Positions 1-64,000 of a DNA stretch of 64,000 bases are shown piece by piece. Source of the stretch: Haliotis asinina (taxonomy: Eukaryota; Mollusca; Gastropoda; Lepetellida; Haliotidae); the NCBI RefSeq assembly GCF_037392515.1, contig NC_090282.1, forward strand, positions 33,097,054-33,161,053, in the 5' to 3' direction. Both the position numbers and the translations under genes were made by a program. A model generated the notes under the pieces. That model worked only from the letters and a program-made list of their open reading frames with translations, was not told the DNA's origin and made no database searches. The number at the start of each line of letters is the position of its first letter. The first letter of the stretch is position 1.

Positions 1-1278
1 TTTTTTCCTGCATCACTCTGGTCTAGCCATCTACTCTCAAAATAAAAATATCTTCATAAGATGGAACAAGTTCTTTCTAATCAGGGTAATATTCAATCTA
101 TATTTACACTGCTGGTTTGCTCAAGATACCTTTTAAGGCAAGTCCATGTCAGAAAATAATAGTGGACAAAACCAAGGCAGTTGCCAAGTAAAGGATTCCA
201 TGCTTAGAGTGGCTTAATGGTGGAAAACAGTTACCTTGTTTGAAGGCTAGTAACTGGCAGTACTGTCGCCATGGTTATGTGCAGTAAAGAATTTACAGGT
301 AGTGAAAGTGACAGTTTGATAAATCACTTAGCAGATGATGGAAATGACTTCAGCAATGAGGCCTGACATCGCAACACATGTTGAGTCTACAAGGTATCCC
401 AATAAACCTGTTGTTCGATGGTAGTGTGTGCAAGATGAGTTTCATGGTGTTAGAAAATTTATATTAGCTTGACAGCAAGTAGCTATCAACGGTCAAAACA
501 CTGTGAAAGTGTACCAAAACCTTGTGCAATATTCTTTCACAAAAAGACCGGGGTAAAGCATACATGAAATTGGGATGCTTCACGTCACGCAACACAGCTT
601 GGCTTAAGCACACCTGAAATATGGATGTTTCATGCCACATTGTCTGGTTGGAGCATACACCAAATCTACACACTTCCATTAGGTTTATGTCACAAGCTAC
701 TATTCAGCATAATGTAGTCTCCATGGTTTTAACGGCTGCATGCTGAAGTCAAGATAAATGAATTATAATCTCAAAGACATCTAATCGCCAAAGTCTAAAG
801 AGCAGCCAGCAGCACTGGGAAACTCAACATAACAGTTAAAACTATGAAAATATCAAGCGATTTAAAAGAAGTAAAGAAGTACTACTATTTTTTCATGGAG
901 TTAAATATTACATAAAACACAAAATATGAACAGCAAAGAGAATCCAATTCAGTAGAAGGCTAATACTTCAAATAGGAATGATAAAACTAACTGCATCAAC
1001 AGTGGCGAAAAACTAAAGTTGTCAGCAGTCTTCTGTACATTTACCCATAGCTTGTTCCTGATATTCAGAAAGAGGTGGATATTACTAAAAAGGCTGACAA
1101 ACACTTTGTATTCAACATAAGCAATGAACAATTCTCAAAATGAGCTATCATTTTAATGCCTTTGACCCTATTTCATGTCTGGATACTACTTAATGCCTTA
1201 GACACAATAACAAATAAAAAAAATAAACTGACATATCAGAACACTCACACAAAAAAACAAAACCCCAAAACAATAACA

Positions 1279-1304
1279 CCCCCCCCCCCCCCCAAAAAAA
1301 AAAA
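1279..1304. repeat. Homopolymer pair C15-A11
   Basis: Fifteen C residues followed directly by eleven A residues. Simple-sequence tract; length may vary or be misassembled. Confidence 0.9.
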
Positions 1305-1584
1305 TGTAAACATTAAATTAATGCCTGTTTCAAAAACCACAATAGCAATGGATTGTGCGTTTCTCCTGGTCTGTATTCTGACTAAATATTCACTTTAACC
1401 TGAACTGAGCATGGTTTACTTCAGTGAGCTGGGTTTGACTGTATGTCAAAGTGTGTCATCGTATGGTGGAAGGAAAACCCAAAGTGATGGAGAACTTAGA
1501 CAATACCCTCTTACATGTCAACACTTTACTCTCATCATACAGTCAATGTTTTATAGTTCAGCATGCATTCATGAGTGACGCAGA

Positions 1585-1735
1585 ATGAGTGAATTTAGTT
1601 TTACATCAATTTTAGCAACATTCCAGCAATATCATGGCTGGGGAGACAAGAAATTGTCTTAACACATCGTATCTATGTGGGGGGAATCAAACCCAGGTCT
1701 TCAGCATGATAAGGGGCAGCAGCCCTATACAGTCA
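1585..1735 (-). repeat. tRNA-derived SINE, family A (degenerate)
   Basis: Read on the minus strand it carries a B-box-like segment (opposite GGGGGGAATCAAACCCAGGT) and the family 3' domain with AATATTGCTGGAAT-like sequence and a TTCACTCATT end. Diverged copy. Confidence 0.7.
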
Positions 1736-3020
1736 GGACCATTTTGACATAAATTACACCATACATAGACAAATGTGAAAATGTCACTATTTCTAAGATT
1801 GTGGGAAAACTTTGCAGCAAATGGATGGAAACAAGCTACTTTACGTACTCTGTTATATTTCTGCAGTGACATTCTTCTGATGACACCTTTCATCACTGAG
1901 TGCACACCAACACAACATGGCTGCTGCACACTGATGTCACAGTTTAAAGGACATTGTGGTTCTACACCCATTTCGTTCTGTTGTAGACAACCTTTGACAT
2001 TTTTTGCACTTTCTACATAATACTGAGACATGAATCTGTGATAAACTGACTTTTAAGTTCTGATATTCTGCAAAAGTGACTTGCATTGGATTTGGTTCAT
2101 TTTTGTCATTAGTTGCAGACAAAAACAGAAAGCCAGACCAGCCAGACCAGTGAGTGTATTTAAAGCTTTAATGTTGACTATGACAGTCACATTGGAGGAC
2201 ATATTTTGTTAAGAGGCTATGTTGAAATACTGGAATATGACACTCCTGAACCTGTCTTCTGTGTTTGAAAGACTAAATACTATGAATGAAATGGTAAAGA
2301 TTCATCTGTTGCACAAGGTATCTTAAAGTTTGAACTCCAGAAAAAGATTTGATATGAGTATAACCATCTCACAATGCAACATCTGCTACCAGCTACATAT
2401 TCAAATACCTTCCATAAGAGGAGGAATTTTGCCCCATGTTTATTGGTTACCCATCTGAGTCCCGTCCACCCATGAACGTTGGCAGTTTACCTACTGTGAA
2501 CCAATGTTAAAGTATGGGTGTTATTATCAGCTTAGTGGTAAGATCACTCTTGTGGAATGGGACAAATACCCTGGCAAATATGAACGGTCACCCATAAAAA
2601 TTTGTGCAATTGATATAATGTAAATGAGGTACCAGTAAAATTACTGCACATATCTTTAAAGGAGGAATGAACTGAAGACTAGACTGATTAGAGGTCTATT
2701 AAATGACAACAGAAAACAGAAATCGTAACATTAGGATGAAGTGTGTGAATGTAAAGCTGTTGTCATTTGGGGCGTATTTCCAGTAGTAATGAGTAACTGT
2801 ATTCCAGGTACAAGTGTGAGCTTATGGCAGGAAAGGCTGAAATGAAGCAGGTCTTACAAATTAGACCATTAGGGCTATAACAATATGGTTCCATCCATCA
2901 GAAATCGAATCCGACACCTTACTTGCAATTTTCAATAATCATTATCACTTTTTCGACTCGATATTTGAATAACGATTTTAATGAAATTCTTCAAAGGCAT
3001 TTAGAAGTTGGTGAGGTAAT

Positions 3021-3173
3021 ACAAGACACTATTATGGATGACAACTTCTTTAATTTTAACACAACGTTTCAAGGCTAATTCTTGCCCCTTCGTCAGGTGG
3101 ACAAAGGGGCAAGAATTAGCCTTGAAACGTTGTGTTAAAATGGAAGAAGTTGTCATCCATAATAATGTCTTGT
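3021..3173. mobile_element. Palindromic element with hammerhead-like core
   Basis: Two 70-bp arms (3021-3090 and 3104-3173) are inverted copies with only 3 mismatches, separated by 13 bp. Each arm runs from ACAAGACA through ATGGATGACAACTTCTT and AACACAACGTTTCAAGG to the loop. The loop reads CGTCAGGTGGACA, so the complementary strand contains CCTGACGA, an AAGG...CCTT stem and then GAAACG. This resembles the CUGAUGA / stem II / GAAA core of a hammerhead ribozyme. Related copies lie at 11764-11834, 36015-36106 and 58790-58904. Confidence 0.75.
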
Positions 3174-4154
3174 AATAACTATTTTAATCATTTTCACACA
3201 ACCAGAACATAATTTTGACTCAAACTTGAGCAGTTTTAAAGGCTGATATAAGGCTAAACGTGTTTGGTTGATGCCTAACTAATTATCCTAGGTGCATTGT
3301 TGTTAGTAGACATCGCCAAGTTCAAGATGGTTTTCATGTTAAAAAAAACAAAAGCCACCTCTTAAAGTTACATGAAATCTTGTTTTTTTACTTGTTTGAA
3401 GAATCGAACTGAAGGTCCAATATCAAAAATCAAACTGAATCAAGGCCTGGATGAACTGTTGTAGCCATGCAAACAGTTGGTATGCTGCTGACAAACACTC
3501 ATATGTAATCAAGGTGAAGACAGATTTGGACCCAAGATCACTGGTTAATATTGCGGAACGGTTATACTTCCTAACAATCATATGAGACAGGATAAACTGA
3601 AACAAGCTCAATCAAACATATAATGTTCCATCCTGTTCTATTTTTTTGGGCCATATCAGGACATTTGGATTACAATAAAATATCTCACTGCATAGTCTTT
3701 CACATGACACAAATATTCTGTGAAAAATCAAAATAATTACCAAAAATACTATAGAAATAATCGGATCATTAATTAGTGCAGACAATGAAATAACACAAGT
3801 AGTGCTATAGCATTATATATCTTGCAGTGCAACAAAACGTGTCAAAAGTTTCCAGTGATGTATTACAGAATCAAAAGGCACTCGGAAATTTTAGAAAATA
3901 GTTTTGAAGCACTCACAGTTTATCGTTCTGTTCTCTATCCTTTGACTTGTATTAGGCCTGACATCTTTGATTAACCACTGCCATAAACGTCCACTCTGTT
4001 GTGAAATATACCGTTCACTCAACACTTAACAATACCTCTTGCTTTGATCATATAACCAGCTCAACTCAGACTTTATGTTGCCTATGATCCTGATTTCAAC
4101 TGTCATTGAAAATGCCACTCTGAACATGAGTTTAGCAACATTTGTTTGTTGTTC

Positions 4155-4300
4155 AATGTCATACTCAGCAATAATCCAACCTTATGGCATTTGTCTGTAA
4201 ATAATCAAGTCCGGACCAGACAATCCAGTCTACACAACTGAGATACAATGACAAGTTGGTGAGCCTGACCACTGATCCTGTTAGTCATGACAGACCTCTG
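4155..4300 (-). repeat. SINE-like repeat, family B (degenerate)
   Basis: Contains the family B core 'CTGTAAATAATCAAGTCCGG', 'ACCAGACAATCCAGT' and 'GAGCCTGACCAC.GATCCTGTTAGTC'. Written inverted relative to its presumed transcript. Confidence 0.7.
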
Positions 4301-5706
4301 CATAGAACCACACTTATAAGAGTGGCTGGGATGTGTATGATTCCTTGATATTGGAAACTGGATCAAAAGAATGTCATTAATGAACAGTTAGTCGGAAGTA
4401 AGGTTACTAGCACTATAGAGTTCCTCAAAGATAATGCGGTTGCATCTGAGACAACCAACCCTCGTCCAGACAGGACATAGCAGTGAAGTGAGGAAGGATT
4501 TACGATGCTTTTATCAATATCTACCCATATCAAAGCAGGGAACAAAAGGAATTGGCGTGACACATTGTGAGGAACAAAACTGGGGTCTTCTGTGTTACAA
4601 GCAAAGCCATAGTACATGTCATACTTGTTAGAATTATGAAAGAATAATGTAACCTGATGTTTATTGTTATCAATCACCATCTAAACCAGATTTAAAACCA
4701 AAATATGGTGGCTAGTGACCCTGTGTTTAGGCTAAAAGAATGGAGTCTATGTACAGTGGATAATTAAAGATGGCAGGGAAATTCTTGACTGATTAAATGC
4801 AAGTCAATACAGGACACTGAATACCAGCTAGATTATCAAAAGCTGAAATGTTCTTCCCACAGAATGTCCTTCATCAAATTAATATTATGCAACCAATATT
4901 CCTCAAGTCTAAGTAAATCAATACAAAAACTACTACACTTGACTAGTTATGAACATATTCTTGGAAAAGCATAATGGGGATATGAATGATTTGTTATTCA
5001 ATCTGCTAATAAATAAGAGATCAGTGATTGGAAAAAAACATAAATGGATGTGGCACAAAATATGAGTGTCAGCGTGGATACTGGTAGGTGAACGTAGATG
5101 AAGGCTTAGGATACAACAGGTATAATATGAGTATGTACTAATCAAGTAATGTTTTAAGTCACTTTGACTTTATTGAATCCTCTCATTTCTAATATTGAGG
5201 ATAAACGCTGTTTTTCTTTCAGAACAAAAAGGGAAACAATCTACCAAGACCTTATTTCATTTTGTCTAAACACACTAACTTCAACCAACATAATGAGATG
5301 CTCGTATGCAAGTTAAAAAGGTAATGAAAGAAATGATGTAATTAGTGTATTGCTCAATAAGACAAAATTGCCACTTAATAATCAGGAAGTGACACCAATT
5401 AATTATGTACAGTAATATTTTTCTCATTTTTCAGAAAATATATAACAAGCAGGATGTCATCAGTGACGTAGGTGGGAAGTATTGGGTATAGTACTAATGA
5501 CAAACTTGTTCAATACGACATACCAGTTTGACTTGTCATATATGTACAAAAGACATTACTATGTACACAGTGGAATCATATCTGCTAAGACCCAGGTGAT
5601 TGGAAAGTTAAGTAATAGAGAACTGATGGTCTCTGTCATGGTCACAGCAGTATCCAGTGCTATGAAATCCAAACATGCATTGGAATTGACAGTCAGGACA
5701 ACCAGC

Positions 5707-5895
5707 CAAAGGGAGATAACTGTTACACAGAAAACATCCTTTAACATAATATCTTCATTCATTTAATATCCAAAGGGAGATACCTGTCAATAGAAAAATG
5801 CATCTTCTGCCATAATGTCTTAATTTAATATTAAAAGGGAGATATCTGTTACATGGAACAACATTCTCTAACATATGTCTTCAGTCTTTAGATAT
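5707..5895. repeat. Three imperfect ~65-bp direct repeats
   Basis: Three successive copies of AAAGGGAGATA(A/C/T)CTGT followed by a poorly conserved body ending TAACATAATATCTTCA, TGCCATAATGTCTTAA and TAACATATGTCTTCAG. Short local duplication. Confidence 0.6.
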
Positions 5896-7142
5896 TTTTC
5901 ACTTCATAAAAGGTTCTAGACTATAGTGTCTTCAGTGAAATATTGTAAAAATGATAATATGTCACATTGGTAACATTTTGATGTAATTTCTGAGTATTCC
6001 ATTTAATGTGTATTTTGCTGAACTCTAAGCCCAAACACAGCAGCATGCCAGCAATGTTATATCTACGAGGTTTGACACTTGGGCGTAGAAAGGAGCTACT
6101 GTGGTCCCAATTTCCAACCAAACCAAAAGTATTTGTGCATACTTCATCATTTCCTTGAAAGAATTACAAAAATTATACAAACATAACCTACATTCTAGTT
6201 TGTGAACATGCACACAAACTTGATGAAATACAAAGGATGGCATACCTAATGATGTTCATAACTCAGGAATAATTATCTGCAAACATAATGGTTCAAAATG
6301 ACAAATATATGCAATTGGAACCACAAAGTTTGTACTTGACAGTCCATTGGAGCTAAGTTTGGTAAATAATGCAATGCATAAATAAGACAGGCATATCACA
6401 AAAAGTGGTCTGGGCTTTCTTGATAAAATTTAATCCATGTCTACTTGTGTGTCAAACCAAAGCCACTTTAATAATAACCAAATAACATAGACCCCGTATA
6501 GGTATGATCATGACTGGAAGACAGCCTCTGTTTAAGATTAATGGTGTCATTGTTCACCTCAATCTTATGAACTATCAATAAAACTCAGGCTCGTCAGTCA
6601 TTTTCAAATTCAATGCTGAAAACAGATTAACATCACTTTAATAATCCTTTCATAATTCATCTGAAGACTAATATCTTGGTATAAGTATTTCCTTTGTAAG
6701 TATGGTTAAGATAATAAAATATTGGCTGCAGAAGCAAGTGACTGACTAGCATACGAATAATGACACTGTGAATGTTGTGGTCGGTGCAGACAACAATCAG
6801 AACCTTGTGTAGGGCATATTGAATATTTGATTGTCATAACAACACTGGCAACTCCCTTTGGTAGTCAGGTTAATTCATTCCTTCATTTGCCCTAAAAGGT
6901 TATCCACACATAAATCAGTCACATGCTTGTCACTTTGAAATGGTTTCATACATGTGAATATCATGCTGACAATCTGAAAGATCAGTCATCTTATCCGTAT
7001 CCTTTCCAAGTCACTACTGATAACATATCAGCCATTCCACATTCTAAAGGATCATCCAGGATCTCTGGTGGAGTCTTTGACTGGACATGTACTAGTGGAA
7101 AAACAGTTCCTGTGAAAAACATCACACTGAAATAAAATACTG

Positions 7143-7212
7143 CCTGAGTTAAAGTTTATGCCACCTTTCGCAACATTCCAGCAAATGGGCTTCACATCCT
7201 GTATCCATGAGA
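7143..7212 (-). repeat. SINE family A fragment
   Basis: Partial copy: 'GCAACATTCCAGCAAATGGG' followed by CTTCACATCCTGTATCCATG. The middle is deleted. Confidence 0.55.
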
Positions 7213-7411
7213 CAAGTGAGCGGTACTGAGATGAACCTATAAACCTGTCTTTTCCTGCAACCTCATGGACACCACATTACCGGTACTAAAACACAGGACA
7301 ATCCCACCATCAGGTGACATCCTGGCCAGATCAACTGTCAATCAAACGTGTGGAATAAAATGAAATAAAAGCCAAAATCATATTCAGCCCAGCTGTGATA
7401 AACTGTGTCAG

Positions 7412-7500
7412 AGGGTAAGGTTTCACGCTGCCTTTAGTAATATTCTGACAATATCACAGTGAGGAACACCAGAAATGGGCTTCACCAGCTGTGATAGATC
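7412..7500 (-). repeat. SINE family A fragment
   Basis: Partial copy with 'CTGCCTTTAGTAATATTC', 'AATATCACAGTGAGGAACAC' and 'AGAAATGGGCTTCACCAGC'. Head is missing. Confidence 0.6.
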
Positions 7501-8635
7501 TTTGTCCAGATTTGGATTACGTCCATCCTACAACCAGTCCATGACAATCTTGTGCTGTCAGCATTGTCAAGCTTGTGGAACTACCTTGGTGGACATATTT
7601 GACAATGAATTGTGGACTGACAATTGACCAATATGTTCAGCCTGAGATATAGGATATTTACATAGGATATGTATGTTGCCACTCATCGTTCATGGACAAA
7701 CACAGTGTTGGAAGTTCAATCTTTGTCTACTTCAGTTTATTGTTTGTGGTTACAGTGATGCACAGGAATTTTTCCCCGCACTAGTATATGTTCCCCAAGC
7801 TGTAAGTAAAAGTTCGAGGACCATCCATGTAAAACATGGGACAAGGTTTCCGAGAATGATAAAGGTAAGTTAAAAAGGTAAATTGTTCTGGTAAGCTGAG
7901 CTTTTGTTCAAAATACCAATAAGAAGGGACATTTGTAGTGAGTGTAAGAACAGAGGATATGGAATATTTGATAATGAACTCATAAACAACAGGTTAAGAC
8001 AGAAGAATAAATTGTGCAGTTGTTATTCCTCAAGAATCAGTCCATAGCATTAAAGGTTAAGAAGGCAGTTCTCTCTTTTTGTGTTTCACAAAACCCTCAA
8101 AAGCCCAATTTGTTGACTTTTGTAAAATGCGTCTTCTTCACATTTTTAAATCTCAATGGTGCTGTGGGTTGGTCTGGTTGTGATTTAAATATTAATCTCT
8201 GGTATGTTGGGTTAGGATCTTGGGTTTAGTGTATAACTAGTAGACTTACAGTCAGTGAGACACACAAAAATCAAAATCATCACTCATACTATTATCAGCA
8301 TAAACTTCAAGACCTGTGCAGAATTATCAGAAAACCAATCCAATACTAAGGTTCTCTTTCATACAGCACTCTAACAAGCTGTGACAGTTTTGCTATTTAT
8401 GCCCTTGTGTTGCAGTCTCCCAATCAGGTATCTTGAAAACTCTTGTCACACATACACACTCACACAGCAGATAGACACACACACATGCTTCCAGTAAACC
8501 AAGTGGTGCAGCTGATCCACTTTCCCTGTCCCCAGTCATCTGTACCAGCTGAACTCGTCCTACTGGCCTCGGGATGAGGTATAGCTTGTCCTGGTGTGGG
8601 AGATCAACTAAGGTTCAACCTAAAATGTGTCCACA

Positions 8636-8738
8636 TCACTGCTGTTTCTTGTCTTGACTTCGTCGTTTCGGTGGTGCAATGAAGGTATAATACACTATAA
8701 CACCAATAGAGAGTATATGCATCCACCAGTATAATGAT
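8636..8738 (-). CDS. MBOAT2: MBOAT gene last coding exon (12)
   Basis: Acceptor TTTTCCAG. Encodes SLYWWMHILSIGVIVYYTF, a final membrane segment, then IAPPKRRSQDKKQQ and a TGA stop at 8638-8636. The terminal KKQQ fits the cytosolic dilysine KKxx retrieval motif. The 3' UTR follows below 8636; the first AATAAA hexamer I noticed on this strand is at 7741-7736, so the UTR may be about 0.9 kb or longer. Confidence 0.9.
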
Positions 8739-11700
8739 CTGGAAAAAATGCAAAGAAATTTCTGTACATCTGTCAAGGATAGGAGTATAATGATTGGTAA
8801 ATTGTGATGATGTATTGCAATAGTTTAAGGTATGATTGCAATGTCAATGACAACCTAGAACATCTGTTTTTATCATCAAAAATGCTTAGCTGGATCTGTG
8901 CTATTTCGGGCACCCTCCCATGCTCACCACTGTATCTGTCTCAAGACAGTAAGGTGTGATGACTCCGTACAAAATATCTGTACATGATATTTATTTTATG
9001 TCAAGTTACATTTTTTCGTAAGTCTACATATTTAACCAAATATGTCGTGAAATAGACTTTTAATAATAAAATGTATTACAAAATGTGACAGGCTATTTTC
9101 CTATTCACTTTTATCTTTTGTTTACAAGGCAGTGAAATCCACTTTAATTAGAGGCAGCAATACAATCACTTTGATGCATAAATGTGTATTGTTACAGTGC
9201 TCACTATCTTTGTTACAGTTTTTACAGTACCATGATTTGAATTATGCAAAAATTATTAGATCAGCTCTGATTTCAGAACAAGATGACAACAAACAGACGA
9301 ACTCCGAGGTCACATGATTTGAAAATTAACTTGTGGTGTAATTCAATGTCATTACTTCAGTGATTTGTGACCTTTGAGGCTACAAATGACTTTACAATAG
9401 CCATAAACCTGTTAAACTTCATGTATTATTTGTGTGCAGCCTACATGATAATTGGCTACTCAAGAGAAGCTGGTGACTTTTTCCTTGACCACAGTTAATC
9501 TGTGATGGGATGAATCTATACCAGATGGTAAAAGAAACCTAAGCTTAAAAAAAATATGAAATCTCATAAAACTAAGAATTCATGTTTATGTCTTCTATGA
9601 AGAAACTTGACAAAAAATGTTGCATTTCTTTTGCTGTTGAGCACATTTTTAAATAGTTCACTACACTACAGCCATATGTACAACATAGTGATGATTGCAT
9701 TAACTACATTCTACTGTAATGAAAATACTTCTTTAAAATGATAAAACATCTACAATGGAAAGCTGCTTGTATTATGCACACATAAAACAAAAACTATTTA
9801 GCTCTATTTGTGACAACCTTTTCATACTTACGTGTATAACTTTAGACCAGGCACAAACTCTAGGATGGCAAATGGCACACACATGTAGACATTCGCCATA
9901 CGAGTGAACAAAAATGTAACTGCATCATAAAAGGCTTTCAGGTTATCGGATTTCAGGAACATTGGCCTAATATTTCTTCTTACCTGAAAAAGAAAAGATA
10001 AAAAATTAAAAAGCAGCCAATAGTAGTGTTATGTAAATAACCATGGTCCCTGTTTAGTGGTTGAAAGTGTAACAACCACTGAGAATATACAGGCAAAAGG
10101 GACACATGTAGGAACGGGGTAGAATAGGCCTTCAGTAATCCATGTTTGCCATGAAAGGCAATTAACGTCATCGAGTGGTCAACCTTGCTGACTTGGTGGC
10201 CACATGTCATCGGTTCCCAATTCTGCAGATCGATGCTCCTGCTCGATGATCACTGGGCTGTCTGGTCCAGACTTGATTATTTACAAACTGCCGACATATA
10301 GCTTGAATATTGCTGAGTGTGGGGTAAAACTGAACTCACTCACTCACAATTCCTTTTCTCTACCCATTCTTATATTCTGCATGCGAGTGCAATACCTGCT
10401 CTTCTCTCTTGGTGGTGAGTTGGTAAAATCTAATGTCATGACCATGGCCCTCTTCCTCAAAGCGATCATAGTGCTTAGATGATCGTAACGCCCATAATTT
10501 AACATAGACCTACGACAGTTGTAGCACTATGATCACTTTGAGGAACAGGGCCATGATCAGTAAAGTTACATCCAATATAAAGCAGCACTGCAACTGAGTT
10601 TGGGTGAGTAGGTGAGTATTGTTTTATGACAGTTAGCAATATTCCCACAATATCACGGCAGGGGCAAACAGGAAAGGGCTTCACAAATTAACTTTAGGGG
10701 ACTATGTAGGGAATCAAACCTGGGTCTTCAGTTTAATGTGCCAACAGTTTACCCACTAGGCTACCTCAATATTGAGCTTGGACAAAAGCACCCAGAGAAG
10801 AATGACCCACTGCCAAACCACAGAGCCAATCCTCAGTAGTGGAATCAACACACAGAGGTTACTTGAGTCATGCTGTCACCATCATAGAAGCGATGGCCAC
10901 CCAATCCTCAGTGGTGGAATCAACACACAGAGGTTACTTGGGACTTGCTGTCACCATCATAGAAGCAATGGCCACCCAATCCTCAGTGGTGGAATCAACA
11001 CACAGAGGTTACTTGGGACTTGCTTTCACCATCATAGAAGCAATGGCCACCCAATCCTCAGTGGTGGAATCAACACAAAGAGGTTACTTGGGACTTGCTT
11101 TCACCATCATAGAAGCAATGGCCACCCAATCCTTAGTAGTGGAATCAACACAAAGAGGTTACTTGGGACATGCTTTCACCACCATAGAAGCAATGGCCAC
11201 CCAATCCTCAGTAGTGGGATTAATTTACAAAAGCTACTTAGGGCTTTCTTTAACCATCATAGAAGCTACTTACACAAATTAGAAATACTTTTTTTAATCA
11301 ATTTTCAAGACGGGACAACAAATACCCACACTATGAACTATTTACAGTACAACAGAAACTTTATCATCAACATCATTATTATTATTACAGTTTTGTGATT
11401 CTGAAACTCAGTTGATAATTACACTGCTAAAGTACTTTGTCAATGACAGATGCTTCTAGTGATACAAGAATATGATCTCGATTTGACAGATACAACACAA
11501 TAGTTTGAATAAACAGAATTCATACCAGTAAATGAAAAAGATGCATATATGTTGCATGTGACTAGTTAATTCCCTGTAATATGTTATGTTCTGCCTGTGA
11601 TCTGTACCCTCACACTGAAAATAAGGTATATAATCATCACCATGAGGTGCCTCACTATACAGTGTGGGTTCGAATCATGCATGGGGTTCAACTCCAAAAG

Positions 11701-14700
11701 TAACAGAATCTATACTTTCCCAAATATGACAAATTATGTCAATAGTTTTTTAATTTTTTTTTTTTATGGATATCAACTCAGGTATTATGAGGAACACAAT
11801 GTTTCGGAGCATATCCTTACTGCTTCATCAGGTGAAATATGCTATGTGGCAGAGAGCATATATATTATCTCAAATAAAATTTATGAACTCGTACAAAATG
11901 TGTGTTCCCGGGGGTCTTGTACTTACATATCTTGCTGCAACTGTGAGTAGTGCTCCCGTAGCGAAACATAGGTAGTAGCCTGGATAGAAACCATGCCAGA
12001 AAGCACTGATGGAGAAGACGGCTAGAGTGTTGAACTTGGGCATCCTGTCATACACCACTCGTCTCAACCAGGTCATCGTTGTCTTATTCCAGCTGTCCAT
12101 GTTCAGCTTTAAACTATTACATGTCTGAAACAGCATCACATTTCAACATTCACCGAAACTTGAACTTTAACTATATTCATCAAGTAACACCAAACACAAC
12201 TGACTGATGCAATATATTCAACGCTTTAATGCTGTTTGTTGATGTCACCACACTCAGCAATGCTCACAGCATCCTTTAAATATGCAATCATTGGAAAGAC
12301 AAACCTGGGTTTGATATTATGAACACCTATCCATGGCATCTGGGTAGGTTGGCACCCTAACACCCTAGTCAACAAGTGGGACTCTTTTAATAACAAACAA
12401 TTCTGACCCAGAATAGTCACGTGATGAATCATATCAGTATGCACAGTAACAAATTTGAACGGACATAATTACATCATTTCCTATTACAAAGAGGAAAGAA
12501 AAAGACCTTCACTTTTAACCTGTATATATCACAGGTATTTACAAAAGGAAGAAAAGACCTTCAGTTCTAACTTGTATATATCACATTTATTAACAAGTCA
12601 TTAACAAGAGGAAAGAAAAAGACCCTCACTTCTAACTTGCATATTATTACAGTCATTAACAACAGGAAAGAAAAACACCTTCACTTCTTACTTGCATATT
12701 ATTACATTTATTAACAAGAGGAAAGAAAAAGACCCTCACTTCTAACTTGTATATATCACAGTTATTAACAAGGTCCCAGTTGGGCTGGCCTTTCTCATCG
12801 AAGCCTGTGAAGCCCAGCCCTGCTGCGTTATTTACAGTCTCTCCTGCAAAATAGAAATCATCCATAATGCAGCATGTCAAAATAAACAATCAACATGACA
12901 ATACATTTTATTCATTGGAAATATACAAACAACTGCATGAAGCATGGATACCATGACACTGGCAATTGATCTGTACTGCAATATTTTGTGTCACAGGTTT
13001 TTGTATTGTAATAGGTACTGAGATATATTGTAGTATGACAGTGAGAGTATATCCTATTCTGTACATATCAGGTAAAGTGAAAATGTCAAAGTCAGCATGG
13101 TCAACCACTGATGCAGGGAGAAAAGAATCCCTGTCATTCTGACATGTGTTGCCCTAAATTTGGCAGTGTATTGAGAATGTGAAGAAAAAATGGGATAATT
13201 GCTAATATTTTCATATTTTCAAACTTATTGAAAATCAGTGTTTGAGAAAATACTGAAGAATAGAGGACACAGGGATGAGAATGGAAATTTTCATTTACAG
13301 CTGAAAACTAGTCGGGGGTCCTGGGATTTTGGCATTTTACACACTAAATATGGCTTCTAAAATCAATATTAACACTGTATATATATTTAGACGTTTCAGA
13401 AAAATGACCCTGGGGATGTAAAAAAACGCGGATTTCCGCGGATCCGCGGAAATTTCTCATCCCTGAGGACATCTGCAAATAGGACTCCTCATTTGAAAGA
13501 GTAGGATTTGTCCAAACATGTTACCTTGTATCGTTTAATGGTTAACTTGATATTTGTATTCCTAATACAGGATATCTACATCCCCAAAACACAATTCTGT
13601 GATAACATGTATATACTTGTAACACTAGACAGTCCTACTGTATACACACATTTGAGTGTGTGAGAATTTCTGTTGTGGAATACTCCAGTGTCAAGTTTAT
13701 AGCTGCACCAACATCTGTTGATATCTGGCCTGTATTCCACATGACGCACATCAGGGTTTATTGTGCTGTTGCAAAGGGAGAGTCTTTAACAACATTTAAT
13801 ACAAAGTGCAACATCATGGGCATCACACATCAGTCTATGTTGCAATGACTGTGTGAATTTGGTTTCATGTTGCTTTAGCAATGTTCCAGCAATATTACAG
13901 TGAGGGACACTAATCACTCATTCTCAAAATTAGTGAACAATTACAAGCTGAAACTTTTGCCAAAATAATTCTCAAAATTAAGGGTTAAAAATGACATGTG
14001 CATCATCAGTAATGGTATCTCATGAAATGTTAAACACCAGCATCACAACATTTAGTATTATTGTAATATTTTTGATGAAAGATTACATATGACAAACTCA
14101 AAAATATTTAACGATACTGAAAATAAAAATAGAACGTTCCTGACTAGTGTGTCCATTAACAATAGGTAGTCACAGGATTAATATTTCGCAGCAATATAAA
14201 ATTCTTGTAAATTCATACATCCATGCTAAAAGAACTTGAGAGTAAACTGAGATCCATTTTCTATTACAGGTGAAGGTTTCAGTCCAAAATTCTTGAATTG
14301 TGTTAAAAAACCCCACCTACTTCATTACTTTCGGTGTTGTCGAATTGATCATTAACCTGATGAGCCTTCAATTTTTGCTGTATTTGAATCATTCAATGAG
14401 CATAGCCCCAAAATACAACAACCACTCACATATATCTTTGCTAAGCAAAACACTGTAACGTAAGTTATGTTATGAAAATAAAACATTTTGATTAAGTTAC
14501 GTCATACCAGCACATATTATGTGCAGTAAGTCTGCTCGAACCACGATTTACAGATCCTACTACGTTAGACATCCAACGTGAAAAAAGCTGTTATTTCTTT
14601 CATTTTTCATTATTCCCATATGTCCTACACTGAATTGTGCAAAAGTCTGCTTGATTATATATGAGGGTTATTTTCAGCTGCAGTTGAACCTCATCTGAAC

Positions 14701-17700
14701 AATATTAAACAGTTGGTCGGAAATGTACCAATATCACCAGTCAAAACCTAATTCAATAACACTATCAACAAGCATGGAGGCTGATGTGCCTTGTAAGGAC
14801 AAGCAAAATGGATTGGTGCTAATTTACCTCTAAAATTCCAATTAGAGATTCATGATTTCAGAATTCATGTTACCAACAGCTACAATTTAAGATTACAAAA
14901 ATTTTAGAAGAATTACAAGATAGTCTCACCTAGTTTCCAGGCAAAGTAATATTTACACCTGGCAAACGTCATTGACACTAACAAGTATATGTGTCTGCCC
15001 AGGAAAGACATCTCGTAAAATGCGGCACCTGGAACAAAGGTAAAACATGTGTCAAATACACCAAAGCTAGAGAGTAGTTTAATGTTGGCCAGTTCTTGAT
15101 ACTGTCATTGGAAAAGAAGATGTTTAGAACTTGAAGTTCTTCAACAATGACAATTCATGCCACTGTGATATGATTTGATCAAATTAAGCCAAAATTATAG
15201 AAGGAGAAAGTTCTTTTCCTAAAAATTTTAGAGGTTGGAGGTGACATAATTGAATGCATACAATGTAATGGCATTTCTCACAAAAGTGACACTTGACATA
15301 ACAAAATCAATGAAGCATTATTGGTTTACAGGTTTTGACTGGATAACCTGCAAAACATGCAGGCAGGAAACAGGTAAACCAGCTGTCGAAAAAGTGTGAG
15401 CACTCATCCCCCAAAGGATGCAAGGAGACGACAATGATAATGAGTAACAGACCAGTGATCACACAGATGCAAATCTTCCGAAACGGACACAAGTCTTTTG
15501 CCACCTGTGGTAAATGTGTGGCACTGGTGTTTGTTCATCTTTGAAGTTTCATAGCTTGAAGAAAGGAATATCTGCATCAACTTGAAAAGGTGAAGGAAAA
15601 TGAATCTAGTAGATGTAAAGTTGATACAGACCTCTTGTACAATTGTTATCTTTCATGGTTAATGACATCTAAAACTACTACATGACCTGTATTTTATCTA
15701 TTCTATTGTAACATATTTATATAGCGCACATATTTATGCAACGATTACATGCTGAAAGTGCTGCGTTTCCCCTCAATCACTGGATGTCAAACTTCACATC
15801 TTATTAGCCATGAAAACTCCCCGGGAGCACTTTGTCAAAGTTTACCATGTTTACTGCACGTGCTGTACCCACAACTAGGTGTTTGCATGAATTCATGTGG
15901 CCATCATCTGGTCATTTACCAATGGTGGTTTTATTTAAGTGCACAGGGTTGTGTACTGTGCCCTGAGGGTTATGACAAGACTGAAAGAGTCTGCACACAA
16001 AACTGACTCCAACGTTTTTCACACCTGATCACACTTGGGCTTCATCCCAACACCTCAAACTTGCTGGATCACTAGACAGCTTGTTCACCCAGTCTAAGTA
16101 AACGTAACCCCTGTTATTCGTTACACTCCTACACTGGGTCTAAGGTTGCGTCAGGTAGCCTTTGAGCGACCTATGACCGTCCAATAAAATGTGAGACAGC
16201 TAAACAGATTTAACCAGAAAACAGCTCCTGTTTAGGGTTTGGTGGGACTTACAAAATACACTGGTCACTGACAATGATTTCTCTACAAACGAAAATTCAC
16301 ATATATCACTGATATTTGACCTGCAGTATATACGCATTTTGGTTTCTGTTGACATGATTATTGCCAAAAATGCTCTTTTCAGCGACTGTTTATTCACTGT
16401 TGTGGCATGCTCCATGTGCATTGCCCGGAGGCGATTGTAGCAAAAATAGCATTTGGAATCGTTTGGGTGCACACCTTTGCCTGGGTAAAAGTTCAAAAGG
16501 TATGTGTGAATGTCTACTTTCATGATTTGGTAAGCTTTGCTCTGATTGGTCAATCTCAAAGGTTATCTGACACAACCTCCTACTAGGTTTTGTTAGACCC
16601 AGTGTAGGAGTGCAAGGAATAACACTGGGCTAAGTTTACTTAGATTGCATGCTCACTATGGCCCCAATGTAACTGCTACATTTTAAAAATTATGTTTCCA
16701 GTGATATTTTGTGATAGTTTTTAGTTAAATATACCATAACTCTTAACTGTTTTGTGTCTTGAAATTATCGCAAGTAGCTAATGTTAAGCTTATCTACAAA
16801 GCTTTGTGACACCATGTCCTTAAAATTACAATTGATCAAAGCAAGTTCTGCATTTGTTACTTCTTATAAGTAGGAAGCGTGATAAAAAGGTGGAAAGAGT
16901 TGAATAGAGATGCAAGTGCTGTTTCAATTTAGTAACATTAGTTTGCAAATGGGACAAAGAAGAAATAAATGAATCCTTACAGAATTGTTTGTTGTTTGTC
17001 TGGAAAAAACTGCGTCATGCATCCTTTCCTCCTCACAAACCTTTGCAGATTTACAAAATTCTGATAAAAAATTTCCATCCATTATGACACTACCACACAA
17101 GAACACGAGACAAAGACCTAAATCCTCAGAATAGGGGAGTATATGTTTGCAATGCCTTTGCATGGATATCAAATCACAGACTTAAATGTGACCAACAATC
17201 ACAGTATAATGTTCACCAACGGGCTATCTCATCATACAAATCATCTCCTATATTTACGTTTTTTACAACAGCTTCCTTTGCTGTTTAATGACACAAAGCC
17301 TTTGCCTTGAAATAATCAAGTTTGGAATCAAAAAGCAAATGACTGAAATTATTAGCAAAGATCCATGACATCGAGTCATGCTGATACACCTTCAACCATG
17401 TCACCAAGCCTGACCACCTCATCTACTGATTCATCTCGTAAGACAAGCAATAGTCACTAAGGGAAAATCCATCTCATAATCCCCCGGCGTAAAGCAGCTT
17501 TCACATGACAAACTGAAGTTTGACAACACATGTTGTTGAAATTTTAAAAGTTGTCAAACTCTTGTATCATGTGAGTGTCATGTCCCTATCAGTATGGTCA
17601 CATGACAATTTCATTGACTGCTATTGGTCGTTTCTGAAAAAGCATGAGTTTGACAACAATTAAGATGTCAAACTTGAGTGTGAGAACACCAAAAGTTTGA

Positions 17701-20700
17701 AAGAAAGTTGGTGAGAATAGAGACTGATGCCATTTCTCAACAACAGTTTGACAACTCTGAAATTTGTGTTGATGACGAGTTGTTGGAATGTTCACACTCT
17801 CAAACTCAAGTTTGACAACATGTGTTGTCGTGTGAAGGCCACTCAAAGACAACACTGACTAAGATTTACACATGTAGCTCTTCAACGAAAGAATACAAAT
17901 ACTTACTTGTGAGGCCATTAATATTGTAGAGATGTGGTGTGACAAAGACCATGAGAAACCCAATAAAAGCTGTTATACAGAACTTTTCCAGTACAACTTT
18001 CTGTAAAATGAAAACAGAATATAATACACTATGAAAAAGAGTAGTTATTTGTTAGTTATTAAAAATATTAAAAGCAGAAAAGAATAATACCACTACATCA
18101 ACTGCATTGACAATAAACATGAAACAACTAGAATACACATTTATAAAATATGTGTTGTGAAACAGTTGTTTAAACCATATACACACATATATTTATCTAG
18201 ACCCACTTAGTACCCTTATCCTGACACAACACACACCTACTTCATATACTGAGTCAAAAAAGAAACTTCATAAAACGTAGTTTCTAAAAATAATGCATAA
18301 TTGTTCTTTGATGACACATATATGTTTCCAAAATGGGATCCCTATCTTTCGACTGTAGAAAAACATTAGCAAAACCCACTCAAACTCATCCATTCGATGT
18401 GCAAGTGACGTTAGTGTCAAATCATGTTTTGCACGTGCAGTTGATCACATGATCTTCGCATTGAGGTTTTCATAATTTGCATGTGTTTGCAATTGGCCCC
18501 AAGAATTGAAATAACACTTTTCAACCACAGCTCTAACGGTATTTTAAATGCCACGATTGTCAAATGTGCAACGTGACGATGCTGTTGGCATGTTGCAAGC
18601 GGGAAGATCAGTTATTGACGTTGCAAGAGCAATGGGATGCAGCCGCCGTACTGTGTGTGACTTGCGAGGTCATTTACAACAGATTGGCACCACTTCTGAT
18701 TGCCCAAGGTCGGGTCGTCCATGTGTGGCGTCATGAGCAGAAGACCATCAAATCGTCCGACATCACCTATGTGACAGATTTCTGCTGGCTACACAAACCA
18801 GAGCTGAGATGTTTCAAGGTCAACTGTCCTAACAGACCATTTGAAATCAGTTGCGGACTGCCAATCTCCATTCTTGATGTCCATATTGTGGGCCAATACT
18901 GACGCCGTTTCATCAACGCCAACGTCTGCTGTGGGCCCAGCGTCATCTCCGATGGACCCAGAGAGACTGGAATTGAGTCGTCTTTAGTGATGAATCCAGT
19001 TTTACTCTCAGATTCGCTGACGGCAGACATAGAGTCTGGAGACGACGTCGTGGACAGTATGCCAAATGTTGTGTACAGGAAGTCGACAGATTCGCGGGCG
19101 GAAGTTGCATGGTGTGGGGTGCTTTCTGCACGAACAACTGTTTCCGACTTCTGGTCATCTATGGAAACCTGCTTCTGGTTACCGCAATCAGGTGCTCACC
19201 CCTGAACTTGTTGCTTTCATGGTGGCTCATGGCCCAGGTCTACAGTTCCAGCATAATAACACTCGGCCCCATACCGCGATGTTGAGACAAAATTTCCTTC
19301 AAAACGCTGGAATCAACGTGTAGCGCTGTAGCCAAATGGAACTGATTGTGGCACTGCCAGTGTACTGAGTACATCACATAGTTCTCAGCAATAAAATAAT
19401 AATTTAACCATCTTACCATCTCTTGTTCTTTTATAAAGCCCTGAAGAAAGAATGTTAAGTTTCTTTTTTGACTCAGTATATTTCATCTCCGTTACAGCAA
19501 AGGGAAATCAGAATGTGCCTTTTCTACAAGACACAAATTACCAGTAATTTTTAAACAAAAACTGTAAACTGTAGATGTACATAGAATGATTGCATTGTAT
19601 CACTTCAGGTGCATCTTACATCTGTCTGGAAGATGTCCTCTGTTTCCTCTGGCACTTTGTCAGACTTTCCCTACAACATGAACATGGTCAATATGTATCA
19701 CAGAGTTAATAAATTAAATGTAACATTTCTTAAACAATTCATCATGGTCATTTGTGTGTATAATCAACACTATGACATCAAGCACATGTTGGTGTACAAT
19801 CAACACTATGACAAGAAAACTTTAGATTACCAGGTCAACTTGGATGATTCATCATGTACTAAATGTTTCAACGTTCAACCTACATTGACAGAGGATGGCT
19901 TCGTGGGCTCAGTAAAGTTCCGTCCATCAATGAAGGCGATGTAGTCAGAATAGAAGGCCATGGGACCGCACATGATGCCATGGAAGGAGAAGAGGTAGCT
20001 GTAGAAGGACAACAGGCCTGGCATACTCCTGGCAAATAAAGAGGTATTACCATGGTTACAGAGGACAGAGTTCAGACAACAATATTATGATGATATCACT
20101 ACAAAGTATGCAGAGCACTCATTATTAGAAAATCATTCAGTGGCATCAGAATCTGTTGTTGCAGAGTTTCTAAGACAAGTATGCCAAAGGATACACTTTG
20201 ACACAGGTCTAGTTTCAAAAGTGATTATCTTTATTACATGGAGACACTTACAGAGTTTCTTCTAAAAGTGGTAGGCTTTTAAATAAGTCATGCTTATTTA
20301 TGATGCCTTGAGTTCAGCCAGTTTACATTTTAATCATGATTATACATCAACATCTATGATGTTTGTTCTTCAGTGTAGCATCCAATCACTTGATTGTTCA
20401 CCTTGTCTTGGAAACAGGATACTAGGAAATGCATCAATACACCTAACTGCCTAATTCTCTTTGGGTGCAGAATACTAGGTGATGCATCAATACACCTGAC
20501 TGCCTAATTCTCTAACTTATACAAGATACTAGGCGATGCATCAACACACCTGACTACCTAATTATCTTAGGATGTAGGATACTAAGTAGGGCATCAACAC
20601 ACCTGATTACCTAATTATCTTAGGATGCGGGATATTAGGTGGGGGATCAACACACCTGATTGCCTAATTCTCTTAGGATGCAGGATACTAGGTGATGCAT

Positions 20701-23700
20701 CAACATACCTGACTGCCTAATTCTCTAACTTATACAAGATACTAGGCGATGCATCAACACACCTGACTACCTAATTATCTTAGGATGTAGGATACTAAGT
20801 AGGGCATCAACACACCTGATTACCTAATTATCTTAGGATGCGGGATATTAGGTGGGGGATCAACACACCTGATTGCCTAATTCTCTTAGGATGCAGGATA
20901 CTAGGTGATGCATCAACATACCTGACTGCCTAATTCTCTAACTTATACAGGATGCAAGGTGATGGATCAACACACCTGACTACCTAATTATCTTAGGATG
21001 CCGGATATTAGGTGGGGAATCAACACACCTGACTGCCTAATTCTCTTAGGATGCAGGATACTAGGTGATGCATCAACACACCTGACTGTCTAATTCTCTT
21101 AGGATGCAGGATACTAGGTGGGGCATCAACTCACCTGACCGCCTGACTCTTCTGGTCTGCAGAGAGCTCTTCCTCAGACTTCACTGTTCCATCATGGAGG
21201 GAGAATGCCAGACTTGTCAACTTCTGTACCATGATCATCATTGGCCTGTAGTAAGGTATGCAGCAGCAATGTTAAGTTGCTATGTTTAATCTCTTGCCGA
21301 CAAGGCTGATGTGGTAACATACAGTTTTACTGGAGGAGTTAAACATGGCACATGGAGAATGGAAACAGTAGGCGGGGTTTAGAAATCATGATATCAATGT
21401 TGCAAGTCATGTCATCTTGGAGTGAGAGAGTTTAACGCCCAATTTTAGCCATATTACATCAATATCCCAGAGGACACCAGAAATGGGCTTCACACCCGTT
21501 TGCTAATCAAACCTGGGTCTTCAGTGAGATGAGTGAATGCTTTAACCCCTTTGGCTACCCCATCCCCCACTGACATCTTGGAAATATATTTTAGAACTAT
21601 AACAACCTAAAAAGTCAATCAAATGACTGAAAAGAAAAATCACTAAGGAACAGTATCAATGGCCTATGATCTATGGCCATTCATCGATAGAGAGATGTGT
21701 GACTGACTGACCCTGTGATGTCGAGTGTGTATCCGCCATAGTCGTAGATCTGCCTGAAGATGTGTGTGATGGAGAGGTAGAGCATAGCAAAGCCAAACAC
21801 TGCCTTGTGCATCCACTCCCGACTGCCCATCAACATAATCAAGTAGCACACCAGTGACAGGAAGAATAAGTGCCATATTTGACTGAAATTAACAAGGACA
21901 TTAACAACGGTTATAGGAGAAGAGTACCACATTGGAACACTTCAAAATCCATGATAGTTAGATTTAGAAATTCTTGCATAAGTATCCATGGTAACAATAT
22001 CACTGGACTTTCTTCACACATCCAACATGTTGAAAACAATCAGACCCTATCCAACTGTGGTATATATCCATAACGCAAGTATCTTCTGTGCTTACTATAC
22101 GGGTCTGTTTTTCCTATTTGCCAGGCTTCAGTATCACTTAACATGTCAAAGTTATATGTTTACCAAAGTTTCAAAGAATAGCTGTGTCGTGCACACATAA
22201 ATGAGAGTATAAATTATTTAAAGAGCAGTACTCAGTCCATTTGAATACAAAAGGCTGTAAGCTTAAATTAACAATAAAGAAGTTGTCTATCCATAGAAAA
22301 AGTTTACGATACTAATAAACAGCAAGTGAGTAAGTTTGATTTTACGTCGCTTTTAGCAATATTCCAGCAATATCACGGCAGTGAACATCAGAAATGGGCT
22401 TCACACACTGTACCCATGTGGGGAATCGAACCCAGGTTTTTGGAGTGACAAACAAACATTTTAACCACTAGGCTACCCCACCGCCCTACTAATAAAGAAG
22501 TTGAACATCCACAGATCTTCTCCCGATGTTCCTCACACCAATTTCTAAATGCCACTCAAAGTGTCAGTGAGTTTAGTTCTACACCCCACTCAGCAATATT
22601 CCAGCAATGTGGCAGTAGTTTATAAATAATCATGTCTGGACCATACAATTCAGTGATCAATAGCATGAACATCAATCTACACAACTGGGATACAGCGACA
22701 TGTCAACCAAGTCAGTGAGTATGGCCACTCGATCCCATCAGTTGCCTCTTATGACATGCATGGGTTACTGAAGACCAGTTCTTGCACGACTCCAAAGTCA
22801 AAGAAGCTAAAGAGCATTATGAATACCACAATAACAGTCATGACAATAATGCCAGGAATGTATAGCAGTTTTACTTTTTTATGTCCCAGTTGTCCTTGTC
22901 CGCGTACACTGTCAGTGTCAGAATGTGCAGTAGGTTTAATATGCAGATAAAACAATTGGATATGTAAAGAACTAAAGAGTTAATCTTTCAACATGTTTAA
23001 CAGGAGTTCATGTACACATGTCTTTTCTTCTATGGTACTTACTATCCAAAGCAGAAGAATGTCAGAGTAAATCCAACAACAATTTCTATGGTATGCCGAA
23101 TAGTTGCACTGGTCGTCTTAGGGCCATATAATTTCCTGAAGGGGATAGCCAACCCAAGTCCAATCAGCTGACACAGCAGAAAGTTGATCTACAAGTAAAA
23201 GGTGTTGTTTGGTCAATAAGAACACAAAACATGATGAAACACTGAACAAACTCATAACCATGATGGTTGTATGAGTTAGTGAGAGAGTAAGTTAAGTGTG
23301 AGTTAGTGAGTTATCAATCTGGTAATGAGAATTAGAAATGTATATTCTATTTCCTAGTTCACATTTACAAAACTGATAAGAAACTGCCACTAACATTGTC
23401 TACCTACTCATAAGTGAGCGAGGGAGTTTAGTTTTACACCGCACCTAGCAATGATCTAACTGCATGAGGGTGATGTGTAACTAATTGAGTCTGGATCTGA
23501 CAATCCAGTGATCAGCAGCATGAGCATCGATCACCACAATTGGAACATGATCCATTCATAAGCTAGTATTCCACAAAGAATGGTTGCTTCCTGAATTCTA
23601 CTGGTCTAATGACCATCAGAATTTCCTATAAACTTTTGAAAATTAAATACGCAATGATGATCATAAAAAGCTCGTGAAGTATGCCTACCAGAACAAGCTT

Positions 23701-26700
23701 TTCAGCAGGAATCAGTATGTTAATTATATTCATAAAGTTTAACGAAAAATATCTGAAAGTCTGTTGCACAGTGGTAAAGAAAAAACAAGCCCCGAGGTCC
23801 CCAGATCTAAATTGTGAGTGAGTGAGTTTAGTTTTATGCTGCACTCAGCAATATTCCAGATTTAAGGCGGTGGTCTATAAATAATTGACCTGGACCAGAC
23901 AATCCAATGATCAACGATATGAGCATCGATCTGCACAATTGGGAACCGATGATACATGTCAACCAAGTCTGTGAGTCTGAGCACCCGATCCCGTTAGTCG
24001 CCTCTTATGACAAGCATAGTCACCTTTTATGGCAAGCATGGATTCTAGCCTGAGACCTTCACGGGTCCAGATCTAAATATGTAGGACCAATCAAAGACAC
24101 AAAGACTTGCCTGAATTTTGGACACTACATCAGTACTGTTTCCCCAATGTTGATAATTATTGTTCCAAATGAAAAAAAAAATCAATGAGCACATTCACAT
24201 ATCAACATGATCACAAGAGTTCAAATGGATATTTACATACACATAACCACAGTCAATAGTATGTTTTAAAATTGTAGTCACAACGTCCATTGTTGATTCC
24301 AGGTGTTATTATTATCATAGATTCCGATGTTTCTACTAGAAGTTATTGTCAGGCACAAGATTACTGATGCAAAATGAAACTGTAGCACGCTAATGGCCTC
24401 CAACAGTTTCCCACATACAAGCCCCCCAACAATACACGCCCCAACACACTCAGTATTGATCCTGAACCACTTTAAATTTCAGTTATAGAGCACCTGTTGC
24501 AATCAACATTATTATCAGCCCAGAACATGCAGTGTGTTGATATTTTGAATTTATCATGATGCCAGGGGCATGATATTGTGGGGCCATGGGCCTTATCTTA
24601 GTTTAAGGGAAACATCAACCTTGAAAAGTTGGAAATATAGATCGGTTGTTTCTACACAGAATACAAATTTGCTTATTATGGACTATAACCATTACAGACG
24701 CTGCTTGTGACCAGCAACATTCTCCTTGTGCTGTACAAAGCGACACTTATCGGAGGACTGAATAAAGGGTACACAATAAGTTGTATGGCCAAACTGACAT
24801 GTTTATTGTTGCTTGATGCCTACTTCAATGTGAAGCTAGGAGTGAATATCATGTATTATGGATAGCAAAAAGTACACAGTATTGGCTAAAAGACTCCCAG
24901 TAAATAAACTGTTGACATCAAACTTAGTCAGTAACATGTGATATCTGAGATAAATCATCAGTAGATATGATGATTTACAACATAGATTCAATTTTCAGCT
25001 AGGCATAGTCCCATACACACACACAGAGGAACAATACCACATACGCATCTACAGATGTACAAAGACATGTGTTTGAAATAGTAATAATTTCAGGTGTTTC
25101 ATTCCGGTGCTCTGTGTCAGTGGTCATCAGAGATAGCAAACATGTCTATGTTCATGATACCTACCATTCTTTAAATAATTCTATTTAATTGCACCATAAT
25201 GAAAAATCAGTTTAGATATCATTTGCCTAAGGTTTAAACAAAGTATGTTGTTCTTACTTAAGGTGTGACTGGGTGTATTCTCATCTGCTTAGTAAACTTA
25301 TGTACATATACACTTTGACAGTGAGCAAGATAACAGTGGTAAATCAATCAATGTGTTATCAGTCAATCCTCAGACTGAAAACTTTGTCTTTCAACTGGCC
25401 ACTCCTCTCTGCTCAACCCATGTGCATGCCACAACATGTAACACATTAGCCATGAGAACCTAGTGATACATTGAATAATTACCAGGCAAGATAAATGCCA
25501 AATGTAATCCACTGGTTGTTATAAATATCCTTTACATCCTCCACGGCAGGCAAGGGTTAACTTTGTTGAGGCATTTTGATAGTTAAAGTAATCTTTGTGT
25601 TGTCACCTTTAATTCCTACTGCAAATAAAGTCATTAAATGAGGTGATAAAAATGTTGTGTTGAGTACATTAAATGAACTTCAAGGTTGAAAAAATAATAC
25701 TGAAGAGCATAATTGTACCATATACAATTACAGCTATGGACAGATTTGCAAGGTGAAACAGTTTTGTCGGCATAATTTGATCAAATATGAGAATTCAAGA
25801 AATTTCCTTGGTCTTCAACAAGACATCCTAAAACCCAGTTTGTTGGGTGGCTGAAGCTAACTGATTATCATGATTATGTTTACTAGCTAAAACAGCACTC
25901 CTGAATGTCTAGCAGTTAGCCTTTGATTCCCTGAAAGTTTGATAAGATTGACAAAAGAATAAAAAATGATGTCAATCAAACCATATTGTCACCATAACTG
26001 GATTGTGGTGATGTTCAATGACATTTTGATTAGTTCATGATATGAAATTTTTTTGCGAGAAATATTTTGCGCTACTTGGGAAGTTGATACATAGCATAAA
26101 GACAGTGTCATGGCCAAACTTCAGAAATGATGCTATTATCATGATTATGATGACTAGTCCATAAGTAATTGATATAATTACACACTGAATGAATAATCAT
26201 GATAACTGAAGATACATGTTCATATACCCTTGCTAATCATGATATGGGGATATTATCTAATCACAGCTTCTACCTGTGGTTTATTGGACAATGAATCCTG
26301 TGTCTTTCATGCATAGTAGTTGAAAATGAATGCAAAAGAATTACAGATGCATGGGTCCAGAAAATTTGCATTCATGTTCAGGAATATTCACAGTAAGATA
26401 GCAGAAAATGTAGCAATATTTAACAAGTTGAGCTTACATTAAGTTACAAGAGAAAAGCAGAACTTTAATAGATACTTGTTTCAGATACTGCTGGGGACAT
26501 TGACTGAAAATACCTACCTGATGAAAGCCAGTACAAGGATATGGCTAAGTGAAAGAAGAATCTCTTTCATGCATCACAAAAGAATGTTTCACTCAATCAA
26601 ATGCTCTGTCTGAACAGGTGTTGTGACAATAACTGTCAGAACAAGCTACAATCACATTCATGACAAATTACAGATGAAAGAATGCATAGAATATATTGTG

Positions 26701-29700
26701 CTACATATCTCAACACAACAATAAACTGCAATTTGAAAGTCAAACCATTATCATTAATAAATGAATGGAAAAGGGCATATACTTTACCCCAGACAGATGT
26801 TGTACTATAAAACAAGTTACAATCATTATTATTTTATTCATTCACATTGTCAAAATCAGAAAAAAGGCATCAGGTCACTTATATTAACGCAAACTAATGT
26901 TAGTTCTATAATGCAAGTTACAATCATAAACTGCAACTTTATTCATTTACACATCGAAGATTGCTTCACACTCTCTGTATTGTATGGACATTTGTGGAGG
27001 ATAAACAGAACCAGTCACAACTTCAGATGTGCTCTTGACTCAAAAGCCTCCTGCATAGCTGATAAACATCATAGCTATCTGACAGATTGTAAGTGTGTAG
27101 TGTTCAGCAGATGTTTATGCTATCAACATCTTATTTCATGTTTATATACCATGCTGAAAAAAATGCAAATCAAATGTCCACCTACATGCATGTTTTGTCG
27201 TATTTCTCTTCATACTATTGCCCATGTTCCTGTGTAATCTTTTGTCCAGTATTGTATCTACACTTTACTGGATATGTCGACAGTGGCACAATCTGTCAAC
27301 ATACTCAAACTGGAACAGGTATTTTCCTTTAACAATTGGAAGAGGATGATAACTGACAACCTCTTGCATGTGTTTGACAGCACTGGGGACCAAACCAGTT
27401 CAGAGACAAGACAGGGAAGTTTCTGCAATGCTACTGCCAGAAGTCATCAGCTAGAAGTCTCCAAGGAATAACATTTCAGCAGGACAGACATGATGTGGAA
27501 GAAAACAAGTACAGGTGATGATAGAGAATATGTTATGGCCCTATCACAGTTAGATTATTTATTCATAATTGTTTGGGATGTGAAGTGTATGACAAATTGC
27601 TAAGTATCACAATGCCCAGTTAAAACTATACATTGTCGAAGTATCATGTCTTGGGTGTTTTGCAAATGTGTGAAATCAGGAACAAGAGAATATCAGCTTC
27701 AAAATGAACTACTACAAATAGAAATGAGCACATGTGACAAAAGGTCTATGCTTTAACACTTCATATGATGACATATTCAGCAGCCCATGTGGTATTGTGG
27801 AATCTCCCAACACTAATAGTATTCAGCTGAAACCTGAGAAAGCCCATATGTTGTTTGCTAATGAATCTTAAGAACCTGCAGAACCTTTTGGAAGTTTATA
27901 ACAATATAAACACTAATGACTCGTCAGAAGTTTTTGTTATCACTGAAGGAAGTTACTATCAAGTGTAAGCATGGATCAAAGAATATAGCAGATTCTTAAT
28001 CAAGACTTATGAAGTCAGAACATTAAATTAGTCCTTCCACGATGAATTATATATTTGGAGACGATCTCATGGGGAACTAGGCTAGAAGTACCAACAAGTC
28101 TAAGACTAGCAACTGAAGGTCATCAAGGAATCATGAAAACAAAGTCTATGTACCTGGGTACTGAGGTATACATAATGATGTAGAAGCAAAGAATAGAACA
28201 CTGTCGTGCATGATTTAACCACTAACTGACGAACGTTTTGGTTTCACAAGATTTCCAGCTGGGGAAGAAGTTGCAGTTGATGATGCCTTTTTATATAATT
28301 TTAGAACTGTCACATACATAGATTAAACCATGCATTTGCAACACATGGAGTTCCATTTCAAGTTTACACCAAAAAGGGACGTCATTTTATCATGTTTATT
28401 TCAACGGAAATGGTTTACTATCATTCTGTGTTCGGGATTCATCATCAAGTTGCTCCTCCTTTGCTTCAGAAGAATAGTGTTGTAGAGAGACAAAATAAAA
28501 CTTTGCCCAAAAAATCTGTGAGAATATTTTATTTTCAGAAATGAATTCTTATACTTAATCAAGATTTGTGGAACAGTTTTAAGAACTGTGTTAAAACAGA
28601 TACTCTGTCATGCATGGTAAGGGATGGAGAACCAATATGCAAGCTGAGGAGTGATGACAAAAGGAAAGCCAAGCCATGTGATCAGAGACTGGGAAAACCA
28701 TATGAAAACAAGCTATCAATGACTTTGGAGTACAAGCAGTACAAGGTACAGTGATGTTCATATGAAAGGATATCAAAAGCAGAATGTGATGTGCAATATA
28801 GACCTGACAGTGCGCATTTGGCTATGGGTAGTCACACGTTTTGCCAGAAGACCAGTTTGACATAACATCTTGACACAATGTCAACAGGGGATCTTGCATA
28901 TGACAATGCTTGACCTCTTGTTGCATGTGTTCATCAGCATTTGTCCCCCACTGAATATCTATGGGATAGTCTTGATCAATGCTTGTGCATATGTCATCAG
29001 GCACCTCAGAGACTATACAAGAACTGCATGCAGCACTTCAGCAAAATAGTATCAAAGCATTCCTCAACACAGCATTCTGCATCGCCTTTTTTCTATGTAA
29101 TGGGTCACCACTGCTAAGCTGTTATTGATGCACATGGTGGTCACACCAGATACTGACATTTAACTCTGACCAAGTGCCTCTAATAGCTCTCTGTGGTTTT
29201 ATCAAACACAGACTGGATATTAAAGTTTTAGAAGTCTGTAAAGTGATGATTTTACTGTAAATGAACAATGATGTCATGTTTGAATCAGTTATATATCAGT
29301 AAGAGTATATACAGAGATAACTGATTGAAATTTAGTTAACAGTTATCAATCTGCTTAAATATATAGCACTTAGCAATGATAGACTGATGCTCACTGGCAA
29401 TGATAGAATGACTCTCAATACTACTTTCAGCATGCAGAAGCATCTGTTATCATTTCTATTATGTCTACTATAGGAGTCCATAGATTTCTCCAGAACAAAG
29501 TGTTCATAATGTTTATTATCAAACTCAATTTACTGCAGCCTCTACCAGCCCAGGATCAGAATGTCACGCAGATATGACAGGTGTTTACTGTGGTTATCAC
29601 ATACACAGGATAACCCAGTCCCTGGTACAATCATAATGTCTGACCGGTCTGTACTTCCAGTCTGACAATGTTAAAGCTATCCAGATCAAATGTCATGCAT

Positions 29701-32700
29701 CATCTATGAAGATTATTTACATATATAAAGTTTAAATCCAGAGTAATACTGTTTGCTTGGTTTTGTAACATTTTGCTGCTTCAGGAATTATTCAAAATGA
29801 TAGCATATAATTGAATACTGACCAAAAAGTGTAGTGGTTGATATTGTGAGCATCAATGTAGGTCACTGGGTTAGATGACCTGTTGTGAAGCAACTCACGG
29901 GGCCTTACATAAGTTACAATCTGATACGATTACCCCCCTTTTAGATTAGTAAAGGCTGCTAGTGATTTCTTCTTAACTGGAATCTACCCATGGAACTATG
30001 ATAAGAAGCCTCTTGTAGAGCATCTTGTACAATGACGTATCATATATGTCAATTTGAGATACAATAAAATTAACTGGTGAACAGGATAGTGATTGGGCAA
30101 AGCAATCAAAACTGAGGAAGTTGGGTTATATGCCAATTTTAACAATATTCCAGCAACATCGACACCAGGAACGGGCTTCGCACACTGAATCCATTTGGGA
30201 AATCCAACCTGGGTCTTTGGCATAATGAGCAGACAGTAGGCTACTGGACCAATCCTCAAAACTTAGAAACACATTCATATATTTAAACATGAAATATGTC
30301 ACTGTTCATATGTTTATCCAGATCTGGGTATATTTTAAAATCATGATAATTAGCATGTTTACAGCCTTTAAGTTCATGTTAGCCTTCTGACTCAAGACTA
30401 CTAACCTTTGCTAAGAATGGTACACCTCAAATGACAGTAGTCCTACTAAAGTAGTATTTGTGTGTTATAACTCAGTTCTCATGGCAGTAAGTGAGTCATC
30501 ACACAGTAAACTATTACACTAACATGCTTAATGACTCCTCTTAATTCTGAACCCTGATAAGTTTAAGATGGCTTTGGTGAAAATGTCAACCTTGCATAAT
30601 GATTTCATCCTTTCTAAATTTGTTTCCTGTGCCTGAATATGCACACTGACTCCATCAAGTATGTCTGTACACAACCAACATGTAGAACCAGGTTTAAATA
30701 AAGGACAGGAATGTTTACTCAATGACAGAGGTTTTGCGATGGACTTGAGTACAAACCTGTTATATATCATTAGAAGGACTGCCAGCTAAACTGGTCAGCA
30801 TTCTATAGCAATGTTATGTGAAAAAAAAACCAAATGGGTTCCTTGTCCCCTGACATCTGAACCTTTTACAATAGACTGTGGTTTTTCCCATCATAAGTTA
30901 TTAAAGCAGCCCTCCATAACAACCTCCACTGATGTCACACAGCCATGTTAACTATTAAAAGCATTTATATAAGTAGTTCATATTGACAACAACTTTTACG
31001 AATGTAATTCTTTTTCCAATAATATGTTATTTCAGCTACAGTCTTCACTATACATCAGCGTTTCCGCTGGTATTTTTTTTAAGGCTGTTACAATATGCAC
31101 TTGCATATTTGGTGCATTGATCTGTAGCCCTTCATGAATTCAATTTGCTATTCGTGGTCACAAGAACCAAATATGAATGAAAATTGCAATTTTTCAATGG
31201 AGCCTGTTTTATTTAACCCTCTTGTCCCTTTTCAAAGTGAGATATGAAACAGAGGAATATGAACTAGCCTTGCAGTAGCACAAGTCATGTTACTTATTGT
31301 TAGTTTGCAAAGGCTGCATATGGTACAGTGAACTCTAACTTTTAGTCTATTAGATACCACATTTGAGTGTCATGTCAGATAACTGGTTATTGCTACCACA
31401 AACTGACAGTCAGCATCTGGGTTCCATATTGGGCATCGATCACTTAACTACAATATTGTATTCGTGAATAATTATTCCTATTCATTACCCAATAATTGTG
31501 ATAACATCATATTTGGAACATAGTGTACTTGTTGCAAACCCTAGTATTTTTAAAACTGTACACTGTGACCAGCTAGCATTTCAAATACCGGTCATTTGTA
31601 AATTTAGTGGTCAAGTGATCATACTTTTGATTGTGCACGAGACCTTGCAAACTAATTACCAAACAGAAATGTAGAGAGTATCGCAATGTAACAATGCCTC
31701 CAATTTTAGCCTGTTTTTATTTAACAAAACTGCCTTTTATTTGGCAACATCTTGATGCCATTGAGAAAACATAATATTCCTTTGGAGGAGAAATAAACTG
31801 ACTGTGGTATTTGGAAACGTGCTGGACATGATGACTGAGAGCCTTTGAAATTACTGGACATTCTAACTTTGTATTGTCAAAACTTGGTATATAGCAGATA
31901 ACAAAAATATTGAAACATATAAAAACAATATTTACTATATGGTAACCCTTTAGTACAACTAACTGCTACTGCTGGATATAATTAGATTGGTAGTAATCTG
32001 GACCAGTCAAAAATTATTGACTTTTCTTGGTCCTGCTATGAGTGAGTGAGTGAGTAAGTTTAGTTTTATGCTGCTTTTAGCAATATTCCAGCAATATCAC
32101 GGCGGGCACACCGGAAAATGGGCTTCACACATTGTACCCATGCGGAAACTCAAACCCGGGCCTTTAGCTTTAACCACTAGTCTACCCCACCGCCCCGGGC
32201 CTGCTATGTCTATCCTGAAAATGTTATGCTGGAATGTAATTGTCATGCATCAACAAATATTTTCATTCTTTTTCTAGACATTTGTTTCCAGGTCCAAGGT
32301 TTACATAAAGGTAATATGCTTGGGGCTGGTGTGAAAAGTGATGATCCAGTCAGTCACTTATGACTTCATCGAAAAACAACTTGAATAAAATCCATAAAAT
32401 AGATCAAAAGGACAAGTCCAGACATTGGATGAACATCATTCATAACCAGTATGTGTCAAGACACTGATAGACTGACACTGAGATCAGACGATATACCCTC
32501 CCATATCCTTTCGATATTGTGTATGGATGATGAACTACAAAACAAACATTGCGTGATTGTTGTCTTGTAAGTGGGACACAATACTGTCTATTTTCCTCAA
32601 TGGCGTTGAAGCATTTTATTCAGAACACATTTCTCTTCATATACATAATATTCCTGTAAAAATACCTATGGTCCCATAAGCCGAGTTACACTGTACATGT

Positions 32701-33491
32701 TTCATCAATAAATCTTGTTAACTTATCATCATAATTCACTAAACAGGACTTGCTATGCGTCTAAAATTTTAACAGAAAAATTGTATGATTGTATGTAAAA
32801 AATATTTATGACTACCATGTCATGTCCTAATATTTAATGTAGATGCCAAGAAATGAATTTTAAAAAATTCCTGTTAACAGCTTGCTATAACAGTCACATG
32901 AAATATTAAAAGTAAAACAATGTACTGTGCAAAAAAACCTGATTCAGAGATATAAAACGCATTATATCTCTATCAAGGCAATCATACTTTGAACTTGTAA
33001 CCTTGAAATGCAACCTCTGAGAAATGACAAGGATGTGACCATGGTGACACTTGCAGTAACTAGGTCACCTAAATTTACTTTGGACTTTAACCTGGTTAAT
33101 AAATGTCGGTCAAGTCTAGAATCAATATCGATATATATGACTGTATAGAAATTCTACCGACCTGTTTTCAATATTGCGTTCCTTGAAGGAAACATGCAGA
33201 GGTACAATCTTGCATATACAGTAGACTGACGAAGATTAATTTTGTTAAAAAATGAAACGAAACTTTCATTCAAGTAATAAGTTAGAAATATCGCCAAGAA
33301 GAAATTGTTTCTGATATTGTTTCAAAAATACATGAAACATTTTCGGAAAAGCTGAACCAAACCCATTTCTAAAGCCCACAAACAGAAATGTGCAATGTGG
33401 TCATACGAACCTGGTCGATCGGCAATCCCGTCAAGCTAACGAGAGGATAAAACAGTTGAAACCCCGCGTAAAACTCGCCAGTGCTCACCAT
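8636..33491 (-). CDS. MBOAT2: MBOAT1/MBOAT2-type lysophospholipid acyltransferase, 12 coding exons
   Basis: Membrane-bound O-acyltransferase that would transfer acyl groups from acyl-CoA to lysophospholipids in the ER membrane (Lands-cycle remodelling). Coding exons (minus strand, 5' to 3'): 33411-33491, 23043-23188, 21712-21882, 21135-21245, 19884-20028, 19620-19670, 17907-18000, 14930-15028, 12740-12843, 11927-12124, 9832-9983, 8636-8738. They sum to 1455 nt (484 aa plus stop), every junction has GT/AG ends and all phases agree. Family marks: GPM at the start of exon 4, KYYFAW at the end of exon 8, NNAAGLGFTGFDEKG in exon 9, and in exon 10 the WNK..TWLRR segment followed by SAFWHGFYPGYY with the invariant catalytic His. 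Human MBOAT1/2 are about 495-520 aa, so length fits. The C terminus KKQQ matches the KKxx ER-retrieval signal. The choice between MBOAT1 and MBOAT2 is not resolved. Introns are long (the first is 10.2 kb) and repeat-filled. The start codon has A at -3 and G at +4. Confidence 0.93.
9832..9983 (-). CDS. MBOAT2: MBOAT gene coding exon 11
   Basis: Acceptor TTTTTCAG, donor GTAAGT. 152 nt. Encodes VRRNIRPMFLKSDNLKAFYD, then AVTFLFTRMANVYMCVPFAI and LEFVPGLKLYT. It matches the MBOAT1/2 post-catalytic stretch 'R..fR..F......K..YD..T...T......Y.v.PF.lL'. Confidence 0.92.
10110..10348 (+). repeat. SINE-like repeat, family B (near full length)
   Basis: Plus-strand copy beginning 'GGAACGGGGTAGAATAGGCC', through 'GCTGACTTGGTGGCCACATG', 'TCACTGGGCTGTCTGGTCC' and 'GAATATTGCTGAGTGTGG' to an ACTCACTCACTCAC tail. 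It shows that the family B head is distinct from family A while the 3' domain is shared. Confidence 0.8.
10440..10558. mobile_element. Short MITE with 36-bp inverted arms
   Basis: Arms at 10440-10475 and 10523-10558 are inverted copies (GGCCCTCTTCCTCAAAGCGA versus the complement of the right arm, few mismatches) flanking a ~47-bp spacer. Ends of the type '..CTCAAAGCGATCATAG' recall PIF/Harbinger or ISL2EU-like MITEs; the superfamily call is tentative. Confidence 0.6.
10603..10768 (-). repeat. tRNA-derived SINE, family A
   Basis: Near full-length inverted copy: 'GTTAGCAATATTCCCACAAT', 'GGGCTTCACAAATT', 'GGGAATCAAACCTGGGTCTT' (B box complement) and 'CCCACTAGGCTACCTC' (A box complement). Confidence 0.75.
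10831..11280. repeat. 75-bp minisatellite, six units, intron 10
   Basis: Six head-to-tail copies start at 10831, 10906, 10981, 11056, 11131 and 11206, each beginning CCTCAGTGGTGGAATCAACA. Internal copies differ by a few substitutions and the last is most diverged. Because 75 is divisible by 3, two plus-strand frames stay open (unit peptides like SGINTQRLLGTC and VVESTHRGYLGLA). The array sits antisense within an MBOAT intron, so coding is unlikely. Confidence 0.9.
11764..11834. mobile_element. Half-copy of the hammerhead-like palindromic element
   Basis: Carries ATGGATATCAACT, then GGAACACAATGTTTCGGAGC and GCTTCATCAGGTG, aligning with one arm of the element at 3021-3173. On the minus strand this reads CCTGATGA, an AGCA...TGCU stem, then CCGAAACA. 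No second arm is found here. Confidence 0.6.
11927..12124 (-). CDS. MBOAT2: MBOAT gene coding exon 10, catalytic motif
   Basis: Acceptor TTTCAG, donor GTAAGT. 198 nt, phase 0 at both ends. Encodes NMDSWNKTTMTWLRRVVYDR and, further on, SISAFWHGFYPGYYLCFATG. The WN segment and the invariant WHG histidine are the two catalytic positions of the MBOAT family. Confidence 0.95.
12490..12780 (-). repeat. ~55-bp tandem array copying the exon 9 donor
   Basis: Five units (starting near 12491, 12546, 12608, 12664 and 12718) share GAGGAAAGAAAAAGACC and TCACTTCTAACTTGTATATA. The unit nearest the gene's 5' side is the real end of exon 9 (coding VNNCDIYKLE plus donor GTGAGG). The other four are duplicates of the last ~30 exon nucleotides and first ~25 intron nucleotides. 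One duplicate keeps GTGAGG, two have GTGAAG and one has lost the GT. Confidence 0.85.
12740..12843 (-). CDS. MBOAT2: MBOAT gene coding exon 9
   Basis: Acceptor TTTTGCAG, donor GTGAGG. 104 nt. Encodes ETVNNAAGLGFTGFDEKGQP and NWDLVNNCDIYKLE, the conserved MBOAT1/2 loop 'NNAAGxGFxGxDExG..xWDLxxN'. The last ~30 nt of the exon together with its donor are repeated about four more times in the following intron (12490-12780). Confidence 0.93.
13851..13912 (-). repeat. SINE family A fragment
   Basis: Contains 'TTGCTTTAGCAATGTTCCAG' and 'CAATATTACAGTGAGGGACA' only. Confidence 0.6.
14930..15028 (-). CDS. MBOAT2: MBOAT gene coding exon 8
   Basis: Acceptor TTCCAG, donor GTGAGA. 99 nt. Encodes AAFYEMSFLGRHIYLLVSM and then TFARCKYYFAWKL. 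KYYFAW is a diagnostic MBOAT motif just before the 'NNAAG' loop. Confidence 0.93.
15348..15504 (-). CDS. Candidate alternative exon 7 of the MBOAT gene
   Basis: Inside the intron between exons 7 and 8 an open stretch with acceptor TTTACCACAG and donor GTTATC encodes VAKDLCPFRKICICVITGLL, then LIIIVVSLHPLGDE and CSHFFDSWFTCFLPACFAG. It is 157 nt, so it enters in phase 0 and leaves in phase 1, exactly like exon 7. It can replace exon 7 but cannot be added to it without a frameshift. It also encodes a hydrophobic segment, and its 'DExxxxFxxxW' end loosely resembles human MBOAT2 after this membrane segment. Exon 7 itself fits the family well, so this would be an isoform-specific exon. The donor is weak (GTTATC), and chance or a nested unrelated ORF is possible. 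Confidence 0.35.
16093..16645. mobile_element. MITE-like element with ~50-bp inverted repeats
   Basis: Left arm 16093-16143 (TCTAAGTAAACGTAACCC...CTCCTACACTGGGTCTAA) is repeated inverted at 16593-16645. About 450 bp of non-coding sequence lies between. Non-autonomous DNA transposon or foldback element; superfamily unknown. Confidence 0.7.
17485..17845. mobile_element. MITE with TTGACAAC-rich inverted ends
   Basis: Left end has CTTTCACATGACAAACTGAA and TTTGACAACACATGTTGTTG. The right end, read inverted, has CCTTCACACGACAACACATG and TTGTCAAACTTGAGTTTGAG. The motif TTTGACAAC recurs several times in both orientations inside. About 360 bp, no ORF. Confidence 0.65.
17907..18000 (-). CDS. MBOAT2: MBOAT gene coding exon 7
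   Basis: Acceptor TTTTACAG, donor GTAAGT. 94 nt, phase 0 in and phase 1 out. Encodes KVVLEKFCITAFIGFLMVFV followed by TPHLYNINGLT. A candidate alternative exon with the same phases lies downstream at 15348-15504. Confidence 0.9.
18245..19480 (+). mobile_element. Decayed Tc1/mariner element in intron 6
   Basis: Perfect 24-bp terminal inverted repeats (18245-18268, TATACTGAGTCAAAAAAGAA, and 19457-19480) begin and end with TA. Total 1236 bp, normal for Tc1-like elements. The ends are intact although the transposase is not, so it could still be mobilised in trans. Confidence 0.9.
18548..19340 (+). pseudogene. Broken Tc1-like transposase
   Basis: The N terminus is recognisable: MPRLSNVQRDDAVGMLQAGR, a helix-turn-helix with MGCSRRTV, then SGRP. 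It stops at 18736. Later homologous pieces appear in shifting frames: 'FSDESSFTLRFADG' near 18980, 'CMVWGAF' near 19110 and 'QHNNTRPHTAMLRQNF' near 19250. The second catalytic Asp of 'QHDNxRPHT' has become Asn. The 'SPDLNPIE' end with the third catalytic residue is missing. Confidence 0.85.
19620..19670 (-). CDS. MBOAT2: MBOAT gene coding exon 6 (small)
   Basis: A 51-nt exon with acceptor TTGTAG and donor GTAAGA, phase 0 at both ends, encoding GKSDKVPEETEDIFQTD. It supplies the hydrophilic cytosolic loop that MBOAT1/2 proteins carry between the GP..Y.DY motif and the next membrane segment. Its low information content makes it the least certain exon; it could be skipped without changing frame. 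Confidence 0.68.
19884..20028 (-). CDS. MBOAT2: MBOAT gene coding exon 5
   Basis: Acceptor TTTGCCAG, donor GTAGGT. 145 nt. Encodes SMPGLLSFYSYLFSFHGIMC, then GPMAFYSDYIAFIDGRNFTE and a short hydrophilic tail. It matches the MBOAT1/2 stretch 'P.LLEY.SY...F.G...GP...Y.DY..FI.G'. Ends in phase 0. Confidence 0.92.
20400..21134 (-). repeat. ~53-bp minisatellite copying the exon 4 donor
   Basis: About 13 units of CATCAACACACCTGACTGCC plus TAATTCTCTTAGGATGCAGG and ATACTAGGTGATG. Read in gene orientation each unit contains AGTCAG followed by GTGTGT or GTATGT. This matches the true junction GGTCAG|GTGAGTTGATG at the exon 4 end (21135), where the array stops. Two long blocks of four units repeat with a 213-bp higher-order period (from 20514 and 20727). 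Confidence 0.88.
21135..21245 (-). CDS. MBOAT2: MBOAT gene coding exon 4
   Basis: Acceptor TACTACAG, donor GTGAGT. Encodes GPMMIMVQKLTSLAFSLHDG and then a charged loop (TVKSEEELSADQKSQAV). GPMMI..QK.TSLAF..HDG is highly typical of MBOAT1/2. The donor lies at the edge of a 53-bp minisatellite whose units copy the exon-intron junction (see 20400-21134). Confidence 0.92.
21421..21566 (-). repeat. tRNA-derived SINE, family A
   Basis: Inverted copy with 'GGACACCAGAAATGGGCTTC', 'AATCAAACCTGGGTCTTCAG' and 'CTTTAACCCCTTTGGCTACC'. Confidence 0.75.
21712..21882 (-). CDS. MBOAT2: MBOAT gene coding exon 3
   Basis: Acceptor TTTCAG, donor GTCAGT. 171 nt. Encodes QIWHLFFLSLVCYLIML, then MGSREWMHKAVFGFAMLYLS, then HIFRQIYDYGGYTLDITG. 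The segment ending 'DYGxYxxDxxG' is a recognisable stretch of MBOAT1/2 proteins. Confidence 0.92.
22326..22486 (-). repeat. tRNA-derived SINE, family A (full length)
   Basis: GTGAGTAAGTTTGATTTTAC at one end and AACCACTAGGCTACCCCACC at the other. On the minus strand the A box is TAGCCTAGTGGTTAA and the B box GGGTTCGATTCCC-like. Confidence 0.85.
22562..22780 (-). repeat. SINE-like repeat, family B (near full length)
   Basis: Starts GTCAGTGAGTTTAGTTCTAC, has 'CTCAGCAATATTCCAGCAAT', 'ATAAATAATCATGTCTGGAC' and ends in 'GCATGGGTTACTGAAGAC'. It lies 75 bp from a family A copy, in the same orientation. Confidence 0.8.
23043..23188 (-). CDS. MBOAT2: MBOAT gene coding exon 2
   Basis: Acceptor TTGTAG, donor GTAAGT. 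146 nt, phase 0 in and phase 2 out. Encodes INFLLCQLIG, a positively charged turn (PFRKLYGPKTTSA), then a second hydrophobic segment ending TLTFFCFG. Two membrane segments are likely. Confidence 0.9.
23412..23555 (-). repeat. SINE-like repeat, family B (partial)
   Basis: 'GTGAGCGAGGGAGTTTAGTT' followed by 'TTGAGTCTGGATCTGACAAT' and 'GATCAGCAGCATGAGCATCG'; head truncated. Confidence 0.75.
23815..24075 (-). repeat. SINE-like repeat, family B (full length)
   Basis: The most complete copy: GTGAGTGAGTGAGTTTAGTT, 'CAATCCAATGATCAACGATA', 'CCCGATCCCGTTAGTCGCCT', two GACAAGCAT segments and a terminal 'GACCTTCACGGGTCC'. Confidence 0.85.
27950..28760 (+). pseudogene. Decayed Ty3/Gypsy-type retrotransposon pol fragment
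   Basis: Several pieces in shifting frames and with stops line up, in the right order, with the RNase H-integrase half of Gypsy pol. Near 27965 is 'CKHGSKNIADSL' (end of RNase H). Near 28105 is 'LATEGHQGIMKTKS' (start of the integrase zinc domain). Near 28465 is 'VVERQNKTLPKKSVRIF' (end of the integrase catalytic core). Near 28705 is 'GKPYENKLSMTLEYKQYKVQ' (integrase C-terminal region). No LTRs identified. Old, inactive insertion. Confidence 0.6.
30124..30252 (-). repeat. SINE family A (diverged)
   Basis: 'TTTTAACAATATTCCAGCAA', 'GGAACGGGCTTCGCACACTG', 'AAATCCAACCTGGGTCTTTG' and 'AGTAGGCTACTGGACC'. Confidence 0.65.
32040..32198 (-). repeat. tRNA-derived SINE, family A (full length)
   Basis: GAGTGAGTGAGTGAGTAAGT tail, 'GCAATATTCCAGCAATATCA', 'GGGCTTCACACATTGTACCC' and 'CTTTAACCACTAGTCTACCC'. 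Confidence 0.85.
33411..33491 (-). CDS. MBOAT2: MBOAT gene coding exon 1
   Basis: Holds the start codon (ATG at 33491-33489) and 27 codons beginning MVSTGEFYAG and ending GLPIDQ, then donor GTTCGT. The N terminus with a hydrophobic stretch and 'GxPxDQ' resembles the beginning of MBOAT1/2 proteins. Ends in phase 0. Confidence 0.88.
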
Positions 33492-34635
33492 CTTGATTTA
33501 GAAAAAAATTAACCATGGAAGTTATGATCAAAACCACAAACAAACTCATTAACTGTCCAATCACGGATCCATTCACGCCGAGCAGCCGCAAGATGGCGAC
33601 ATAAACAATGAGTTGTCTGCCCATTAATTACCTCCCTTTCACGGTGTTGGGGAAATTTGTATCCATTTGAAACAATTCAACATGAAATCCGACGCGGATC
33701 ATTTCATGTTACGTATTCATAATAGTGTACGGGACGTAGAGGAACACCTCGTATTTATAAGCACATATATTTTCATTAAGTAGAAGTAATGCATATATAT
33801 TGCCAATAAAAATCTGATCGAGCAAAAGACTTAATAATTACACTAAGAAAGTGAAATCCCAGATATGACATATGTTAATAATTACAGTATCCAGTTATTT
33901 TGTTACGAGTGTAAGTCTTTATTGTGTATTAGGCGTTATCGTCTGCTATTTGTGCCGTTTGTTATCCTTGATGTACATCTGGTTTACGTGTACTTGTGTT
34001 TCGCTATAATGCACCATATTGCATGCATTTTAATGAAATTTATACAAAACTGTTTTCACTGAATACTCTCTCATATTCTCCTACAAGTTTCTGTAATTTT
34101 CATATTCTCTCTGTTAAAGAAGAATGCCGAACTAATGCTTCAGACATTGAAAACATTATAGAACAGGCTCAAAATCACATAGCTAAAACTAACCGTTTTA
34201 CGGAATTCAAGTAACAACCGAAGAATATTAAATGCAATTGGGCGTCTTGCACTTTATTTTTATTTATTTGTATTTTTTTTCATTCATTAATGTCTTAATG
34301 TCTGCTCCACAGAAATGATTACGTCAAGGTATGATGTACTATATGTTGAGAAGCATTGGCAAAGGCCTTTGTACCTGTATCCCATTTCCATTGTGTTATG
34401 TAACGGAACATGTGAAAATGTAAACATTAATGGAAATAAAATACTGTTTAAATTAAAAGTTTGTCCAGAAAGCGAGACGCGTTACCCTGTTGTTGTCACT
34501 TCAACTTGATAAAAGTGTAAGGATCGCCAGCTTTAATATGCTAACATGCTAACGTATGTCATTCTTTTGTTGTAGGTGTTCCGTGCCTTCTTTAATCAAA
34601 CTGAACTGATCTTATTGTGTGCCAAAACATTAGTG

Positions 34636-34800
34636 AGTAATTGAGTGAGTAAGTTTACGCCGCTTTTAGCAATATTCCAGCAATATCACGGTGGGGGACA
34701 CCAGAAAATGGGCTTCACTCATTGTACCCATGTGGGGAATCGAACCCGGGTCTTCAGCGTGACGGGCGAACGCTTTAACCACTAGGCTACCCCACCGCCC
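34636..34800 (-). repeat. tRNA-derived SINE, family A (best copy)
   Basis: Complete, least diverged copy. On the minus strand it starts GGGCGGTGGGGTAGCCTAGT (A box TAGCCTAGTGG), has AAGACCCGGGTTCGATTCCC (B box), and continues GTACAATGAGTGAAGCCCAT and GTGATATTGCTGGAATATTG to GCGGCGTAAACTTACTCACT. The A and B boxes show a tRNA-derived RNA polymerase III head. Confidence 0.9.
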
Positions 34801-36014
34801 CCAAACATTAGTATTCTTCAACGACGGAATTGGTTTTTATACAAATAATATGCCTTTGATGACATCTTCCTAAGAGTATTAGATTGGTCTTTTATCTGAC
34901 TATATATGTATGTTTCTCATAATTCCTTTGGGAATTGTTTGTACATTACATTTTATATATTGTATGCACCATCTGTAAATAACTCAAGGTGAAACTGAAA
35001 TAAACAACCTGTCTGTCACGTTTGTTCGTCGACCGTTAATTTCGTGGTCAGGTATTGCTAATGCGCACCTCCCGTGTCTAAAATAATACATCAACGGGTA
35101 AAGAGTAGGAAATTGTATGACCACTATTCGTCACATGGAACTTTGTAATTAACTATAAGGAAAGCATATTCACCGAATAAAGGCTGTTGATCACGATTGT
35201 TCAGTGTTTGTAATCAGAGGCCCTTGTTGGATATCACCTGATGTAATCATTTAACTAGTGGACACACTAAATGTAGACAGAGATGATTTATTTGAGTGTC
35301 ACCCAGATACATACACCAAAAAAAAAACCAGTGGGAATACAAATTATATCATACATGCACCACCCCGTAAAAGTTATGAGAGACTTGTTTACTAGTTTAA
35401 AAGAGATATTCGTCACATACATGAAACAAATAAAGAAGTTGTTATCTGCTGCAGCAATACATTCATCTTGTCTTCAAGTCTGGATTTCCTACACAAGGGG
35501 CGCAGACATTTTCTCCACAGACAGATATTTATATCAACCTGTTGCCAGTGTTATTGGTGCTACAACGCAAGAACTTAGAAAAGCCACTGCGATATCACGG
35601 TGTTAATTTATGTCCCTTTTTAGGTAAACATTATATCGACAAATTATGTATTATATTCAACAATCTTTCTTATGTATTAGCCCAATTTTTTTCATTGTCA
35701 TAAGAAGGAAAACATGTTTTATACCTAACGATTTTTGATGATTTTACAATGATTATGGTCTCCCACAATTCTGTCTTGAATGGTTCCGTACATTTCATTG
35801 TTTTGAATGTTTGTGAATATCTTTTGTATGTACAGAAGTGAGACGTAAATAAACTACTGCCTATTGTCCGTTTTTCATAGTTTGGATGACACGTACCTTA
35901 TTATTGTGGGTTGTTCTAAGAGTACGATACGTGCATGCTGATTATACTGAGGTATTTAAGATCCGGTGACTGACCACGTCAATATTTCTGTTTTATGTTA
36001 TCATGACTGCCCTT

Positions 36015-36106
36015 ATATAAGACAAAATGTTATGGATGTCAACTTCTTCTTTATAACTTACACAACATAACAGAGAAGTTGACATCCATAACATTTTGTC
36101 TTATAT
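36015..36106. mobile_element. Short palindromic element, perfect 33-bp arms
   Basis: 36015-36047 and 36074-36106 are perfect inverted copies, with a 26-bp spacer. The arm carries ATGGATGTCAACTTCT, matching the ATGGATGACAACTTCT of the larger palindrome at 3021-3173. The GAAAC core is absent, so this is an internally deleted relative. Confidence 0.8.
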
Positions 36107-36147
36107 TAGAATACAAACTTCTAGATGCCTCTCAAGAACCCCATAAC

Positions 36148-36246
36148 TGCCCTGGGTTCGATTCCCTACATGGGTACAATATGTGTGAAGCCCATTATTG
36201 CTGGAATGTAGCTAAATGCGGCGTAAAACCATGCTCACTCACTTTC
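36148..36246 (+). repeat. SINE family A fragment, plus strand
   Basis: 'CCCTGGGTTCGATTCCCTAC', 'GTGTGAAGCCCATTATTGCT' and 'GGCGTAAAACCATGCTCACT'. The A-box half is missing. It lies about 40 bp after the palindrome at 36015. Confidence 0.75.
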
Positions 36247-36616
36247 AGCGATAGTACATCAATAGTACTAGTAAATACTCGTGTCAGGGCACCAAAGCAC
36301 AACGTCAAACACTTGATGCACTCACACACAGTCAGTGGTGCCAGCGAGCTTGACAATGGGAACCCATTCAAGGATGACAAGGGATAGATTGCTGAGGATC
36401 TTGGTCCGACTCAACAAAGCGACCTTTGAGCTTCCCCTGTCGTATGTACAACCTGTACAAGTTACAATAATCTTAGATTGTTTTATTGAACGAGCCTCTG
36501 TACATACACAGTTATTCTTGTTCCTAATTTTATTATATTGTATTTTGAATAGATTCTGGTGTTGGTGTTAATACTGCTGTGACAAATGTCCGTTTATATG
36601 AACGCTACCATGAGGA

Positions 36617-36815
36617 AGTGAGTGAGTGAGTGAGTGAGTGAGTTTAGATTTACGCCACACTCAGCAGTATTCAAGTGGACGGTGGTCTGTAAATAATCGA
36701 GTCTGGACTAGACACTCCAGTGATCAACAGCAGGAGAATCGATCTGGGATCCGATGACATGTGTCAACCAACTCATCGAGTCTGACCACCCGATCCCGTT
36801 AGTCGCCTCATGCTG
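36617..36815 (-). repeat. SINE-like repeat, family B
   Basis: (GTGA)n tail followed by 'GTTTAGATTTACGCCACACT', 'TGTAAATAATCGAGTCTGGA' and 'CCCGATCCCGTTAGTCGCCT'; terminal head absent. Confidence 0.8.
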
Positions 36816-36884
36816 GAACGACACAACGTAATTCCCATTAATTCCAGTTCAACATTTCCCTCGTAATTTTGTTTGATTGCTAAT

Positions 36885-36950
36885 TATGCTGCACTCAGCA
36901 AAACTCTGACTATATGACTGTGATCCAGTCTGGACCATTCAAGTCAGTGA
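36885..36950 (-). repeat. SINE family B fragment
   Basis: 'GCTGCACTCAGCAAAACTCT' then 'CCAGTCTGGACCATTCAAGT'. Tail domain only. Confidence 0.5.
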
Positions 36951-37989
36951 CTTATATTATGAGAACCCCGTATACCAAATTTATGTGTGAGTAAGAACCA
37001 AAGTGACGCAGGTCCTAGATGTTTTTCACTTCGATGACACACTCAGGAAAAGGGGTTGAAGAGCCAGGCATAAATTTACACATCCAGTTACTCAGGCGAC
37101 CTTCAATCCTTGGACTGACCCACATCCTCTTGCCTATTCAGGACATCATTCGTTCATGATGATATATTATTATTATACGAGCTCTTCGCACACTATCACT
37201 TAGTAGACAGCCGAGGAGGTTTGAAAGAGTGATCTCCCTTCGTGAACATTCCATGTGGATTCAACACATCTTTACACATTTAACAGAGAAGCCAAACTCC
37301 AAGGACACGACTGACTCTTTGACCAGCAGAAATAGGACACGGCCAAATATGAAATAACACTGAACTAGTTGTCTATCCGAAAGACTGTAGTTGCACCTTT
37401 CATGTATTGTATAGTGGTGGCTTCATTTGTGAATGTTAAGTAGTATCCTACTTAATATTCAATCACCCTGACTCCCTATCCCTCCCCAAATATGCACGTA
37501 TTGTCCTTGTCCCCCAAATGGCGGAGAGATGGCTGCTCTTACATCAATGGGCCCCATGTTATCACTGTAAGTCAAGCTGTTCTGCAGCTTTCTCACACCA
37601 CGTACTCTACATCAAATCCTTCCTACTTTAACATTCTGTCCACACATTCAAGTCGGCAGGTGGGTGAAAACAGATGTGTTTTGATATTCAGGACGAGTTT
37701 CTGCGGACGCAGGGGGAATCAATTGAAGCAGTCTACTTGTTGTCGTCGGTGATAAACCTCCTTCATAGTACGTGTGTATTTTGTAGTGTATAGACCATAT
37801 AGACGTTTCAAAACTCTACAGGGCCACATGATACTTGAGACATGACAGTGCCGAGAAGAGTTCTAGTCCTAGAGCGACATAACAGTCGCAGGTGTAAACT
37901 TTGCCTGTGTTGGAATAGCTACCATTATGAAAAAAGGCCTGGCTCACACATGCTTGTTGTTAAAACGTCCTCAATACTATCTAAATTAA

Positions 37990-38215
37990 AAACTTTGCAA
38001 CCTATGGGGCTTACATGAAACAAATTGACTTTCTACGCGCCTGTGATCCTGTGCGGAAAGTTCGCTCTGAAGAGGGGAAGAATATCTATCACATACTAAA
38101 TTTAGGATTACACACAAGTACAGATAAATGCACTCGAGTCCCATCCGGGAACCCATACTCTCAGAGTTCGGCACCACAAAGAAAGCGATCTAACCCACTC
38201 AGCCATGGCGATTTT
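37990..38215 (-). repeat. tRNA-derived SINE of a third type (family D)
   Basis: On the minus strand it begins CCATGGCTGAGTGGGTTAGA, an A-box-like start as in Ser/Leu tRNAs, then GAGAGTATGGGTTCCCGGAT as a degenerate B box, followed by ~150 bp of unrelated body ending near GCCCCATAGGTTGCAAAG. Single copy here, so the body boundary is a guess. Confidence 0.55.
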
Positions 38216-41200
38216 TTCACAAGCCCTACTATAGATCACCGCTATGTATATTGTAACGGGAAGTTTACGGTATTTTACGCAGTGTGCAAAGTAGTTTCAA
38301 ATTTTTGCTAGCCATTTCGGCTAGCTATGCCTGAAAGTTACTAGCCCACTAAATAATTCACAAACCTGGTATTTGAATGTAGAAACTGTGGAAAAGATTA
38401 CAAAAGGTAAAATACTATTATCTATCAGGCCATAATTTTGCATGATATAAAGTTTATTATAACTTCGGAGGAATGTGATGTATTTAAACAAAAATGACCC
38501 CACGAAAATTCTCTAGCCATTTGGGACAGTGGCTGTGAAGATTTACTGGCCAGACTTGATTTTACTAGCCTCTGGTTAGCGGGCCAGTGGCTTTTTCTCA
38601 CAATGATTCTACGTCATCAGCTGCTCACCCATGCTTGGTAGGACTCAGAGACACGCCCAAAGTCCACATCACATCACATCACATCCTCGTGATCCATGTC
38701 CTGAGATTTGGACAGATGCGTAGGAACTTTCGTAAACGTTGAGTAAAGGCTAACACTGTAAGTGGCGTTAGAATAATTTGACGAACTCGTGCTCGAATTT
38801 GGACGAGCAGCAGTGTACGCATGTGCAAACACTTACTCGCATGCCATTGGATGAAAAGTGAGGTAGGACCGAGGTGTGTGTCTCCGCAATGTAGCTTTCG
38901 AGAATTGGCGACGACGGACCAAGGAAACACGGATCTTGTCCAACCAGTTGTAAACAAAACAAAGTACAGCGTCTCGGACGATGTGGCCACACCGGGCTCC
39001 TTAGCTGAGCAATACCTACCTCAATCGTAAGATTTATGTCCTTTCAAAACATACGTCCACCCAGTAATTAAAACTGACGATGTTTTTCATGATTTATTCT
39101 TTCTTTATAACACGACGACGCTAGATTAATGCTAGTTGACAAATTCTGAAGCGTGTCATATTTTGTGTGGATTTGGGCTCGGTATGTTTAGCTCCCTATA
39201 TACTAAGTCTTGATACAGGAACTGGCTAAGTTATTTTGGGGCACTAATTTTTGGTGCCCTAAGACAAGACTGTGCACACTTGTAAGTGTATTAGACTCTG
39301 AGGGCATATTTTATTCACTGAAAATCTTCTATTACTAAAGATGCCGATGGGAAAGTATGTTTCTTTGTGTGTAACCTAAGTTTTGCTTTACTTATGATAT
39401 ATTACGGGCACTTCACTCAGTTCCGCTGAGGGCTTCGGGTATGACTAGAAGAGTTAACTCCTCTTGTTTATGTACTTGAGCAAATTTCCACATTGTGAAC
39501 AGACGTCGCGCGTGAACTCGACTTAGTCTCTCTCACAGTCCCTAAACCATATTATTTTCCCTACCGCCTATCCCTGCAATGCTGAGGCCCTAAACGAAGC
39601 ATGTCCAGGACTGTTTCTCCAGGTTCACAATCTCTGCATGGTCTCCCTGGGGCTCATTTTCAATTTAAACGGGTTTATTTGTTACAATCAAAATTACATA
39701 TACTCACAGACTGAACGTTCGTCCAGAACTCGACTTAACTGCTGGCCCTTTGACTCGAGGTATGAAGAAACAGCATTCATTCATTCGGTTGTCATTCGAT
39801 TGGCAACGATGATAATTTATGGGCCCCATGTTTGAATCAGTAAACCGTATCGTAAAAAGGCCTTCAGAAGCATAACCTCACCTTCACAGTTCCCCAGAAA
39901 GACAAGGATAAGAACAGCCTCTCTGATTGGATGAAGTGTCTATTCAAGTACCAATTGCCTCTCGGCTGCAATTACTTTACATTAAGGATATTTGATATAC
40001 AGGTGTCATGAACACCACCAAGAAAATAAATTAAAATGGAAATGTTCTCAGGTTATTCTGAATGAGGCAAATATCCAGATACTGACTGGGTAACAGAGCA
40101 GTCTTAGCCGCAGCAGTTTGTTTTGCACAGTTATCTCCCTTGGCCACACCAGAAACCTGTGGTCGTGGGTTTCCACTTCATAATTTCAACTTGTGGATCA
40201 CATTGTGCAGAATCGCAAACCTGACACTGAGTAGTATGAACATAGGTTTAAAGCTGAATACTATAGGGGTTGATGCGCTACACCCCAATATCAAATGTTC
40301 AAGATTTGACTCATGGTGACGAAAAACTTTATCGCCGCCATCTTTTATGATATCAATGCGTTTCGGGACGCTATGGCTGCCGTTTTTTGATGATATGACT
40401 GCCGGCGACAGTTCCCGGTTGCAGTTGTTGCTGACACGCGAGTTTTGTTTCCATTTCAAACGATAAAAGATCGTTTGTTTCGGTTTTAGAGGATATTATT
40501 GCAGTTTGGGTGATATTTGTTCTGTTTTGGTGTATATGAGTTCAGTTTTGATGATTTGTTCACCGTTTGGCAAGTCTGGGTTTGTGCATGCTGAGTTTCC
40601 ACGCGGTTGTGGTTAACGTGTGACAAGGCTCTGCTATGGACACTTACTTGAATTACATAGCGGGAGAAGTTGGACCAAGAGGGGAAAGAGAACCTGCTCT
40701 CTTGGCGTTACGCTTTATACAAAAGTCTAGGCGGAAGGGAAAATGTGGTTTAGGAACTGTGAGACAAACTATGTCCGACCGGGCATTCTCTAACTCTTAG
40801 GTCAGATAACTGCTCGTGACTCAGTGATAGTCATGGTTACCAGCCATAGTTATTAGGTTTCGTTAAGATTACCATAGAAACTGTGATGCTTTACTGGGAT
40901 ATTTCCTTGTTCATATGTTCATTGCTATGGAAGCCTACTTAAGCCTTTAGATATAATAGTAGGGCTACTTCGTGCCTTGAAGTTTCATGATACAAAGATG
41001 AAAATTCAAGAGGTGTGAGCTGAAATTTTGAGAAGTTAAGCTGATTTGTTGTGTCCCTTGAAGCCTTGTATGTATGACTTCTGTATGACTGGGATGAACA
41101 ACATAGGAAGGAGACATTATCTTGTAGTTTGTGTACATAACGTCAGTCGTGATGAACATCTACCCACGATCCCAAGTTTTAGTTGCTGTATGTACATATG

Positions 41201-41661
41201 CGTGTATGTACTGAGCGTTAAAACTTTATGAATGTTCTGCCCAGGCAGAGAGAAGTAAATTGACTCTATGATAAGAGGCTGTTATGTAATGTTAGACATT
41301 TTTGTGTACCAATATAATTCAATCTCAAGGGCACCTGGTCATCGGCGTAGAATATTAACATTGCAAGTAGTAATTGAATAAGTGATATGAACTTTGAGGG
41401 TAACGATGGTATAAATAACGAACTCGATTCAGAGTAGCTTACAGATAAGGAAAACCTAGTAATGAGTAGCCACTAGTATATGCTTCCATCGGCCATTTTA
41501 AGGTAAGATATGTTCACTTTGGACATTGTATGTTCTTAAATTATATTCGAATTATTTTCTTAAATTAGTTGTTGCTTTTGATATAATTGGCATTTTCCGT
41601 ATGGAATCACAATCAATCAATCAGTTTATTGCACGAAGGCCAGCGGCCCATATACAAAATA

Positions 41662-42959
41662 TAGTATTCCCAGAAATTATTGAGAATCATGTTGCGTCAT
41701 GTAACTCATTACGTTTATTAACTACTGGCGTTTTACTTACATAAACATGTTAAAACATCATCCTTTTACAGTCTCAGTCTTGTTTTAGTACTTTGTCAGA
41801 CCTCCTCGCTCAGCAATGCATGCCTGAATACGCCTAGGCACACTACCCATCAAAGTTTGTAGGTAATCGTGCGACAGGGTATCCCAATATTGGACCACCT
41901 CGGCCTTCATATCTTCAATATTTCTCAGTCCCTTTTGGTTTATTCTGTCCTTCATGACTCCCCATACATTCTCAATTGGGTTTAGGTCTGGGCTGTAACT
42001 GGGCCAGTCTAAAACTTGAACATTTTCGCCCGACAACCACTGTTTTGTGTAGCGCGCTGTGTGGTTTGGGTCATTATCATGCTGGAAAATCCAATCATCT
42101 TCATACAATGTTTGTGCTGTCGGAAGAAGGTGACCACTTAGAATGTCAACGTATCTTTCTTTTGTCAAGTTTCCCGTGAAAACACACAATGGCGTCACTC
42201 CGCGAGCCGATATGCCACCCCACATGTGAAACTTCGGGCTATGTTTTGGTCGTTGGTAGATAGGTTTGACAGTATCTTTGGTCCAAATTTTCACACAATT
42301 AGGGAAAAGCCAAACAGAACTTTCATCCGAAAAGAAAACATTATCCCAATCTTGATTTTCATGAGCCCGACACCAGTTTAAACGTTTTTCCTTTTGTGCA
42401 TCTTTCATCAACGGCGAGGGAATTCCACGTTTTTTCACCCAATTAAGTCTCTGTAATTCCTGCCTAACTGTTTCATTGCACACCTGAGGACTTCCTCTGC
42501 TAATCATTTCATTTCCGATGTTCTCAACACTTTTCAATTTGCCCCTACTCACAATCTGCCCAAGTCTTCGGCGATCCACAACACTGAATTTCCTAGGCCG
42601 ACCTGCCCCTGCTTTGTGCTCTATCTCGGTTCCTGTTTGAATATACTTCAAAGTTCTGTATGCTGTAGACATAGGAATACCATGTCTACAAGCTAACACT
42701 TTAGCATCAGCCTCACCCCTTTCAAAATCATCTAGAATGAGCTTTCTTTTCTCTCTTGCTGTAAATTCTGCCATGTCAACACAGGAAGCCGTCTGCTCAG
42801 ACAAGGGAGATACCTCTTGACGTAATGAGCTGCCTTTTAAGCCTTCAAGAGTTGTCTCCCTTATTTAGTATGCTTAGTGCATAGTGAAAACCCTTTTTCC
42901 AATCTTAGCATCATTAGAAAAAAAACCAAAGATTTTCTCAATAATTTCTGGGAACACTG
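41662..42959 (-). mobile_element. Tc1-like DNA transposon, apparently intact
   Basis: 1298 bp bounded by TA dinucleotides (41660-41661 and 42960-42961). The terminal inverted repeats read CAGTGTTCCCAGAAATTATT GAGAA at the right end and TAGTATTCCCAGAAATTATT at the left. Two differences near the tip of the left end mean that end may be weakened. It encodes one uninterrupted transposase and has inserted into the LINE 3' UTR, so it is younger than that LINE. Confidence 0.92.
41785..42804 (-). CDS. Tc1/mariner transposase, DD34E
   Basis: 339 aa, full length for the family, cut-and-paste transposase acting at TA targets. N-terminal helix-turn-helix (around residues 12-60, including HGIPMSTAYRTLKYI) and the AT-hook-like GAGRPRKF (about 66-73). 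Catalytic triad: D150 in FFSDESSVW, D243 in FQHDNDPNHTA, E278 in SPDLNPIENVWG. The D243-E278 spacing is 34 residues, as in Tc1 proper. Translation could start instead at Met11 (MAEFTAREKR). No stop or frameshift, suggesting recent activity. Confidence 0.95.
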   Translation of the reverse strand: MSEQTASCVDMAEFTAREKRKLILDDFERGEADAKVLACRHGIPMSTAYRTLKYIQTGTEIEHKAGAGRPRKFSVVDRRRLGQIVSRGKLKSVENIGNEMISRGSPQVCNETVRQELQRLNWVKKRGIPSPLMKDAQKEKRLNWCRAHENQDWDNVFFSDESSVWLFPNCVKIWTKDTVKPIYQRPKHSPKFHMWGGISARGVTPLCVFTGNLTKERYVDILSGHLLPTAQTLYEDDWIFQHDNDPNHTARYTKQWLSGENVQVLDWPSYSPDLNPIENVWGVMKDRINQKGLRNIEDMKAEVVQYWDTLSHDYLQTLMGSVPRRIQACIAERGGLTKY

Positions 42960-43002
42960 TATATATGTATAGTATGTACAACATATACACATATGACACA
43001 CG

Positions 43003-43395
43003 TTACAGTGAATCTCTTCTCAATCTGAGCGCATGATGAGTAAATAGAGCTGTCTCGTGTTGTAATAGGGATGCTTTACTTGAAAGTATTGAATAGAGTT
43101 TTGTAGCATTTTTGTGTGATCGTAGCCATGGCGGGAAATACATCTGCCTTAAATCATTATATACAGGACATATAAATAAAAAGTGAAATTCATTCTCAAC
43201 AGTGATACAGAATGGACAGAGCCTTTGTGATTTTATAATAGATGAACGTCTTCCTTGATTGAAATATAACTCATTTAGACCAAGTCTCAGGCGTATGAAA
43301 GAATTACGAAGGTTTGTATTACGTAGGTTGTATAGATACGACTCAGTTTCAAGTAGAGATTTAAACTCACGATAACAGTCAAATAGGACTGGCAT
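43003..43395 (-). pseudogene. C-terminal end of a LINE reverse-transcriptase protein
   Basis: 130 codons ending in TAA. The segment 'LCPFCITVENEFHFLFICPV' followed by YNDLR is the Cys/His cluster found after the reverse transcriptase domain of many LINEs (CxxC..ENExHFLFxCPxY). The frame is closed by a TGA immediately upstream of the first Met, so the RT domain itself is missing. 5' truncation is typical of dead LINE copies. Confidence 0.75.
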
Positions 43396-44102
43396 TCATC
43401 ACTATATGAAAGTTCAAGATATGACTGTTATCGTATGGAATCACCGATTGTATAAACCCCAACGAGCTTATTATAATATGCTGAACAGCAAAAGAAACGC
43501 ATCTTTTTCAGTTCAGATGACACATAGGACCTCCATCCCAATTAATGTGTTAAACAAACCTAGTTATACATTGTTACAACAAACCGATGCGACATTTCTT
43601 GAATGGCGGACAGATCGTACAGCTTGGTGCTTTGACCACTTGTCGACCATAACAAAATTAGTAGTATCTGGACAGGGACGGTTACAGCTTTTTGAGAAAC
43701 GGGGTTATGGTTGGTTTGCACCCTATTGATGAAAGGCGGGGAAGTGGGAGGGGGTGTACACTTCATTTTCACGGGAGTGTCAATGATATATTTTATAAAC
43801 TTCAGTAAAAAAGGGAGGGTGGGGTGGGATTTAGCGCACTCCCGCACTCCCTCTGAATCCGCCTATGCTTGGACTAAAGAGAATATAGATATCACAACCT
43901 AAATTGCCGTCAGTAACCCATGCTTATCATAAAAAGCGAATCACTGACTTGGTTGATACAAGCCAGTATCACAACCCAGGTACACCAGTACAAGGTACTA
44001 GCACTCCAAACAGCCACTTCATCTGCTAAACTCGCATTTCAGCAATACTCTCCCCTCCGTTTGCAACTGATCATCGTCTCACCATTGAACACAACAAGCA
44101 GG

Positions 44103-44223
44103 ATGGCGGAGAACACAATGGATACGCCAATACGCTCGTCGGGAGTGGAGGGAGATGAAGACAGTCCAACAGACCTGCAAACTTCTGCACAGTCACAAAG
44201 ACGACCTCTTCTACCCAGCGTCG
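44103..44223 (+). CDS. Possible first coding exon of an unidentified gene
   Basis: AGGATGGCGGAG start context, then 40 codons: MAENTMDTPIRSSGVEGDED, SPTDLQTSAQSQRRPLLPSV, ending one nucleotide before donor GTGAGT at 44224. The acidic, Ser/Thr-rich N terminus with RRPLLP resembles the cytosolic tails of endolysosomal membrane proteins, but this is only an analogy. The frame stays open to 44363 if the donor is not used. I found no convincing next exon, and a 3-kb transposon begins 670 bp downstream. Confidence 0.4.
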
Positions 44224-44894
44224 GTGAGTCACTTATCATGGACGATGAATTAATTCAGGCAGCTGCTCACCAACTATTCATCGCAAAATTACAAACCGTC
44301 CTAGCGCCAAAGTTGACTAGTTGGTCCAGTAGACAGACCTCCAAAATGTGGTGCAGTTCATAATCAGGATTGATTTAGCTTTGATTTAAAGTCAGCTGTC
44401 ATCAGCTATGCGCAACTATCGTGCAGGGGCCCTTTCGGGGGGGGCAACATATCATTTCAGTTATGGTAATATCTTGACCGATGAATGGATGGTTCAATTT
44501 ATTGACTCTGGCTTTGACTAATCAGTTTCATCCAAACAATAGTTTTGGAATACTGAGATCATCATTAGTATTTAAAATTGTGGACAATAATATTATATAT
44601 ATGCACATCGCAAAAATATTTTTATTTCAAAGGTCATTCGTAATAAAGATTGCATTTGATCAGAAACGGTAATGAGGGTTTCAGTGGTTTGCATGTTTTT
44701 CACGTAAAGTGATAAAATATTAAATGCCAATAAATGAATGCCTTCATAAACTTAAACTCATAAACGACCGAAATGGGACCGTTCCCTAGCAACAATACTT
44801 AGTTGTCACGCGCCGCCGTCAGACCAGCAGCTGAAGATCAGGCTGACATCGAGTTGCAACGCCCCAGGTGGACCAGTATCTGTGCACACTGAAC

Positions 44895-47800
44895 CCACAC
44901 CGTAGGAGCGGTGAACGGCAGGAAATAGTTCATCGCAGGAAATGAACAACTTATCATGCTAGAGATGAGCACGTTTTAGTTTTTAGGTGTAGGAAAACTG
45001 TCAATATCTGAATTTCTATTGGTCACATTGTTCCCAAAATTCATTCTGTGAAATAGAAGATACATGTGCGTATTCCCACTAAATATCTTTCCATTCCGTC
45101 AGTATTCAAACCCACGAGCCTGTGAAACAATGTCTAGCTTCGCCTTTGTTCCCGTAAAGATGCATAAACTTATCAAAGTTTTAGGTATCATTGTTGTATA
45201 AACCCAAACTAAAATACACCAACATTTAGAGTAAGTATCGAATTATCTTTGTGCCAAATGTGAATGGTTTGTGTTTTGCCGTTTTGAAACTCTCATCCTC
45301 GAAAGGCCGACACCATCAAACTGTTAGTGAACGAGTGAAGAACATCATGGTGAACGTTTACATGTCGAACTCTGATTTACACAGTGAACGCTTTACGGTG
45401 GTTATTCAACAAAGTTTCTAGTGACAAGTTGTGCTGTACTGCCCAAAACTAGTGTAGTGTTTCAGTCACGGATGATAATTCTTTCTCAACTTGTATAACT
45501 GAGTACAAGAGGTAGTGGTTTGTATTCTTAACTATTGTGTCAGCAGTCATATGAGTCGCAAAACATTTGCAGATGTAGGCACTGGAAGTGAGTGGAATCA
45601 CATTGGACTGTTCATTAAACAACACAGTTACTCACCCCGCCATTAGCACATCTACACACATGAAAAGCAGTGCCGTCAAAAAGAATTACCTGTGTGATAA
45701 CTAGGGCCAACAATATCTCACTAAGAATCTGCAGCAAGATGTTTATGTCAAACCATCACTATGATGGTCACATGAACAATCATTCTAAACTGAAGCCTTA
45801 CAAATGTTCTAAATGTAAGACCCAGTACGCCTATTCATCGGGACGTACATCACACCAGACACGATGTGAGAACGATGAAACCCCCATAATCCACAGTGTG
45901 ATCAATGTAGTCAGGTTTTTAAGGCTTCCAAGTGCCTGAAGGATCACCTCAAGAGTCTCCACTCCCCAACACTCCCATACGTGTGCGAGTGTGGGAGAGG
46001 ATTTAAATGGCGATCATCCATGAAGAAAGACAGGGGTACGGCTTGTGTAACTACAAATAAGTGATATGCAACTGAATAAGTGTTTACGTTTACGTGTGAG
46101 GTCAGCAGGGTACATTTTACATAATGTAACTACACTTACTTTCATCATCATGCATGTGCAGTCACACTAAAATGAGAGTGTTTTTAATTTATTACCTTTT
46201 CCCGAGTTTCCCGAGAAATCAAAGCGTTTCCTGAGCTGACTGCGAAAAACAAAACTTTTCTCAATCCAAAACTTTGCATTTACCGAGTATAGAAGTCTTT
46301 TTGGTTTATTCAGTTTTCACTATTTCTTATTGACTACTTTAATGTCATACTACTTGCATAAAACCTATCACTGGTGTGATAAATCGTATTGTAATGACTT
46401 TGTATAGATTAATACCGATTTATGTATTATTTCATATTCCTTATATTTACAAACGTGAGATTCATTTCGATGTTTTTAGTAAGTTTGTAGGAATTAGAAT
46501 TCCCTTTAAATTCATTGCATTTTTAACTCCCCTGACTTTGAATCAGGCACACTGCATCAAATGCATACATTTTGTTATCGTAACAGTCATTGTGACCGAA
46601 CAAAGTGGACATGGTTCTTACCAACTACAAACTATGTGAAAGAATCACATAAAAATACACAAGATCATTTCAGTTGTATTGTTATTCTTTCTGTACTTTG
46701 TACTGTTTCATGTGATTGAGCATATCGTAATTGTCCTTTCACTCCGGCAACATGTGAATCAACACAAGATTAACACACACATTAGCATTGTTCACAGTTC
46801 TGTTTCTGAAATTTACAATGAAAAAGCCCGTATGCAGCTAACCAGAACATTTTGACACTGTCGGTGTACCACCTCTGGCAGGCTGAACATGAGCTGTGAA
46901 ACGCTACTACATCCATGAAAAGAAGAAAGGCAATGTTTTCTATAGGAAACTTTTTTCAACTATTAAGGTGTTAATGTAACAAAAAGATCTGATAAGCCAT
47001 GTTGTAATTCTAACAGCACTGATGGTAGCATGTCACGTAACATTTGAAGTTGATCTTTTGTGTTGTTGCTACTGACTGAATCTTTCATCACTTATCTTTA
47101 CTTTCTTTGGTGGACATTCTGATGCTTGAATTCTAGGTAGTAAAGGAGTTCTAGGAGTTTTTCAGGTTCCTTGGAAACAACAATTTCTGTATCAATTCTA
47201 TTTGGCACATATTTGAAATCTTGTGTACGCATTTGAATTTACCGGTTATTTCACACAAAGGTATTTTTTTTAACAATAACTGTCTTATTCCCGGCAAAGT
47301 CAATACAGTGGTATATCACCCCACTGAAGTCTTGGTAATGTTCAGAACAGTAGTACCACTGATATGGTGACATTTCCATCGTTTCAACAGTAAATCTGCA
47401 GAATGGAATACAGAATGATAGTTAGTGATAAGGCTGAAAAGCACATTGGATGATGAGGTTTGGTTGACCGTAAATTGTTCACCAAGAAAAGATGCGATCG
47501 TTCAACATGACCATTTGTATGGGTTCTTCACTCGTTCACTAACAGTTTGATGGTGTCGGCCTTTCGAGGATGAGAGTTTGTAAACGGCAAAACACAAACC
47601 ATTCAAATTTGGCACAAAGATAATTCGATACTTACTCTAAATGTTGGTGTATTTTATTTTGGGTTTATACAACAATGATACCTAAAACTTTGATATGTTT
47701 ATGCATCTTTACGGGAACAAAGGCGAAGCTAGACATTGTTTCACAGGCTCATGGGTTTGAATACTGACGGAATGGAAAGATATTTAGTGGGAATACGCAC

Positions 47801-47971
47801 ATGTATCTTCTATTTCACAGAATGAATTTTGGGAACAATGTGACCAATAGAAATTCAGATATTGACAGTTTTCCTACACCTAAAAACTAAAACGTGCTCA
47901 TATCTAGCATGATAAGTCGTTCATTTCCTGCGATGAACTATTTCCTGCCGTACACCGCTCCTACGGTGTGG
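44895..47971. mobile_element. 3.08-kb element with 449-bp terminal inverted repeats
   Basis: 44895-45343 is repeated inverted at 47523-47971 with only scattered differences. The tip CCACACCGTAGGAGCGGTG contains its own small hairpin (CACCG/CGGTG). A 3-bp AAC flanks both sides (44892-44894, 47972-47974), a possible target-site duplication. The 2.2-kb interior holds a C2H2 zinc-finger sequence (45706-46063, plus) but nothing resembling a transposase. The right half of the interior (46070-47520) has only short ORFs. High arm identity implies a recent insertion or gene conversion. Superfamily unknown. Confidence 0.85.
45706..46063 (+). pseudogene. C2H2 zinc-finger sequence inside the long-TIR element
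   Basis: First frame: RICSKMFMSNHHYDGHMNNH, then KLKPYKCSKCKTQYAYSSGR and TSHQTRCENDE. After a run of five C at about 45883 the reading must shift to give NPQCDQCSQVFKASKCLKDH, LKSLHSPTLPYVCECGRGF and WRSSMKKDRGTAC, with a TAA/TGA end near 46063. Four fingers can be read, with LKPYKC-type linkers. The first finger lacks its first Cys and may start at an acceptor just upstream (CTAAG). The last has Asp where His is expected. A single missing C would explain the shift, so either a decayed gene or a homopolymer sequencing error. Confidence 0.65.
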
Positions 47972-48325
47972 AACCTAAGGAACCGCTTCCTGGTGGTGAC
48001 GTCATAAGCGGCACAAGACTTGGGTCACAGTGTAAGTCAATACGCAATAGCCAGACGACTGGGTACCAGTGGATTCCTGACTTACAGACCTCTCTGGGCA
48101 CAGCCGAACATCGTCGACGGAGACGTTGGTAGTGACATGAGTGGCAGAGGGTGCTCTTCTCGCATGAAACCCTCTTCTCTCTGGTCAGAGCTAACGGAAG
48201 AGTGCGTGTTCATTACCGCCGTGAAGAAAAAAACGGCTGTGTTTTGTGTGCAGAAGGTGGTGCCGTATATGGAGCAATACCCCACTCAGACATATTATCC
48301 TATACCAGGTTTTAACGTCTTTTAA

Positions 48326-48380
48326 TATGACGCGGGGATCGAACCCGCGACTAACCGCTACACCATGGAGGTAGCGTAGG
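48326..48380 (-). repeat. tRNA-like fragment
   Basis: On the minus strand: CCATGGTGTAGCGGTTAGTC directly joined to GCGGGTTCGATCCCCGCGTC. D-arm and T-arm are both good but the anticodon arm is absent. A deleted tRNA pseudogene or SINE head, not a functional tRNA. Confidence 0.55.
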
Positions 48381-49154
48381 AAGGTGTATGGCTGCATTAG
48401 GACAGGAGGAGGTCATAGGCGTTATAAATGTTTTCCCAACACAGACGATGAATTTCACTGTAACGTGCTATGGTCCTGGAAGTGGACTTTGACACTCACT
48501 CCCATGTGAGTGTCAATTGTGATTTTGAAACCGGAAGTATCATGGTTGCGTTTTTTCATGAGTTTGATAGCTTGACATGTTATGAAAAACATATTTTGTT
48601 TATGAATCTATCTTTAGTGGTTATTTCACATGGTAGCGTTTTCAATTTGTGGTTTTTCTTTCGCCCGTCAGTTTATTATTCATGATGTCTCTCTTTACTC
48701 ATCAAAGATTGAGTCAGTCATGTGATCATAAAGCAAGCAAACTTCCTTTCATATCAGTTCGTATCGATTGGTCTTAACAGTCATAGTGTATTCCCAGTTG
48801 ATACGTTCGTCAATGTCAACGACGTCAAGATCACATGAACATGTTTCAGGTGTACATCCATGTGCTGAAGTGCACAACAACCTCTTACAGCCACACCGAC
48901 CTGTACACTGACTACAAGCTAGAAATATGAAGCTGACAAAAGTCCACGGGGACGATGTAGTCTGAACATATCTGAATCACAGACGAATAATTTAGGAACA
49001 TCCATTACGATAGAGACGTATTGCTTTAAGCACAAAAATTAAGTGCCAGCTTTTATGGACAACGCAAATATATTCCTGAATGATATTTATATAAACATTT
49101 TACTGAAACAAAACATCAGGCCTCGGTTTTTGCAATAACTAATGATATACACAA

Positions 49155-49295
49155 AACAGCTACACAAAACATGGTCATGACACTATGAGCATCCATCTTG
49201 GCAAGTGGGATGCAATGGCATGTGTCAGACAAGGAAGTGGACGACCACCTGACCACAGTAGGTCGCTCTTACGACATCAGGGGTTGCCAGTGAAG
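49155..49295 (-). repeat. SINE family B fragment (old)
   Basis: 'CACTATGAGCATCCATCTTG', 'GGCATGTGTCAGACAAGGAA' and 'GTAGGTCGCTCTTACGACAT' follow the order of the family B middle and head. Confidence 0.5.
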
Positions 49296-50241
49296 ATCAG
49301 TTTTGGCCCAGATCGTTTTATGGACCCAGCATATGTGTGAGCCTGTGAAAATGGTTATTGAAAATATGCACAACCAGTTTCATGACATGATTTGATAGGT
49401 AATTACAAATGCTTTTATAGACAACACAGTCTGTGTCACCAATATCAACTGGCCTCTGCATAGATCGTAGCTCATATACATATGTAATCTCTATAAGCTA
49501 TTCAATATGCTCACAGAAGTTGGCAAAGACGTTGGCAGACGAATTAGATGCTTTAAGGTTAGATTTCTGCGTGAAAACCTCCATGGATACTAAAAGACCA
49601 ACTGTAGTTTATTTCCGTATTGTATGTCGCATGACTACGTTGTCAGTCAAGCAGAGAGCTAATTAACTGACAATAGTTAGCGCATCATGGAATTGGCTCA
49701 TGTTAATCACTGTATTCATCAGTTGATGATCGTCGACAATACAACGTCAGTCCTAAACTACTGACACACCACACCGGGATGAACTCGACCAAGTCGACGT
49801 TGTTCCAACAGACATGAAGCACCAGCTGTTATCAGCAGAGCGTGTTTTCAGTGATATACATCTTCTGCGTGCCGCCCAGATCTATATACTAGTATTTATT
49901 TCCTGAAATACGAGTACGATTCTCAATCTCAGAGCTTAACATCAGCATGGACATAACTCATTTTCAAAGTAGGGGTGAAGGTGTGTAGTTGCTTCATGGT
50001 CTGTAACCCCCTTGGATCCGTCAATGCTGGCGCTAATTCAGATTTCGTAAATTAGACCATCCGGTTATATTACCATGGCTGAAATTATATGTTGTCCTTT
50101 GCACAGCAGTCACACGCGGTTGCTGATGATAACTGGCTTTAAATTACAGCTAAATCAGTCCAAACTGTGGAAATGACATCCCTTTCGGTCGCCAAAGCTG
50201 CACTACAATTTCACCATATTTGAGGTCTGGCTTCTAGACCA

Positions 50242-52882
50242 GTGCCTCGTTGTTCAAAACAACCTTAGCTAAGATCAACCTTCAGCACTAAGGTTAGAGT
50301 TACGATCACCTTCAGAAAAAGATACGCCTGTTGCACAAAACAACCTTAGGGCAACCTTAACTTGGGCTCCAACCTTAGCCGTAACCTTAACCTGTGGATG
50401 CCGATTTTCTTTTTCAGGCGCACATTTTCATAAGGTTTGAAAAGTGAACGTTGTGCGAGAATTGCGCTAGCGTGGTCCTGGATCTGTGTACGGCTATAAA
50501 ATTACACAGAAATGTAGAATATTTAATTTCTCATCTGTTGGTATAAATATAACTGCGACAACCTCAGGGATTTGAGAAATAGATACTGCTAAATGTTGTC
50601 CAAAACTTTTGTGTGCGTTAAAAATCATTAAATTTCTCCGTTTTCTTCGTGTACCAATAAAAGCACTCTGCTACGATTTTTTAAATTTATCATCTTTACG
50701 AAAAGTGTGAGCGAAGAAAATACAGCCTAATGTCAGAACGACATAAGTGTATATGAAATGGATTTATGTGTTAATGCACAACGTTATACGCTCAATATTA
50801 AAACTGGCACGCAATAAATGTCAAAAATGTATGCTCTTCTATGACGTATACAGGGAGATGATGCACGCATAAAGATAAGGGGACATAACCCCGCTATGCT
50901 TTACATCAGGTCAGTGTAACTAAGATCACATGGAGAGAATTTGCTGTGAATACGGACAGTATATTTTCGTAATGTTTTGTACACAGTGAACAAACCTATT
51001 CCAATACAAAGTTCCCCAATGTGAGCAGAGATGTTTTGTTAGTTTCACAGTTTGTAAGGAAAGATACCAATGTACTACATGAGAAATCGATTTGGATGGT
51101 AATACATAATTTAGTTCTTCGATTCCCAAATTCTCCTGTTTGTGTAGATGTATTTTGATTAATTTTACATCACTACTAACGGAGTAACAGACACATCTTC
51201 ACATGTAATGACATTATATAATTATATAATGCAACATTTTAGTTGACGTCATGGCATGTTTTGTACATTTTGTGACGTCGGAAAAAGACGACACTGCTTT
51301 GCTGTATATATCTCACCTAATTTCCATAGAATATGTCAAAGGTCTCGGCTACTATGCCAGAATTCAACACACTTTAGACAAAACGAAATAGTGTCCTGAA
51401 TATACCAACAATTAGACGGTTTTACCACGTATCTTATTGTGAGCAACACGTGCACCTGCCTGGCATCAATTTAGCGTAAATGATTATTCATTTAGGATAT
51501 AAACATTTATGATTATGTTATTTCTCTTCATAGGAATGTAATGAAAGGTAAAAAGAGAGAACTATTAGATTGTGTACGTAAGGTTTGTCCAAATTAAGAC
51601 ATGACCTGTTATATATTCTTAAGCAGTTTTCGTATAAATATTGAGTTAGATATCCTAGTTGCTATCAAAATATGTTTCAGAACGTTTTTGACAAACAGGC
51701 ACCTGGTCAAAATACGCAAAATATACATCACAATACTGAAAGTGCAATCGGAATGATATGAACATTGTGTTTACTCTTGTTCAACCGACCTTCACCTCAA
51801 AGAAATTGCCTAATATGTGCAACAATGTTGACGTGTGACATCACTACCCATGACCGATTTCTTTCAAAATGGCGGCTTTGCTGACAAGGGTACATTGGAT
51901 TTTGCGAGGACTCTTGCCTTGATTCAGGGATCTTTTGAACATAAATATGAGATGTAAGTAATCAGAATTATTCTGAGTATCTGTGTTTTGTTATATGTTT
52001 TTATCGTTTTCAATGTAAATGACGGGAGAAGCCAGAAATGCCGATAAGTACCGTTGTCGTTCTGCTTGGTTTTACGTCAGTCATGGCGTCACGTTGCACG
52101 GAAACTTTGACACTTGCCAATGAATCATTAAATGATTGCATTGTATATTTTTTAAGTTGCTATTTCTTGCTGCGATACTCTTCAACTTAATATTCTAGGC
52201 GTACTTAACCATTGTAAGTAATGATTACACGCTGGATGCTGGAAAATTTCCGAAAATGCCACGTAGTGTAAAATCGGATTCTATCTTTGTTTACATTTTA
52301 AACGCACAGTCTTTCGAGCACCGCGTTCATTCCCGTTCGTTTTATGTAGACAGTTGGTGTTGGTGACAAAGACCATTTGTAATTTTATTCTATGATGTGT
52401 AGAGAATTCAATGATGCATTTGTCGCAGCAGACTATGAAGTATACGTGATATAATGGGCCTCTCAATATCGGCCTTGTCGAAACGTGATTTTGTAAACAC
52501 TATCCAATATGGCGGAAAGAGCACTAAGTGTTTTTTCGAAAACATCCCAACCAATCCTTGGTTCATCGGCGACGTTTCAGAATTATCATAACTGGTTTTC
52601 ATGAAAACTTGATATCAGTGATCATTAATATGCTATTTTTGACATTCCCATTTCTGTACACTCTCTGCTTCCTCAAAATAAAAGCAGCCGCCATATTCCC
52701 TTTCCAACCTTAGAGACGCTAAGGTTGGGTCGAACCAACCTTAGTTATCAACCGTAACTTAAGGTTAACCTTAGCTGAGGTTGTTTCGTGCAACGGGAGG
52801 CTAACCTTAGTAAAGGTCTAAGGTTGAAATCTTAGAGATAAGGTTGACCTTAGAGATAAGGTTGTTTTGAACAACGGAGCAC
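50242..52882. mobile_element. 2.6-kb element with CAACCTTA-rich inverted ends
   Basis: Left end GTGCCTCGTTGTTCAAAACA ACCTTAG and right end (inverted) GTGCTCCGTTGTTCAAAACA ACCTTAT match. Inside each end are several further CAACCTTA/TAAGGTTG units and a second, nested match (left TTGCACAAAACAACCTTAGG, right inverted TTGCACGAAACAACCTCAGC). The termini span about 50242-50400 and 52705-52882. The ~2.3-kb interior encodes no recognisable transposase. The end style recalls PIF/Harbinger or ISL2EU elements. Two adjacent smaller elements in opposite orientation remain an alternative. Confidence 0.6.
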
Positions 52883-53977
52883 AGCACAGTAAAGTGTAAA
52901 GCGTTCATACCGTCAATGTGATCCTACCTCCCATAACGTGACATAGACATACGGCAACCACTGAGCAAAGGTTAATGCATGCAATGGTTACCAAGCCGTT
53001 ACATCGACAACAGATTATACCTATAGGAAATCAAAATTCATTTATCAAAGCACAATCAGATCTGTCCAGGATCTTGAAAATAAAGATGAGGGTAACGTGG
53101 TTTAGGCTTACACACAGCAAGGAACATGAACAATAAACTCAATGAATTTCTTGGCGCTTCATGAAAGCTCCTCTCGGAAATGTTAAATCCGCAACCGATA
53201 ACAAAGTAATTGATACCAGTAAAAAACACCTAGTTATTAAGTTACAAAGGAATAACCCGGTCTGTTTTTGTTAACACGCTATGGAAAGAGTCCAAACTTT
53301 CGTCGAATTTGTGACCCTCCATATATAAAATATCGAATATATGTCCCAACAAAAACTTAGGTCAAATTCTGACAGGATCACTAGAACTGAAGGTCTGACA
53401 AAACAACGTTATTCAATGATTTTAAGAGGCAATATACCCATTGTGGACCTTTGATGTTAGGATATCTTCATGTAAACAAGTGAAAAGGCTGTTCAGGGTC
53501 AGCTGTCTCGTTATTGTCTTTGATATTGGCTGTGATTTACACAGTGACATTAAAACTGCATACTCATTTTGATGTAAATTCCTCGTTGTCAGTAATATAC
53601 TGTCAGTGTTGGTTGCTCTTTAAAATACAAAACGGACAGGCATTTCCAGCAGTTCATCAAGATATCAGCAGTCGTCACTGATTATAAGACCATTTCTGTG
53701 TTTGACTCTCGTTAATTATCTCTTAGCTGTTGTACATTGCGTATCCCAAAATGTTCATGTCAACGTTTGTCATAAAAAATTAAAACCATACATGAAAAGT
53801 GCTCACAGAAAACGTTTCCACGAAATGCACTTGAAACGTGGAAACACGAGTAAAGACATCAACTATTACAGGCCACACCAAACTAATTGCTTCATTCCGA
53901 AATTTACGACATAAACGAAGATGAAAGAAATGCCATAAATGTCAGCCGTCAGCATTATACAGGCTTTACACATCATA

Positions 53978-54054
53978 CGCATTTGGGGAATCGAACCCAA
54001 GCCATCGACACGTCTAGCGAACGCTTTAACCAGTGGGCTACCCCACCGCCCCGC
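53978..54054 (-). repeat. SINE family A fragment (head only)
   Basis: 'TTTGGGGAATCGAACCCAAG' (B box complement) to 'CTTTAACCAGTGGGCTACCC' (A box complement) and the terminal CACCGCCCC. The 3' domain is missing. Confidence 0.75.
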
Positions 54055-55624
54055 ACCGTTTTTAAATGATTGATATGTACATGTGTTATTACATTCATAT
54101 ACACTTCATGTCATTTTATGTTTCAGTTTTCCACATAACTGTATTTTTTTGTTACTTTGAAAACTTAAACTTAAAGGGCAAAAATACCATCGACATATTT
54201 GGGAAATTCCCACCTTAGTTGTGGCACCTTTGCCCAGTGTAATGGCCATTTCCAACTTGTTCCTAAAACCAAAGTCAAACAATTACATAAACGCCAGATA
54301 CGCTTTATTGATCTTAAGACGTATAACCGCACATAAAGGTAACGGATCTCCACCAATACAACAGACTGACGGAAGATCGAGTGAACACGTCTGTTTAATT
54401 AGTGGTCCAGGATATCAAGCTCCTCACTGAGAAGAAAGCACGGTCATGACCACTCTGGCTATGCAAGGTAATGTAACATTACATTGTATGGTAATGTAGC
54501 AAGTTCACTGGATTGAGACACGGCTGGGGTAATTTCTTATGATGATTCTAACAACACGCAGTACCGTGTAATCACCAGATAGTGTAGGTTTTAATTCCCT
54601 TGGGCATTTTGGCATACCTACGTGTTATGCTAAGGCGTACGGGTGAAGTTTAATGGATAACTACCTGTCATATCTTCTTGATGCTTCTTATGGATCGACT
54701 CAGTATATGAAGCTAGAATTTCTACATCATTCTTGAAATTTCAAGTTAGTACCTAGATATTTAAAGATAATATACTAGAGGGAGAAAAATAACTGATCAT
54801 AAGAAAACACAAGTGCTCCTATATTTTCTCGTTTTGTAGCGCACTGCTTGTGAAGAAACCTAGAACAAAATAAATGAACATTTGCGCTCTCAGGCGAACC
54901 CAGGTGCTGGGCTCAGTATGAGGCCTCTTATCACAATGGCGCAATAGGATGTGACTGTTATCATCTGCCTGAATAAACTAGAATAAAATAAATACCAACA
55001 GTGTACAACTGATATAATATTATTCACAACATGCATTGTTTGATTACATGTACAGGTCCGCAGTACAGAATTTGGATCATTGTATTTATAGAATTTAATA
55101 CATGTTCTGTACATCTCTGAATGACAATGAATGAATCTGGAAATGAACCGCAGTAAGCAATAAAAACAATCCTCATCTTTAAATCACATGCCTAGATGCT
55201 TGTCCCTATTTGTATAAACAGGAATTTAATATATTTACCGTACCATAAAGATCAGCATACAACAGTTCATTTTGAAACGCTGAGACCGGGGTGACAGACT
55301 ATTTAATGAAATACAGCTCCGTACTGAACAACAGCTGTTAAGGGATTGACATGAACACTTCGACAAAATGTTTCACCATATATAGAATGTTTCTAATACA
55401 GAACATTTCACACTTTTAATAACAATATGAACTTATGGTTTTGTGGGACTGTTACCTTCAAGCGTCTGAAAGTGTTTTAGTAGGACGTGGTGGTTTCTGC
55501 CAAGACAGCACGCCAGACTGTTTCCACATTGCCTTTATTGACAGCTGCCGCACATCCTTTCCAGTTCAGTCGAGTTTTCTGATACTGCTATTGACAACGT
55601 GCGTCAGTCAATAAAAATAATCCA

Positions 55625-55745
55625 AGGGTAGCAGCCATAAAATTTCCGAGTTCCGTGCTGGGATTCGAGCAAACGGACCTACTAATCCCATGTCCGGGCG
55701 CCTTGCCCACAAGGCCACATAGGTTAACCCCCTCAGCTAGGTGGC
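55625..55745 (-). repeat. tRNA-derived SINE, separate family (C)
   Basis: On the minus strand: GTGGCCTTGTGGGCAAGGCG (A box), CCCGGACATGGGATTAGTAG and GTTTGCTCGAATCCCAGCAC (B box). The body is short. Its head differs from family A. Confidence 0.65.
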
Positions 55746-56394
55746 ATGGTAACGATGTCATCTTTGGGATGGCTCCGCGCCATGCTACACAAGTACCAAA
55801 CACTGTTACAACAGTTTCAGGTACAGACACGTACCTTTTGCCTCCATATCTTTTCTTTCGGAATCACGGATCAGGCAACACTTGAAAATCATCTTCCAAT
55901 TTTGAAAACAACATTTCGAAACAGATTCTGTGTTTGCTTGTCATTTTACTATCCTTTGGCCCATTTCTGGTGTTCCCCGCCTAAACTAAACTCACATTAC
56001 TGTCCTACCTTGACTGGATTTTGCATTTGTGCAAGCATTTGCTATAGCTTTATAGCCTCCTATATAGCCCAAATACTGCTGATGCGAGATTAAATTTGAA
56101 ATGACAGTAAAAGAAAGATGGTGTGTGTTGGATTGGGTTAGTGTAGTATTCAGACGGGTAACGGGTGTACTTGGGGGCGCACCTTTTTATCAGAAATGGA
56201 AAGGACATTCAGTCCCAGTTTGAAATACCAATTGTCAACAGTTAGCCAGACCTTTAGTCCTTGCCACCCATAGCGTTTCAAGTGGAAATGCCTGAGTTGA
56301 AGCTACGTGTTGCTCCTTTAGAGAAGTTGGCCGTTCTTGCACATGAACATAAGCATCGCGAGCACGAACACGATGTAACGGGTTTAATGTGACG

Positions 56395-56459
56395 TCACAG
56401 TGCTGGAAGGGAGGGCCGCTGTCGTCTTGGGGGTGGTGGAGGAGGCGGACTTTCTCGAG
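56395..56459 (-). CDS. WIPF: WIPF-like last exon
   Basis: Acceptor TATTTTGCAG. 65 nt. Seven consecutive prolines, then RRQRPSLPAL and TGA (56397-56395). Vertebrate WIPs end in a short basic-proline tail (APPLPPIPR), which this resembles in style rather than in exact residues. Confidence 0.8.
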
Positions 56460-57989
56460 CTGCAAAATAGAATACGAGAATTATTTAGAGAATTCGAACT
56501 CGAACCAGCATCCAGCAAGTTGTCAACACCAGCATAAAATCTAAGTCCCTCCGTAGCTTGTACATTTATCATCAGCTCTGCAATCAAGCACATTGCCTAA
56601 AGCAAATTAATTACTCAGTCCCAATTGTGCCAGATTAGACAGCGTCCACTGTAGTAACATATGCAAGACCATCATATCACGGCTAACATATAATTTAGTC
56701 TTGCAACTTAAACACTCAAGAATGTAATAATAATTTAACATAAATATAGGAACATTCTTATCAATATCAAGGCGGGCCATGCCACAAATGGCTCGTGAGG
56801 TAGGATCCCCACCTTCACCATGACGAGCGAATGCTTAATATATGAAAAAGAAAACATAAATAGAGGATGTGACGTACGTTGCTTGGCAACAAGGGCGCTT
56901 GGGTATGTCTTCTTGCATGGTGTGTAGGGCTCGGGAAACGGCAACTCGAGGATTCCGTGAAATCTAAACCTAGCTTCGAAATCTGAAACAGCAAGGATCA
57001 GTATCATGTTAGTTTGTACTTGTACGTGTCCGAAGCTAAATCAAGTAGAGATGTTCAGGGTCCACTTGCACAAAGCGATCTTTGGTCATGATAACTCTCA
57101 CACTGTAATATAGACTTCTAAAGATGGTTTTAGAGATTTCTTTGTGCAAGTGGGGTCTGATTTTATTAAGCTGTTGATTGTTTTCTGACTTCACACCTTG
57201 CAAGCTGCGATATGATTTGCAGTGTTTTGCTGTTGTCAATAAGACTTACAGTGTTTTCACTGCTATCAATAAGACTTACAGTGTTTTCACTGCTATCAAT
57301 AAGACTTACAGTGTTTTCACTGCTATCAGTAAGGTGTTTTTGCTGATATCAAGAAGACTTAAGATGATTACACTATGCCACTTAGAAAGTGGTCAAATGC
57401 AACATATGTCATATTTGGGATTTCACTTTCTCAGACTTAAGATGTTTTCGCTGCCATCAATAAGACTTTCGGTGTTCTCGCTGCTACCAGTAAGACTTAC
57501 GGGGGTTTCGCTGCTACCAATAAGACTTACGGAGGTTTCGCTGCTATCAATAAGACTTACGGGGGTTTCGCTGCTATCAATAAGACTTACGGAGGTTTCG
57601 CTGCTACCAATAAGACTTACGGAGGTTTCACTACCACCAATAAGACTTACGGAGGTTTCGCTGCTAACAATGACTTACAGTGTTGTCGCTACCATCGATA
57701 AGACTTTCGGTGTTCTCGCTGCTACCAATAAGACCTACGCAGGTTTCGCTGCTACCTGTATGACCTACGGAGGTTTCGCTGCTAACAATACGACTTAAAA
57801 TGTTTTCGTAAATGATTAAAAAAAATAACTTACCTAAATTAGGACAGAGAAGGTAAGCACTGTTCTAGTTGGACTGATGACATTGTTAGATTTACCTGAT
57901 ATATCTGGCACAGATCTAGAGGGTATCCTACGTGTTCTCTCGGGCAGCGGCGGTGGAGCAGTAGAATTCACCGACAGTAGCTGGGCCAT
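56395..57989 (-). CDS. WIPF: WIP/verprolin family protein, WASP-binding C terminus
   Basis: Three exons (57896-57989, 56878-56982, 56395-56459) join in phase into 87 codons plus TGA. Exon 2 encodes DFEARFRFHGILELPFPEPY and TPCKKTYPSALVAKQ, matching the C-terminal WASP/N-WASP-binding region of WIPF1-3 (pattern D-F/W-E-x-R/K-F-x-F-H ... P..E.Y ... K.YPS). The last exon encodes RESPPPPPPPRRQRPSLPAL, a proline-rich end like that of WIP. WIP proteins bind actin through N-terminal WH2 motifs and hold WASP inactive until signalled. The WH2 and long proline-rich parts are not seen upstream in the window. The first exon begins exactly at an ATG following TTTACAG, so it may be an internal exon or a true start. 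Confidence 0.82.
56878..56982 (-). CDS. WIPF: WIPF-like exon (WASP-binding motif)
   Basis: Acceptor TGTTTCAG, donor GTACGT. 105 nt. FEARFRFH and EPYTPCKKTYPS are the conserved contact region of WIP with the WASP EVH1 (WH1) domain. This is the diagnostic exon. Confidence 0.88.
57053..57165. mobile_element. Short MITE with TTGCACAAAG ends
   Basis: Left CAGGGTCCACTTGCACAAAG CGATCT and right, inverted, CAGACCCCACTTGCACAAAG AAATCT. About 110 bp in total. Similar termini occur in PIF/Harbinger-type MITEs. It lies just upstream of the diagnostic WIPF exon. Confidence 0.6.
57235..57795. repeat. 30-bp minisatellite in the WIPF intron
   Basis: Units of AAGACTTACAGTGTTTTCAC TGCTATCAAT. Three nearly identical copies (57241-57330) precede a ~105-bp interruption and then about twelve GGAGGTTTCGCTGCTACCAA-type copies. 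The 30-bp period keeps a plus-strand frame open for 206 codons (NKTYGGFAAT-like repeats), antisense to the WIPF gene. No sign of real coding. Confidence 0.9.
57896..57989 (-). CDS. WIPF: WIPF-like exon (proline-rich part)
   Basis: Bounded by TTTACAG and donor GTAAAT. Encodes MAQLLSVNSTAPPPLPERTR and RIPSRSVPDIS, 31 codons plus one nucleotide, phase 1 out. PPPLPERTRR has the PxLPxR/K style of SH3 ligands found in WIP. Confidence 0.75.
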
Positions 57990-58049
57990 CTGTAAAGTTT
58001 GTTGCCATTATATTATTTGTTAATCAAAGCTGTACTTCCCAGTATTTCA

Positions 58050-58158
58050 CCTGCATAATAACCAGACTGAACCAGACACCCAGTGACTAAGTCACTGAGC
58101 CTGGCCATCCGATCCCGTTAGTTGCCTCTTACGACAAGAATGGGTTACTGAAGACACA
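58050..58158 (-). repeat. SINE family B fragment
   Basis: 'ACACCCAGTGACTAAGTCAC', 'CCATCCGATCCCGTTAGTTG' and 'AATGGGTTACTGAAGACAC'. Directly adjoins a family A fragment. Confidence 0.65.
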
Positions 58159-58161
58159 GTA

Positions 58162-58256
58162 GTGTACACTGCAATATTTCAGCAATATCACGGCGGGGGA
58201 CATTGTATACCTGCAGTTGATCCAACCAGCGTGACGTACGAGCGCTTTAAACTTCA
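58162..58256 (-). repeat. SINE family A fragment
   Basis: 'AATATTTCAGCAATATCACG', 'GCGGGGGACATTGTATACCT' and 'CAGCGTGACGTACGAGCGCT'; internally deleted. Confidence 0.6.
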
Positions 58257-58789
58257 GCGTCTGAGAATAGCATAATTTGTCCTAAGCCACCCGGAGTTGT
58301 TCAGGCTCCCTGAGTTGGTACTGACGTCATCGAATCGTATCGTCACATGGTTGGAAAAGCATTAAACAACAACGAAAACAAAACATCTCAAACGCATTAC
58401 GTCTTTGCGTTGCTGCAAATTCCGGAAATACTTATGAATGCACTTAAAGGTCACATGCAACCAAACAATCAAACATAATTAAAACACATTTATCACTTAT
58501 TCATGGCATATGTTGTTCATTGCTGCTTTTAAAAAAACAAATAAACAAACTTATAAGCGTACAGTTGCGATTCAAAAGTGCAATTTTGTTGTACTTGGGC
58601 TTATTTCCCCCGAAACGAAGCCCTCGGGAGACCGAACCCAGTCATAGCGGGTGGATATGCACTCAAGGGTAACGACGGCTTCCGATTGTCTGTTTCATTT
58701 GCTGATATGCTGAGGGTTCATTGTGTGTACAGAAAGATGATCTGTTTGATGGGCATTTTAGAAGTATAGCCAATCACAAGAAAGTAAGA

Positions 58790-58904
58790 TTCTCTATGGA
58801 TAACAACTTCTTTTTGTGTACTTGATGCGACGTTTCAGAATGGATTCATATACTGTTGTCAAACAAAATCATATACACTAAAAGAAGTCGTTATCCATGA
58901 AGAA
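58790..58904. mobile_element. Third palindromic element with GAAACG core
   Basis: Arms 58790-58823 and 58871-58904 (TTCTCTATGGATAACAACTT versus inverted TTCTTCATGGATAACGACTT) with about five mismatches over 34 bp. On the minus strand the interior has TTGACAA, a CAG...CTG stem and GAAACG, aligning with the CTGACGA...GAAACG of the element at 3021. Confidence 0.65.
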
Positions 58905-59842
58905 TGTATATAGAGATGTTGGGTTTGGAAAATACATGTTCTCTGAATTTGGGCTCGATCCAATCAAAAATCATGTCAGTAGAGATGGTAAACTACTGCG
59001 TGGCTGGAATCTGTCATTTGTCCAAGTACAAAGCAGGACTTAGAACTGACAAGAGTTTGCAAAAGGTTTCCGTCAGATCCAGTCATCCGAAAAAAATGAA
59101 TGTAGTTTGTTTGCAACCCACAGACATAAAAACATGTCATGTGTATCACACGTACCTAATTACATAATGTGGCAGACACGGGACTCGGGTGCAGGAGTCA
59201 TAAATCAACTTATTTTCTTTATGTCGTATAGTCTGATAGGTGTTAAGTTCAAATTGCACGTGGTCAGTGATTGAAGATGTAGATTGCATGTTGTCTTTAG
59301 CAGACAGGCAGGCAGGTGTGAATAAACCAGACACTGAGCTTTCTCTGTGACAGAGACTGCTTACCACAATCAACAAGTTTTTTTTACGTAACGAGGTGTT
59401 TATTTAATTGTTTGCGTACACAACCAAGATTAGACTACTGCTGAATTGGCATTTTTTATGATTTGTTTCGGTAAGTGCATACCGAAAGGTACCAGAATCT
59501 GCAAAGCTGTGTTTTAAGTTGTATGTGACCTTTAAACGAAATATAAGAATTCCGGAAATACTCATGAATGCACTTAAACAAACAATAATGAGCGTTTGCT
59601 CGACACCGATTCAAAATCAGAATGGAATGTCCTTACTCATAGTGTTTGAGAATATGTAGTTAAGATAAAATGTTTAAATTGAGAAATATTTAATAAATAA
59701 GGGTGACATGTGTTGCAAGTTGCTTACAGGACATGTTACTCATCCGTGTTACTACCAAGGCAACTAAAGCAACCAGGATTCAAGTGTTGTATCCATGGGT
59801 ATTCGGCAGAATATCTATCTTTAAACCATGACTCATGTCTTA

Positions 59843-60135
59843 CATGAGATTTTCCCGTAAGATGTTTTTAGACTGGTGTGTTATATAAGGCCCCCATGTC
59901 ATTCCGACTGCAATCACCACAGAGAAAGTCTCCCGTCCGTCCTGTGCTCTTGACTCTATTGGTAGCTGTTTACCTTGAACACGGAAACGGTTCATCGTCA
60001 CATGCTTAGGGAGAATCACTCTGATCTCGTAACAAGTATACAGCATATAGAAGAGGTGGTCGACAAACTGGTGCAGTTTGGAGTGCTTGCTTGTCTCGTG
60101 AAAGTTGATATCATTGAGAAACCAGCCTTTTGATT
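59843..60135 (-). CDS. Unidentified ORF or exon
   Basis: A continuous minus-strand frame reads GWFLNDINFHETSKHSKLHQ, FVDHLFYMLYTCYEIRVILP, KHVTMNRFRVQGKQLPIESR, AQDGRETFSVVIAVGMTWG, ending at a stop near 59843. An upstream TAA closes the frame just before GCTGG; CTAATCAAAAG|GC could be an acceptor and CAAG|GTAAAC (near 59977) a donor. The composition is protein-like but I do not recognise the family. It may be an exon of the gene ending at 63749, part of an uncharacterised transposon, or chance. Confidence 0.35.
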
Positions 60136-60419
60136 AGGTCAGAGAACTGCTGCCCATGTTACCTACACGGGGCCCTCAAGCTTACACCCTCTTCTGCAAA
60201 GCACTGGAGGAAAGCAGGGAAATACGGACAAGACAGATTATCCTCATTGTCGTGTGGCCTTGGAAGCTGATGTGAGTGGACATCAAGACCTGTGTATGAA
60301 CACTACCTGGAAATGAATTCACTGAACCGGTTCAACGGAACAGGTCACGTGTTTGAGGCAATGTTACATTTTCATTCGCATCCATGGGTGCTAAATCCAT
60401 CACCAGTTTTTGTAAGTTC

Positions 60420-61140
60420 ATCCCTCGGTGTAACATTGGCCATATGCTAGTATCAGTGTAACAACGGTCATCTGCGAGTATCGGTGTAACATTAGCCACC
60501 TGCTATAGTATCGGTGTATCATCGGCCACCTGTTATAGTATCGGTGTATCATCGGCCACCTGCTACTATTGGTTTATCCTCGGCCACCTGCTAGAATCGG
60601 TGTAGCATCGGCCATCTGCTAGTATCAGTGTAACAACGGTCATCTGCGAGTATCGGTGTAACATCGACCATCTGCTATAGTATCGGTGTATCATCGGCCA
60701 CCTGCTATAGTATCGGTGTATCATCGGCCACCTGCTAGTATTGGTTTATCCTCGGCCACCTGCTAGAATCGGTGTAGCATCGGCCATCTGCTAGTATCAG
60801 TGTAACAACGGTCATCTGCGAGTATCGGTGTAACATCGACCATCTGCTATAGTATCGGTGTATCATCGGCCACCTGCTATAGTATCGGTGTATCATCGGC
60901 CACCTGCTAGTATTGGTTTATCCTCAGCCACCTGCTAGAATCGGTGTAACATCGACCATCTGTTATAGTATCGGTGTATCATCGGCCACCTGCTAGTATT
61001 AGTGTAACATCGGCCACCTGCTAGTATCGGTGTAACACCAGCCACTTGCTAGTATAGGTGTAGCATCGGCCACCTGCTAGTACTTGTTTATCCTCGGCCA
61101 CCTGCTAGAATCGGTGTAACATCGACCACCTGCTAGTCTC
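60420..61140. repeat. 30-bp minisatellite with 172-bp higher-order repeat
   Basis: Units of GTATCGGTGTATCATCGGCC ACCTGCTATA and variants, about 24 copies. A block of six units starting GTATCAGTGTAACAACGG recurs at 60450, 60622 and 60794 (period 172 bp). The array resumes at 61745-61865 after a LINE fragment. Confidence 0.9.
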
Positions 61141-61154
61141 TCAGATCTGCAAAA

Positions 61155-61678
61155 CATGCCTCTTTCACCTTCGTTCCATCAGTAACATCCGTCCCTATCT
61201 CAGTGGATGCTACCCATGCCTAGGTCAGAGTCCTCGTAGCCTCAAGATTGGGTGATTGTAACTGTGTGTTGTTTGGCATTCCTCAGAAACTCTGTGACAG
61301 GCTCCAGAAAATCCAAAACACTGTCCGTATCAATTATCGGCTCCCTATACGCTGCCATATCAAGCCAGTACTGAAGGAACTCCACTGGTTATCTTTCAAA
61401 GCCAGGATCGACACTGTGCCTGGCCTAGCATGGTCTCGCTCCCTAGTATAACATCTTATCATGATACTCCAGCTCGCGCAGTCTTCGTTCCAACAGCCAG
61501 GATCTGCTCACTGTGCCCAGCTTCAGGCTGAAAACGTTTGGACAGCGGACTTACACACACGCAGCCCCTAATCTCTGGTACTCTCTTCCTCATGAAATCA
61601 AAACTATTGATAATTTTGACTTGTTCAAGTCCATGTTTAGAACCCACTTCTTCCAGAAGTATCTCCCTTAATGTGCTG
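61155..61678 (+). mobile_element. LINE fragment (CR1/L2-like) inside the minisatellite
   Basis: Plus-strand pieces match the C-terminal part of a LINE protein: GIPQKLCDRLQKIQNTVRI, HIKPVLKELHWLSFKARIDT, then after a break and frame change RTYTHAAPNLWYSLPHEI and DLFKSMFRTHFFQKYLP with TAA at 61669. The connecting part is deleted and frames change, so it is dead. The 30-bp repeat flanks it on both sides. Confidence 0.75.
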
Positions 61679-61744
61679 TAGTACCACTTCTGCACATATG
61701 TACATACTTGACTCTGTAGTGCCTTCAGCATGTCTATCGGGGCA

Positions 61745-61865
61745 CATAGTATCGGTGTAACAGCTTGCACTTGCTACTATCGATGTAACATCGGCCACCT
61801 GCTAGTATCGGTGTAACATTGTCACCTGTTACTATCTGTGTAACATCGGCCACCTGCTTCTATAC
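61745..61865. repeat. Continuation of the 30-bp minisatellite
   Basis: About four units of the same GTATCGGTGTAACATCGGCC ACCTGCTA type seen at 60420-61140, beyond the LINE fragment. Confidence 0.8.
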
Positions 61866-62489
61866 ATACTCACCCGCTCTTCTCGGTATCCTATCCTAGA
61901 ATATTACGTAAGCACAGATAACGCAAACGCACCCATTATGGGCAGGCCAACGCGTTCAGGTCTCACGGAAAGTGTTGACAAGTGGTTTCAAGTGAATATC
62001 AGTTGCCAGCTTGAAGCATTCGGTATCAAAGGCTACAAAGCTTGACACAAAGAGGAAGCTTCTTATCGAGCTGTAAGCCCTCAGCTTTTCTCTTGTTTTT
62101 GTCCTTGTCAACTTAATGTGCAACGTTTATTCAATTGAACATAAAAAGAACAAAAACTACACTAAGATAATCACGAAAACGCGATATGTTCTTTAGTCAG
62201 TATACCGGTTCTCAGAAAAAATATTGCAATACGTATCGTTGAAAAGCATATCGCAACATGCCGTTATACTGGTAATATCGTGGCGTCGCACAATTAAGGG
62301 TATCAGCAGAAGCTAGCTACCACATCGCTGGTAGGTTATCATCAGAAGTCATACACAAAAAAAACCCAACTTCTCTTAGTGGAAGGGTTTCAGAACTTTA
62401 GGTTCAAGGTAGATTTTCACTGAGGATATAGACGCCTTCCATCTTTTGCCAGGAGTGTGAGTTGCAGGTGGCGAGAAGGTGGAGGGTAG

Positions 62490-62990
62490 ATCGTAGGCCG
62501 GTGGCAGATAGTAGCGAGTTGATGGCGGGCTGCTAGCGTGATAGTGGAAGGTTGATCGCGGGCCGGAAGCGAGACAGTGGAGGATTGAATCATCACAGGT
62601 CCGAAGAAAAATACCGGAGGGTTGATTGCAGGCCAGTAGCGAGATTGTAGGGGACTGGTCGCTGGTGAAGGGTTGAACTCGTGCCAGAAGCGAGATAGTG
62701 GAGGGTTGAATCACAGGTCGGTAGAGAGATAGCGGAGGGTTGATTGCGGACCGGTAGCGAGATTGTGGAGGGTTGATCACAGATCGGTAGCGAGATTGTA
62801 GAGGGCAGATCGCAGATCGGTAGCTAGGTAGTGAAGGTTTGATGGCTTGTCTGTAGTAGCGAGATTGTGGAGGGTTGATCACGGGTCCGAGGTGAGATTG
62901 CAGAGGGTTGATCGCGGGCCGGTAGCGAAATAGTGGAAGGTTGATCACGGAACAGTAGCGAGGTATTGGAGAGCTGATCACGGATCGGCA
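62490..62990. repeat. 33-bp minisatellite
   Basis: Units of GAGATTGTGGAGGGTTGATC ACAGATCGGTAGC, about 14 diverged copies. The period is a multiple of three, leaving a 212-codon minus-strand frame (SRYRSVINPPQ repeats) and a second overlapping frame. Real coding is doubtful, though the minus-strand frame beyond the array (YYLPPAYDLPSTFSPPATHT) is proline-rich. Confidence 0.85.
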
Positions 62991-63014
62991 TGTATAGAGG
63001 GCATGCATATACAC

Positions 63015-63748
63015 AGGGATTACTCTTCCTTTGTAATGTCATTTGCTTATAAATAGTGAACTCCTCGGGAAACTGCATTTTCGATACTAGTATACATTAA
63101 TAAGCATTATGACGCTCAATAACACGTATAGTGTTATATCAGACATTTGCACGAATTCAGCTTGTACTTCCCGGCCCAGCTGCAGAAAACGTAGCTCCAT
63201 CCTTTCCGCCACCGTCCTCGATTATAATGGACATGACGTATGTTACCGTATTTATCATAACAGAACTGACAAATAATATACTGTAGATAAGAAACCAAAG
63301 TTGCCGATCTGGCAGCGGGCGTTGGAATTATAATATCTTATGTAATAAAAAGAAGAAGAAAAGAAAATCAACTGCAAAAATTGGGAAAATGCAAATAGTA
63401 CAACAAAAGAAATCATGCCACAACTGACAGTAGCTCAACACCACAACGCCACGACGCCACGACGCCATATGCTACATGTAGACAGGAGACTCGGCTTCTG
63501 TCGTAGCCTAGATTTTCCACGTATTACACAGCAACACGCATGTCTTTCGTACACAGACGGACACCGGTGTCGAGATGTGACTAACACGGATCCGGTTACA
63601 ATTCCAGGGGATCACAGGCTTTCACGGATCAAAATTTACCAAAGTTAACCTTATCTTAAATGCCGTAATATAACGTTTCACTAAGGTTACGTTAGTGACT
63701 TACGATCACCTTAGTGTTTTGTGAAAGGAGGTCCAGGACAGTAAAGGC
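63015..63748. other. Non-coding stretch before the last gene
   Basis: No gene recognised. Around 63630-63735 is an inverted, MITE-like end: CTTTCACAAAACACTAAGGT GATCGTAAGTCACTAACGTA on the minus strand, similar in style to the CAACCTTA ends of the element at 50242. It could equally include the 3' UTR of the gene ending at 63749. Confidence 0.45.
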
Positions 63749-64000
63749 TCATACTGGGTCGTCACTTGCGTGGTAGACACCACGGCCACCTCTACGGCTG
63801 TAGTAATACCACAGAATTGAAGCCCAGACAGCGAGGATCGCTGTCGCCAAGGACTGACCAGTATCATCGGTGGAGACCTTCAGTGATGTCAAGGATTCGG
63901 GGTATGGCCATGCACACCACCAGTGGAGACGGTTTAGAGAGGAGCCACACGTCTCCGTACAGACGCCGTGTTTACAGACGAAACTGGATACAGGGCGTGC
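63749..64000 (-). CDS. C-terminal exon of an unidentified membrane protein (partial)
   Basis: The minus-strand frame is open from the window edge to TGA at 63751-63749 (83 codons). It encodes SFVCKHGVCTETCGSSLNRL, HWWCAWPYPESLTSLKVSTD, then a hydrophobic segment LATAILAVWASILWYYY, a stop-transfer cluster SRRGGRG and a short tail VYHASDDPV. The layout (Cys-rich ectodomain, one membrane helix, short basic tail) is that of a type I membrane protein end. Higher GC content than surroundings supports coding. Family not recognised; the acceptor may lie inside or beyond the window. Confidence 0.6.
   Translation of the reverse strand, partial: ARPVSSFVCKHGVCTETCGSSLNRLHWWCAWPYPESLTSLKVSTDDTGQSLATAILAVWASILWYYYSRRGGRGVYHASDDPV

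Follow-up and report, generated by a model that had tools for sequence, protein, structure and literature searches.

A low-copy terminal inverted repeat transposon family with hairpin-tipped arms and decayed zinc fingers in Haliotis asinina

Transposons of the RAG and Transib type generate 5-bp target duplications and have CAC ends (PMC7204232; PMC8289069), and the terminal consensus of protostome RAG-like elements is CACTWMCAAAC (PMC7204232). Duplications in the IS256/MuDR group range from 4 to 10 bp (PMC10045372). Foldback elements, such as FB4 (Drosophila) and Tetris, have very long inverted arms, a variable middle, and known copies without a transposase; their duplications measure 9-10 bp in FB4 and 8-10 bp in Tetris (PMC4079207; PMC8277862). 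Gene capture by elements with terminal inverted repeats (TIRs) is known in animals (PMC8277862), and Pack-TIR and Pack-MULE elements hold non-transposase gene sequence between their TIRs, are multicopy, and have differing duplications. Kolobok elements have a TTAA duplication and RR..YY ends, and Ginger elements have TGTNR ends and a 4-bp duplication (5 bp in TDD-4 and TDD-5). See also PMC9587614 and PMC2836005.

Within the window, a 64,000-nucleotide stretch of H. asinina DNA, two inverted arms of 449 nt each (44895-45343 and 47523-47971) are spaced 2179 nt apart and are identical at 440 of 449 positions (97.996% complementary); an earlier note on this DNA had recognized them as long, nearly identical repeats. 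No further arm copy is present inside the window. The bounds given in that note (44895..47971) were nearly right, with one flanking base too many at each end. According to the arm alignment, the starts of arm matches, and the tips, the element spans 44896..47970 (3075 bp, no strand assigned) and has the ends CACACCG...CGGTGTG. The repeat unit is set to start at CAC (44896) because, among the 46 matches that the arm has in the genome, 19 start at the C of CAC (query position 2); three start at position 1, two of them being the window element itself, and 24 start further in. Judged by sequence, the base preceding CAC is part of the duplicated target and not of the element. The TIRs are therefore 448 bp long (5′ repeat, 44896..45343, forward strand; 3′ repeat, 47523..47970, reverse strand) and differ by 9 mismatches in 448. 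The hairpin noticed earlier at the very tip (CACCGT-AGGA-GCGGTG, 44898..44913, forward strand) is mirrored at the opposite end and held up in a folding test, in which the first 65 nt gave a z of -2.78 and 2 of 200 shuffles folded equally well. The motif GTGAACG occurs at element positions 16, 432, 455, and 489, with an inverted copy at 2638, and these repeats could be binding sites. An Rfam search at gathering scores returned no match, and the exact 18-nt tip was absent from viral contigs.

The sequence GAACC is found exactly in both flanks (44891..44895 and 47971..47975, forward strand), directly abutting CAC...GTG; the 3-bp AAC duplication proposed previously is the inner part of this 5-bp repeat, and was mistaken. 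Empty-site reconstruction and alignment identify the target as a decayed Tc1/mariner transposase, with an upstream piece at 44835..44895 and downstream pieces at 47976..48222 (both forward strand), the right flank showing a weak HTH_Tnp_Tc3_2 match below the Pfam cut-off. Deletion in silico of the element and one GAACC yields a single frame across the junction, with stops elsewhere in the relic, and 52 codons spanning the restored junction align ungapped, with 31% identity and an E of 8e-7 for the joined hits, to a second Tc1 relic elsewhere in the window (18707-18862). A PDB search with the joined flank gave no match. At the sequence level, this reconstruction shows a clean insertion within a decayed Tc1/mariner gene. 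Because a 3-bp reading yields an identical empty site, the length of the duplication rests on the other copies. Elsewhere in the window are an open frame of 359 aa for a Tc1/mariner-like transposase, with a DDE_3 match (41788-42864, reverse strand), and minisatellite arrays of several periods (20415-21144, 57222-57797, 60425-61137, and 62518-62988).

The proposal that this is a mobile element with other copies is upheld by the 1.143-Gb assembly, in which 46 arm matches were found (40 of 51 candidates scored), representing about 36 loci by hand grouping; 28 of the 36 were read, four of them to 1.5 kb each way. The 31-nt tip occurs at 22 genome sites with up to three mismatches (reversed-pattern control, 0) and the 18-nt tip at 15 sites with up to one (control, 0). 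CAC starts 20 of the 22 longer tip sites, the remaining two starting with CGC and CAT. Six copies are well placed, neither tip having more than 4 mismatches in 18. Target duplications are perfect over 5 bp in four of these: the window element (GAACC), L031 (TATAA), L034 (TGTAC), and L036 (ATGAT). L035 is flanked by CTATT and CGATT, a match at four of five positions, and L032 has both tips and flanks matching at none of five, hence no duplication. When alternative lengths of 2-9 bp were considered in the four perfect copies, the sole complete match was one of 2 bp, in L036. At L039, L040, L042, and L046, the best placement of one tip has 5 mismatches in 18, a level expected by chance on simple arithmetic, and the flanks are unmatched. 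These data, with TIRs and a duplication of constant length at independent sites (four perfect, one at four of five, and one without; n = 6) as in class II elements, show by sequence comparison a multicopy TIR DNA transposon family inserted at separate sites.

L034 and L036 are internally shortened, and several old loci have one arm only; when 11 loci were examined for a second, hidden arm, scores well above those of 10 shuffles were obtained for L044 and L042 alone. The extra tip sites L053, L054, and L055 hold old single arms, and at L057 a piece of an arm gives way to sequence resembling the LINE of L038. At L051 (97-140; C7:43324696), with adjoining L052, similarity to the tip stops after its first 44 nt (91%) and unrelated DNA follows; this site could mark another subfamily. 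L035 contains an additional 1.28 kb that belong to a different element, which ends in AGGTCAC and has TTAA flanks; a non-autonomous element at 58448-59531 of the window, bounded by AGGTCAC...GTGACCT and flanked on either side by TTAA, is 92% identical to it over most of its length. With regard to kinship, both arms of the same copy are nearest kin in the window element, L035, and L032, and weakly so in L037, while the arms of L031 are not, its 5′ arm grouping with L033. The window arms differ from each other by 0.020 and from those of other copies by 0.037-0.100, a pattern that fits homogenization of the two arms of one copy.

The family shares the 5-bp target duplication and CAC ends with Transib and RAG-like elements, but differs from them by its 448-bp arms, its ill-fitting positions 4-7, and the A-rich block: the family terminus, CACACCGTAGG, departs from the protostome RAG-like CACTWMCAAAC beyond CAC and lacks the heptamer-like, A-rich arrangement. 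Mutator-type enzymes are compatible by length, since IS256/MuDR duplications span 4-10 bp. The family resembles FB4 and Tetris in its long inverted arms, its variable middle, and the lack of a transposase of its own among the ORFs scanned in its copies, but its duplications are 5 bp rather than 8-10 bp. Kolobok, Ginger, and CACTA elements are likewise TIR DNA transposons of animals. CACTA elements end in CACTA/CACTG and have duplications of 2-3 bp. TTAA duplications, typical of Kolobok and piggyBac, were not found in the family copies, and neither were the TGT ends of Ginger. Duplication length and ends together fit none of the compared superfamilies cleanly. No published description of this low-copy family was recognized in the literature searched (Repbase outside its scope).

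The interior between the arms (45344..47522, no strand assigned) has a 3′ part without a recognized domain, according to the ORF list, Pfam, and a genome search. This search yielded 36 pieces, most of which share a locus with a listed arm; those at C10:21785237, at C16:34745988 and 34746364, and at C6:28415602 do not. Another piece belongs to the old copy L056, so that the whole interior, and not just the fingers, is old. The earlier note had seen no recognizable transposase, and Pfam scans of four ORFs of the element likewise gave no transposase domain, a HipA_C match (E 0.14) being dismissed as chance level. Nor was a transposase belonging to the family found among the 26 ORFs Pfam-scanned from the window and from the copies with their surroundings, or recognized among the ORFs listed without such a scan at L051-L055 and L057. 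The transposases found in or near copies are separate or nested Tc1 elements. Intact Tc1 transposases adjoin the copy in L034 and lie within an arm in L040; these open 402-aa frames (L034 8644-9849 and L040 8075-9280) read alike. The reverse transcriptase of L038 (Pfam match below cut-off) belongs to a nested LINE-like element, and an ORF in L033 with a match to the integrase core rve_3 (E 0.03, below cut-off) lies beside the copy and not in it. The RAG1 profile PF12940 had no match over the genome, the same model being positive in 0 of 14 controls.

We consider it likely that these elements are a low-copy TIR family, non-autonomous or wholly decayed, with foldback-like arms, mobilized in trans, and carrying a dead zinc-finger passenger. 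A putative transposase acting in trans would recognize the hairpin-bearing ends, make cuts staggered by 5 bp, and paste the element into its target. A Transib/RAG-like DDE enzyme would best fit the 5-bp stagger and the CAC ends, and is our leading, unproven guess. The family may accordingly work like a Transib/RAG-type element without being filed there, a likening held at low certainty because the rest of the terminus misfits and Mutator-type enzymes are compatible by length. The zinc-finger gene would have been acquired before the divergence of old and young copies and would now be decaying as a passenger. Against this reading stand L032, which has no duplication, the four copies with a poorly placed tip and unmatched flanks, and the old loci with a single arm.

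The internal C2H2 fingers reported by the earlier note are real but decayed, and lie in two frames (45664-45939 and 45879-46064). Cross-copy comparison places the gene at 45573..46064 (forward strand), where a start-like ATG is followed in this copy by an immediate stop. Relative to the other copies, the window gene has a gap within fingers 1-2, and its frame shifts from finger 3 to finger 4, counting the five that can be read for the family from several copies. Pfam C2H2 matches in both frames are below curated cut-offs; the finger pieces, once joined, match solved C2H2 proteins (PRDM9, E 1.4e-16). A protein database search with the fingers returned one candidate and none at E 0.001 or better, and relatives of the zinc-finger ORF were absent from viral contigs. 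As to whether the copies carry fingers or a transposase, the scanned ORFs hold no transposase and some copies hold fingers: remnants occur in 7 of 25 sources (the window and L027-L050), namely the window, L031, L033, L035, L036, L037, and L038. An eighth finger-bearing copy is L056 (C3:78342717-78343131), whose finger remnants are 70% and 83% identical in DNA and adjoin an arm remnant of about 75% identity, which marks it as an old copy. All eight are broken or partial. The lesions vary among copies, although the window, L031, L033, and L036 have the frame change in common; these four also share a stop at the end of the gene.

It is possible, if unlikely, that the zinc-finger protein was a functional factor of the element's own, for example a TIR-binding or regulatory one, in an extinct autonomous lineage of which the sampled copies are corpses. 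The age of the gene speaks for such a role: L056 clusters with the old arms at a support of 0.818, on the far side of a branch of 0.078 (support 1.000), so the fingers have long been aboard. Since the lesions differ between copies, an ancestral open frame from ATG to stop is plausible on our own reading. In simulation, a neutral 309-nt frame remained open over 0.08 changes per site with a probability of 0.036 to 0.25, by assumed indel rate; survival by luck is therefore not improbable if indels were few. Selection has left no visible mark on the fingers. Minimum changes by codon position in six copies are 15, 23, and 18 in 93, 93, and 91 columns (p 0.42), showing no codon-position constraint, and the young majority differs from L056 at 16/80, 18/78, and 18/78, again with no third-position excess. 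Clear finger matches are also absent from 18 of the 25 sources and from L051-L055. The earlier suggestion that the element's own protein is a zinc-finger factor thus keeps the long residence of the fingers and loses any sign of selection in six copies. A further proposition, that a DNA-transposon lineage having 5-bp duplications and 448-bp arms tipped with hairpins long retained a multi-finger C2H2 protein as a working factor of its own, its final intact copies having died out or residing in a relative, is rather unlikely.

The other suggestion of the earlier note, a captured host gene fragment, takes the form of a Pack-TIR-type capture shortly before the young copies spread, which we regard as improbable. 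Such elements are like the family in having gene-like sequence between TIRs in several copies with differing duplications, and the known capture by animal TIR elements (PMC8277862) lends the idea some precedent. In several copies, the ATG directly follows TTTGCAG, which to our eye looks like a splice acceptor. The family differs in that its gene content is old, already being present in L056, and in that a close parent is lacking among the genome matches listed. A genome search with the fingers gave 11 listed rows of at least 78% identity, all in the seven family loci, and the non-family matches among those listed, out of 198 matches from 150 of 1397 candidates scored, reach at most 42% identity, so that no recent parent gene was found; this same isolation favors the own-factor reading. 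Lastly, a one-off inverted duplication, to which nothing points beyond the single window and which the earlier note had tied in advance to an arm unique to this locus, is refuted, because arm copies with their own target duplications exist elsewhere in the genome.

The reading that we prefer, then, is of a trans-mobilized family with a dead zinc-finger passenger, and the gene carried by this family has no close counterpart outside it among the genome matches listed. Should a live relative prove to encode a transposase, a branch near Transib/RAG or near a different superfamily could be added; should a live relative retain an unbroken zinc-finger frame, the gene would represent a transposon-encoded zinc-finger factor. 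Failing both, the family would simply add to the non-autonomous elements that carry a dead passenger.
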